Assembly: GCA_017398335.1 (NCBI GenBank)
Contig: JAFQGK010000066.1
Span: 1 to 42,770 of the forward strand
Origin: Bacteroidales bacterium
GTDB taxonomy: Bacteria > Bacteroidota > Bacteroidia > Bacteroidales > UBA932
Reading direction: 5' to 3'
DNA: 42,770 bases
Below are positions 1-42,770 of this stretch, piece after piece (the stretch's first letter is position 1; every line of letters starts with the position of its first letter). Made by a program: the position numbers and the translations under genes. The notes below the pieces were generated by a model that did not search any database, had not been told where the DNA came from, and saw only the letters and a list, made by a program, of their open reading frames with translations.

Positions 1-1
1 G

Positions 2-433
2 AAGTACAGAGATGTTGGCATCAGCTGGTGGGATTATTGCGGTTCCATACTTGTGAACAGTTATCCTACTTACTTTGAGAAACTGCCTGGTTTGATAAAG
101 AAAATCAACACAGAGAAGCGCAACAGTAAGAATTATGTGCTGTTCTTAGGCTCTACAGATGCAGAAACAAATCAAGCGCCATGTTTGAGCCTTATTCAGT
201 TCCAGATCGACAATGGTGAACTTGTGGTTTCTGCTTACCAGCGAAGCTCTGACGCGAATCTCGGCTTGCCAGCAGACATTTATCATTTGTACCTGATCGC
301 AAGGCAAATAGAACTTCCATTGCAGTCAATTACGCTGAATCTCGGGAATGTTCACATATACGAAACAAACCTCCAGAACACAGAAAAGCTCCTCAACGGA
401 GAAGATGGAGTAAAGTTTGAGCTTAATGTTTAA
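2..433 (+). CDS. Thymidylate synthase-family protein, C-terminal part (5' end outside window)
   Basis: The reading frame is open from base 2, so the GTG at 53 is an internal valine and the gene begins upstream of the window. The visible 143 residues match the C-terminal half of the ThyA fold: APC with the catalytic Cys (about residue 61), QFQI, YQRSSD (79-84), LGLPADI (88-93) and GNVHIY (115-120), which corresponds to GDxHIY of ThyA. Three things depart from ordinary ThyA. The Cys is followed by Leu rather than His. The SRR phosphate-binding stretch is not recognisable. The Asn of PFNI, which reads uracil, is Asp (codon 275-277). Asp at this place is the mark of cytosine-nucleotide enzymes such as T4 dCMP hydroxymethylase and MilA. 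It could therefore be a dCMP/CMP-modifying enzyme or a diverged ThyA paralogue; family membership is solid, substrate is inference. A terminator follows at once. Confidence 0.8.
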   Translation, partial: KYRDVGISWWDYCGSILVNSYPTYFEKLPGLIKKINTEKRNSKNYVLFLGSTDAETNQAPCLSLIQFQIDNGELVVSAYQRSSDANLGLPADIYHLYLIARQIELPLQSITLNLGNVHIYETNLQNTEKLLNGEDGVKFELNV

Positions 434-450
434 TCCGCATTGATACAGAA

Positions 451-487
451 AAACCTCTCAGCAGAAGTGTTGAGAGGTTTAATTTTG
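451..487 (+). terminator. Intrinsic terminator after the ThyA-family gene
   Basis: A perfect 10-bp stem (451-460 with 471-480) with a 10-base loop is followed by a short T-rich stretch. It separates the ThyA-family gene from the next gene. The right arm runs into TAATTTTG (480-487), a match to the Bacteroidota -7 element TAnnTTTG, so a promoter for the next gene may overlap the terminator. No clear -33 TTTG lies at the right distance. Confidence 0.8.
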
Positions 488-544
488 CATGTGTTGAAAG
501 GCGTTTAAGCAGCGTTTGAGCGCGATTTGAAAAGAGGCGAAAAA

Positions 545-1861
545 ATGAATTTTTGTACATTTCGTTTTACACTTTCGTACATTTCGTTTCGCCGATTATA
601 TTACGTTCCTGCTTTTTTTGAAATGCATGTTGATACAGATGCTGATGATCTAACTATCAATAAACTTAAGCCTTTTGAAATGACTGTTTTATTTCATGAA
701 TACATTCATTTCCTGCAAGACTTTGCCACATATTATGGATTGAATAGAATCTATGTATATAGTGAATACATGCATAGTGTTATCAACCGCATTTATCGTA
801 ATTCATCTGACATTAAAATTTGTGTACCAATCAAGATAGAAGATAATGCTGATAATGTGTTATTAAATCAACAGATTCAAAATTTCACTTCTGGTGATGA
901 TGGAGGTGAATATGGCATAAAAGACTTTACTATATCTGACATTATAGAAGATTCTGACCCTCTCATTGATAATCCATACATGACTTCAATTCCTAATGTT
1001 ATTGTTTCTTCTTCTGAAGGAGATATGGTAATATTTGGCGCAATAGCGATTACTGAAAGTATGGCGTATATAATGGAGCGTTTGTGTTCACCATCTGCAT
1101 TCAAGAAATCTCCAAGTTTTCCTTATAGGGCTGCAGAAATGGTTGCGGACTATTATTCGCCTCATTTTTCAGATGACCCTCTTATGGTTTTAGCTTTATG
1201 TGACATGGCTCAAATGAGTTCAAATCCAGGAGCATGTTTTGTTCGAGTTATGAAAGGAATTCAATCAGGTCAATTATCATTTAATTCTCCAGAGGAGATT
1301 TATGATCATTTCTATGATCAGATTTCTATGACAATGGAGGGGGAACAAAGTACCTTATTACTCGGTTTTCAACGGCTTTCAAACGTCGTTAAGCAACAAT
1401 TAAAAAATTATCTGCGAAACATGCCAATATTAGATACATATTACGAATGGATTGATAGGCTATTTAACTTTGCATGGGAGTGGAGAAAGAACGATCGATA
1501 TTTTCTGTTGAAAATGGCAAGACACCATGATTTAAGTACTAATGGAGCATTCGGATTTTGTATATGTAATGTAGGTACGCCATTAATGAGTAATAATAGA
1601 GGAAGTTATTTTAAAATTTCTCCCAAAGGAACGAATGTTGATATCGATGTTGAATATTTTAAGGCATTCTCACAAGTAGAACAATTGTTCTCGCAAGGAT
1701 TAAAAGGATGTGCACTGTATGAATGGTGTTGCAAATCACCGCAGTCAACTCCATCTGAATTATGTTTATCAACACCATGGAAAAAAGTAAAAGAAGAACG
1801 ATTATGTCCATATGCACTTTTGTGGAAACATTGGAATTTGAGCAAATACGATGTTGTGTAG
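545..1861 (+). CDS. Uncharacterised HExxH protein (putative zinc metallopeptidase-like)
   Basis: The product is about 438 residues and I do not recognise a named family. Near residue 51 it carries HEYIH inside LFHEYIHFLQD, a zincin-type HExxH motif. A later helix-like segment, AITESMAYIMER, could supply a third Glu ligand. There is no signal peptide or obvious membrane segment, so it is probably cytoplasmic. The start is uncertain: ATG 545 follows AGAGG, TTG 527 is also open, and ATG 623 would begin at MHVDTDAD. A 13-bp direct repeat lies between 545 and 623 and might be regulatory. The gene is clearly richer in A+T than the backbone to its right, consistent with acquired DNA. A strong hairpin follows the stop. 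Peptidase activity is inferred only from the motif. Confidence 0.75.
   Translation: MNFCTFRFTLSYISFRRLYYVPAFFEMHVDTDADDLTINKLKPFEMTVLFHEYIHFLQDFATYYGLNRIYVYSEYMHSVINRIYRNSSDIKICVPIKIEDNADNVLLNQQIQNFTSGDDGGEYGIKDFTISDIIEDSDPLIDNPYMTSIPNVIVSSSEGDMVIFGAIAITESMAYIMERLCSPSAFKKSPSFPYRAAEMVADYYSPHFSDDPLMVLALCDMAQMSSNPGACFVRVMKGIQSGQLSFNSPEEIYDHFYDQISMTMEGEQSTLLLGFQRLSNVVKQQLKNYLRNMPILDTYYEWIDRLFNFAWEWRKNDRYFLLKMARHHDLSTNGAFGFCICNVGTPLMSNNRGSYFKISPKGTNVDIDVEYFKAFSQVEQLFSQGLKGCALYEWCCKSPQSTPSELCLSTPWKKVKEERLCPYALLWKHWNLSKYDVV
555..589 (+). repeat. 13-bp direct repeat, 22 bp apart
   Basis: GTACATTTCGTTT occurs at 555-567 and again at 577-589. The spacing of 22 bp is about two helical turns and not a multiple of three. 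The repeat therefore does not come from repeated protein sequence, which suits a protein-binding site better than coding sequence. Confidence 0.6.
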
Positions 1862-1882
1862 CACAAATATGGCAATAATTTT

Positions 1883-1915
1883 TTGTCCCTCGGCTGGGGC
1901 ACAACCGGGGGACAA
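1883..1915 (+). terminator. Hairpin terminator after the HExxH gene
   Basis: An 11-bp stem with one G-T pair joins 1883-1893 to 1905-1915 around an 11-base loop, about 20 bases after the stop codon. T-rich DNA on the left and A-rich DNA on the right would let it act in either direction, so it may also stop transcripts coming out of mnmE. Confidence 0.7.
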
Positions 1916-2060
1916 AATTGACTTTTTAGCAAAACGTAAAAATCGCTAAAATACAGACTCAATATATTGTATATCAATGAGATATGCACTTATTTAGTTG
2001 GTTTTTTTATTTGTTATTGCAGAAAGTGTAAATCACTGATAATCAATGCTATATGTTTTA
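1916..2060. other. AT-rich spacer at the 3' end of mnmE
   Basis: These roughly 145 bases hold no gene that I can support. They are very AT-rich and separate the accessory pair on the left from the conserved mnmE gene on the right. The 3' end of mnmE (trmE) is a known insertion site for genomic islands in other bacteria, for example SGI1 in Salmonella. No integrase and no duplicated mnmE end is visible here, so a junction is only a possibility. Confidence 0.4.
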
Positions 2061-3692
2061 CTATTTCCCGATGCAAAAATTCGCAAAAATATTCCCCAGG
2101 ACTTCGTCGGTGGAGATTTCGCCCACGATGGAGCCGATATGGTAGATGGCTTCGCGGATGTCCTGGGCGGCGAGGTCGGTAGGGAGGCCGGAGGCGAGGC
2201 CGTCGCGGACGCGGAGGAGGGAAGTGCGGGCGTCGGTGAGGGCCTGGACATGGCGCTGGTTTGTGACGAGAGTTGTGTCGCTGTCACCTAGGAGATCGCG
2301 CTGGGTTGAGGTCAGAACTGTGCGGAGGCAGTTGATTCCCGAGCCGGTCTTTGCTGAGATAGGGATGATGTATGCTTGGCTGTTTCTTGAGCTCTTGAAG
2401 CCTTCGGATTCTACTGTTTCAAGGAGGTCTTTCACCCCGCTTTTTGATGATATACCACCGATGTTACCGCTCTCACTGTCCTGATGATCCGAAATGCTGC
2501 CTTTTTTCAGGAATTCTGCGTAAGTGTTTGCAATACCTTTATTTTCAAGTTGTGAAACAATATAGTTGTATAGGGTAACATTTTTGTTAACGGGGCAAAT
2601 GTCCGTTTTGTTGAGCAAAATGATCAGTTTCTGAGTGGAGAAATCTACCTTTTCAACAATCTCGCGTACAGTCTCTGAACTTGTTTCAAAATCACGGGTA
2701 AGGTCAACCATTCCAAGGATAACCGAAGCTTCGGAAATCTTCTTGAATGTCCTTTCGATTCCGATTTTTTCGACGATTTCTGTTGTCTCTCGGAGGCCGG
2801 CTGTGTCGATGAACCGGAAGAGGATTCCGTCTATGTTGAGGGTCTCTTCGATAGTGTCGCGAGTGGTTCCGTGGACATCGGAAACTATCGCGCGGTCTTC
2901 TCCCAGGAGGGCGTTGAGCAAGGTGCTTTTACCGGTGTTGGTCGCTCCGGCGATTGCGACGGGAACTCCGTTTTTGATAGCGTTGCCGAGACGGAAGGAG
3001 TCGATCAGTCTGGAAATATGAGCAGTGATTTCTTCGAGCAGAGTATCAAGTCTCGAGCGGTCGGCGAATTCGACTTCTTCTTCGCTGAAGTCAAGCTCCA
3101 GTTCCATTAGTGATACAAGTTCCAGAAGTTCGGAACGCATGACACGCAACTCGGAGGAGAAGCCACCCTTCATCTGCTTAAAGGCAACTCGGTGCGCTAC
3201 TGCGTTTTGTGACGCAATTACGTCTGCAACTGCCTCTGCCTGAGCAAGGTCCATCTTGCCATTTAAATAAGCTCTTTGTGTGAATTCGCCCGGTTCGGCT
3301 GCGCGGGCGCCAGCTTCATAAAGCAGATTCAGTATTGTTGAGACAATATATGATGATGCATGGCATGAAATCTCAACAGAATCTTCCCCTGTGTATGAAT
3401 GTGGAGCTCGGAATATGCTCACCAACACTTCATCCACCACTTCTGCGTCTCTGCCTGTGCAAGGATTCTGATTCTTTACACAATTATTTGAGCTATAGTT
3501 ATTTATGCTGTTGCATATAATGCCAAACTTTAATGTGTATCCCTTGCTTCCGCTTATATTTCCCTTACGGCAGCGGACCAACTTGTCGGCAATTGACAAT
3601 GCCTCGGGACCGCTGACCCTTATCACTGAAATTGCACCTGTTCCAGGTATTGTTGCCGGGGCGCATATGGTGTCTTCGTTTCTGATATACAT
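2061..3692 (-). CDS. mnmE: tRNA modification GTPase MnmE (TrmE)
   Basis: MnmE works with MnmG to modify the wobble uridine (cmnm5U) of certain tRNAs. The N-terminal tetrahydrofolate-binding domain (from about residue 3, DTICAPATIPGTGAISVIRVSG) is followed by the helical domain and an inserted G domain. The G domain shows P-loop GATNTGKST (249-257), TTRD (276-279), DTAGL (296-300), NKTD (361-364) and SAK (446-448). The invariant C-terminus CIGK is present. At 543 residues it is about 80 longer than usual. The extra length lies at about residues 60-82 and, mostly, at 366-440 between the G4 and G5 motifs. Both inserts are polar and AT-rich. All catalytic motifs are intact, so I expect it to be functional. 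A promoter lies just upstream at 3754-3784. Confidence 0.97.
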   Translation of the reverse strand: MYIRNEDTICAPATIPGTGAISVIRVSGPEALSIADKLVRCRKGNISGSKGYTLKFGIICNSINNYSSNNCVKNQNPCTGRDAEVVDEVLVSIFRAPHSYTGEDSVEISCHASSYIVSTILNLLYEAGARAAEPGEFTQRAYLNGKMDLAQAEAVADVIASQNAVAHRVAFKQMKGGFSSELRVMRSELLELVSLMELELDFSEEEVEFADRSRLDTLLEEITAHISRLIDSFRLGNAIKNGVPVAIAGATNTGKSTLLNALLGEDRAIVSDVHGTTRDTIEETLNIDGILFRFIDTAGLRETTEIVEKIGIERTFKKISEASVILGMVDLTRDFETSSETVREIVEKVDFSTQKLIILLNKTDICPVNKNVTLYNYIVSQLENKGIANTYAEFLKKGSISDHQDSESGNIGGISSKSGVKDLLETVESEGFKSSRNSQAYIIPISAKTGSGINCLRTVLTSTQRDLLGDSDTTLVTNQRHVQALTDARTSLLRVRDGLASGLPTDLAAQDIREAIYHIGSIVGEISTDEVLGNIFANFCIGK

Positions 3693-3753
3693 GTTTTCTG
3701 TTTTTGGGGATCCTCGCGACTCGCTTTCTTGTTCAGTATAGCCCTATATTTTG

Positions 3754-3784
3754 CAAAATTACCATAAATGGTAAAGAATGCGAA
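3754..3784 (-). promoter_or_regulatory. Promoter of mnmE
   Basis: On the minus strand TAATTTTG (3754-3761) matches the -7 element TAnnTTTG exactly, and TTCG at 3781-3784 sits 19 bases upstream as a one-mismatch -33 element. It is back to back with the promoter of the carA leader. Confidence 0.6.
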
Positions 3785-3789
3785 ATTTA

Positions 3790-3822
3790 TTTGTGTAAAT
3801 TATCTAAAATTATCTATCTTCG
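3790..3822 (+). promoter_or_regulatory. Promoter of the carA leader transcript
   Basis: TTTG (3790-3793), a 21-base spacer and TATCTTCG (3815-3822, one mismatch to TAnnTTTG) form a Bacteroidota-type promoter. Transcription would start near 3829, eight bases before the first helix of the leader. No other good promoter is seen before carA, so carAB expression probably depends on reading through the leader terminator. Confidence 0.65.
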
Positions 3823-3835
3823 CAAGGATTTACTA

Positions 3836-3928
3836 ATGGGAAGCAATATGTGTAAACGAGCTGCATCCGGAACATATCAGAATGTGAACGCATTACCAGT
3901 TAATGCACAGCCTTGTTTTCCCCATTGA
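3836..3928 (+). CDS. Possible 30-residue leader ORF upstream of carA
   Basis: ATG 3836 opens a 30-codon frame encoding a peptide that starts MGSNMCKRAASG and ends NAQPCFPH, ending about 12 bases before the terminator hairpin. It could be a leader peptide. It overlaps the foldable region almost exactly, so it may equally be a by-product of a structured RNA. No run of regulatory codons (for example Arg or pyrimidine-slippage tracts) is obvious. Confidence 0.3.
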   Translation: MGSNMCKRAASGTYQNVNALPVNAQPCFPH

Positions 3929-3939
3929 CTATCCGCTTT

Positions 3940-3973
3940 CGGCCATTCTCAATATGAGATATGGTCGTTTTTT
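3940..3973 (+). terminator. Intrinsic terminator in the carA leader
   Basis: CGGCCAT (3940-3946) pairs with ATGGTCG (3961-3967), one base bulges, and TCTCA (3947-3951) pairs with TGAGA (3955-3959) around a 3-base loop. Six T residues follow directly. It lies 157 bases before the carA start, on the same strand and downstream of the leader promoter, which is the position expected of an attenuator. Confidence 0.8.
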
Positions 3974-3977
3974 ATAG

Positions 3978-3998
3978 ATTCCCGATCAGGTCGGGAAT
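3978..3998. repeat. Intergenic palindrome, copy 1
   Basis: ATTCCCGA (3978-3985) and TCGGGAAT (3991-3998) form a perfect 8-bp inverted repeat around TCAGG, followed by GACG. Close relatives lie at 5246-5266, 5312-5332, 14147-14166 and 39767-39785, all between genes. This marks a dispersed REP- or MITE-like element. Confidence 0.75.
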
Positions 3999-4095
3999 GA
4001 CGATACCGATGTTCCGAACGATCAGGGAATGATGATACCGATGTTCTGAACAATCAGGGAATGACGATACCGATGTTCCGAACGATCAGGGAATG
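3983..4095. repeat. Tandem 32-bp repeat derived from the palindrome
   Basis: A unit beginning CGATCAGG and ending GTTCCGAA is repeated head to tail. The first copy has 36 bases (3983-4018), then come two 32-base copies (4019-4050 and 4051-4082) with a few substitutions, then a 13-base partial copy (4083-4095). There are no spacers between copies. The array fills the gap between the leader terminator and the carA start, so copy number would change the leader length. Confidence 0.85.
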
Positions 4096-4130
4096 GTAGA
4101 AAAGAAATTATAAATTAAACAGTATATAAA

Positions 4131-5240
4131 ATGAAACTTAAAGCAACACTTCGTCTTGAGAATGGCCTGGAATTCAAAGGCTATTCGTTTGGCGACACTC
4201 AGGCTGTGAGCGGAGAAGTGGTCTTCAACACTTCGATGGTCGGTTATCCTGAGCAGTTGACCGATCCGACCTACAGTGGTCAGATTCTCTGTCTGACTTA
4301 TCCGTTGATCGGTAATTATGGCGTCCCGTCGGAAGAACTCGCGGCTGAATCCCTGTCAAAGAATCTGGAGTCAGAAAGAATTCACCCAAAGGGTCTTGTG
4401 ATTTTCGATTATTGCGAGGATTACAGCAACTGGGAAGCCGTGAAGGGACTCGAGCAGTGGATGAAGGAACAGGGACTTACCGGTATATATGGAATCGATA
4501 CCCGCGAGCTGACAAAGGTGTTGCGTGATAAAGGTGCTATGAAGGGAATGATAATCCCTGAAGGTGCTGCCGAGCCAATGCCGGCTGTAAAGGCTGCTCC
4601 TGCTGACGTATGCTGCAAGGAACCGATAGTCTATAAGGCACAACCTGCTCAGAATGTGGAGAATATAAACGGAAGCAAGGCTGCTGTCACAGCAGGCAAG
4701 CGCGTAGTGCTCGTGGACTGCGGTGCGAAGCATAGCATCATAAGAGGCCTTATAACAAGGGGAGCGGAGGTTGTAAGAGTTCCTTATGACTATGACTTCA
4801 CAACCCTTGAATATGACGGAATATATGTTTCCAACGGCCCTGGATGTCCTTGCGACTGTGAGAAGACAGTAGAGAATCTGAAGAAGGCTCTTGAAGGCAA
4901 TAAGCCTGTTTTCGGTCTGGGACTCGGATATCATCTTATTGCAAAGGCTGCAGGTTGTGAGATGCAGAAACTTCAGCACCCGCACAGAGGAGCAAATCAG
5001 CCTGTACGCAGGGAAGGAAGTAATCGTACATATATTACAGCTCAGAATGTATGCAGAACCATAAAGCCTGCATCCATTCCAGCTGACTGGGAAGTGTTCT
5101 TCACCAATCTCAATGACGGTGCGGTAGACGGCATCCGTCATAAGACCAAGCCGTTTGCAGGTACACAGTTCAATCCTGAGGTGTGCGTCGGACTCACGGA
5201 GAACGTAACTCCAATCGATGAATTTATAACTAAATTATAA
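4131..5240 (+). CDS. carA: Carbamoyl-phosphate synthase small subunit, glutaminase residues lost
   Basis: CarA normally hydrolyses glutamine and passes ammonia to CarB for arginine and pyrimidine synthesis. The 369 residues have the usual length and order: an N-terminal CPSase domain (GEVVFNTSMVGYPEQLTDPTYSGQ and IYGIDTRELTK) and a C-terminal class I amidotransferase domain. The catalytic elbow, normally GxCLGHQ, reads GLGLGYH, so the nucleophile Cys is Gly264 (codon 4920-4922). The SQNHG segment reads AQNVC, and the catalytic HPE reads NPE (Asn348, codon 5172-5174). Only the Glu remains. Flanking family motifs (NGPG, HRG-N-PV, NLNDG, G-RHK) are kept, and the frame is intact. It therefore looks like a maintained but glutaminase-inactive subunit. 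Loss of the Cys also marks ammonia-dependent vertebrate CPS I. carB follows after 115 bases. Confidence 0.93.
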   Translation: MKLKATLRLENGLEFKGYSFGDTQAVSGEVVFNTSMVGYPEQLTDPTYSGQILCLTYPLIGNYGVPSEELAAESLSKNLESERIHPKGLVIFDYCEDYSNWEAVKGLEQWMKEQGLTGIYGIDTRELTKVLRDKGAMKGMIIPEGAAEPMPAVKAAPADVCCKEPIVYKAQPAQNVENINGSKAAVTAGKRVVLVDCGAKHSIIRGLITRGAEVVRVPYDYDFTTLEYDGIYVSNGPGCPCDCEKTVENLKKALEGNKPVFGLGLGYHLIAKAAGCEMQKLQHPHRGANQPVRREGSNRTYITAQNVCRTIKPASIPADWEVFFTNLNDGAVDGIRHKTKPFAGTQFNPEVCVGLTENVTPIDEFITKL

Positions 5241-5245
5241 ATGAG

Positions 5246-5266
5246 ATCCCCGATCAAGTCGGGGAT
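5246..5266. repeat. Intergenic palindrome, copy 2 (carA-carB gap)
   Basis: ATCCCCGA (5246-5253) pairs with TCGGGGAT (5259-5266) around TCAAG, followed by GACG. It differs from copy 1 by compensating changes in both arms, which keeps the hairpin. Confidence 0.75.
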
Positions 5267-5311
5267 GACGACAGTAAAAGTCCAGTCAACAGGTACTTAT
5301 ATCGATACGTC

Positions 5312-5332
5312 ATTGCCGGCATGACCGGCAAT
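5312..5332. repeat. Intergenic palindrome, copy 3 (carA-carB gap)
   Basis: ATTGCCGG (5312-5319) pairs with CCGGCAAT (5325-5332) around CATGA. It has the same 8-5-8 geometry and AT ends as copies 1 and 2, with different arm sequence. It lies 24 bases before the carB start. It has no T tract and should not terminate transcription. Confidence 0.65.
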
Positions 5333-5355
5333 CTCATAATGAGAATGACAAGATT

Positions 5356-8300
5356 ATGATTGACAACAGCATAAAGAAAGTCCTCGTGCTCGGTTCGGGA
5401 GCACTCAAGATCGGTCAGGCCGGAGAGTTTGACTATTCAGGATCACAGGCCCTTAAAGCCCTCAGAGAGGAAGGCATCGAGACCATCCTCATCAATCCGA
5501 ATATTGCAACAGTCCAGACATCTGAACAGGTTGCAGACAAGGTATACTTCCTCCCTGTGACAGCATACTTTGTAGAGAAGGTGATCCAGAAGGAAGCTCC
5601 TCAGGGAATCCTTCTTGCCTTCGGTGGTCAGACAGCGCTGAACTGCGGTGTAGCCCTGTATGAGGCAGGAATCCTAGAGAAATATAACGTGAAGGTGCTC
5701 GGTACTCCGGTTCAGGCGATCATGGACACTGAGGACCGTGAATTCTTCAACGCAAAGCTGGCTGAAATCAACGTGAAGACCATCAAGTCACACGCTGTAG
5801 AGACTGTCGAGGCCGCAAAGGAGGCCGCAAATGAGCTCGGATATCCGGTCATCGTCCGTGCTGCATATGCTCTTGGAGGCCTTGGTTCCGGATTCTGTAA
5901 TAACGAAGAAGAACTTGTGACTCTTTGTGAAAGTTCATTCTCATTCTCACCTCAGGTACTCGTCGAGAAGTCACTCAAGGGATGGAAGGAGATCGAATAT
6001 GAAGTGATGCGCGACCGTTATGACAACTGCATCGCCATCTGTAACATGGAGAACTTCGACCCTCTCGGAATCCATACCGGTGAGTCTATCGTTGTCGCTC
6101 CGACCCAGACCCTCAGTGCGAAGGAATGTCAGTTCCTGCACGATCTGGCAATCAAGATGGTACGTCATATCGGCATTGTCGGTGAGTGTAATGTCCAGTA
6201 TGCATACGACACTGACTCAATGGAGTATTATGTGATCGAGATGAACGCCCGTCTCAGCCGCTCATCGGCTCTCGCTTCAAAAGCTACCGGTTTCCCGATC
6301 GCATTCGTTGCTGCAAAGATTGGTCTCGGATACGGACTCTTTGACATAAAGAACTCAGTGACCAAGCAGACTCCTGCATTCTTCGAACCTGCCCTGGACT
6401 ATGTTGTTGCTAAGATCCCACGCTGGGACCTCTCTAAGTTCACCGGCGTATCCCGCAAGATCGGCTCAAGCATGAAGTCTGTGGGTGAGGTTATGTCTCT
6501 CGGACGTAACTTCGAGGAGATCATCCAGAAGGGTCTTCGTATGATCGGTCAGGGTGCAAACGGATTCGTTGGTAACAAGGACATTAAGGTTGATGACATC
6601 GACACAGCTCTTAACGAGCCTACAGACAACCGTATCTTTGTCATCTCTAAGGCTATGCAGGCCGGTTATACAGTGGATCAGATTCATGATCTTACCAAGA
6701 TCGACAAGTGGTTCCTCAATAAGCTCCAGGGCATCGTGAACACTCACAAGGAGATGAGAAAGTACGACAACTGCGAGCAGATGCCGCTTGAACTCCTCAA
6801 GAAGGCCAAGGTTCAGGGCTTCTCTGACGTACAGGTTGCAAATGCATTGTATAAGGGAATGGACAGCGAGATGGCAGAGGACATCGTCCGCGCATTCCGT
6901 AAGTCTAAAGGCATTGTGCCATGCGTTAAGCAGATCGATACCCTCGCAGCAGACTATCCTGCAGCAACAAACTACCTTTATCTGACATATGGCGGTAACT
7001 TCCACGATGTGAAGTACCAGCACGACAAGAACTCTGTGATTGTACTCGGATCGGGTGCTTACCGTATCGGTAGCTCGGTGGAGTTCGACTGGTGTTCTGT
7101 AAACGCTCTTCAGACAATCCGCAATCAGGGATATAGGGGAGTAATGATCAATTACAACCCTGAGACAGTCTCTACTGACTACGATATGTGTGACCGTCTC
7201 TATTTTGATGAGCTTACATTCGAGCGTGTAATGGATATTCATGACCTCGAGAATCCGCATGGAACAGTGGTTTCAGTGGGAGGTCAGATTCCTAACAACC
7301 TTGCACTCCGTCTTGATCAGAATAAGGTGAATATTCTCGGAACAAGAGCGACATCCATCGATAAGGCAGAGGACCGTCACAAGTTCTCGTCTATCGTTGA
7401 TGCCCTCGGTATCGACCAGCCTAAGTGGAAGGAACTTACAAACTTTGACGAGGTTGACCAGTTCATCGAGCAGGTAGGTTTCCCTGTACTCGTCCGTCCT
7501 TCATATGTACTCTCTGGTGCAGCGATGAACGTATGCTACAACCACGAGGAACTCCGTAACTTCCTTGGTCTCGCAGCGGAAGTGTCTGAGAAACATCCAG
7601 TTGTAATGTCTGAATTCATGCAGCGCTGCAAGGAGATCGAGTTCGATGCCGTAGCTGACGGAGGTGAAGTGATTGCCTATGCAATTTCCGAGCATGTGGA
7701 GTTTGCCGGAGTCCACTCCGGTGATGCTACAATTCAGTTCCCTCCACAGAAACTTTATGTAGAGACAGTACGCCGCATCAAGAAGATTGCAAAGAAGATT
7801 GCTTCTGCCCTTGAGATTACAGGACCATTCAATATCCAGTTCCTTGCGAAGGACAACTATATCAAGGTTATCGAGTGTAACCTTCGTGCTTCACGAAGCT
7901 TCCCATTCGTATCCAAGGTGCTTCAGATCAATCTTATCGAGCTTGCAACCAAGGCCATGCTCGGCCTGAAGCCGGCAGCGCCACGCAAGTCTGCCTTTGA
8001 CCTTGACTATGTAGGAATCAAGTCTTCGCAGTTCTCATTCTCACGTCTCCAGCAGGCTGACCCTGTACTTGGAGTGGATATGCACTCTACCGGCGAGGTT
8101 GGATGTCTTGGCGATGACTTCAACGAGGCTCTTCTCAATTCGATGCTGTCGGTAGGTTATGAGATCCCTAAGAAGAACATTCTTGTCTCATCCGGAAATG
8201 CTCTTCAGAAGGCTGATCTTCTCAATGCATGCCATCTTCTCCATGAAAAGGGTTACAATCTTTATGCGACTGAAGGTTCATGCAGATACCTGAATGAGAA

Positions 8301-8592
8301 CGGAATCCCTGCAGAACGCGTAATCTGGCCTACAGAGGCTCAGAATCCGGAGCTGGCAGGTAAGTATAAGCAGGCTATGGATATGCTCGCAAACAAGGAA
8401 ATAGACCTCGTGATAAATATCCCTAAGAACTTCTCACATAGAGAGCTTACAAACGGATATCACGTTCGTCGTGCGGCTATCGACTTCAATATTCCGCTTA
8501 TCACGAATGCCCGTCTGGCAACTGCCTTCATCCGTGCATTCTGCGCAATGTCAATCGACGACATCCAGATCAAGAGCTGGGATCAGTATTGA
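5356..8592 (+). CDS. carB: Carbamoyl-phosphate synthase large subunit, CAD/CPS-I-like
   Basis: The 1078 residues hold two ATP-grasp halves: carboxyphosphate synthesis (about 1-400) and carbamate phosphorylation (about 550-930). Between them is an oligomerisation region, and at the C-terminus an MGS-like allosteric domain (about 940-1078). Motifs such as GSGALKIGQAGEFDYSGSQ, FGGQTALNCGV, YALGGLGSGF, KGWKEIEYEV, GECNVQYA, NARLSRSSALASKATG and KIPRWDLSKF follow the animal CAD and CPS-I sequences as I remember them. The E. coli CarB wording differs (for example GAGPIVIGQACEFDYSG). Both ATP sites look complete, so it should make carbamoyl phosphate if given ammonia. The partner CarA next door lacks glutaminase residues. 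A strong terminator follows. Confidence 0.97.
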   Translation: MIDNSIKKVLVLGSGALKIGQAGEFDYSGSQALKALREEGIETILINPNIATVQTSEQVADKVYFLPVTAYFVEKVIQKEAPQGILLAFGGQTALNCGVALYEAGILEKYNVKVLGTPVQAIMDTEDREFFNAKLAEINVKTIKSHAVETVEAAKEAANELGYPVIVRAAYALGGLGSGFCNNEEELVTLCESSFSFSPQVLVEKSLKGWKEIEYEVMRDRYDNCIAICNMENFDPLGIHTGESIVVAPTQTLSAKECQFLHDLAIKMVRHIGIVGECNVQYAYDTDSMEYYVIEMNARLSRSSALASKATGFPIAFVAAKIGLGYGLFDIKNSVTKQTPAFFEPALDYVVAKIPRWDLSKFTGVSRKIGSSMKSVGEVMSLGRNFEEIIQKGLRMIGQGANGFVGNKDIKVDDIDTALNEPTDNRIFVISKAMQAGYTVDQIHDLTKIDKWFLNKLQGIVNTHKEMRKYDNCEQMPLELLKKAKVQGFSDVQVANALYKGMDSEMAEDIVRAFRKSKGIVPCVKQIDTLAADYPAATNYLYLTYGGNFHDVKYQHDKNSVIVLGSGAYRIGSSVEFDWCSVNALQTIRNQGYRGVMINYNPETVSTDYDMCDRLYFDELTFERVMDIHDLENPHGTVVSVGGQIPNNLALRLDQNKVNILGTRATSIDKAEDRHKFSSIVDALGIDQPKWKELTNFDEVDQFIEQVGFPVLVRPSYVLSGAAMNVCYNHEELRNFLGLAAEVSEKHPVVMSEFMQRCKEIEFDAVADGGEVIAYAISEHVEFAGVHSGDATIQFPPQKLYVETVRRIKKIAKKIASALEITGPFNIQFLAKDNYIKVIECNLRASRSFPFVSKVLQINLIELATKAMLGLKPAAPRKSAFDLDYVGIKSSQFSFSRLQQADPVLGVDMHSTGEVGCLGDDFNEALLNSMLSVGYEIPKKNILVSSGNALQKADLLNACHLLHEKGYNLYATEGSCRYLNENGIPAERVIWPTEAQNPELAGKYKQAMDMLANKEIDLVINIPKNFSHRELTNGYHVRRAAIDFNIPLITNARLATAFIRAFCAMSIDDIQIKSWDQY

Positions 8593-8612
8593 TCTGGTCG
8601 CTTGCGATAATG

Positions 8613-8652
8613 AAAAGGCCCGGCCGAGAATTGAAGGTCGGGCCTTTTTATT
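8613..8652. terminator. Bidirectional terminator between carB and ccsA
   Basis: A stem of about 13 bp (8613-8625 with 8636-8648, one G-T pair) is flanked by A residues on the left and a T run on the right, so it can serve both converging genes. Confidence 0.88.
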
Positions 8653-8658
8653 TACATG

Positions 8659-9438
8659 TTAATTATAGCTATGGATACTGATTCCTTTGGCGGAAGGAAG
8701 GTAGTTTATTCCCCACCAGCACATCTGCAGGCAGATGAATGCAGCAAGTATTATCCATGCCGCGGTCTGCATGTCCTTGCTGTCGGCTTTCCTGTAGTGG
8801 ATATACAGCATATATGCCATCCAGGTGACAGCAGCCCAGGTCTCCTTGGGATCCCACGCCCAATAGTGCCCCCATGCCTCTTTTGCCCATAATGCGCCGA
8901 AGAGCATTCCAAATGTCAGGAATGTCGTTCCTACATATACAAGGTTGTCGGTCAGATTCATCTCTTTTGACGTGATCTTTTCCTTGCGGATAAGAATGAA
9001 CAAGGCCATCACTGCGGCCGCTCCCAGCAGGGCATATGAGAAGATGTATACAATGACATGCGGAGCAAACCAAGGGCTCTGCAGTGCCGGCATGAGTGTC
9101 TTTGAATGGATTTCCGGCTTGAACAGATTGACGCAAATGAATACCAGAGCCATCATTGTGCTGAATGAAAGTATCCATTTGTATCTCCATCTGCTGTATA
9201 CGATTATTCCAGCTACAGGCATGAAGAATGAGTACCAAAGGCGGGTTTCACCCATTGTCCTGAGCGGCGGCCTTTCCAGAGAAATCCACATTCCAAGTAT
9301 GAAATAGAAGAAAACAGCAATTCCGAGTAGTGTGAAGCCATATACCTGCGCCTTTTTCCCTTTCCATGCAAAGAAAGCACCGAGACACCAGCAGATGAAT
9401 GCAGGTATTGCAAACCATATGAATGAATTCCAGCCCAT
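8659..9438 (-). CDS. ccsA: Cytochrome c assembly protein CcsA/ResC-like
   Basis: This 259-residue integral membrane protein has about eight hydrophobic segments. It carries the heme-handling WWD signature WGHYWAWDPKETWA, with candidate heme-ligand His residues in neighbouring loops (for example APHVIVYIFSYALLG). With ResB it forms the System II machine that moves heme across the membrane and attaches it to apocytochrome c. It starts one base after the stop of ccsB, with AGGAGG just ahead of the ATG inside the end of ccsB, so the two are translationally coupled. Typical clients in Bacteroidales would be the NrfHA nitrite reductase; no client gene lies in this window. Confidence 0.9.
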   Translation of the reverse strand: MGWNSFIWFAIPAFICWCLGAFFAWKGKKAQVYGFTLLGIAVFFYFILGMWISLERPPLRTMGETRLWYSFFMPVAGIIVYSRWRYKWILSFSTMMALVFICVNLFKPEIHSKTLMPALQSPWFAPHVIVYIFSYALLGAAAVMALFILIRKEKITSKEMNLTDNLVYVGTTFLTFGMLFGALWAKEAWGHYWAWDPKETWAAVTWMAYMLYIHYRKADSKDMQTAAWIILAAFICLQMCWWGINYLPSAKGISIHSYN

Positions 9439-9439
9439 A

Positions 9440-10627
9440 TCAGTCCTCCTTTATCGGTTTAGGTGCCATGAAGAGCATCAGGCATAATGCTCCGGCAAGC
9501 ATAAGAAATATTCCGCAGTATACAGCAGGCAGCCACGGGTCCTTCACCAGTTCAAAAATACTGGTCGTGCTCCATCTTCCCATCTTTTTGTCGTAGCTGT
9601 ACTGGTATATCTTCCATCCGTTAATCTTCATGGGCTTGTTTACTTCAACTACACCGCTGACGTTCTTTCCGTCTTCAGTATGTACAGATATTTCTGAAGC
9701 ATATCGTTTTGGTGCCCTTTCCGGCATTATGACAGAGTATCTCTCATCCAGAGGCAAAGTCTTCGCCGGGAAGGCATAGCTGCCGCAGGATACCCATCCT
9801 ACCCTTGTCTTGTCGTCTTTTACAGCCATGATCAGCATTGCGGTAGTTGCGCCTGAAGAGTTCCATTGTTCGTAACGGATTCCATCTTCATCATGAATGA
9901 GGGCGGCATCATCAATTTTCTTCTTTACCTTTATCTTCCATCCAGCGTGTTCGCCTTCTTCCAGAACCCTCTCTTCCATGTGGTCGGCCAGCAGGAGCTG
10001 AGGCGGATATTCATCAATCGTGAAATTGTGAAGTGCTATCGTAAAGTCCAGATCAACGGTATCTCCCTTCTTGTCCAGAGCCCTCCATTCAGGTTTGTCT
10101 GTCTTTGCCGTCATCTGCAGTTTCTGCATGTCTGCATTGCCAAGTGTGGCGCAGACCATAGCCATGAACAGGCCGAGATGGTTAAGAATGAATGGTATTT
10201 CCCTGACTCTGAAGTGCATGATTCTCTTCAATGTGACTGATCCTGCAATCAATGCCATCCATGTATATATAAGGACGAATGGCCAGAAGGTCAGCATCTG
10301 TGAAAGCCAAGGAATACCGCCGCGTTCTGTCTGGACGGTCAGTCCCATGATGATGGTAAGTCCCAATGCATATGCAATTGATGGTATGGCAGCCTGAATA
10401 TGCATCATCCATTCAAAGACATATACCTTTGCTCTCAGACAGTACATGATGCCTATGGTACTAAGCAGGACGAGAAGTATGATTATATTTATCGGCCATG
10501 AGAAGATGCTCCATTTTATCGGCCCTATGGCCAGCTGGAGCAGAATGCCGACAGCAATAAGGCCTCCACCTATGATGAAGCCTTCTGCTGATTTCCAAGG
10601 TTTATTCCACATATGTTTATTCTCCAT
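9440..10627 (-). CDS. ccsB: Cytochrome c biogenesis protein ResB/CcsB-like
   Basis: The 395-residue protein has four N-terminal membrane segments within about the first 170 residues. A large periplasmic domain follows (LDFTIALHNFTIDEYPPQ, with NKPMKINGWKIYQYSYDK near its end), then a last membrane segment (VYCGIFLMLAGALCLMLFM). This is the ResB plan, though the N-terminal part is longer than in many ResB proteins. The motif 'P..INGW.IYQ.SYD' is typical of the family. It is the System II partner of CcsA directly downstream. I see no good promoter directly upstream, so it may be co-transcribed with the EamA transporter gene 42 bases ahead. Confidence 0.85.
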   Translation of the reverse strand: MENKHMWNKPWKSAEGFIIGGGLIAVGILLQLAIGPIKWSIFSWPINIIILLVLLSTIGIMYCLRAKVYVFEWMMHIQAAIPSIAYALGLTIIMGLTVQTERGGIPWLSQMLTFWPFVLIYTWMALIAGSVTLKRIMHFRVREIPFILNHLGLFMAMVCATLGNADMQKLQMTAKTDKPEWRALDKKGDTVDLDFTIALHNFTIDEYPPQLLLADHMEERVLEEGEHAGWKIKVKKKIDDAALIHDEDGIRYEQWNSSGATTAMLIMAVKDDKTRVGWVSCGSYAFPAKTLPLDERYSVIMPERAPKRYASEISVHTEDGKNVSGVVEVNKPMKINGWKIYQYSYDKKMGRWSTTSIFELVKDPWLPAVYCGIFLMLAGALCLMLFMAPKPIKED

Positions 10628-10669
10628 AGCGTGTAAATTTAGTTTTTTTTTTCACAAGGGCAATGATTC

Positions 10670-11572
10670 TCAATGACTTGCTGAGCGGCTACGGCTTACA
10701 ATCACCACTCCTCCGAAGACGAGGCCTGCAGCGAGGACTTTCTGCCATGTAAGTGTATCCATTCCAATGATGATTGCTATGCCAGTGGCTATGATGGGCT
10801 GTATATAGCTGTACATGCTGACGAGAGTCGGTCTGATGCGTTTCTGTCCGAACGGGATGAGGAAATAACTGACGAAGGTGGCAAATATGATGAGGAAACC
10901 CAGTTCCATCAGCTGAGGAGCTGGAATTGAACTCCATGACAGTGTGACTATTTCCTTGGCTGATACCGGCAGTGACATGACGGTTGCAAACAGAAATATC
11001 CATTTCATGAATGTCACGACTGAATATTTGGAAATCAGCGGCTTGAATATTCCTAGATATAATGAGAAACTCAGGCTGTTCAGAATCATAAGCACTATAC
11101 CTGAAAAAGAATTCTCTGAAGCTCCGTTATGGGCTCCTACACTGTTGATTATCAGGAATATGATGCCGAAGAGACTTATGCTGACTCCGCAGGCTTTCTT
11201 TGCAGTGACAGGCTCCTTTATGGCCATTGCCGCTATCAGCATCGTGTAGATCGGAGACATGGCGCTGATGATGGAACATGACATCGGCGTCACGGACGGA
11301 ATAGCTATAAGGAAGGTGAGCTGGGTCAGGAAGAAACCAAGAAATGAAGCTGCGAATATCTTTATATAGTCTTTCTTATCCACCTCTTCCTTTGGCTGGA
11401 AAAGTGAAATGAACCAGAACAGCAGGCCGGCGCCTATGGATCGAAGAGTGAACAGTGCAATAGGGGAGATGAGATGTCCACCCGTAAGATCCTTACATAC
11501 AATGATATTGATGCCGAAGATGGCATATGCTGCGAAGCAGGCAAGATGACCTGCCAGACTGTTTCTGCTCAT
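10670..11572 (-). CDS. EamA/DMT-family transporter
   Basis: This 300-residue protein has about ten hydrophobic segments in two repeated EamA halves. The first starts LAGHLACFAAYAIFGINIIV with the typical FTLRSIGAGLLFW. The second starts near NSFSGIVLMILNSLSFSLY and includes the typical PIIATGIAIIIGMDTLTWQK. It is an inner membrane drug/metabolite-type exporter or permease; the substrate cannot be told from sequence. TAAATTTG on the minus strand at 11601-11608 is a good -7 element for it. Confidence 0.9.
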   Translation of the reverse strand: MSRNSLAGHLACFAAYAIFGINIIVCKDLTGGHLISPIALFTLRSIGAGLLFWFISLFQPKEEVDKKDYIKIFAASFLGFFLTQLTFLIAIPSVTPMSCSIISAMSPIYTMLIAAMAIKEPVTAKKACGVSISLFGIIFLIINSVGAHNGASENSFSGIVLMILNSLSFSLYLGIFKPLISKYSVVTFMKWIFLFATVMSLPVSAKEIVTLSWSSIPAPQLMELGFLIIFATFVSYFLIPFGQKRIRPTLVSMYSYIQPIIATGIAIIIGMDTLTWQKVLAAGLVFGGVVIVSRSRSASH

Positions 11573-11600
11573 AACTCTTACTACTACTTATAACCATCGG

Positions 11601-11608
11601 CAAATTTA
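11601..11608 (-). promoter_or_regulatory. -7 promoter element of the EamA gene
   Basis: TAAATTTG on the minus strand matches TAnnTTTG exactly, 29 bases before the ATG. No clear -33 TTTG is found, so confidence is modest. Confidence 0.4.
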
Positions 11609-11695
11609 AGAAGAATATCCTTTAAATCTTACATAAATATCCGAAGGCATAGAAATTGACAATCAACCGACAGTGTTTAATTAATTATTAGTGTT

Positions 11696-12244
11696 ATGAA
11701 GAAGATTTTTTTAGCAATGTCCGTTGTGGCTATGATGGTTGCAATGACATCCTGCAGGAATGGAGAGGAAGTCGGCAAGGCAATGGCTGATCCGGAAAAG
11801 CAGGAAAGGGAGTTTCTGAGAGATGCGGTAAGACATCGCAGTCCTGACGTACAGAGGGTGGATCTGATAGGAAATTCGGTAGTTTATACGCATATATACG
11901 ATGGAATTATCGATGTAAAGACTTATACCTATGACGGAGATGTATGCGTTGAGGCGGAACGTGTCTATACATTCCCTGATCAGATGAGTGCTTTACGTCA
12001 TTACAGAAGAGCTGTGGAACAGGCTGATCTTTATGATAATATCGAATTGTTCAACGATCGGGTGAAATACGATCTGAAGGAAGCCCAGCATAAGCTTGAG
12101 ACGAAAGGTCTGACAAAGGAGCAGCTCAAGGCTAAGTTCGACAAGCAGCTCTCGGATGCAAAGGCGGATCTCAAGAAGGACGGGCAGCGCATTGAAAAGG
12201 ATATGAAATGCTGCGACAAGAAAGGCAAATGTGATAAGAAGTAG
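11696..12244 (+). CDS. Small lysine-rich lipoprotein of unknown function
   Basis: The 182-residue product begins with a signal peptide ending in a lipobox, MVAMTSC, so the mature protein would be anchored at Cys20. The middle is predicted to be a small mixed domain (VVYTHIYDGIIDVKTYTYDGDVCVEAERVYTFPDQ). From about residue 120 it is a charged helix (KEAQHKLETKGLTKEQLKAK). The end is a Cys/Lys-rich tail, CCDKKGKCDKK. I do not recognise a family. The tail could bind metal or form disulfides. The gene stands alone between divergent and convergent neighbours. Confidence 0.85.
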   Translation: MKKIFLAMSVVAMMVAMTSCRNGEEVGKAMADPEKQEREFLRDAVRHRSPDVQRVDLIGNSVVYTHIYDGIIDVKTYTYDGDVCVEAERVYTFPDQMSALRHYRRAVEQADLYDNIELFNDRVKYDLKEAQHKLETKGLTKEQLKAKFDKQLSDAKADLKKDGQRIEKDMKCCDKKGKCDKK

Positions 12245-12249
12245 GCCTG

Positions 12250-12319
12250 TATATATAAAGAGACTGTTGATTTTTACGACATGCCACCCTCGGCTAAATC
12301 AACAGTCTCTCTATATATA
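12250..12319. terminator. Long bidirectional terminator between lipoprotein gene and rho
   Basis: A 24-base arm (12250-12273) pairs with 12296-12319 with a single mismatch around a 22-base loop. It sits exactly between two converging genes. It is much longer than the other terminators in the window. Confidence 0.85.
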
Positions 12320-12332
12320 ATATATTAATAGA

Positions 12333-14114
12333 TTACATATCGTCCTTGTCCATATTCTGGAGAAGGGCATCGTTTGTACCCCATCTGTTCATTCTGTTCT
12401 GAAGAAGTTCCATAGCTTCGATGCAGTTCATGTCTGCAAGGAACTTCCTGAGGATCCAGATACGGTTGGCAAGTGCCGGAGAGTACAGCAGGTCGTCTCG
12501 ACGCGTACTTGAAAGTGTGACGTCCACTGCCGGGAAGATACGCTTGTTGGAAAGTCTTCTGTCAAGCTGAAGCTCCATGTTACCTGTGCCCTTGAACTCC
12601 TCGAAGATAACTTCATCCATTTTTGAACCGGTCTCGGTAAGAGCTGTCGCAAGAATAGTGAGAGAACCGCCGTTCTCGATGTTACGTGCAGCACCGAAGA
12701 ATCTCTTTGGCTTGTGAAGGGCATTCGCATCGACACCACCGGAAAGAACCTTGCCTGATGCAGGCTGGACTGTGTTATATGCACGTGCAAGTCGTGTGAT
12801 CGAGTCAAGAAGGATAACGACATCATGGCCGCATTCCACCATTCTCTTAGCCTTCTCAAGAACCATGTTAGCTACTTTCACATGGCGCTCTGCCGGTTCG
12901 TCGAATGTAGAGGCGACAACTTCTGCCTTTACACTTCTGGCCATGTCCGTAACTTCCTCAGGACGCTCGTCGATGAGGAGCACGATCATATAAACCTCAG
13001 GATGATTGTCTGCAATTGCATTGGCGATAGACTTGAGCAGCATGGTCTTACCTGTCTTAGGCTGTGCCACGATGAGACCGCGCTGGCCTTTGCCTATAGG
13101 AGTGAACATGTCCACGATTCTGCAGGACATATCGTTGTGACCGTTTCCAAGAAGATTGAACTTCTCTTCAGGAAAAAGAGGTGTCAGGAAGTCGAAAGGA
13201 ATTCTGTCTCTGATAAATTCTGGAGTACGTCCGTTGATGTATTTGATACGTACGAGCGGGAAATATTTGTCACCTGCCTTAGGAGGACGGATTTCTCCTG
13301 TCACAGTATCACCGGTCTTCAACGCATGCTGCTTGATCTGATACTGAGATACATATATGTCGTCAGGAGAGTTAAGATAATTATAGTCTGATGAACGAAG
13401 GAAACCATAACCGTCAGGCATGATCTCCAGAACACCGGTAGCCTCGACAACACCCTCGAACTCATATACACGCTTCTGCTGCTTCTTGTGATCTTCAGTT
13501 TTCTTCTGTTCCTCCGGTTCTTTATGTGTTTCAGGCTTGTTCTGTTCCTCTTGAGCCGGAATCTGTGCCGGAGCCTGTGCAGTTGGCGCCTGAGCGGAAT
13601 TTTTCTTTATTCTCTCTCTCTTCTGTCTCGGCTTCTGCTTATCGCCGTTTTCTTCGCTTGTCTTAACCTCCGGAACTTTCGGCTCTTCGGCCTTTTCTAC
13701 ATCAGTAACCGGTGCTGGTGCAGGAACTGGTGCAGGAGCTGGTGCAGGTGCGGCTGCTTCAGCATTCTTAGGCTTGCGTCCCCTCTTCTTCTGCTGCTGT
13801 GGAGCCTTCACCTCGGGTTTCTCCTCAGGAACAGCCTCTGTCTTGACTTCTTCTGAAGGCTTCTCTACAATTTTCGCTTCTTTTGGAGCTTTCTCTACCT
13901 TTTCTGCAGGTTTGTCGGTTTTCTTAGGACGACCTCTCTTCGGCTTTTCGGCCTTGACAGGTGCATTCTTTGCGTTTCTCTCAGCTTCTCTGTCCAGAAT
14001 CGCATATACGAGATCGTCTTTTTCAAGACGTTTGAATCCTTTGATTTCAAGCTCTGAAGCAAGGGAACGGAGCTGCTCCAATTCCATCTCTTTCAGGTCA
14101 AAAATATTATGCAT
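12333..14114 (-). CDS. rho: Transcription termination factor Rho with long disordered insert
   Basis: Rho is a hexameric RNA helicase that ends transcription. The N-terminal Rho-N helix bundle (about 1-48, [20 protein letters not shown]) is followed by about 170 residues of low-complexity sequence rich in Lys, Glu, Pro and Ala. That region holds two AT-hook-like motifs ([15 protein letters not shown]) and a Pro-Ala run ([12 protein letters not shown]). Then come the RNA-binding CSD ([14 protein letters not shown]) and the ATPase with Walker A AQPKTGKT, Walker [17 protein letters not shown] and the Q/R loops ([21 protein letters not shown]). At 593 residues it exceeds E. coli Rho (419) because of the insert. 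A similar insert in Bacteroides Rho has been reported to drive phase separation. A -7 element is at 14211-14218. Confidence 0.97.
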
Positions 14115-14146
14115 AGTTAATTAAATGATTTACAAATCAAATGAAA

Positions 14147-14166
14147 TACCCGATGGCGGGGAATGA
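14147..14166. repeat. Intergenic palindrome, variant copy 4 (rho leader)
   Basis: ACCCGATGGCGGGGAATGATGA holds CCCGA and CGGGG arms with a short centre and the GGGAATGA ending of copy 1. It is a diverged member of the same dispersed family and lies in the presumed 5' leader of rho. Confidence 0.45.
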
Positions 14167-14210
14167 TGATCAGTTAAATGAGTGTGCAATCCTTGAAAAG
14201 GAAATAATGA

Positions 14211-14218
14211 CAAATATA
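14211..14218 (-). promoter_or_regulatory. -7 promoter element of rho
   Basis: TATATTTG on the minus strand is an exact TAnnTTTG, giving a leader of about 90 bases before the rho ATG. The -33 element is not obvious. Confidence 0.4.
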
Positions 14219-14281
14219 ACGAAAAAAATCAATATCCGTATCAGGTTTCTGCTAAAACTTACAAAATCTCTGCCAAGCTGT

Positions 14282-17071
14282 TTAGAAATTGTTATCCCAG
14301 AAGCTGCTGCTCTTTTTGAACTTGAGCAGGTCGGCAAGTGCTGCGGCATTCGCCTGGATTCTGAAGCTCCACGATTCCCATTGTCCGTTAGGAATCCATG
14401 AAACATTAATATTGAAGCAGTGCAGGTCATATGTAGCACTCAGCTGGGTTGTACTCATCTTCAAGGCCATAAGGTCGAAGTTCGTGCTCAGGTTGAGAGA
14501 CAGTCGCGGCGTAAGCTTGACATTACCGCTGAGACCGAGGGTCTGGGTGAAGTCATGCTTGTTGATTACCTGTCCGTTGGAGTACTGATATGATTTTCTG
14601 TAACTGAACGAGTAGTTCATATTTATAGACCACGGCACATTCGGATTGGTGTAATACAGCCATCCGCCCGGAATATATTCTCCGGTTATAGGATGGTAAT
14701 ATATTCTCTGATAATGACTTGCTGCTCCGGTTACGCCTCCTCCTCCGCCTGCTCCGTTCTGATTTGTTCCGTCGTTTCCATTGATCTTTCCTTCTCCAGA
14801 CAGTGAGTATGAAAGTGAAACACTGGCATTGGTCATTCGCAGAAGTCCCTGGCCTTCCTGAACGGCGAATCTGTTTATCCTTCGTCCGGAAGTGTTGTTC
14901 TTATCCACCAGTATGGCGTATGGGTCAAAGTTCATGTTTGCGTTGATACCGAGCTTTCCGAAAACGGAAGTCGACATGGTGACTCCGACATTGTTCATCT
15001 TGAGGGAGTCGGCAAGGAAGTTATATCCGGTCGAGAAATTCAGCTGGTCTATGAGCTTTATCTTCTTTGATCCGGTACCGGTTGTATCGGCAAGGTCGCG
15101 GACCTTGGCTTCAAAGTTGTTTCCGAGCGAGAAATTAAGGCTGGCGGTTTTTCCTTTTCCAGGTACGGAGTTGAGCTGGCCGGCGTAGATGTTATAATCC
15201 TGTGTCTTGGTCTGGCCGTTCCTGTCGACATATGTAAGCGTTCGCCATCCGTTGAAATATGTTCCTTTCTCCGGACTGAAGCTCGCAGATATGGATGGTG
15301 ATACTACATGCCTTATAGCCTGCAGCTTACGATGCTTTCCAAAATTGAAGAGACCGTATAGGCGGGTGTTCATCGAGATGCTTCCCGAGTAGTTGTGGGT
15401 TGCACCGAATGCTCCGAAAGCCTTTCCTTTTATATCTTCAACCCTACCTGTGTCCGGATTGTAGACTTTTTCCGATTTTCGGAAGAACCAGTTCATACCG
15501 TAGCTGATGCTAGGGGTGATGTTGATATATTTCAGCAGTGTGAAATTAGGAAGGCCGATCTGGAAATTATGTGTCATTCCGTTCTGGAACTTATCCCAGA
15601 ATCCCGGCTTGTTGAACTCTGACGCCTTGAAATTGATCCTGTTCTGGAGCGCTGTGTTGTATCCTAAAGAGAATTTCTCATAGAATCTTTCCTTACCCAC
15701 TCTGTTCTTCCTCTTGAATGGATAGAAACGGCTTACTGAGAATGTTACGTTAGGAAGAGTGAATGAGTATGAACTGTCCCTTGAGTTCTGGTTGTGGAGG
15801 ATATTCGCAGAAAGGTTCAGTTTTCCGTTCCAGTTCTTCGAGTATGAAATGGAAGATGATATCTGGTTCTGCAGGGCCTCCTGCACTGATGTCGAGTTAT
15901 ATCTGCTGTTTGATGGGCTGGAAAAGTTCACGGATGCACTGAATGAGGTTCCGGGCCTTGCTTTGGCATCCTGGGAATGACTCCATCTTACAGAAAAGTT
16001 CTTTGTCTGAAAAAAGTCTGAACTACCTTTCTCACCTGCCTGGTCGTTTGAATAGGTAAGGGAGAAGTTACCGTTGCACTTATAGTTCACCTTGTAACGC
16101 GAATTGAGGTCTACAGCCCATGATCCCAAGGTGTATATGTCTCCAGTAAGCGCAATGTCGAAATAGTCTCCGATCACGAAATACAGACCGAGGTCTCTCA
16201 GGAAGAATCCTCGTGAGTTCTCTTCACCAAAGGTAGGGAAGAGGATACCTGTAGCCCTGTCCGGACGTTTAGGAATGAATCCGAAAGGCAGTCCGATAGG
16301 AAGTGGAACATCCTCGATTACAGGATATGCCGGACCGAATACCGTCTTCTGTGACGGCCTGGTCATTACTTTCGCTGCAGTGAGATGCAGATAATAATGA
16401 GGGTGTTCGCAGTCACATACGGTATATTTTCCCTTTGTGATGTTTATGGACCTGTCAGGCATCATCTTGATGTTTTTTCCATGAAGTATGCCGTCCTGCT
16501 CCTGTGTCACCATATTGGTGATTCTTGCCTTCTGGGTCTCGAAGTTATAGCGGACCTCCTCCATTTCATAGCTTTTGCCTCCCTGTTCCATTACAGGCTT
16601 GCCTGTGATAACTCCGGTCGTATCCTTGGTTCCCCTTGCATAGACGGTCTGGGTGGCAAGGTCGTATTCCATATAGTCGGCAGTCAGCTTCATGTTGCCG
16701 TAGGTGACACTCACGTCTCCGTAGTAGTAGATCATCCTCTTCCCGTTGCTGAAATCTTCTATGATGGAATCTTTGGCTGTTGTGAATGCAGGAGCTTCAA
16801 GAGAACTTTTTTCAAGGAGTCTCATGGAGTCTCTGCTTGCTATCGAGTCTGCTCTGGCGATGGAATCCCTGACTGCCCTCAGTGAGTCTGATATTTCCGG
16901 AACCTTCACACTGTCAACGGTTTCTGCCCTCTCACCAAGCCTTCTGGCGCGTCTGCTCCTTCGGTCTTCCTGAGAAGAAACTGTGAATGAACAGAATACC
17001 AGCAGCATAATTGCCGCCAGTCCCCATCTGCTCAACCACATTTTCAGTTTCCCGTTATCGTATGATGACAT
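14282..17071 (-). CDS. LptD-like outer membrane LPS-assembly protein (OstA family)
   Basis: The 929-residue product has an N-terminal hydrophobic segment (MWLSRWGLAAIMLLVFCSF) ending in VSSQ, a Bacteroidota-type signal peptide. The start could be ATG 17071 or ATG 17041, ten codons later. A charged linker (SRRARRLGERAE) and repeated RDSIARADSIASRDS precede the OstA/LptA-like domain (about 110-230, YYYGDVSVTYGNMKLTADYMEYD). The rest is a large beta-barrel with many alternating aromatic strands, ending in Phe as outer membrane proteins do. PVIEDVPLPIGLPFGFIPKRP is the conserved LptD-like hinge region. It likely inserts lipopolysaccharide into the outer leaflet. A Gly-rich loop (NGAGGGGGVTG) near residue 760 is unusual but surface-loop-like. 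Confidence 0.85.
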   Translation of the reverse strand: MSSYDNGKLKMWLSRWGLAAIMLLVFCSFTVSSQEDRRSRRARRLGERAETVDSVKVPEISDSLRAVRDSIARADSIASRDSMRLLEKSSLEAPAFTTAKDSIIEDFSNGKRMIYYYGDVSVTYGNMKLTADYMEYDLATQTVYARGTKDTTGVITGKPVMEQGGKSYEMEEVRYNFETQKARITNMVTQEQDGILHGKNIKMMPDRSINITKGKYTVCDCEHPHYYLHLTAAKVMTRPSQKTVFGPAYPVIEDVPLPIGLPFGFIPKRPDRATGILFPTFGEENSRGFFLRDLGLYFVIGDYFDIALTGDIYTLGSWAVDLNSRYKVNYKCNGNFSLTYSNDQAGEKGSSDFFQTKNFSVRWSHSQDAKARPGTSFSASVNFSSPSNSRYNSTSVQEALQNQISSSISYSKNWNGKLNLSANILHNQNSRDSSYSFTLPNVTFSVSRFYPFKRKNRVGKERFYEKFSLGYNTALQNRINFKASEFNKPGFWDKFQNGMTHNFQIGLPNFTLLKYINITPSISYGMNWFFRKSEKVYNPDTGRVEDIKGKAFGAFGATHNYSGSISMNTRLYGLFNFGKHRKLQAIRHVVSPSISASFSPEKGTYFNGWRTLTYVDRNGQTKTQDYNIYAGQLNSVPGKGKTASLNFSLGNNFEAKVRDLADTTGTGSKKIKLIDQLNFSTGYNFLADSLKMNNVGVTMSTSVFGKLGINANMNFDPYAILVDKNNTSGRRINRFAVQEGQGLLRMTNASVSLSYSLSGEGKINGNDGTNQNGAGGGGGVTGAASHYQRIYYHPITGEYIPGGWLYYTNPNVPWSINMNYSFSYRKSYQYSNGQVINKHDFTQTLGLSGNVKLTPRLSLNLSTNFDLMALKMSTTQLSATYDLHCFNINVSWIPNGQWESWSFRIQANAAALADLLKFKKSSSFWDNNF

Positions 17072-17110
17072 TAATTAACTATCTATGTTATGCATTATTG
17101 CATTTTTTGC

Positions 17111-17118
17111 TATTTTTG
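17111..17118 (+). promoter_or_regulatory. -7 promoter element of the amidase gene
   Basis: TATTTTTG is an exact TAnnTTTG match 53 bases before the amidase ATG. The -33 region is only weakly matching. It is interleaved with the divergent lptD-like promoter, so the two may compete. Confidence 0.5.
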
Positions 17119-17125
17119 CAAAATG

Positions 17126-17157
17126 CAAAATTAAAACTAATTTCAATTATTACCAAA
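17126..17157 (-). promoter_or_regulatory. Promoter of the lptD-like gene
   Basis: On the minus strand TTTG (17154-17157), a 20-base spacer and TAATTTTG (17126-17133) match both consensus elements without mismatch, placing the start near 17119. Confidence 0.75.
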
Positions 17158-17170
17158 TTGAGATGATTAT

Positions 17171-18292
17171 ATGATGCGTAAATCATACCTATATTATATA
17201 ATAACCGTTATTCTTTCTTTTTGCATGATGGCTGTATCCGTGCTGGCGAAGGACAGATCGCTCGGGCTCAGAACGGTCGTCATTGATCCCGGTCATGGGG
17301 GAAAGGACCCCGGTGGAGTCAGCAGGGACAAAAAGACCTTCGAGAAGAATCTTGTCCTGGATATATCCAAGCGTTTCGGTCAGAAGATCAAGGAGAAGTA
17401 TCCGGAAGTAAAGGTCATATACACAAGGAGTTCGGATGTATATGTCACGTTGAATGAACGGGCGGCGATTGCCAACAGGAATAATGCCGATCTTTTCATT
17501 TCCATTCATACGAACGCAAACAATTCATCATCAGTCCATGGTGCGTCCGTGCATATTCTCGGACAATCAAGAGACCCCAAGCGCGACCTTTATGCAGGAA
17601 AGATGGACGTCTCACGAAGAGAGAACTCCGTGATACTTCTGGAAGATGATTATACTACTGATTATCAGGGATTTGATCCGGATTCTCCGGAATCCTTCAT
17701 CTTTTTCAATCTGATGCAGAATGCTTATTACGAGCAGAGTATCCTTTTTGCGTCAAAGGTTGATGAGTATCTTCGCAAGACAGATTTTGCAGTCAGCGGC
17801 TACACCGGTATTCATCAGGATCCGTTCTGGCTTCTCTGGAAAACCGCCATGCCTGCCGTGCTGTTGGAATTAGGTTTTATTTCCAATCCGGCTGACCTGA
17901 AGGTCCTGAATTCTTCAAGCGGAAGGAATGACATTGCAGAGAAGCTCCTGGGGGCATTCTCATCATTCAAGGAAGCGTATGATGCAAGTCTGGAATCAAA
18001 AGAAGTGGCTGCACCTGTCCGTGAGGAAGTGAAGGCCGCAGATGAACAGCCGAAGGCATACTATGGTATACAGATCATGGGTCTCGGACGCCTTCTGAAG
18101 AACGGGGATCCTGCGTTGAAAGGTCTTGAAGTTCAGGCCGTCAAGTCTCCTGACAGCAAGATATATAAATATGTCACCGGCCGTTTTGCTGACAGGAAAT
18201 CTGCTGAGCAGCGCATTGCGGAAGTAAAGAAATTATTCCCTGAAGCATTCCTTGTAAAAGTGGAAGGGACTTCAGTTAACAGATTAAGATAA
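17171..18292 (+). CDS. N-acetylmuramoyl-L-alanine amidase (Amidase_3) with C-terminal SPOR-like domain
   Basis: This cell-wall hydrolase cuts between MurNAc and L-Ala, usually during cell separation. A signal peptide (residues 1 to about 26, ending VLAKD) precedes the Amidase_3 domain. The zinc-site pieces are visible: VVIDPGHGG (His), TLNERAAIAN (Glu), SIHTNAN (His) and the catalytic LLELGFISN (Glu). A segment after SIHTNAN with the Bacteroidota-type RRENSVI and SPESFIFFNLMQNAY lies in the usual place. After a linker, residues about 300-373 (AYYGIQIMGLGRLLKN through RFADRKSAEQRIAEVKKLFPEAFLVKVE) look like a SPOR domain that binds denuded glycan strands. The mlaD-like gene follows 12 bases later. 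Confidence 0.92.
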   Translation: MMRKSYLYYIITVILSFCMMAVSVLAKDRSLGLRTVVIDPGHGGKDPGGVSRDKKTFEKNLVLDISKRFGQKIKEKYPEVKVIYTRSSDVYVTLNERAAIANRNNADLFISIHTNANNSSSVHGASVHILGQSRDPKRDLYAGKMDVSRRENSVILLEDDYTTDYQGFDPDSPESFIFFNLMQNAYYEQSILFASKVDEYLRKTDFAVSGYTGIHQDPFWLLWKTAMPAVLLELGFISNPADLKVLNSSSGRNDIAEKLLGAFSSFKEAYDASLESKEVAAPVREEVKAADEQPKAYYGIQIMGLGRLLKNGDPALKGLEVQAVKSPDSKIYKYVTGRFADRKSAEQRIAEVKKLFPEAFLVKVEGTSVNRLR

Positions 18293-18304
18293 AATCATTA
18301 TTGT

Positions 18305-19216
18305 ATGAAAGCAAGCAAGGAACTTAAGATAGGAATTTTTGTGGTCGTTGTCCTTACAGCGTCATTCTTTCTTATAAACTATCTCAGGGGAGAGGATATT
18401 CTCGACCGTGAAATCGAATTGAAAGGCAGCTATGCAGATCTGCGTGGCCTTGTTGCCTCTGCTCCTGTATATGTGAAGGGATATAAGGCGGGTGAAGTAT
18501 CTGAGGTCAGATATGTCTCAGAAAAGGATTCATTCGAGGTCGTATGTTCGGTCCTTAAGGATTTCAAGGTCCCTGAGGATTCCAGGATGGTCATTTATTC
18601 AGTTGACATCATGGGTGGCAAAGGAGTAAGGATCGATTATGGAGTATCTGAGACCCCTGCAATTGACGGAAGCGAACTTCAGACAGCCTTTGAACAGGAT
18701 CTTCTCGGCGGTCTAGGGGAAAGCATAGGCCCTCTTCTGGAGAAGGTTACAGGCACACTTGACAGTCTGAACGTAACTGTATCAGGTGTCAACAAGGTCC
18801 TTTCAGACAGCAATGTCGCAAGTATCGGCCGCACTCTTTCGCATCTTGAGAAGACTATGGCTGATGTCAAGGCTCTGGCTGCCGGTCTTGAGGGAAAGTC
18901 AGGAGAACTGGAGTCTTTCATAGAGAATCTTTCTTCTTTCTCAGACAAGCTGGGTGGTATAGCGGAAAAGGTGGATTCAACAATGGCTGGTGTCAATGGA
19001 GTGGTGGGCTCTCTTTCACAGGCAGACATTGACGGTCTCGTGTCTTCTTTCAAGTCTCTTCTCGACAACATAAATGATCCGGAAGGGACGGTTGGAAAAT
19101 TATTGAAGAATGATTCTGTTTATAACTCTGTAGATTCACTCTTGATTGACGTAAATTCTCTTATCAATAAAATTCAGGAAAATCCGAAGAAATATCTTAA
19201 GATTTCCGTGTTCTAG
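18305..19216 (+). CDS. MCE/MlaD-family lipid-transport protein
   Basis: This 303-residue protein has one N-terminal membrane anchor (LKIGIFVVVVLTASFFLINYL). A single MCE domain follows (about 38-115: LKGSYADLRGLVASAPVYVKGYKAGEVSEVRY). The C-terminal half is a long amphipathic heptad-like region (SLNVTVSGVNKVLSDSNVASIG and so on). It would form a periplasmic ring that moves phospholipids between membranes with MlaE/MlaF-type ABC partners, which are not in this window. It shares a likely transcript with the upstream amidase, a pairing often seen in Bacteroidota as far as I recall. Confidence 0.9.
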   Translation: MKASKELKIGIFVVVVLTASFFLINYLRGEDILDREIELKGSYADLRGLVASAPVYVKGYKAGEVSEVRYVSEKDSFEVVCSVLKDFKVPEDSRMVIYSVDIMGGKGVRIDYGVSETPAIDGSELQTAFEQDLLGGLGESIGPLLEKVTGTLDSLNVTVSGVNKVLSDSNVASIGRTLSHLEKTMADVKALAAGLEGKSGELESFIENLSSFSDKLGGIAEKVDSTMAGVNGVVGSLSQADIDGLVSSFKSLLDNINDPEGTVGKLLKNDSVYNSVDSLLIDVNSLINKIQENPKKYLKISVF

Positions 19217-19488
19217 CAAGCTCTGACCGATTTTTTACGATTGACTTTATTTTAGAAACATTCTAAATTGTTATCTGTATATATTATAGCGAGTTAGCTT
19301 GTTTTTGCTTTTGTAAATTATTGTAAATCAATAAATTAGAAAGTAGATCGTCTCCTGTGAAAGAAATCGGATAGTGTAAAATAAAATTAATATGCAATAG
19401 CAATTTTAATTTTTTATTACTTTTTTTTCACCATCTTTGTACTCCCGTTTGAAAAGAGCGGATTTACCCCTATTTACTCAAACCCCTG
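19217..19488 (+). promoter_or_regulatory. AT-rich region and promoter before dnaA
   Basis: This 272-base gap holds no gene. CATCTTTG at 19432-19439 is a one-mismatch -7 element and gives a leader of roughly 45 bases. A T-rich run lies just before it in place of a clear -33 box. I looked for clustered DnaA boxes (TTATNCACA) and found none, so there is no support for oriC here. Confidence 0.45.
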
Positions 19489-20913
19489 ATGACAAACGAA
19501 AGGTACATATCAGTATGGAGCAACTGTCTGCATTTCATACAGCAGAACATAGAGCCCCAGCAATTCAACATCTGGTTCAGGCCCATAAAGCCTGTGTCGC
19601 TTGTTGAATCGTACCTTACTGTGGAAGTGCCTTCTGAGTTTTTCCGTGAATATCTTGAGGGAGCTTATCTGGATATCCTCAAGGCTGCCATCAAGAAGGA
19701 GCTCGGAACAGCAGCGTCATTGGTTTTTGTTGTGAAACCGGTGCAGACTCAGCCGGCATTGAAATATCCGGCCGCTCATGGTCAGGTTCCGGTCAACAAG
19801 ACAATATCTGTAAATACATATACTCCGGCTGGAAATCCCGGTCCCTTTGTATATCCGGGCATTCAGCGGGTAAGTGTCAATCCGCAGCTCAATCCTGTAT
19901 ACAATTTCAAGAATCTTGTAGTGGGAGAGTGCAACAAGATGGGCTTCACTGCCGGAGAGAGCATATCGAATGCTCCGGGCAAGACGGCTTTCAATCCTCT
20001 TTTCCTTTTCGGCGGGCCGGGTCTTGGAAAGACGCACATCGCGCAGGCGATAGGTATCTCGATAAAGGAAAGATATCCAGAACTTGTTGTGCTTTATGTG
20101 CCTGGCAACAGGTTCAAGACTCAGTATATGGATGCAATCCAGAGAAACAAGCTTACGGATTTCCTTGCCTTCTATATGAAGATGGATGTACTGATTGTCG
20201 ATGATATTCAGGATATGACAGGAACAAGCACCCAGAATGCGTTCTTCAATATCTTCAATCATCTGCATCAGTCCGGCAAGCAGCTGATCTTTACGTCTGA
20301 CCGTCCGCCGGTAGAACTTGAGAACTTTGAGGAAAGACTTCTTTCGAGAATGAAGTGGGGACTTTCCGTTGAGCTTCAGAAGCCGGATTATCAGACAAGG
20401 CTTGAAATGCTTAAGGCAAGAGCCTTCAGGGAAGGAGTCAGGGATCAGGTCAGCGATGATGTGTTCACCTACCTTGCATCAAGGATCAAGTCAAACTTCC
20501 GTGAACTTGAGGGAGCGTTGATATCACTCATAGCCAATGCTACTCTTGCACATAAGGAGATTACAGTAGAACTGGCCGAGCAGATTACTGAGAAGCTTGT
20601 AGGAGAACAGCATAATGAAGTAACCATCGACAAGGTTCAGAGAGTGGTCTGCGACTATTTCAATATCACTCGTGACGAACTCCTCTCAAAGACCAGAAAG
20701 AGACAGATCGTACAGGCAAGGCAGATTGCGATGTACATGTCAAGAAGTCTGATCAACTGCTCTCTGTCGACAATCGGATCGGAAATAGGAGGTAAGGATC
20801 ATGCGACAGTCCTTCATGCCTGCACTACGGTCAATGACCTGATGTCGACCGACAAGACTTTCAAGCAATATGTGACAGACATTGAGAAGATTCTGGTTCC
20901 GGTAAAACGATAA
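19489..20913 (+). CDS. dnaA: Chromosomal replication initiator DnaA
   Basis: The 474 residues follow the four-domain DnaA plan. Domain I is WSNCLHFIQQNIEPQQFNIWF, and a variable domain II runs to about residue 130. The AAA+ domain III has Walker A GGPGLGKTH, Walker B VLIVDDIQD, sensor ERLLSRMKWGLSVEL and box RELEGAL. Domain IV is the DNA-binding domain with the signature IGGKDHATVLHAC. It melts the replication origin when bound to ATP. ATG 19489 starts right at domain I. No DnaA-box cluster is seen beside it, and in many Bacteroidota dnaA and oriC are apart. A terminator follows, and the next gene's promoter appears to overlap that terminator. Confidence 0.98.
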   Translation: MTNERYISVWSNCLHFIQQNIEPQQFNIWFRPIKPVSLVESYLTVEVPSEFFREYLEGAYLDILKAAIKKELGTAASLVFVVKPVQTQPALKYPAAHGQVPVNKTISVNTYTPAGNPGPFVYPGIQRVSVNPQLNPVYNFKNLVVGECNKMGFTAGESISNAPGKTAFNPLFLFGGPGLGKTHIAQAIGISIKERYPELVVLYVPGNRFKTQYMDAIQRNKLTDFLAFYMKMDVLIVDDIQDMTGTSTQNAFFNIFNHLHQSGKQLIFTSDRPPVELENFEERLLSRMKWGLSVELQKPDYQTRLEMLKARAFREGVRDQVSDDVFTYLASRIKSNFRELEGALISLIANATLAHKEITVELAEQITEKLVGEQHNEVTIDKVQRVVCDYFNITRDELLSKTRKRQIVQARQIAMYMSRSLINCSLSTIGSEIGGKDHATVLHACTTVNDLMSTDKTFKQYVTDIEKILVPVKR

Positions 20914-20944
20914 TTGATATATTCCCTGCAAATAGTTAAATTTG
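20913..20944 (+). promoter_or_regulatory. Promoter of pepD, overlapping the dnaA terminator
   Basis: ATTG (20913-20916, one mismatch to TTTG), a 20-base spacer and an exact TAAATTTG (20937-20944) form a promoter whose -7 element lies in the loop and right arm of the dnaA terminator. Transcription would start near 20951, 19 bases before the pepD ATG. Confidence 0.6.
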
Positions 20945-20960
20945 CAGGGAAACTTTTTTA
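20922..20960 (+). terminator. Intrinsic terminator of dnaA
   Basis: A perfect 12-bp stem (20922-20933 with 20940-20951) with a 6-base loop is followed by AC and a T run. Confidence 0.92.
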
Positions 20961-20969
20961 TATACGACA

Positions 20970-22403
20970 ATGAACTCAGAGAAAGTACTATCCTTTTTCA
21001 AGGAAATTACCCGTATTCCAAGGGAGTCGGGTCATGAGGAACAGATAATAGCTTACCTTCAGAAATTTGCGGCAGACCGTAATCTTTCGGAAAAGACAGA
21101 CGATGCCGGCAATGTACTTATAGTCAAGGAAGCTGCTCCAGGCTACGAGGATGTGCCCGCAATAGTCCTCCAGAGCCACTCTGATATGGTTTGCGAGAAG
21201 AATGAGGGCGTCGAGCATGATTTCGCCAAGGATCCTATCAGATATGTGATTCAGGACGGCTGGATGATTGCTCCGGACACGACGCTTGGAGCGGATTGCG
21301 GCATCGGCATTGCAGCCCAGCTTGCGATTCTTGACAGCGATCTTCCGACCGGAAAGATAGAGTGTCTCTTCACTACATCCGAGGAGACCGGACTTGACGG
21401 TGCTATGGCTCTGCAGCCAGGTTTCTTCGAGGGCAAGGTGCTGCTTAACCTTGATTCAGAGGATGAAGGTGAAATCTTCGTAGGATGTGCGGGAGGAATC
21501 GATACTACGGCCGAGTTCCATCATGGATATGATGATGTGTGCGAGGATTTCGTTATGGAAGAGGTATATGTCAAGGATGCGATGGGCGGACATAGCGGAG
21601 ATGATATAAATAAAGGACGTGCAAATGCAGTCCAGCTTCTCGGACGCTTCCTCTATACATGCAATGACCTTGACTGGCAGCTCGTCAGGATAGACGGAGG
21701 TAACAAACGTAACGCCATTGCGCGTGAAGCCAAGGCTGTCATCGCTGCTGAGGCTGATACTCTGGATATAATCAATGAAAGACTAGAGGATTACTATCTT
21801 CAGGTTAAGGAAGAATATGGTGCAGTGGAGAAAGATATCAAGGTCGGATGTGCTGAATATGTATCTCAGGGTGAAAAGGCTGTGGATGAGATGACTGCAT
21901 GGAATCTTGTTGCTGCTCTCTGTGCATCTCCGCATGGTGTCCTTGCCATGAGTCAGGAGATCGAGAACTTTGTCGAGACCTCTACTAATCTGGCATCTGT
22001 GAAAATGACCGAACCAGGTGTGATCCGTATCGGTTCAAGCCAGAGAAGCTGTGTTACAGCTGCGCGTAGAGCTGCTGCAGATAAGATGGAGGCATGTTTT
22101 GTGCTTGCCGGAGCTGTTGTGAAACATGAGGGAGAGTACCCTGGCTGGGCACCGGCAGCAGTGTCACCTGTAAGAGACGCCTGTGTGGCCTCATATAAGA
22201 AGCTTTTCGGTGTGGAACCAAAGGTGAAGGCAATACATGCAGGTCTGGAATGCGGTCTCTTTACAGAGAAATTCCCTGGTCTGGATATGGTTTCATTCGG
22301 ACCTACTCTCAGAGGCGTACACGCGCCAGGCGAGCGTCTGGACCTGGCATCGCTCGATAAGTTCACCGCTCTCCTTCTGGATGTTATAACTAATTACAGG
22401 TAG
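20970..22403 (+). CDS. pepD: Aminoacyl-histidine dipeptidase (M20 family PepD)
   Basis: This cytosolic metallopeptidase splits Xaa-His and related dipeptides. The 477 residues fit the family (about 485). The two-zinc site is readable in order: LQSHSDMVC (His), LGADCGIG (bridging Asp), TSEETGLDGA (catalytic and ligand Glu), LNLDSEDEGE (Asp) and, near the end, IHAGLECGLF (His). The dimerisation (lid) domain lies between about residues 190 and 390 and includes GGHSGDDINKGRANA. rpe starts one base after the stop, so the two are likely coupled. Confidence 0.95.
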   Translation: MNSEKVLSFFKEITRIPRESGHEEQIIAYLQKFAADRNLSEKTDDAGNVLIVKEAAPGYEDVPAIVLQSHSDMVCEKNEGVEHDFAKDPIRYVIQDGWMIAPDTTLGADCGIGIAAQLAILDSDLPTGKIECLFTTSEETGLDGAMALQPGFFEGKVLLNLDSEDEGEIFVGCAGGIDTTAEFHHGYDDVCEDFVMEEVYVKDAMGGHSGDDINKGRANAVQLLGRFLYTCNDLDWQLVRIDGGNKRNAIAREAKAVIAAEADTLDIINERLEDYYLQVKEEYGAVEKDIKVGCAEYVSQGEKAVDEMTAWNLVAALCASPHGVLAMSQEIENFVETSTNLASVKMTEPGVIRIGSSQRSCVTAARRAAADKMEACFVLAGAVVKHEGEYPGWAPAAVSPVRDACVASYKKLFGVEPKVKAIHAGLECGLFTEKFPGLDMVSFGPTLRGVHAPGERLDLASLDKFTALLLDVITNYR

Positions 22404-22404
22404 T

Positions 22405-23046
22405 ATGGTACAGATTGCTCCTTCAATGCTTTCGGCTGACTTTCTCCATCTTGAGAAGGATGTGGAAATGGTCAATGCCTATGCGGATATCTTCCATCTT
22501 GATGTGATGGATGGCGTTTTCGTTCCTAATCTCTCGTTTGGATTTCCGGTCATCGAAGCGATTGCGTCGAAGGCTGTAAAGCCGCTTGACGTTCATCTGA
22601 TGATAGTGAGTCCTGAGAAGTATGTGAAGAGGTTTGCAGAGGCCGGAGCAGACATGATATCCTTTCATCTCAATGCAACCGATGAGCCGGGGGCTGTTCT
22701 TCAGCAGATCAGACAATGCGGAGCTAAGGCTGGTCTTGTCATAAATCCGGATATACCGGTAGAATCCCTTTATCCATATCTGGATAAATGCGACTATATA
22801 CTTCTGATGTCTGTATTTGCCGGATTCGGCGGTCAGAAATTCATTGAAGATACATATGACAGAATCAAGACCCTCAAGGCCGAGATCTTACGCCGGGGAC
22901 TGGAAATTCCGATTGAGGTAGACGGGGGAGTGTCACCGTCAAACGCTTCGGCGCTGGCTGAGGCGGGTGCAGAGATCCTGGTGGCGGGAAGTGCCGTATT
23001 CAACGCGGATGATCCGGCGCAGGTCATTGCATCGATGAAGGCTTAG
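22405..23046 (+). CDS. rpe: Ribulose-phosphate 3-epimerase
   Basis: Rpe interconverts ribulose 5-phosphate and xylulose 5-phosphate. The 213-residue TIM barrel shows IAPSMLSADF, HLDVMDGVFVPN with its catalytic Asp, DVHLM, and EVDGGVS with the second catalytic Asp. The phosphate/loop motif usually written MSVNPGFGGQ reads MSVFAGFGGQ (near residue 138), so two normally conserved residues differ. The rest of the loop is intact. The gene begins one base after pepD, and its stop overlaps the stop of the convergent birA by two bases. Confidence 0.95.
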   Translation: MVQIAPSMLSADFLHLEKDVEMVNAYADIFHLDVMDGVFVPNLSFGFPVIEAIASKAVKPLDVHLMIVSPEKYVKRFAEAGADMISFHLNATDEPGAVLQQIRQCGAKAGLVINPDIPVESLYPYLDKCDYILLMSVFAGFGGQKFIEDTYDRIKTLKAEILRRGLEIPIEVDGGVSPSNASALAEAGAEILVAGSAVFNADDPAQVIASMKA

Positions 23047-23801
23047 ATGATGTATATCAATTCTTTGAAGGCGAATTCACAGAGTTCGCCTTCTTCGTTT
23101 TTTATAGTAAGCATACCTGAGTCATTTGTTCCGGTAATAGTACCTTTGAACTTTATCTTCCTTCCTTCTCTATTGTCGAAGAAGAAGGATTCTTCACCTT
23201 TTCTCCATAGCTGTGAGAGATATAGCTGCCTCAGTTTCTTCAGTCCTCCGTTGATGTTCAGATATCTTTTATGGTAGCCTTTGAAGATTGCCATGAATTC
23301 CTCCAGAAGAAGTCTTATATCAAAATCTGAAGTTCCTCTTGTGCAAAGAACCATTGATGTCGGGTTGGGAAGGTCAGACGGAAAGTCAGTCTGATTGACA
23401 TTCAGACCTATACCGATGATGCTCCAGTCAACCTTGTCGCCTTTCAATGCATTCTCTATAAGTATTCCGCAGATTTTCATGTCACCGACATATATATCGT
23501 TGGGCCACTTGATCTTTGCTTCTATTCCGTAAGACGACAGAAGGTCTGTTATAGAAAGCGAGGCAATGGCAGATAAAGCTATCTGATCGCAGATGTCGAT
23601 GCCCGGATTCTTCAGGACAATGCTGAAGGTAAGGTTGTCGCCTGATGCCGAAGACCATGCGTTACCCTGCTGCCCGCGTCCGTCTGTCTGTGTCACTGCT
23701 GACAGAACTGACAAATTGTCAAGTGCTGAAATCTGCCTTCTGGCCTCTTTATTGGTCGAATCAGTGCTGTCAAGCCATATAATGTCAGTCTTGTTTCCCA
23801 T
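23043..23801 (-). CDS. birA: Biotin--[acetyl-CoA-carboxylase] ligase, monofunctional
   Basis: BirA attaches biotin to biotin carboxyl carrier proteins through biotinyl-AMP. The 252 residues begin directly with the catalytic domain (DSTDSTNKEARR), with no N-terminal winged helix, so it cannot repress biotin genes as E. coli BirA does. The nucleotide/biotin loop TDGRGQQGNAW replaces the more usual GRGRxGR. KWPNDIYV and GIGLNVN are typical. The C-terminal SH3-like domain (GRKIKFKGTITGTNDSGMLTI) is present. A divergent promoter region separates it from rsfS. Confidence 0.94.
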   Translation of the reverse strand: MGNKTDIIWLDSTDSTNKEARRQISALDNLSVLSAVTQTDGRGQQGNAWSSASGDNLTFSIVLKNPGIDICDQIALSAIASLSITDLLSSYGIEAKIKWPNDIYVGDMKICGILIENALKGDKVDWSIIGIGLNVNQTDFPSDLPNPTSMVLCTRGTSDFDIRLLLEEFMAIFKGYHKRYLNINGGLKKLRQLYLSQLWRKGEESFFFDNREGRKIKFKGTITGTNDSGMLTIKNEEGELCEFAFKELIYII

Positions 23802-23817
23802 TGGTTCGGATTTTGAT

Positions 23818-23825
23818 TATATTTG
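23818..23825 (+). promoter_or_regulatory. -7 promoter element of the rsfS-ftsH operon
   Basis: TATATTTG is an exact TAnnTTTG 33 bases before the rsfS ATG. A TTGT about 23 bases upstream (23791-23794) is the best -33 candidate. Confidence 0.55.
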
Positions 23826-23835
23826 CATGATATTA

Positions 23836-23866
23836 CAAAATTAATAATTTTCTAAGAATGGACAAA
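23836..23866 (-). promoter_or_regulatory. Promoter of birA
   Basis: On the minus strand TTTG (23863-23866), a 19-base spacer and TAATTTTG (23836-23843) match both consensus elements. The -33 box lies inside the first codons of rsfS. Confidence 0.65.
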
Positions 23867-24205
23867 AAAGCACTGAAGGTCATTGCGGATGCGATGCTCG
23901 AAAAGAAAGGACAGGATGTTGTATCGCTTGACCTTAAGCCAATAGGAACAGCAATTTCAGATTATTTCATAGTATGTAACGCAGATTCTACGCCGAACGT
24001 TGTAGCAATCGCCGACAATATCGAGGAGCGTATGATAGAAAAATGCGGCAGGAAGGTTATCCGTACCCAGGGTAAGGAAAATGCATTCTGGGTTATTATG
24101 GATTATGGCGATATCGTGGTTCATGTGTTCCAGACCCCTTACAGGTCTTTCTACAGGCTCGAGGACCTTTGGGCTGATGCAGAAAAGACCGTATATGAAG
24201 ACTAA
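23858..24205 (+). CDS. rsfS: Ribosomal silencing factor RsfS
   Basis: RsfS binds ribosomal protein uL14 and keeps the subunits apart when nutrients are short. The 115 residues carry the family's core: DVVSLDLKPIGTAISDYFIVCNADS, GKENAFWVIMDYGDIVVHVF and the terminal YRLEDLWADA. It is the first gene of a run rsfS-ftsH-cdsA that is common in Bacteroidota. ftsH begins 13 bases downstream. Confidence 0.94.
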   Translation: MDKKALKVIADAMLEKKGQDVVSLDLKPIGTAISDYFIVCNADSTPNVVAIADNIEERMIEKCGRKVIRTQGKENAFWVIMDYGDIVVHVFQTPYRSFYRLEDLWADAEKTVYED

Positions 24206-24218
24206 TCATTTTTGAAAC

Positions 24219-26165
24219 ATGGCAGAGAATCAGAATAATGACGCTCCTCGCAGGAGGCGTCCTATAAAGTTGACTTTCAACATCAGCTGGATATATATCA
24301 TTCTGATGATAGGCATCGCATGGATGTTCTTCAATCAGGATGGTGCGAATCCTCAGAAAGAAGAATGGGCGGAAGTCCAGAAACAGTGGCTTGACGGAGA
24401 TATAAAGGAAGTGGTCTTCATAAGGAATGAATTTGAAGGTCACGTGACCATAAAGCCTGACAGGCTTGAGAAATTTGAGGAAAGCTTCGGTGGAAAGGTG
24501 CCGAAGAAGTCTCCTCATTTCATTTTTCTTGTGTCAGGAAGTTTCAATGCGGAGGAAATGTTCGGTGAACTTAATGCCCAGCTTCCTGAAAACGAACGTG
24601 TAAAGGTAGTGATTGAGAATCAGGAGAATTTCTGGGGCATTCTGGAATGGCTGATCTTCCCGATTCTTCTCATTGTGATGTGGATGTTCATGTTCAGAGG
24701 AATGAACCGTAATATAGGAGGCGGTCCCGGTGGTCCTGGCGGAATATTCAATGTAGGCAAATCTACCGGTAAGCTTGCAGAGAAAGACAGCATAAAGGTT
24801 ACATTCAAGGATGTAGCCGGTCTTTATGGAGCAAAGGACGAGGTCATGGAGATTGTAGACTTCCTGAAGAATCCAGGAAAATATACAGCCCTTGGAGGCA
24901 AGATACCTAAGGGAGCTCTTCTTGTAGGCCCTCCGGGCACAGGAAAGACACTCCTTGCAAAAGCAGTTGCAGGTGAAGCAAATGTTCCTTTCTTCTCGAT
25001 TTCGGGTTCTGACTTTGTGGAGATGTTTGTCGGAGTGGGTGCATCAAGAGTGCGTGACCTCTTCCGTCAGGCAAAGGAGAAGGCTCCGTGCATCGTGTTC
25101 ATCGACGAGATCGATGCTGTCGGACGCGCAAGAAGCAAGAATGGAGGTTTTTCATCCAATGATGAGCGCGAAAACACTCTGAACCAGCTTCTTACGGAGA
25201 TGGATGGATTCGGCTCGAACTCAGGAGTCATCATTCTTGCGGCGACAAACCGTGCCGATATACTTGATAAGGCACTTATGAGGGCAGGTCGTTTCGACAG
25301 ACAGATACATGTGGAACTTCCGGATCTGAAGGAAAGGGAAGAGATATTCCAGGTACACCTCAGGGGACTCAAGCTTGCTGATGATTTTGATCTCGAGTTC
25401 CTCGCAAAGCATACTCCTGGCTTCTCAGGAGCAGATATAGCCAATGTCTGCAACGAGGCGGCTCTGACAGCGGCGCGGCACAACAAGAGTGCGATCGACA
25501 AGCAGGACTTCCTTGATGCGGTGGATAGAATAATAGGAGGTCTCGAGAGAAAGACCAAGATAATCACTCCTGAAGAGAAGAGGTCCATTGCTCATCATGA
25601 AGCCGGACATGCGACCGTAAGCTGGCTTCTGCCGCATGCCAATCCTCTTTTCAAGGTGACGATCGTTCCGCGCGGACAGGCTCTCGGTGCTGCGTGGTAT
25701 CTTCCTGAAGAGCGTCAGCTTGTGACCAGGGAACAGCTCATTGACGAAATGTGTTCACTCATCGGCGGAAGAGTTGCGGAGGAAATGATTACAGGCCAGC
25801 CTTCAACAGGAGCACTGAATGACCTTGAGCGTCTTACAAAGATGGCATATGGCATGGTTACATATTACGGTATGAGTGACAAGGTTGGAAATCTTTCGTT
25901 CTATGACTCTACCGGAGCACGTGGATATGAGCTTACCAAACCATATAGTGAGAAGACAGCCGAGCTGATCGATAAGGAAGTGAAGGATCTTGTCCAGATG
26001 ATTCACGACAGGACTCTGAAGATCCTTACTGATAATAAGGAAGGATTTTTAGCCTTGGCTGCTATTTTATTGGAGAAAGAGGTTATATTTGCAGAAGATT
26101 TGGAGAACATCTTCGGAAAGAGGGCGGGAGCGCGGAAGGAGGAAGAAGAGGTCTCGGAGGAATAA
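24219..26165 (+). CDS. ftsH: ATP-dependent zinc metalloprotease FtsH
   Basis: FtsH is a membrane-bound AAA+ protease that removes damaged membrane proteins and short-lived regulators. The 648 residues show a first membrane helix ([15 protein letters not shown]), a periplasmic domain of about 110 residues and a second helix ([15 protein letters not shown]). A Gly-rich linker follows (GGGPGGPGG). The AAA+ domain has Walker A GPPGTGKT, Walker [10 protein letters not shown] and GRFDR of the second region of homology. The zinc site is HEAGH with the later ALNDLER Asp. The tail is acidic (KEEEEVSEE). All catalytic parts are intact. Confidence 0.98.
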
Positions 26166-26186
26166 TCTCTAACCTTTGATTACTTT

Positions 26187-27023
26187 ATGAACAATTTTGT
26201 AAAGCGTACATTATCAGGAGTAGGGTTTGTCGCTGTAATGCTGGCAGCCCTTCTCCTGAATAAGTATATATTCGGTACGGTGATGACAATTTCCCTGATT
26301 GTCATGATGAAGGAGTTCCTGAAGATGACGTGCGGTAAGAATTACTGGTTCTCACAGATTCTTTCCATTCTGGCAGGTACGACCCTGTTTGTGTTAGTAT
26401 TCCTTTATAAAGGATTCAATTTTCCCGGCAGGCTGGTCATTCTTGCATTCATTCCTATCTTCATACTGATGATCAATTCCTTGTATGTCAAGGATAAAAC
26501 CCGTTTTGACAAATTCTCAAATCTCTATACAGCCGTTCTTTACATAGCAGTGCCTTGGTCGTTGCTGAATTTTGCAGTATTTAATGGTGAGGGTACATTC
26601 AGCGGAATTCTCCTGCTTTCTTTCTTCATCATAATCTGGGGATCGGATGTAGGCGCATATATATTCGGAATCACTCTCGGCCAGAAATACGGCAAGAAGC
26701 TTTTCCCTTCAATATCTCCGAAGAAATCATGGATCGGTTTCTGGGGTGGAATGGCAATGTCAGTTGCCCTTGCAATCGGTCTGCATTATCTGGGGCTCAT
26801 GCCATTCAAACTGCTGCATTGCATAGCCATAGCTGTCCTGCTTGATGTAACAGGAGTATATGGTGATCTCATTGAGTCACAATGGAAGCGGCATTACGAA
26901 GTGAAGGATTCCGGAAATATCATCCCGGGACATGGAGGTCTGCTCGACAGATTCGACAGTGCATTGATTGCAATCCCGATCGGTATAATCTACCTGGTAC
27001 TGTGGAATGTCCTATTTGTCTAA
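26187..27023 (+). CDS. cdsA: Phosphatidate cytidylyltransferase
   Basis: CdsA makes CDP-diacylglycerol, the precursor of phosphatidylethanolamine and phosphatidylglycerol. The 278-residue membrane protein has about seven hydrophobic segments. The family signature is spread over the C-terminal half: GSDVGAYIFG, SPKKSWIGFWGG, and GDLIESQWKRHYEVKDSGNI followed by PGHGGLLDRFDS. It lies 21 bases after ftsH and before psd, so two steps of phospholipid synthesis sit together. Confidence 0.96.
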   Translation: MNNFVKRTLSGVGFVAVMLAALLLNKYIFGTVMTISLIVMMKEFLKMTCGKNYWFSQILSILAGTTLFVLVFLYKGFNFPGRLVILAFIPIFILMINSLYVKDKTRFDKFSNLYTAVLYIAVPWSLLNFAVFNGEGTFSGILLLSFFIIIWGSDVGAYIFGITLGQKYGKKLFPSISPKKSWIGFWGGMAMSVALAIGLHYLGLMPFKLLHCIAIAVLLDVTGVYGDLIESQWKRHYEVKDSGNIIPGHGGLLDRFDSALIAIPIGIIYLVLWNVLFV

Positions 27024-27046
27024 TTGACAAATAATTTGTAAATTTG
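27015..27046 (+). promoter_or_regulatory. Promoter of psd
   Basis: TTTG (27015-27018), a 20-base spacer and TAAATTTG (27039-27046) match both elements exactly. It overlaps the last codons of cdsA and would start transcription near 27053, so psd has its own promoter besides read-through from ftsH-cdsA. Confidence 0.8.
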
Positions 27047-27047
27047 C

Positions 27048-27085
27048 AACCGCATCTTTGTGCCATCAGACACGATGATGCGGTT
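27048..27085 (+). promoter_or_regulatory. Inverted repeat at the psd start region
   Basis: AACCGCATC (27048-27056) and GATGCGGTT (27077-27085) are perfect 9-bp arms around a 20-base centre. There is no T run after it, so it is not a simple terminator. It begins directly after the -7 element and covers the expected start site, so it could be an operator or a 5' hairpin of the cdsA read-through message. Confidence 0.55.
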
Positions 27086-27106
27086 GATATTTGAAAACCG
27101 TTTGAA

Positions 27107-27760
27107 ATGATTATACATAAAGACTGCTACAGTACGATTTTTAAGGTTTGGCTTGTGGGGGCGATCTGCGTTTTCCTCATTCTCAAATTTATTCCTTGGA
27201 CTTTTGTTGCATATCCGTTGTGTACATTGCCTTTGTCTGTCATGGGTTTTGTGCTTTTCTTCTTCCGTGTACCGGACAGGAAGAAAGTGGGAGGCGAGGA
27301 AGCTGTTACTTCCGTTGCAGACGGAAAGGTCGTTGTCATTGAGAAGGTCTACGAACCGGAATATCTCAAGTGTGAATGTATGCAGGTGTCTGTATATATG
27401 GATTTCTTTAATGTACATGTCAATTTCTGGCCTATCAGCGGAGAAGTGACATATTATAAGTATCATCCCGGCAAATATTTTCTGGCATACCTGCCAAAGG
27501 CATCAGAACTGAATGAACATTCCTCTATAGGAATCAAGGGAGCGCATGGCGAGGTTTTCTTCAAGCAGCTTGCCGGTACTTTCGCCAGAAGAATCGTATG
27601 TTATGCAAAACCTGGAAATATAGAAAATAAAGGTGACCAGTGCGGTATAATCAAATTCGGCTCCAGAATAGATATGTATCTTCCCCTTGATGCAGATATC
27701 AAGGTTTCTCTCGGAGAACATGTCAAAGCAAGTGAAACAATAATAGCTGAACTTCGTTAA
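27107..27760 (+). CDS. psd: Phosphatidylserine decarboxylase, short type
   Basis: Psd converts phosphatidylserine to phosphatidylethanolamine. The 217 residues match the short (archaeal/Bacteroidota) subclass: two N-terminal membrane segments, FFFRVPDR, SVYMDFFNVHVN and IIKFGSRIDMYLP. The Gly-Ser of FGSR is the self-cleavage site, where the Ser becomes the pyruvoyl group of the small alpha chain (about the last 33 residues). It sits three bases before the CNNM/CBS gene and follows cdsA. Confidence 0.94.
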   Translation: MIIHKDCYSTIFKVWLVGAICVFLILKFIPWTFVAYPLCTLPLSVMGFVLFFFRVPDRKKVGGEEAVTSVADGKVVVIEKVYEPEYLKCECMQVSVYMDFFNVHVNFWPISGEVTYYKYHPGKYFLAYLPKASELNEHSSIGIKGAHGEVFFKQLAGTFARRIVCYAKPGNIENKGDQCGIIKFGSRIDMYLPLDADIKVSLGEHVKASETIIAELR

Positions 27761-27763
27761 TTT

Positions 27764-28810
27764 ATGGAAGAGCAACTTATATATATAATAATGCTGATCT
27801 CCATTGGCATGTCTGCCTTGTGTTCAACATTGGAGGCAACCCTGTTGTCGACTCCGCTATCATATATCACAGGATTGGAGGAGCAGGGAGTCAAAGGAGC
27901 AAAACGCCTTAAACGTCTTAAACAGAATTCGGACAGGCCGATTTCTGCAATACTTTGTCTCAATACAATAGCCAATACTGTAGGAGCCTCAATTGTCGGT
28001 TCACTCGTTTATGAGGTATATGGAGATGCTCTGGTAGGAATCTTTTCGACTATCTTCACTCTGGCGATCCTCATTTTTTCCGAAATCATACCTAAGACAA
28101 TAGGTACAAGCTATTGGAGATCGCTGGCATTGCCGGCATCGGTGATAATCAATGCGATGATCTTCATTTCATTCCCTCTTGTGTGGGTGCTGGAGAAGAT
28201 GCAGAGGCTGATATCATCACGATCTACCCAGGTGAGCGTAAGCCGCGAGGATATTTCAGCAATGGTCAGTGTGGCTACAGAGGAAGATGTCATCGAGAAG
28301 GAAGAGAAGAAGATGATACAGAATCTTCTCAAGCTTGATGAGGTTACAGCCCATGAAATCATGACTCCAAGTGCTGTGGTAGAGATGGCTGAAGCCGATA
28401 TGACCATCAGGGAGTTCTACGAAAGTGACAATACGCACTCACGTATCCTTGTGTATGATCCTGACAACGATGAGTATGTCATGGGTTATGTACTCCGTCA
28501 GACAGTACTTGAAAAAATGGCTGAGGATCGCTTTGATATGCCATTGAAGGATATCATAAGACCTATTCTTACATTCTCCGAGGAGGATTCTGTCAGTGAT
28601 ATATGGGAAAAGCTTCTTGAGAAGAAAGAGCATATTTCCGTTATAATCGACGAATACGGATCAATGCGAGGAATCGTGACTATGGAGGATGTCATTGAAA
28701 CAATGCTCGGTCAGGAAATCGTCGATGAAACTGATGAGGTTGTGGATATGCAGGAATATGCCAAGGAACAGTGGGAGAAAGCCCAGAAGGATATGATTAA
28801 GGCTGAGTAA
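27764..28810 (+). CDS. CNNM-domain (DUF21) and CBS-pair membrane protein, hemolysin/CorC-like
   Basis: This 348-residue protein begins with a CNNM transmembrane domain of about four helices (LIYIIMLISIGMSALCSTLEATLLS; LAILIFSEIIPKTIG). A tandem CBS domain follows (VTAHEIMTPSAVVEMAEADMT; VIIDEYGSMRGIVTMEDVIETMLGQ). The C-terminal CorC_HlyC ion-transport domain found in longer relatives is absent. Family members are linked to Mg2+/Co2+ efflux; the old hemolysin label is not evidence of toxicity. The stop codon lies in a palindrome shared with the convergent ispG. Confidence 0.9.
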   Translation: MEEQLIYIIMLISIGMSALCSTLEATLLSTPLSYITGLEEQGVKGAKRLKRLKQNSDRPISAILCLNTIANTVGASIVGSLVYEVYGDALVGIFSTIFTLAILIFSEIIPKTIGTSYWRSLALPASVIINAMIFISFPLVWVLEKMQRLISSRSTQVSVSREDISAMVSVATEEDVIEKEEKKMIQNLLKLDEVTAHEIMTPSAVVEMAEADMTIREFYESDNTHSRILVYDPDNDEYVMGYVLRQTVLEKMAEDRFDMPLKDIIRPILTFSEEDSVSDIWEKLLEKKEHISVIIDEYGSMRGIVTMEDVIETMLGQEIVDETDEVVDMQEYAKEQWEKAQKDMIKAE

Positions 28811-28818
28811 TTTACTCA
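28804..28818. repeat. Palindrome over two convergent stop codons
   Basis: TGAGTAA (28804-28810) and TTACTCA (28812-28818) are perfect arms around one base. Both genes end GAG TAA, so the two stop codons are mirror images and only one base lies between the genes. No separate terminator is visible. Confidence 0.6.
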
Positions 28819-30152
28819 ACCTTTTCTTTTTCAATCATTTCCAGCAGTCTGTCGATTGCTTCAGTTTCAGGAACATGCCTCAGTAACGGTGTCTTACCCT
28901 TGTATATGGAAACCTTCCCGTTACCTTCACCTACATACCCCCAGTCGGCATCTGCCATTTCTCCCGGACCGTTTACAATGCATCCCATAACAGCGATGAC
29001 CATTCCCTTGAGATGAGCAGTGCGCCGCTTGACTTCATTGAACGTGCTTTCGAGGTTATACATTGTACGTCCGCATCCCGGGCATGCAATATATTCAGGC
29101 CTGTAGAATCTTCGGCGTGCTGCCTGCAGGAGTTCATCAGTCAGATAGGCTGCAAACTCAGTTCCGTCAAGCGACACTTCTTTGCCTTCCTCGCCGACAA
29201 AGCTTCCTCTAAGTTCGACGTTGTCCAATTCTCTGTCCAGCAGTCTTTTGCCGAAGTCGCATGCAAAGTCAAGCAGAAGCCTTTCCTTTGATGGGGAACA
29301 ATATGTGGCAACAGCATTCCTGCCTTCGATATTCAGTGAGACCAGAGTGGAGTGGAGTTTATGATCATATCTGTCGGCAAGGTATTGAGCGACAGGAATT
29401 TCGTTTTCAGGATCTTCTGTCAGGGACACTCTTATTGTATTGCCTATGCCTTCGGCAAGAAGGGCGGAAATTCCTACAGCAGACTTGATTCGTCCGGCAT
29501 CCCCGTTTCCTGCCTCTGTGACACCGAGGTGAAGAGGGAAGACTACACCTTTTTCCTGCATTGCCTTTGCCAGAAGCCTGTATGCCTCTACCATTACAAT
29601 CGTATTGCTGGCTTTCAATGACACGACTACATTGTAGAAATCGTTTTCGATACACATATCCAGCCATTCCATCACGGCTTCCTTCATTGCAAGGGGAGTG
29701 TTGCCGTAAAGGTTGGTTATTCTTTCTCCCAGTGAACCATGATTCAGTCCGATTCTAACTGCAGTGCTATTGGTCTTGCAGACCTTTACCAGTTCTGCAA
29801 ACATCTCCTGTGCCTTTTCGTGGTCCTTATGAAAGTTTCCCGGATTTATACGCACCTTCTCCACGATCTGAGCAGCTGCCAAGGCTATTTCTGCCGAGAA
29901 ATGCACATCAGCAACCAACGGAACATCAATGCCTTCCTCGAGCAGTCTGGCCTTTATCTCTCTTAGTGATTCGACCTGAGCCATTGACGGAACGGTAAGC
30001 CTGATCATCTGTGCGCCAGCCTTTGCAAGCCTGATACATTGTGATACCGAGGCTTCCACATCAGAAGTATGAGTATTGCACATTGTCTGAACGACAATCG
30101 GGCTTCCGCTTCCTATCTTAAGGTCAGCGATCTGTGCCTGTATAGTTTCCAT
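28812..30152 (-). CDS. ispG: 4-hydroxy-3-methylbut-2-enyl-diphosphate synthase (flavodoxin/ferredoxin)
   Basis: IspG carries out the next-to-last step of the MEP isoprenoid pathway using a [4Fe-4S] cluster. The TIM barrel (from PIVVQTMCNTHTSD) has VADVHFSAEIALAAA, KVRINPGNF and LHLGVTEAGNGDAGRIKSAVGI. The cluster domain has CPGCGRTMYNLE and GCIVNGPGEMADADWGYVG, giving the three Cys and the Glu. At 446 residues it is longer than E. coli IspG (372) but, to my knowledge, shorter than the form of about 600 residues usual in Bacteroidota. The extra middle segment is only about 100 residues. The start overlaps the preceding gene by 29 bases, so it is the last gene of the ligA operon. Confidence 0.96.
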   Translation of the reverse strand: METIQAQIADLKIGSGSPIVVQTMCNTHTSDVEASVSQCIRLAKAGAQMIRLTVPSMAQVESLREIKARLLEEGIDVPLVADVHFSAEIALAAAQIVEKVRINPGNFHKDHEKAQEMFAELVKVCKTNSTAVRIGLNHGSLGERITNLYGNTPLAMKEAVMEWLDMCIENDFYNVVVSLKASNTIVMVEAYRLLAKAMQEKGVVFPLHLGVTEAGNGDAGRIKSAVGISALLAEGIGNTIRVSLTEDPENEIPVAQYLADRYDHKLHSTLVSLNIEGRNAVATYCSPSKERLLLDFACDFGKRLLDRELDNVELRGSFVGEEGKEVSLDGTEFAAYLTDELLQAARRRFYRPEYIACPGCGRTMYNLESTFNEVKRRTAHLKGMVIAVMGCIVNGPGEMADADWGYVGEGNGKVSIYKGKTPLLRHVPETEAIDRLLEMIEKEKVE

Positions 30153-31005
30153 ATACTATTTCCTTAGCTTCCTTCTTTAACTGTGCCTTTGTCTTTCCGG
30201 TTCTTTTGGTAATCTGGAAATGTACGCCCGCAGATATCACGATATTTGACGGGTAGGCGTATCTGTAATAATAATTGCTGTAAGTGTTCGGATCGTAAAG
30301 CGATGAAAGAGAGTGCTTGTACATAGCCGTGATATGGATTTCAAGCGGATCGAAGACAAGTCCGAATCCAAGTCCTCCCTTGATACCATAATCAAATCTT
30401 CTGTCTGTTTCCAGAAAGGAATGTTCAACAGCTGCATACTCCTTGTTCAGATATTCTCCTCCGTATGGAAATCTCTGAATCTTAAGTCTATAGCCGGCGT
30501 AGAATCCGATATTGGCAATTATCTTCATCTTCCAGAAATCAAAATGCAGATGTGAAAGCACAGGCATCTCGACTACGTCATATATCGCCCTGTCAGCGCC
30601 TTCAATCGTATTCGGACGTTTGTCCGGATCATCCTTGTCATATTCGAACTGATATCCTTCCTTGCCGTACATGAGTCCTATCTGGAATCCGAAGAACGGC
30701 ATATATCCGAACATCTTTCCGTATCTGGTATATGTTACTCCGAAGTTTACAGGAAGAATCAGCATGTCCTGCTTGTATTTTGGATTCCACATGACCTGGC
30801 TGAGACCGACACCATATTGCACACCGACCATACTGTAGTCATTTATGGTCACCTTCTTCCTGATGTCGAGTGAATCAAGAAATTCATTTGTAAGTGTGTC
30901 TGAAATTGCAATCTCTACGTTTATCGTATCTTTCTTTGCTTCTTGTGCGGATATCAGCGAACAAAAGGCAAAGAAAAACAATATTATTGCGGATGATCTC
31001 TTCAT
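30124..31005 (-). CDS. Outer membrane beta-barrel protein (PorT-like)
   Basis: The 293-residue product has a signal peptide (MKRSSAIILFFFAFCSLISAQ). It continues with alternating strands rich in Tyr, Phe and Gly (GVQYGVGLSQVMW, FFGFQIGLMYGKEGYQF, GIKGGLGFGLVFDPLEIHITAMYKHSL), as in small eight-stranded barrels. I choose ATG 31005; an upstream TTG two codons earlier follows the previous stop directly. The C-terminal tail (KTKAQLKKEAKEIVYGNYTG) is charged and lies beyond the barrel. Similarity to PorT-type proteins is by general form only, so the function is open. It is translationally linked to the Ig-like lipoprotein upstream and to ispG downstream. Confidence 0.75.
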   Translation of the reverse strand: MKRSSAIILFFFAFCSLISAQEAKKDTINVEIAISDTLTNEFLDSLDIRKKVTINDYSMVGVQYGVGLSQVMWNPKYKQDMLILPVNFGVTYTRYGKMFGYMPFFGFQIGLMYGKEGYQFEYDKDDPDKRPNTIEGADRAIYDVVEMPVLSHLHFDFWKMKIIANIGFYAGYRLKIQRFPYGGEYLNKEYAAVEHSFLETDRRFDYGIKGGLGFGLVFDPLEIHITAMYKHSLSSLYDPNTYSNYYYRYAYPSNIVISAGVHFQITKRTGKTKAQLKKEAKEIVYGNYTGTDR

Positions 31006-31011
31006 AATCAA

Positions 31012-32808
31012 TTATTTGAACATTTCTGCCACGTCGATGTCCTGCTCAAGTTCAGTCATCTCCGGAATATCGATCAGGATTTCTCCGTCTTCAAGCTTGT
31101 AGAACAGCACCTTTTCAGGCTGCTTGTGCTCAAGGACATTACCTGTGTCCACGAGACCGTTTCTGTTCAGGTCTTCTGTTATTCTGATCGAGTATTTTCC
31201 GGCTTTCAGATAAGGAAAGAGCAGTGTCTCATCCTTTTCTATGATATAGGACCTCAATACATTTGCTCTCTTCTCATCAAGCAGATCTACAATATATTTG
31301 TTCTTCACATTATTCATATTCAGCATCATTGTGCTGAGCTTGTCATCTTTCGGAAGTGATACCTTGATCTCTGTACTGTCATTATAGAAGCCGTTGATGT
31401 CGCGGAATTTTCTATGAGGTACCTTCAGTATATATTCATAACCTACCTGCAGCTTTTCAGAAGGTGTTATTATATATTTCCTCAGATTGAGCGAATCCTG
31501 CTTTACTGTATATTTTCCCTTGCTTTCCTGCTGGCGAGGGTTGATGTACCTGAAGCTGAGCGAGTCGAATGCAGTCTCGACCAGAGGGTATTTGAATTCC
31601 AGAACAAATCCGTACTGTTCGATCTTTTCGGCCTTTGCATCAACGGTGAATACAGCTGTCGTGTCTTCCTTCTTGATATCCTTACGCGCAGTCTTTGCTG
31701 CAAGAGCCTTCTTCGGTTTCGGAAGCTTGATTTCCTCGGTGAAACTGTTGAGCAATCCCAGAGTGTCGGTCTTCATGTATTTTACATTCAGGAAGAGTGT
31801 ATCCGGCTGCGGCTTAGGATCATTCACCCAGATTTCAAGACTGTCCTGCTGGAGGTTGAACTGAGTAATCAGCTTGTCTGCCGGCACGCCCTTGATCCAT
31901 ATCGAATCAATCTGCGCATACGGAGCCATGAAAGTAATGTAGGCAGTTCTCTCTCCGACTCTTTCCTTGTTGACAATCAGCTGTTTGCTCGGTTTTTCCC
32001 TGAAGACATTGAGTTCGTATTCCGTATTTCTTGCAAGACAGCATAGCGTGTCCTTCATGTCATATTTCTGGAGCTCCGGCAATGTGTCAACTATTTTCGT
32101 TATCGGTCTGAAAGCCGAATCTACGAACGCAATCTTCTCTGTTTCAGGTTCGTAGATATTGTTGTTGTTTTCATCTATAATAGCATACAGCCTGTATACT
32201 GTATCCTGAATATTTCTCAGGCAGAAGAATCCCCAATCATCAGTCTTTACGGCAGCGTCAGGGCGATGAAGGAATACAGCCGAGTCAGCGTGGTCCTTGT
32301 AAAGCATGACAGTAGCGCCTTTTATAGGCTTGAGTGTGTTGCAGTCCTGAACTATACCTGTCACCATCATCGAGTCAATTGTGCTGCCGGTCGAGAATAC
32401 AAGAGTATAGCCGGGGAACATATTGCCTTCATTGTTGTCGGCAATGGCATTGGTTAAATCCAGAGTATATGTCTTGTTGCTGTCGAGATCTTCTTCGAAA
32501 TATACGACTACGCTTTTGTTCTTCAGTTTGAACTTGGGTGCCTTTTCCTGTGGTGGAGAAAGAAAGAGGCTCTTCGGGTCCTTTACTGTCACATATTCGT
32601 TGAATCCGATTTCAATCTTTGCTTTGTGTACAGGTACGTTTGTCTGACCTTCCAGAGGATACAGTTTTGTAATCAGCGGAGGTATCGTGTCTTTTGGACC
32701 ACCGCTTGGGGGAGTGGTCGTGTTGGCACACGAATGAGAAAATATCGTGGCACCCAATATCAACGCCACTGGTATGGCAGGCAGCAGATTGCTGAGCTTT
32801 TTCTTCAT
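31012..32808 (-). CDS. Ig-like domain lipoprotein of Bacteroidota type
   Basis: I start it at ATG 32808, one base after the relA/spoT stop, giving 598 residues. A signal peptide ends in the lipobox FSHSC, and the mature protein begins CANTTTPPSGGPKDTIPP, a start typical of a widespread Bacteroidota family. An Ig-like (Big_5 type) domain follows (about 30-120: LYPLEGQTNVPVHKAKIEIGF, then TYTLDLTNAIADNNEGNMF). Next is a carboxypeptidase-regulatory-like domain (VTGIVQDCNTLKPIKGATVML) and further beta-rich repeats ending with IRITEDLNRNGLVDTG. It is probably an outer-membrane-anchored structural or adhesion protein; no enzyme motif is seen. Confidence 0.88.
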   Translation of the reverse strand: MKKKLSNLLPAIPVALILGATIFSHSCANTTTPPSGGPKDTIPPLITKLYPLEGQTNVPVHKAKIEIGFNEYVTVKDPKSLFLSPPQEKAPKFKLKNKSVVVYFEEDLDSNKTYTLDLTNAIADNNEGNMFPGYTLVFSTGSTIDSMMVTGIVQDCNTLKPIKGATVMLYKDHADSAVFLHRPDAAVKTDDWGFFCLRNIQDTVYRLYAIIDENNNNIYEPETEKIAFVDSAFRPITKIVDTLPELQKYDMKDTLCCLARNTEYELNVFREKPSKQLIVNKERVGERTAYITFMAPYAQIDSIWIKGVPADKLITQFNLQQDSLEIWVNDPKPQPDTLFLNVKYMKTDTLGLLNSFTEEIKLPKPKKALAAKTARKDIKKEDTTAVFTVDAKAEKIEQYGFVLEFKYPLVETAFDSLSFRYINPRQQESKGKYTVKQDSLNLRKYIITPSEKLQVGYEYILKVPHRKFRDINGFYNDSTEIKVSLPKDDKLSTMMLNMNNVKNKYIVDLLDEKRANVLRSYIIEKDETLLFPYLKAGKYSIRITEDLNRNGLVDTGNVLEHKQPEKVLFYKLEDGEILIDIPEMTELEQDIDVAEMFK

Positions 32809-32809
32809 A

Positions 32810-34996
32810 TTATAATTCTGTCTTTGCAACTGTTTCAATTCCATCAATACTCTTAAGCTTCCCGATCAGACTTTCGAGGTCTTTTATGTCATGGACGTAC
32901 AGGTCTATATGGCCGTCGAAGATTCCGTCTTCTGCTCCAAGGTTTATTCGTCTTATGTTTGTGTTCAGCCTGGACGTAAGCATCGCTATATCATTTATCA
33001 TACCGATTCTGTCTGTTCCTTTGATCGAGACTCTTGCCAGATAGAGGTTATTGGTGTTTGATGCCTTGTCCCATTTTACGGTCACTATCTTGTCTCCGAA
33101 CTTTGCCGCAAGGTTGTTTGCATTGCTGCAGGTTCTTGTGTGCACCGTTATTGTGCCGTCGGAAGACTTGAATCCGACAACGCTTTCTCCCATAATCGGG
33201 GTACAGCAGGAAGCAAGTATGTATTTCTGCTTTTCTTCAGAGTTTGATATGACGAAATATGATTCCCTGTTGATGCCGTAATATTTCCTGAGCTTGTTTT
33301 CGAGACCCTCAAGTATTATTGCACTGCAACCTATCCTGAAATACAGCTCTTCAGGTTTTGTGTCAAATATATCGTATTCTTCCATCAGGAAGTTGATGGT
33401 CTTGTCGGTAAGCTTTCTTCCGATGTTGGCCAGGCTCTTTATCAGCATTTCCTTACCTGCCTTGATATAGGTCTGGCGTTCGCTCTTTACCTGATCAAGG
33501 ATGGCTCTTCGTGCTCTTGATGTCTTGACAAACTGGAGCCATTCCTTCTTCGGCTTCTCGTTCTCTGCTGTTATTATCTCAATCTGGTCACCTGTCTTCA
33601 GTACATACGATAGAGGGACAAGTCGCAGATTTGCCTTTGCGGCGATAGCTTTGTTACCTATCTGGCTGTGAATCGAATATGCGAAATCCAAGGCTGTCGC
33701 GCCTTTTTCGATACTTTTCTGTTCGCCTTTCGGAGTGAATACAAAGATATCGGTCTTGATCAGGTCATTATGGATCATGTCCAGAAGATCAAGGGCATTG
33801 ATGTCCGGATTGACAAGTATTTCCTTGACTCTCGCAATCCATTTGTCCATTTCGCTTTCACCCTCTTCCGCGAATCCATCTTTCTTGTAGGCCCAATGTG
33901 CAGCGATACCTTTCTCTGCGATGTCGTTCATTCTGTGTGAACGTATCTGCACTTCTATCCAGATACCGGTGTTGCTCATCAGTGTACAGTGAAGAGCTTC
34001 GTATCCGTTGTTTTTTGGATAGTTTACCCAATCCCTGACCCTGTCTGCCTTATATTTGTAAAGGCCTGTTATGATCGAAAATATATGATAACACTGGTCC
34101 CTTTCAGTTTCTTTCATTTCCGGATCAGGTTCAAAGATGATTCTTACAGCATATAAATCGTATATCTGTTCGAAAGGTATGCCTTTGTTTGTCATCTTGT
34201 TCCAGATTGAATAAGGTGTCTTCACCCTTTTCTTGATCTGATAAGTGAATCCGGCAGCTTTAAGAGCTTCGTTGATCGGGGCAATGAAGTCATTGATTTC
34301 CTTGTCCTTGTCGCTTATGTTCCGGTTGATCTTGGCAGTAATGTCGTGGAATGCTTCCGGTTCCTTGTATCTGAGCCATATGTCTTCCATCTCTGATTTC
34401 ACACCGTACAGACCGAGCCTGTGGGCCAGAGGAATGAATACGTACATTGTTTCGCTGAGGATCTTGTCTCTTTTGTGTTCCGGCATGAATTCGATTGTCC
34501 TGCAGTTGTGCAGACGGTCTGCGAGCTTGATGAGAACGACCCTTACGTCATCGTTGAGGGTAAGAAGTATTCGCTTGAAATTTTCTGCCTGCATGCTCTT
34601 CTGCTCTGCCTTGTCCTCATTGTCGAGCACGGTCTTGATTTTGGTCAGGCCGTCCACAAGGGTTGCAACCTTGTCTCCAAAAAGACTTCTCAGATCATCG
34701 ACAGTATAGGCAGTGTCTTCAACGACGTCATGAAGCAGGGCTGCCACTATCGATTTATAGCCGAGACCGATGTTGCTGACAACGATTTTTGCCACGGCGA
34801 TAGGGTGGAGGATGTATGGCTCTCCGGAACGGCGCCTGACTCCTTTATGTGCTTCATTCGCGAAATCGAAAGCCTTCTGTATCACCTCGAGCTCTGCAGG
34901 ATCGCTGCATCTTCTGCGTGCAGCTTCCTTCAGATCGGCATAGTCTCTTGCTATTACCTCATAGTCTTTTGTGGTGAATTCCGAAATCTTACCCAT
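32810..34996 (-). CDS. spoT: Bifunctional (p)ppGpp synthetase/hydrolase (RelA/SpoT family)
   Basis: This protein makes and breaks down the starvation alarmone (p)ppGpp. With ATG 34996 it has 728 residues. The order is: HD hydrolase domain (YILHPIAVAKIV, LLHDVVEDTAYT, KLADRLHN), synthetase domain (RVKTPYSIWNKM, YDLYAVRIIFE, WVNYPKNNGYEALHCTL), TGS (DIFVFTPKGEQKSIEKGATALDFAYSIH), a Cys-containing region (ASCCTPIMGESVVGF) and a C-terminal ACT domain. The HD residues are intact, so both activities are expected. It starts one base after yihY and one base ahead of the Ig-like lipoprotein, in the seven-gene operon. Confidence 0.96.
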   Translation of the reverse strand: MGKISEFTTKDYEVIARDYADLKEAARRRCSDPAELEVIQKAFDFANEAHKGVRRRSGEPYILHPIAVAKIVVSNIGLGYKSIVAALLHDVVEDTAYTVDDLRSLFGDKVATLVDGLTKIKTVLDNEDKAEQKSMQAENFKRILLTLNDDVRVVLIKLADRLHNCRTIEFMPEHKRDKILSETMYVFIPLAHRLGLYGVKSEMEDIWLRYKEPEAFHDITAKINRNISDKDKEINDFIAPINEALKAAGFTYQIKKRVKTPYSIWNKMTNKGIPFEQIYDLYAVRIIFEPDPEMKETERDQCYHIFSIITGLYKYKADRVRDWVNYPKNNGYEALHCTLMSNTGIWIEVQIRSHRMNDIAEKGIAAHWAYKKDGFAEEGESEMDKWIARVKEILVNPDINALDLLDMIHNDLIKTDIFVFTPKGEQKSIEKGATALDFAYSIHSQIGNKAIAAKANLRLVPLSYVLKTGDQIEIITAENEKPKKEWLQFVKTSRARRAILDQVKSERQTYIKAGKEMLIKSLANIGRKLTDKTINFLMEEYDIFDTKPEELYFRIGCSAIILEGLENKLRKYYGINRESYFVISNSEEKQKYILASCCTPIMGESVVGFKSSDGTITVHTRTCSNANNLAAKFGDKIVTVKWDKASNTNNLYLARVSIKGTDRIGMINDIAMLTSRLNTNIRRINLGAEDGIFDGHIDLYVHDIKDLESLIGKLKSIDGIETVAKTEL

Positions 34997-34997
34997 A

Positions 34998-35924
34998 TCA
35001 ATTCTCAATATTATAATTATCAACGTTCTGGAATGCGTAGGACAGCTCCGATCCCATAAGGATTATGTACCATCCTATATTTATCCAAGCCATAAAGAGC
35101 GGTACTGCCGCAAAAACTCCGTATATGGCATTAAGTCGTGTTACGAACACCTGTGTTTCAAGATACATATAGTTTACGACTGTGAAAGCTATCGCTGCGA
35201 AAAGGGCAGCCCTGAATGCGTTGCTGTAGCTTACTGTCGCATTAGGTATGAACTTATACATTGCAGAGAATGTGAATGTAGCCACAACGGCGAACAATGT
35301 CCATGACAGCAGGGTCTTGAATATGCCGAATGTCTCCGGATCCAGACCGATCGACTCAAGCAGGTGTGAGTACATGATTGTGCCTGAGAAGAACACCAGG
35401 ATGATGAATGGTGCGATGATGAGCATGGCGAGTATGTATGACAGTCTCTTGAAGATGTTCCGCGACTTCTGTACCCTCCAGACGTTATTGAATACTCTTT
35501 CCACCGAAAGCATCATCCAGACCACGATCCATACGAAGAGCAGTCCGCTTATCAGTCCCATGCCGCCTCCCAGCGAGGTGTTGATTATGTTGTTGGCAGC
35601 TCCAAGGATGATGTCGATTGTCTGCTGGCTGTTTTCGAAATAATTGTATAGGAAATCTTCCAGTTTGTCTCCCAGTCCGAGACCTCCGGTTACAGCAAAA
35701 ACGATGGCAATGAAAGGAACGACTGACATTGTGCTGAAATAGCTCAATGCAACAGCCTGAAATCCGATCTTTTCTGTCGAGAAGGTCTTGATCGTGATGA
35801 TCAGTACCTTCATATTCTTGATGAATCTGGCTTTTGCTTTGGAGAGTTCCTCCATTTCAAGACCCCAGATGTCATCACGCAGAAAGTTCTTCAACTTGTA
35901 AGTCTTTTTAACAATCCTTTTCAT
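34998..35924 (-). CDS. YihY/BrkB-family membrane protein
   Basis: The 308-residue protein has about six membrane segments and the family's marks: EKIGFQAVALSYFSTMSVVPFIAIVFAV at the first helix, LLFVWIVVWMMLSVERVFNNVWRV, FIPNATVSYSNAFRAALFAAIAF and the closing VFAAVPLFMAWINIGWYIILMGSELSYAF. The family was once called RNase BN by mistake, and its role is still unclear; envelope transport has been proposed. Its ATG overlaps the stop of the thioesterase gene (TAATG), showing translational coupling. Confidence 0.92.
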   Translation of the reverse strand: MKRIVKKTYKLKNFLRDDIWGLEMEELSKAKARFIKNMKVLIITIKTFSTEKIGFQAVALSYFSTMSVVPFIAIVFAVTGGLGLGDKLEDFLYNYFENSQQTIDIILGAANNIINTSLGGGMGLISGLLFVWIVVWMMLSVERVFNNVWRVQKSRNIFKRLSYILAMLIIAPFIILVFFSGTIMYSHLLESIGLDPETFGIFKTLLSWTLFAVVATFTFSAMYKFIPNATVSYSNAFRAALFAAIAFTVVNYMYLETQVFVTRLNAIYGVFAAVPLFMAWINIGWYIILMGSELSYAFQNVDNYNIEN

Positions 35925-36286
35925 TATCCAAGTTTTTTCATAAATCGTTCAGGGTCAATGATGAAGCGCTCGTGGGTGCCTTCACCTAAAACTCCGTCGG
36001 AATCACTGACGCTCACCTTGAATGTCAGTCTTCTTCCTTCAACTTCCAGAAGTTCGGCTACAGAAACAACTTCAGTTCCGGTCTTGCACGCTCTCAGATG
36101 TGAGATCTCTACCTTAGTCCCTACAGTCTGATGTCCGGCAGCTGCAGCTGATTCATAGGCCGTCTTCTCCATAAGGCAGATCATGGCCGGTGTAGCATAA
36201 ACCGGGAGTCCTCCGGAGCCGATATGCTCTGCGGTATCCATCTCATTGACGATGTAGCTCAATGTATATTTGTCTCCTGCCTTCAT
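35924..36286 (-). CDS. Hotdog-fold thioesterase, FlK-like
   Basis: The 120-residue protein fits the FlK-type (fluoroacetyl-CoA thioesterase-like) hotdog group. It has EHIGSGGLPVYATPAMICLMEKTAYESA in the central helix with a Glu in the active-site place, GTKVEISHLRACKTG with the candidate catalytic His, and FKVSVSDSDGVLGEGTHERFII. Members without fluoroacetate exposure hydrolyse small acyl-CoA esters, so fluoroacetate as substrate is not implied. It begins five bases after the ligA stop and overlaps yihY. Confidence 0.85.
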   Translation of the reverse strand: MKAGDKYTLSYIVNEMDTAEHIGSGGLPVYATPAMICLMEKTAYESAAAAGHQTVGTKVEISHLRACKTGTEVVSVAELLEVEGRRLTFKVSVSDSDGVLGEGTHERFIIDPERFMKKLG

Positions 36287-36291
36287 CTTTC

Positions 36292-38376
<2,085 letters not shown>

Positions 38377-38379
38377 CTA

Positions 38380-38411
38380 CAAATTTACATAAATCATTTG
38401 ATATGTGCAAT
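38380..38411 (-). promoter_or_regulatory. Promoter of the ligA operon
   Basis: On the minus strand ATTG (38408-38411, one mismatch), a 20-base spacer and an exact TAAATTTG (38380-38387) lie 16 bases before the ligA ATG. It would drive ligA through ispG. Confidence 0.65.
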
Positions 38412-38444
38412 ATGCTTTCCCAGGTGTCTGCGGGGAAATAAAAT

Positions 38445-38476
38445 CTTGTGTTTTATCCGAAAAAATGATAAATTTG
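38445..38476 (+). promoter_or_regulatory. Promoter of pfk
   Basis: CTTG (38445-38448, one mismatch), a 20-base spacer and an exact TAAATTTG (38469-38476) lead into a leader of about 40 bases before the pfk ATG. Confidence 0.65.
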
Positions 38477-38521
38477 CGGCGCAAATTGAAAATCGTTTAA
38501 CAATTTAATATTTATTTTATT

Positions 38522-39760
38522 ATGAAAGACGCAGTTATCATCCTTTGTGGTGGCGGTCCCGCTCCGGGAATGAACTCAGTATCAATGAGTGTTGCAAAGA
38601 CATTCCTTTCCAAGGGTTACAGAGTAATCGGTCTCCATGGCGGTTATTCAGGACTTTTCAGCAAGAATGCACGCACTGAAGACCTTACTTTCTTCATTGC
38701 TGACCGTTACTTCAACAGAGGTGGTTCTTATCTTGAAATGAGCCGTTTCAAACCAACTGACAAGGATTTCGAAGAGAACTTCAACCTTGACCTTTTCAAG
38801 GACAACAACATCAAGCTCCTCGTAACAATCGGTGGTGACGACACTGCTTCAACTGCTAACCGTATCTCAAAGTTCCTCGCAGCAAAGGGATATCCTATCG
38901 CAAACATTCACTGTCCTAAGACAATCGATAACGACCTTCCGCTTCCTGCAAATGCTCCTACATTCGGCTACAACTCAGCTAAGGACGAGGGTGCTCACCT
39001 TGCACGCACCGTATATGAGGATGCACGTACTTCAGGAAACTGGCTTATCATCTCAGCAATGGGCCGTACCTGCGGTTCACTCGCACTCGGAATCGGTGAG
39101 GCTACTCATTGCCCTATGACCATCATCCCTGAGATGTTCGACAAGACTCAGATCAACCTCGACAAGGTTGTGAAGCTTGCCATCTCAGCTATCCTCAAGA
39201 GAAAGATCATGGGCGTAAACTATGGTACAATCATCGCAGCTGAAGGCGTTTTCCATGATGAGGGAATCATCGACGGTCTCGTAAACTCAGGTCTCAACAT
39301 CACTTATGATGATCACGGTCATCCTGAGCTCGGCAAGATTTCAAAGGCAGGCCTTTTCAACGACCTTCTCGAGATCGAATTCAAGAAGCTCGGCCTCAAG
39401 GTTAAGAGCCGTCCGGTAGAGATCGGTTACGACGTACGTTGCCAGGATCCTATCGCATACGACGTGACTTACTGTACTGAGCTCGCAATGGGTGCTTACC
39501 AGCTCTTCAGCGAGGGCAAGACCGGATGTATGGTCTACGTTGACTCATACGGCAACGTTTCTCCACTCTATCTTGCTGACCTTCAGGACCCTACAACCGG
39601 CAAGATCCCGCCACGCGTAGTTGACATCAACTCAGGTACAGCTCAGAACTACTACAACTACATCGCTCACTACGTGACCGAGGCTGACTACGACGCAGTC
39701 CGCGCCCTCGGCATCGAGAACCCTGAAGCCTTCGACTTCAAGAAGATTCTGGAGTGGTAA
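38522..39760 (+). CDS. pfp: 6-phosphofructokinase, probably pyrophosphate-dependent
   Basis: This enzyme phosphorylates fructose 6-phosphate in glycolysis. The 412 residues begin with LCGGGPAPGMNS. The donor-site motif reads GGDDT, where ATP enzymes have GGDGS, and the catalytic motif reads PKTIDND, where ATP enzymes have PGTIDND. Both changes mark PPi-dependent enzymes, which act reversibly. SAMGRTCGSLALGIG and the PEMFDK segment are typical of the group. The third-position pattern (many C-ending codons such as ATC, TTC and AAC) differs from its neighbours and suggests high expression. It stands alone with its own promoter and a terminator at 39806-39855. Confidence 0.9.
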   Translation: MKDAVIILCGGGPAPGMNSVSMSVAKTFLSKGYRVIGLHGGYSGLFSKNARTEDLTFFIADRYFNRGGSYLEMSRFKPTDKDFEENFNLDLFKDNNIKLLVTIGGDDTASTANRISKFLAAKGYPIANIHCPKTIDNDLPLPANAPTFGYNSAKDEGAHLARTVYEDARTSGNWLIISAMGRTCGSLALGIGEATHCPMTIIPEMFDKTQINLDKVVKLAISAILKRKIMGVNYGTIIAAEGVFHDEGIIDGLVNSGLNITYDDHGHPELGKISKAGLFNDLLEIEFKKLGLKVKSRPVEIGYDVRCQDPIAYDVTYCTELAMGAYQLFSEGKTGCMVYVDSYGNVSPLYLADLQDPTTGKIPPRVVDINSGTAQNYYNYIAHYVTEADYDAVRALGIENPEAFDFKKILEW

Positions 39761-39766
39761 TTCCAT

Positions 39767-39785
39767 AACCCGACCTGATCGGGCA
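39767..39785. repeat. Intergenic palindrome, copy 5 (inverted orientation)
   Basis: CCCGACCTGATCGGG at 39769-39783, read on the minus strand, gives the same CCCGATCAGGTCGGG core as copy 1 at 3981-3995. It sits a few bases after the pfk stop, more than 35 kb from copy 1. Confidence 0.7.
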
Positions 39786-39805
39786 TCCGGTGCAAAAACA
39801 TAGCG

Positions 39806-39855
39806 AAACTGCTCGCTGTACCCACAAATTTCAGGGTATCGCGAGCAGTTTTCCT
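39806..39855 (+). terminator. Terminator after pfk
   Basis: An 11-bp perfect stem (39806-39816 with 39841-39851) encloses a further TACCC/GGGTA pairing (39819-39823 with 39834-39838). It is followed by a short T-containing stretch. Confidence 0.8.
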
Positions 39856-39931
39856 ATAAAAATGCGCTTAGTAGTATTCAGGTGTGGTGGAGTTGCAAAA
39901 CAATGATATTTTCTGATAACAGCCGCGGATA

Positions 39932-39962
39932 TTTCGGTAGTCCGAAAAAGTAAGTATCTTTG
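39932..39962 (+). promoter_or_regulatory. rhuM promoter with an inverted repeat
   Basis: TTTC (39932-39935), a 19-base spacer and an exact TATCTTTG (39955-39962) make a promoter 18 bases before the rhuM ATG. TTTCGG (39932-39937) and CCGAAA (39942-39947) form an inverted repeat that covers the -33 box, a natural operator position. The same TTCGG...CCGAA pair appears inside rhuM. Confidence 0.55.
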
Positions 39963-39980
39963 CTTTGATTAATTTATCAT

Positions 39981-40958
39981 ATGACAGATAACAAGGTTAT
40001 AATTTATACGGCAAATGATGGTAAGACCAGAATTGACGTAAAGCTTGAAGAGGAGACCCTATGGCTTACTCAAGCTCAGATGTGTGAACTTTACCAGACG
40101 AGCAAATCAAATGTAAGTGAGCATATCAAGCATATTTTTGAGGAAGGGGAACTTGATAGAGAAGCAGTTGTTCGGAATTTCCGAACAACTGCTTCTGATG
40201 GGAAAGAGTACATTGTATCTCACTATAATCTTGATATGATAATCGCTCTCGGCTATCGTGTTCGCTCCATCATAGCAACCAGATTCCGGCAGTGGGCGAC
40301 TGAACGTCTTAAAGAATATATAGTTAAAGGCTTTACCCTTGATGATGACCGACTGAAAAAGTTAGGTGGCGGAAGCTATTGGAAGGAACTTTTAGAACGT
40401 ATCAGGGACATCCGTGCCTCCGAGAAGGTACTATATCGTCAGGTACTTGAAATATACGCAACAAGTATTGACTACGACCCAAGAGCACAGGTTTCACAGG
40501 ACTTCTTCAAGAAGGTGCAGAACAAGATTCACTATGCGATTCATGGTCACACGGCAGCTGAATTGATTGTAGAACGTGCTGACGCTGAGAAGGATTTCAT
40601 GGGTTTGATGACCTTCAAGGGTAACCATCCCACTTTGCTTGAAGCCAAGACTGCAAAGAACTATCTTGATGAAAAAGAATTACGGGCTATGGGACAGCTC
40701 GTGTCCGGATATCTGGACTTTGCTGAACGACAGGCGGAACGCGAACAGGTCATGACAATGAATGACTGGGCTGCGTATCTGGATAGAATCCTGACGATGT
40801 CCGGTGAACAATTGCTTGAAGGCGCTGGTTCCGTGACACATGAAAAGGCAATGGAGCACGTAACAACAGAATATCGCAAATATAAGCAGCGCACTATTAG
40901 TGACGTGGAACGCGATTACTTAAATTCTATTAAATCCATTGAGGATTCGATTAAGTAA
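39981..40958 (+). CDS. RhuM-family protein (Virulence_RhuM)
   Basis: The 325-residue protein belongs to the RhuM family, named from a Salmonella pathogenicity island gene but widespread in mobile and defence regions; its biochemical role is unknown. The N-terminal part resembles a helix-turn-helix module (ETLWLTQAQMCELYQTSKSNVSEHIKHIF). The family core follows: VVRNFRTTASDGKEYIVSHYNLDMIIALGYRVRS and RFRQWATERLKEYIVKGFTLDDDRLK. The C-terminal part has HYAIHGHTAAELIVERADAEK and a basic end. It has its own promoter and terminator. A perfect 16-bp hairpin lies in its coding sequence at 40160-40196. The gene faces the DUF262 gene. Confidence 0.9.
   Translation: MTDNKVIIYTANDGKTRIDVKLEEETLWLTQAQMCELYQTSKSNVSEHIKHIFEEGELDREAVVRNFRTTASDGKEYIVSHYNLDMIIALGYRVRSIIATRFRQWATERLKEYIVKGFTLDDDRLKKLGGGSYWKELLERIRDIRASEKVLYRQVLEIYATSIDYDPRAQVSQDFFKKVQNKIHYAIHGHTAAELIVERADAEKDFMGLMTFKGNHPTLLEAKTAKNYLDEKELRAMGQLVSGYLDFAERQAEREQVMTMNDWAAYLDRILTMSGEQLLEGAGSVTHEKAMEHVTTEYRKYKQRTISDVERDYLNSIKSIEDSIK
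40160..40196. repeat. Perfect 16-bp inverted repeat inside rhuM
   Basis: The arm 40160-40175 (AGAAGCAGTTGTTCGG) is exactly complementary to 40181-40196 around AATTT. It encodes part of the conserved EAVVRNFRTTASDG stretch. The inner TTCGG and CCGAA also occur in the rhuM promoter palindrome. Confidence 0.85.
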
Positions 40959-40997
40959 AACAATAATTCAGGTAACTGATACATCTACGAGAATTGA

Positions 40998-41033
40998 AAA
41001 AGGGCTGCCAAATGTACACGGCTACCCTTTTAT
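40998..41033. terminator. Terminator between rhuM and the DUF262 gene
   Basis: AAAAGGGCTGCC (40998-41009) pairs with GGCTACCCTTTT (41020-41031) except for two central bases, with A residues on one side and T on the other, so it can serve both converging genes. The remaining gap to 41138 is AT-rich and holds a small TTCGCT/AGCGAA inverted repeat (about 41046-41070) and no gene. Confidence 0.7.
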
Positions 41034-41138
41034 ATGATTCCAGCATTTCGCTAATGAGCAAATAAGCGAAGTGTGGCTTATGCCTCTACTTGACACTCAA
41101 TAGATTAAGATAAATAACGAGTGGTTTAAATCTACACT

Positions 41139-42770
41139 TTACTTATCAAAACTATCCTGAAGATATTTGTACATTTTTTCCCCATGTTCTCTTATTGATT
41201 GCTTTGTCCATCCGTTAGGGTAATCCTTGTGAACTATGAGTAATTTTAAACTTTCAATGGAACCAGACTTTGCACCATTGCAATAAGATTGAACATGCGC
41301 TGTCTTGACTTCATATGATTCATTGCTTAATGTAGAGTTAAGTCCCTGAGAAATCATAACCAGATTACCGAAACTATCACGTAGTATATCATCATCAGGT
41401 GTGTTCTCCCATTTCATTAGGGAGTTACTTTGAGGGGTTTGAGGAGCAATATGTTCAATGCTTCTGTTCCGCTTGAAAACATAGTTCTCCACTATGCTCA
41501 TTTCTTGAGAGTCTTTTTCAAATAAAATAGAACGATTCTCCCAGACATGGAAATCAAGTTTCCAGAACCAGAATCTATTATCTCCAGTGTAGTTTAGTGC
41601 TTCATAAGGAGGCAAGGCGAATGTGTTGTTTATAAACGACTTAAGTGATTTATACATATCATTTACATTCGGTATGCCATTTTCAACCTGATCCATCAGC
41701 CAGTTAAACCATCTGTGGTTAGTGTAATTTGATGAAGAAACATATAACATTGATTCAAGCATCATAAGGTTCTTAAGATCTTCATTGTCTTCATCAAGAG
41801 CCATATCAAGTGAATATCCATACTCTGTAGGTCGGACAAAACAAATATCAAGTGCGAGACGAGCCTTTACAAGCATCTCCATAAATTCCTGAATATCATT
41901 TTTGTTTACATCGCTGCCATTGAAAGGAAGATATTCCTCGAATGTACTGAGCAAGTTGCTGGGCTTGAAGAAATCGTTTATGTGACAATTAATTTTCTTG
42001 TTTAATTTGCGATAAAGGACCTGAAGTAACAGGTATGGAAAAGTTATAGCGCATCGTGATCCTTTATTAATTTCTCTTTCACTCTTAGGTGCGACAGCTA
42101 CGGGTACTATGTCATTGATAGATTTAGACGTAGAGAGGTCGGAGACGCCATTTATACCATTGATAAGGTTATTGGCAATGATAGTTGATATGCTTGAGCT
42201 GAGTGCGCTCCTCTTTATATCCTCCAGATTCTCGTCCTTCCGTCTCTTGATTAATAGCGTATCAACATCAGATAACTTATTCCATAAGAGCATATACCTG
42301 TCAATGTCATTATCCAGGTTACTTAATAATTTGACTTTGAGGATTTCATGTTGTTCAAGATTCTTTCCGGTAGTATTCATTCTTTCAAAATATTTGTTCA
42401 GATCCTTAGGACTATATCCTGCTGGAAGGTCGGAAATAAAAAAGCTCAAGTGGTTGTACACATATGCAGCAAATAGCTTCCGGGCTTCTTTAGTCATTCC
42501 TTCAATAAACATTTGGATTATTTTACATCCATTGTGCATTTTAAAGTTTTTGAATGAAATTCCATCGGTATCTCGACGATCAATAAGTGATCTTAAATAA
42601 GTGTTATCTAAAGGTCTGGAAGTAAAATCAATACGTGGTTTATCACCAACAATGAGAAAAGACTTCCACTCTTTATAATAGTCTTGTAGTACACATCCTA
42701 GAAGCATCATTACTGTAAAACGCTGCTGTCCATCTACTAGTTCGTTGTCTTTAGTAGAGGTTAGCATACC
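41139..42770 (-). CDS. DUF262/DUF1524 protein, GmrSD-like (5' end outside window)
   Basis: The frame is still open at the window edge, so the N-terminus is missing; 543 residues are visible. It opens with LVDGQQRFTVMMLLG, the DGQQR motif of the ParB-like DUF262 nuclease/NTPase domain (GmrS type). The preceding residues fit the usual strand before it. The C-terminal part carries the DUF1524 HNH-like motif, NRSIEHIAPQTPQ, then FGNLVMISQGLNSTLSN (GmrD type). Such fused proteins are type IV restriction enzymes acting on modified, for example glucosylated hydroxymethyl-cytosine, phage DNA, or related defence proteins. The sequence is AT-rich relative to the backbone. Defence is inferred from the family; the target is unknown. 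Confidence 0.88.
   Translation of the reverse strand, partial: GMLTSTKDNELVDGQQRFTVMMLLGCVLQDYYKEWKSFLIVGDKPRIDFTSRPLDNTYLRSLIDRRDTDGISFKNFKMHNGCKIIQMFIEGMTKEARKLFAAYVYNHLSFFISDLPAGYSPKDLNKYFERMNTTGKNLEQHEILKVKLLSNLDNDIDRYMLLWNKLSDVDTLLIKRRKDENLEDIKRSALSSSISTIIANNLINGINGVSDLSTSKSINDIVPVAVAPKSEREINKGSRCAITFPYLLLQVLYRKLNKKINCHINDFFKPSNLLSTFEEYLPFNGSDVNKNDIQEFMEMLVKARLALDICFVRPTEYGYSLDMALDEDNEDLKNLMMLESMLYVSSSNYTNHRWFNWLMDQVENGIPNVNDMYKSLKSFINNTFALPPYEALNYTGDNRFWFWKLDFHVWENRSILFEKDSQEMSIVENYVFKRNRSIEHIAPQTPQSNSLMKWENTPDDDILRDSFGNLVMISQGLNSTLSNESYEVKTAHVQSYCNGAKSGSIESLKLLIVHKDYPNGWTKQSIREHGEKMYKYLQDSFDK

Follow-up and report, generated by a model that had tools for sequence, protein, structure and literature searches.

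Loss of the glutaminase residues from CarA in a gut clade of Bacteroidales, and a probable ammonia-dependent carbamoyl-phosphate synthetase

In a review, glutamine as the physiological nitrogen donor is extended to all bacterial carbamoyl-phosphate synthetases (CPSases), and Cys-269 and His-353 are given as essential residues of Escherichia coli CarA (PMC6245113). The DNA analyzed here, a 42,770-nucleotide stretch from a Bacteroidales bacterium (hereafter the window), carries a carA gene beside carB in which the counterparts of both residues are replaced. From where, then, does this CPS obtain its nitrogen, and why is its small subunit still there?

The carA gene and the clade that shares its altered site

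The product of the open carA frame scored 345 bits against TIGR01368, the profile of the glutamine-hydrolysing CPS small subunit, which is above the cutoff of 307. When the protein was aligned to E. coli CarA and to the chains of human CPS1, Gly264, Val307, and Asn348 fell opposite the nucleophile-elbow Cys, the QNHG His (which we take to be E. coli CarA position 312), and the residue before PE, respectively. The elbow Gln is replaced as well, by His268, and Glu350 (GAG, 5178-5180) is retained. The protein thus lacks the Cys and the His expected of a CarA glutaminase, and it does have the adjacent carB expected of a CarA (Table 1). An earlier, sequence-only reading of this DNA had described an intact frame, a preserved family scaffold, and these three replacements, and had argued that GGA is two changes away from a Cys codon; profile score, alignment, and codons bore out each of these points.

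Judging from Pfam matches in the window, carA and carB share it with core genes, among them presumably lptD, dnaA, ftsH, ispG, relA/spoT, and ligA. Three copies of a 39-nt repeat with 32-nt spacing lie upstream of carA (3993-4095), and the spacer that separates carA from carB contains a 24-nt motif related to it (5248-5271).

Table 1. Positions of the features discussed; coordinates are those of the window unless a contig is named.
Feature	Position	Strand	Remarks
carA, CPS small subunit	4131..5240	+	369 aa, open frame
Interdomain CarA linker, residues 145-190	4563..4700	+	longer in clade: 46-51 residues (20 clade) versus 30-35 (36 others)
Cys239 and Cys241 (GPGCxC), clade gains	4845..4853	+	19/20 and 18/20 clade, 0/36 others
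Gly264 (GGA) where nucleophile Cys expected	4920..4922	+	alignment and DNA codon
Tyr267 and His268 of elbow	4929..4934	+	20/20 and 18/20 clade; Gln at 268 in 36 others
Cys276, clade gain	4956..4958	+	19/20 clade; Ala or Gly in 36 others
Val307 (GTA) where His of QNHG expected	5049..5051	+	alignment and DNA codon
Asn348 (AAT) where His of HPE expected	5172..5174	+	alignment and DNA codon
Cys352 (PEVC), clade gain	5184..5186	+	20/20 clade; 1/35 others
carB, large synthetase subunit	5356..8592	+	1078 aa, intact; TIGR01369 1507 bits, cutoff 1027
CarB residues 1-403, carboxyphosphate domain	5356..6564	+	rich in clade-specific changes
GuaA (GMP synthase), 435 aa, window genome	contig C3, L126:457-1764	-	whole ATPPase domain; GATase part ends near elbow

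In 400 genomes of the window genus, we found 20 CarA proteins, that of the window included, at 68 to 100% identity to the window protein, and the next match was at 57% or less. These 20 proteins, hereafter the clade, are all encoded by open frames and all carry Gly264, for which GGA is used in nine, GGC in six, and GGT in five. The QNHG His is lost from every one of them (Val in 17, Thr in two, Ala in one), and the HPE His from 19 (Asn in nine, Ala in seven, and Thr, Ser, and Asp in one each), with His present in L039. Active sites were surveyed within Bacteroidales, and the comparison set comprised 36 other CarA proteins, of which the genus supplied 21 and other Bacteroidales families 15. Neither the Cys nor the QNHG His is missing from any of the 36, and all 35 proteins that include the HPE stretch have its His. 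Going by these residues, the known glutaminase chemistry of clade CarA is gone.

When named genomes were scanned, 21 loci were obtained, of which 19 belong to the clade; 17 of these are from genomes already counted, and two further named MAGs, L106 and L107, also carry Gly at the Cys position. The named clade records come from several MAG series (RGIG, SIG, cow4.3, and SRR14411304). Of the 19 clade record titles, 16 give the host (goat, sheep, water buffalo, roe deer, water deer, or cow), and 15 of these 16 name the cecum, colon, or rectum as the site. The record L107 is titled "Clostridia bacterium" and has the clade carAB, its CarB portion showing 98.8% identity across 416 residues; it is probably mis-binned or mis-named.

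The finding of Cys-to-Gly in 20 genomes and two more named MAGs from several series, together with the synonymous turnover of the Gly264 codon, ruled out a sequencing or assembly error. Two suggestions of the sequence-only reading, namely, that the changes are not one sequencing error and that the loss might be clade-wide, were upheld in this way, and the alignment of Bacteroidales CarA homologues that it had called for separated 20 proteins without the Cys from 36 with it.

In the CarA tree, from which the fragment L016 was omitted, the 20 clade proteins form a single group (SH-aLRT 100) placed with the genus and apart from the 15 rows from other families. An origin of clade CarA outside the genus is unsupported by this tree. 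In the CarB tree, 18 clade rows group with a support of 98, and the single distant outgroup means that their placement inside the genus is not given. The CarB analyses omit L058 and L070, whose contigs are without CarB; the partial rows L062, L074, and L091 were used for identities, clade changes, and trees and were excluded from dN/dS. These groupings point to one origin of the Cys loss. The branch leading to the clade measures 1.07 changes per site in CarA and 0.17 in CarB.

GMP synthase and the wider use of glutamine

The GuaA of the window genome has an elbow that reads PVMAAGH, in which Gly stands opposite the Cys in an alignment to E. coli GMP synthetase, and it is without the stretch bearing the later His and Glu. 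Of the 20 clade genomes, 18 contributed a truncated GuaA of this kind to the alignment, as did G032 and G063, both of which are among the 138 of the 400 genus genomes that gave no CarA match at E 1e-3. All 15 control genomes, whose CarA is intact, have a long GuaA frame; five of these frames were judged full length by alignment and 10 by frame length. Across the 400 genomes, the 435-aa type was found in 39, including 18 with the dead CarA, 20 without a CarA match, and G397, which has another CarA. The association between truncated GuaA and dead CarA has a p value of about 1e-18, uncorrected for shared ancestry. Dozens of genus genomes have a GuaA of about 330 aa that consists of the ATPPase alone and is 66 to 77% identical to clade GuaA; among the 14 loci read (L234 to L247), it lies beside a full-length GuaA in two, L239 and L246.

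CTP synthase, searched for with PF06418, was found in one of the 20 clade genomes (G367) versus 14 of the 15 controls. PurL was read at 30 loci, 16 belonging to the 20 clade genomes, and has the motif ICNGFQ at every one; ECGV stands near the start of PurF in seven of the 10 clade loci read (two stretches are too short, and L197 is another protein). A glutamine synthetase match of about 725 to 800 aa was obtained from 18 of the 20 clade genomes. A general loss of glutamine use was ruled out by the glutaminase residues of PurL and PurF together with glutamine synthetase. The window genome itself has two matches resembling glutamine synthetase, one of 794 aa and a second in a 501-aa frame (L155).

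The carbamoyltransferase domain PF02729 is present in all 20 clade genomes, 14 of which have two copies. Both copies read in the window genome are candidate users of carbamoyl phosphate. From their translations, we take the first to be pyrB-like with a pyrI-like neighbor and the second to be argF-like, between argB-like and argD-like genes.

An ammonia-dependent CPS and its alternatives

We consider it probable, with a rough probability of 0.7, that clade CarAB is a two-subunit ammonia-dependent CPS whose CarA persists as a pseudo-glutaminase with a structural or regulatory role, a case of convergence with vertebrate CPS I. Ammonia is plentiful in the ruminant gut, and E. coli CarA in which Cys269 was changed to Gly reportedly kept its ammonia activity. 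In such an enzyme, free gut ammonia would reach the carboxyphosphate site of CarB directly, and CarA would be retained because CarB needs it for assembly, tunnel shielding, or regulation. In favor of ammonia dependence, clade CarA is under selection, it is the sole CarA found in 18 of the 20 genomes, the adjoining carB is intact, candidate users of carbamoyl phosphate are present in the window genome, and GMP synthase has likewise been deprived of its glutaminase part in the clade genomes. Several observations count against it: 20 relatives with truncated GuaA have no CarA match, which fits decay; second CarA copies occur in G367, where all three residues are present, and in G415, where the Cys is; and PurL and PurF still look glutamine dependent, so that glutamine use was not abandoned. 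A further point against it is that the review regards the use of ammonia by E. coli CPS as likely physiologically irrelevant (PMC6245113). For that reason, a better ammonia affinity would be expected of clade CarB, and domain-biased changes in that subunit could reflect it.

Such a bias was seen in CarB. Among sites conserved in intact CarB, we found 48 clade-fixed changes, 33 of which fall within residues 1-403, a region holding 335 of the 771 conserved sites (Fisher p of 2e-4 for enrichment). A control split among intact CarB proteins placed seven of 27 changes there (p of 4e-4 versus the clade). At stricter thresholds, the comparison was 18/29 versus 6/17 (p of 0.07) or 17/25 versus 6/17 (p of 0.04), and when the intact set was halved and the clade compared with one half at a time, 31 of 54 and 41 of 86 changes were in residues 1-403. 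The domain bias is suggestive, given one control split and the weaker signal at strict thresholds; the changes in this ammonia-accepting domain may represent an adaptation to direct ammonia use.

The patterns of substitution bear on the most serious alternative, namely, that ammonia is so plentiful that CarA is dispensable and heading to loss, with CarB alone making carbamoyl phosphate. Clade pairs with CarB 96 to 97% identical (47 of 153 pairs) have a mean CarA identity of 78.9%, and intact pairs reach a similar CarA mean, 78.4%, at CarB identities of 75 to 80% (37 of 190 pairs). The median ratio of CarA dN to CarB dN over all pairs is 6.2 in the clade versus 1.05 in intact relatives, and this roughly sixfold faster change of CarA is what decay predicts, as is the absence of a CarA match from 20 of the 39 genomes with truncated GuaA. 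Nevertheless, Nei-Gojobori dN/dS is about 0.08 for CarA and 0.025 for CarB in the clade (31 of 120 pairs unsaturated), compared with 0.030 and 0.027, respectively, in intact relatives (nine of 171 pairs unsaturated). From dN/dS and the dN ratio, it follows that CarA is less constrained than normal yet clearly selected; the purifying selection on it is relaxed and still evident. All 20 genomes have an open carA frame, Gly264, Tyr267, and Cys352 are invariant and the other gained residues nearly so, and carA stays next to carB in the clade loci that hold both. We regard decay as unlikely.

That a normal glutaminase was missed, or that a second CarA elsewhere does the work, is an explanation to which we give very little weight. 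The clade genomes are MAGs of 69 to 95% completeness, which leaves room for it, and second, divergent copies of CarA were indeed found in two of them. That of G367 has all three catalytic residues; that of G415 (L134:4873-5931) keeps the Cys and QNHG, has QPD in place of HPE and a shortened C terminus, and perhaps represents a separate loss. These extra copies share at best 66 to 67% identity with the CarA proteins compared and 46 to 51% with clade CarA. They are perhaps contamination; their contigs do not stand out in base composition. In the other 18 clade genomes, a single PF00988 protein was found, and the search for a second carA that the sequence-only reading had proposed gave none by this profile in the window genome (86% complete). 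With PF00117, the class-I GATase profile, 17 of the 20 genomes yielded only CarA and a partial match in the GuaA of about 435 aa, G090 yielded CarA alone, and G415 and G367 yielded more. The earlier suggestion on the nitrogen donor thus fared unevenly. Ammonia from solution, with a structural or regulatory CarA, is the best-supported reading, and supply by another amidotransferase found no backing, since the PF00117 proteins of the window genome are only CarA and a GuaA without the elbow Cys. PurL and PurF have intact glutaminase sites; they belong to their own enzymes, which counts against their feeding CarB.

Clade CarA has newly conserved residues and does not show decay alone (Table 1); His283, found in 17 of the 20 proteins, is another. 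Hydrolysis of glutamine or another amide in a rebuilt pocket, restored by one of the new cysteines at 239, 241, and 352 together with His268 or His283, would account for this conservation, and it is the least probable of the alternatives, because none of the gained Cys residues sits on the nucleophile elbow, the Gln of the elbow has been lost, the former catalytic His position varies among Asn, Ala, Thr, Ser, Asp, and His, and L048, the earliest branch of the clade, is without Cys239 and Cys241. Ammonia dependence could also be extended to the gained residues. From the fixed Gly264, Tyr267, and Cys352 and the nearly fixed Cys239, Cys241, Cys276, and His268, we tentatively raise a further idea, itself rather doubtful: the pocket may have been rebuilt to admit or sense free ammonia, or as a redox or metal site for it, and may have evolved in step with the CarB domain that accepts ammonia. 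The lineage would then have switched both CPS and GMP synthase, two enzymes of nucleotide synthesis, away from glutamine and onto free ammonia.

Comparison with known enzymes

Human CPS1 is the best PDB match for both window subunits, with 287 bits versus 210 for E. coli CarAB in the case of CarA and 1195 versus 789 in that of CarB. Vertebrate CPS I (human CPS1; PDB 5dot and 6uel), a liver enzyme that runs on free ammonia, and the clade enzyme both keep a dead glutaminase domain. At the Cys position, human CPS1 has Ser294, and a separate ammonia entry has been proposed for it in the human CPS1 paper (PMC4655335); clade CarA has Gly264 there, and the elbow Gln is changed in both. Human CPS1 keeps QNHG and HPE, whereas clade CarA has lost both His residues. 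CPS I is one fused chain, activated by N-acetylglutamate and working in the urea cycle; the clade CPS is bacterial and consists of two subunits encoded by two frames, so that it shares with CPS I the Cys loss on a kept scaffold and differs from it in lacking the fused chain. According to the same paper, frog CPS I keeps the triad, and Cys loss is thus not strictly defining for CPS I (PMC4655335).

E. coli CarAB (PDB 1a9x and 1bxr) likewise consists of two subunits with the same domains, encoded by adjacent genes, and differs in using glutamine as donor through the two residues, essential according to the review (PMC6245113), that clade CarA has lost. Clade GuaA is comparable to the archaeal two-subunit GMP synthase, whose ATPPase unit can use external ammonia, as stated in a paper on it (PMC10526850). 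The archaeal enzyme has a separate GATase subunit, whereas PF00117 revealed none beyond CarA and the GuaA remnant in 17 of the 20 clade genomes.

All CPS types other than CPS1 use glutamine according to the human CPS1 paper (PMC4655335). Our literature search, whose coverage left most subscription journals outside, returned no report of a natural bacterial CarA without the Cys or of a truncated GuaA. If ammonia dependence is correct, a dead glutaminase fixed in a bacterial clade would break the glutamine-donor rule for bacterial CPS, and it would offer a simple two-subunit system for asking why CPS I retains its dead glutaminase domain. The paired losses in CPS and GMP synthase suggest that glutamine channeling in nucleotide synthesis can be relaxed in a gut rich in ammonia. 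A naming error also comes to light, as NCBIfam profiles pass both the window CarA and the truncated GuaA as glutamine-hydrolysing enzymes.
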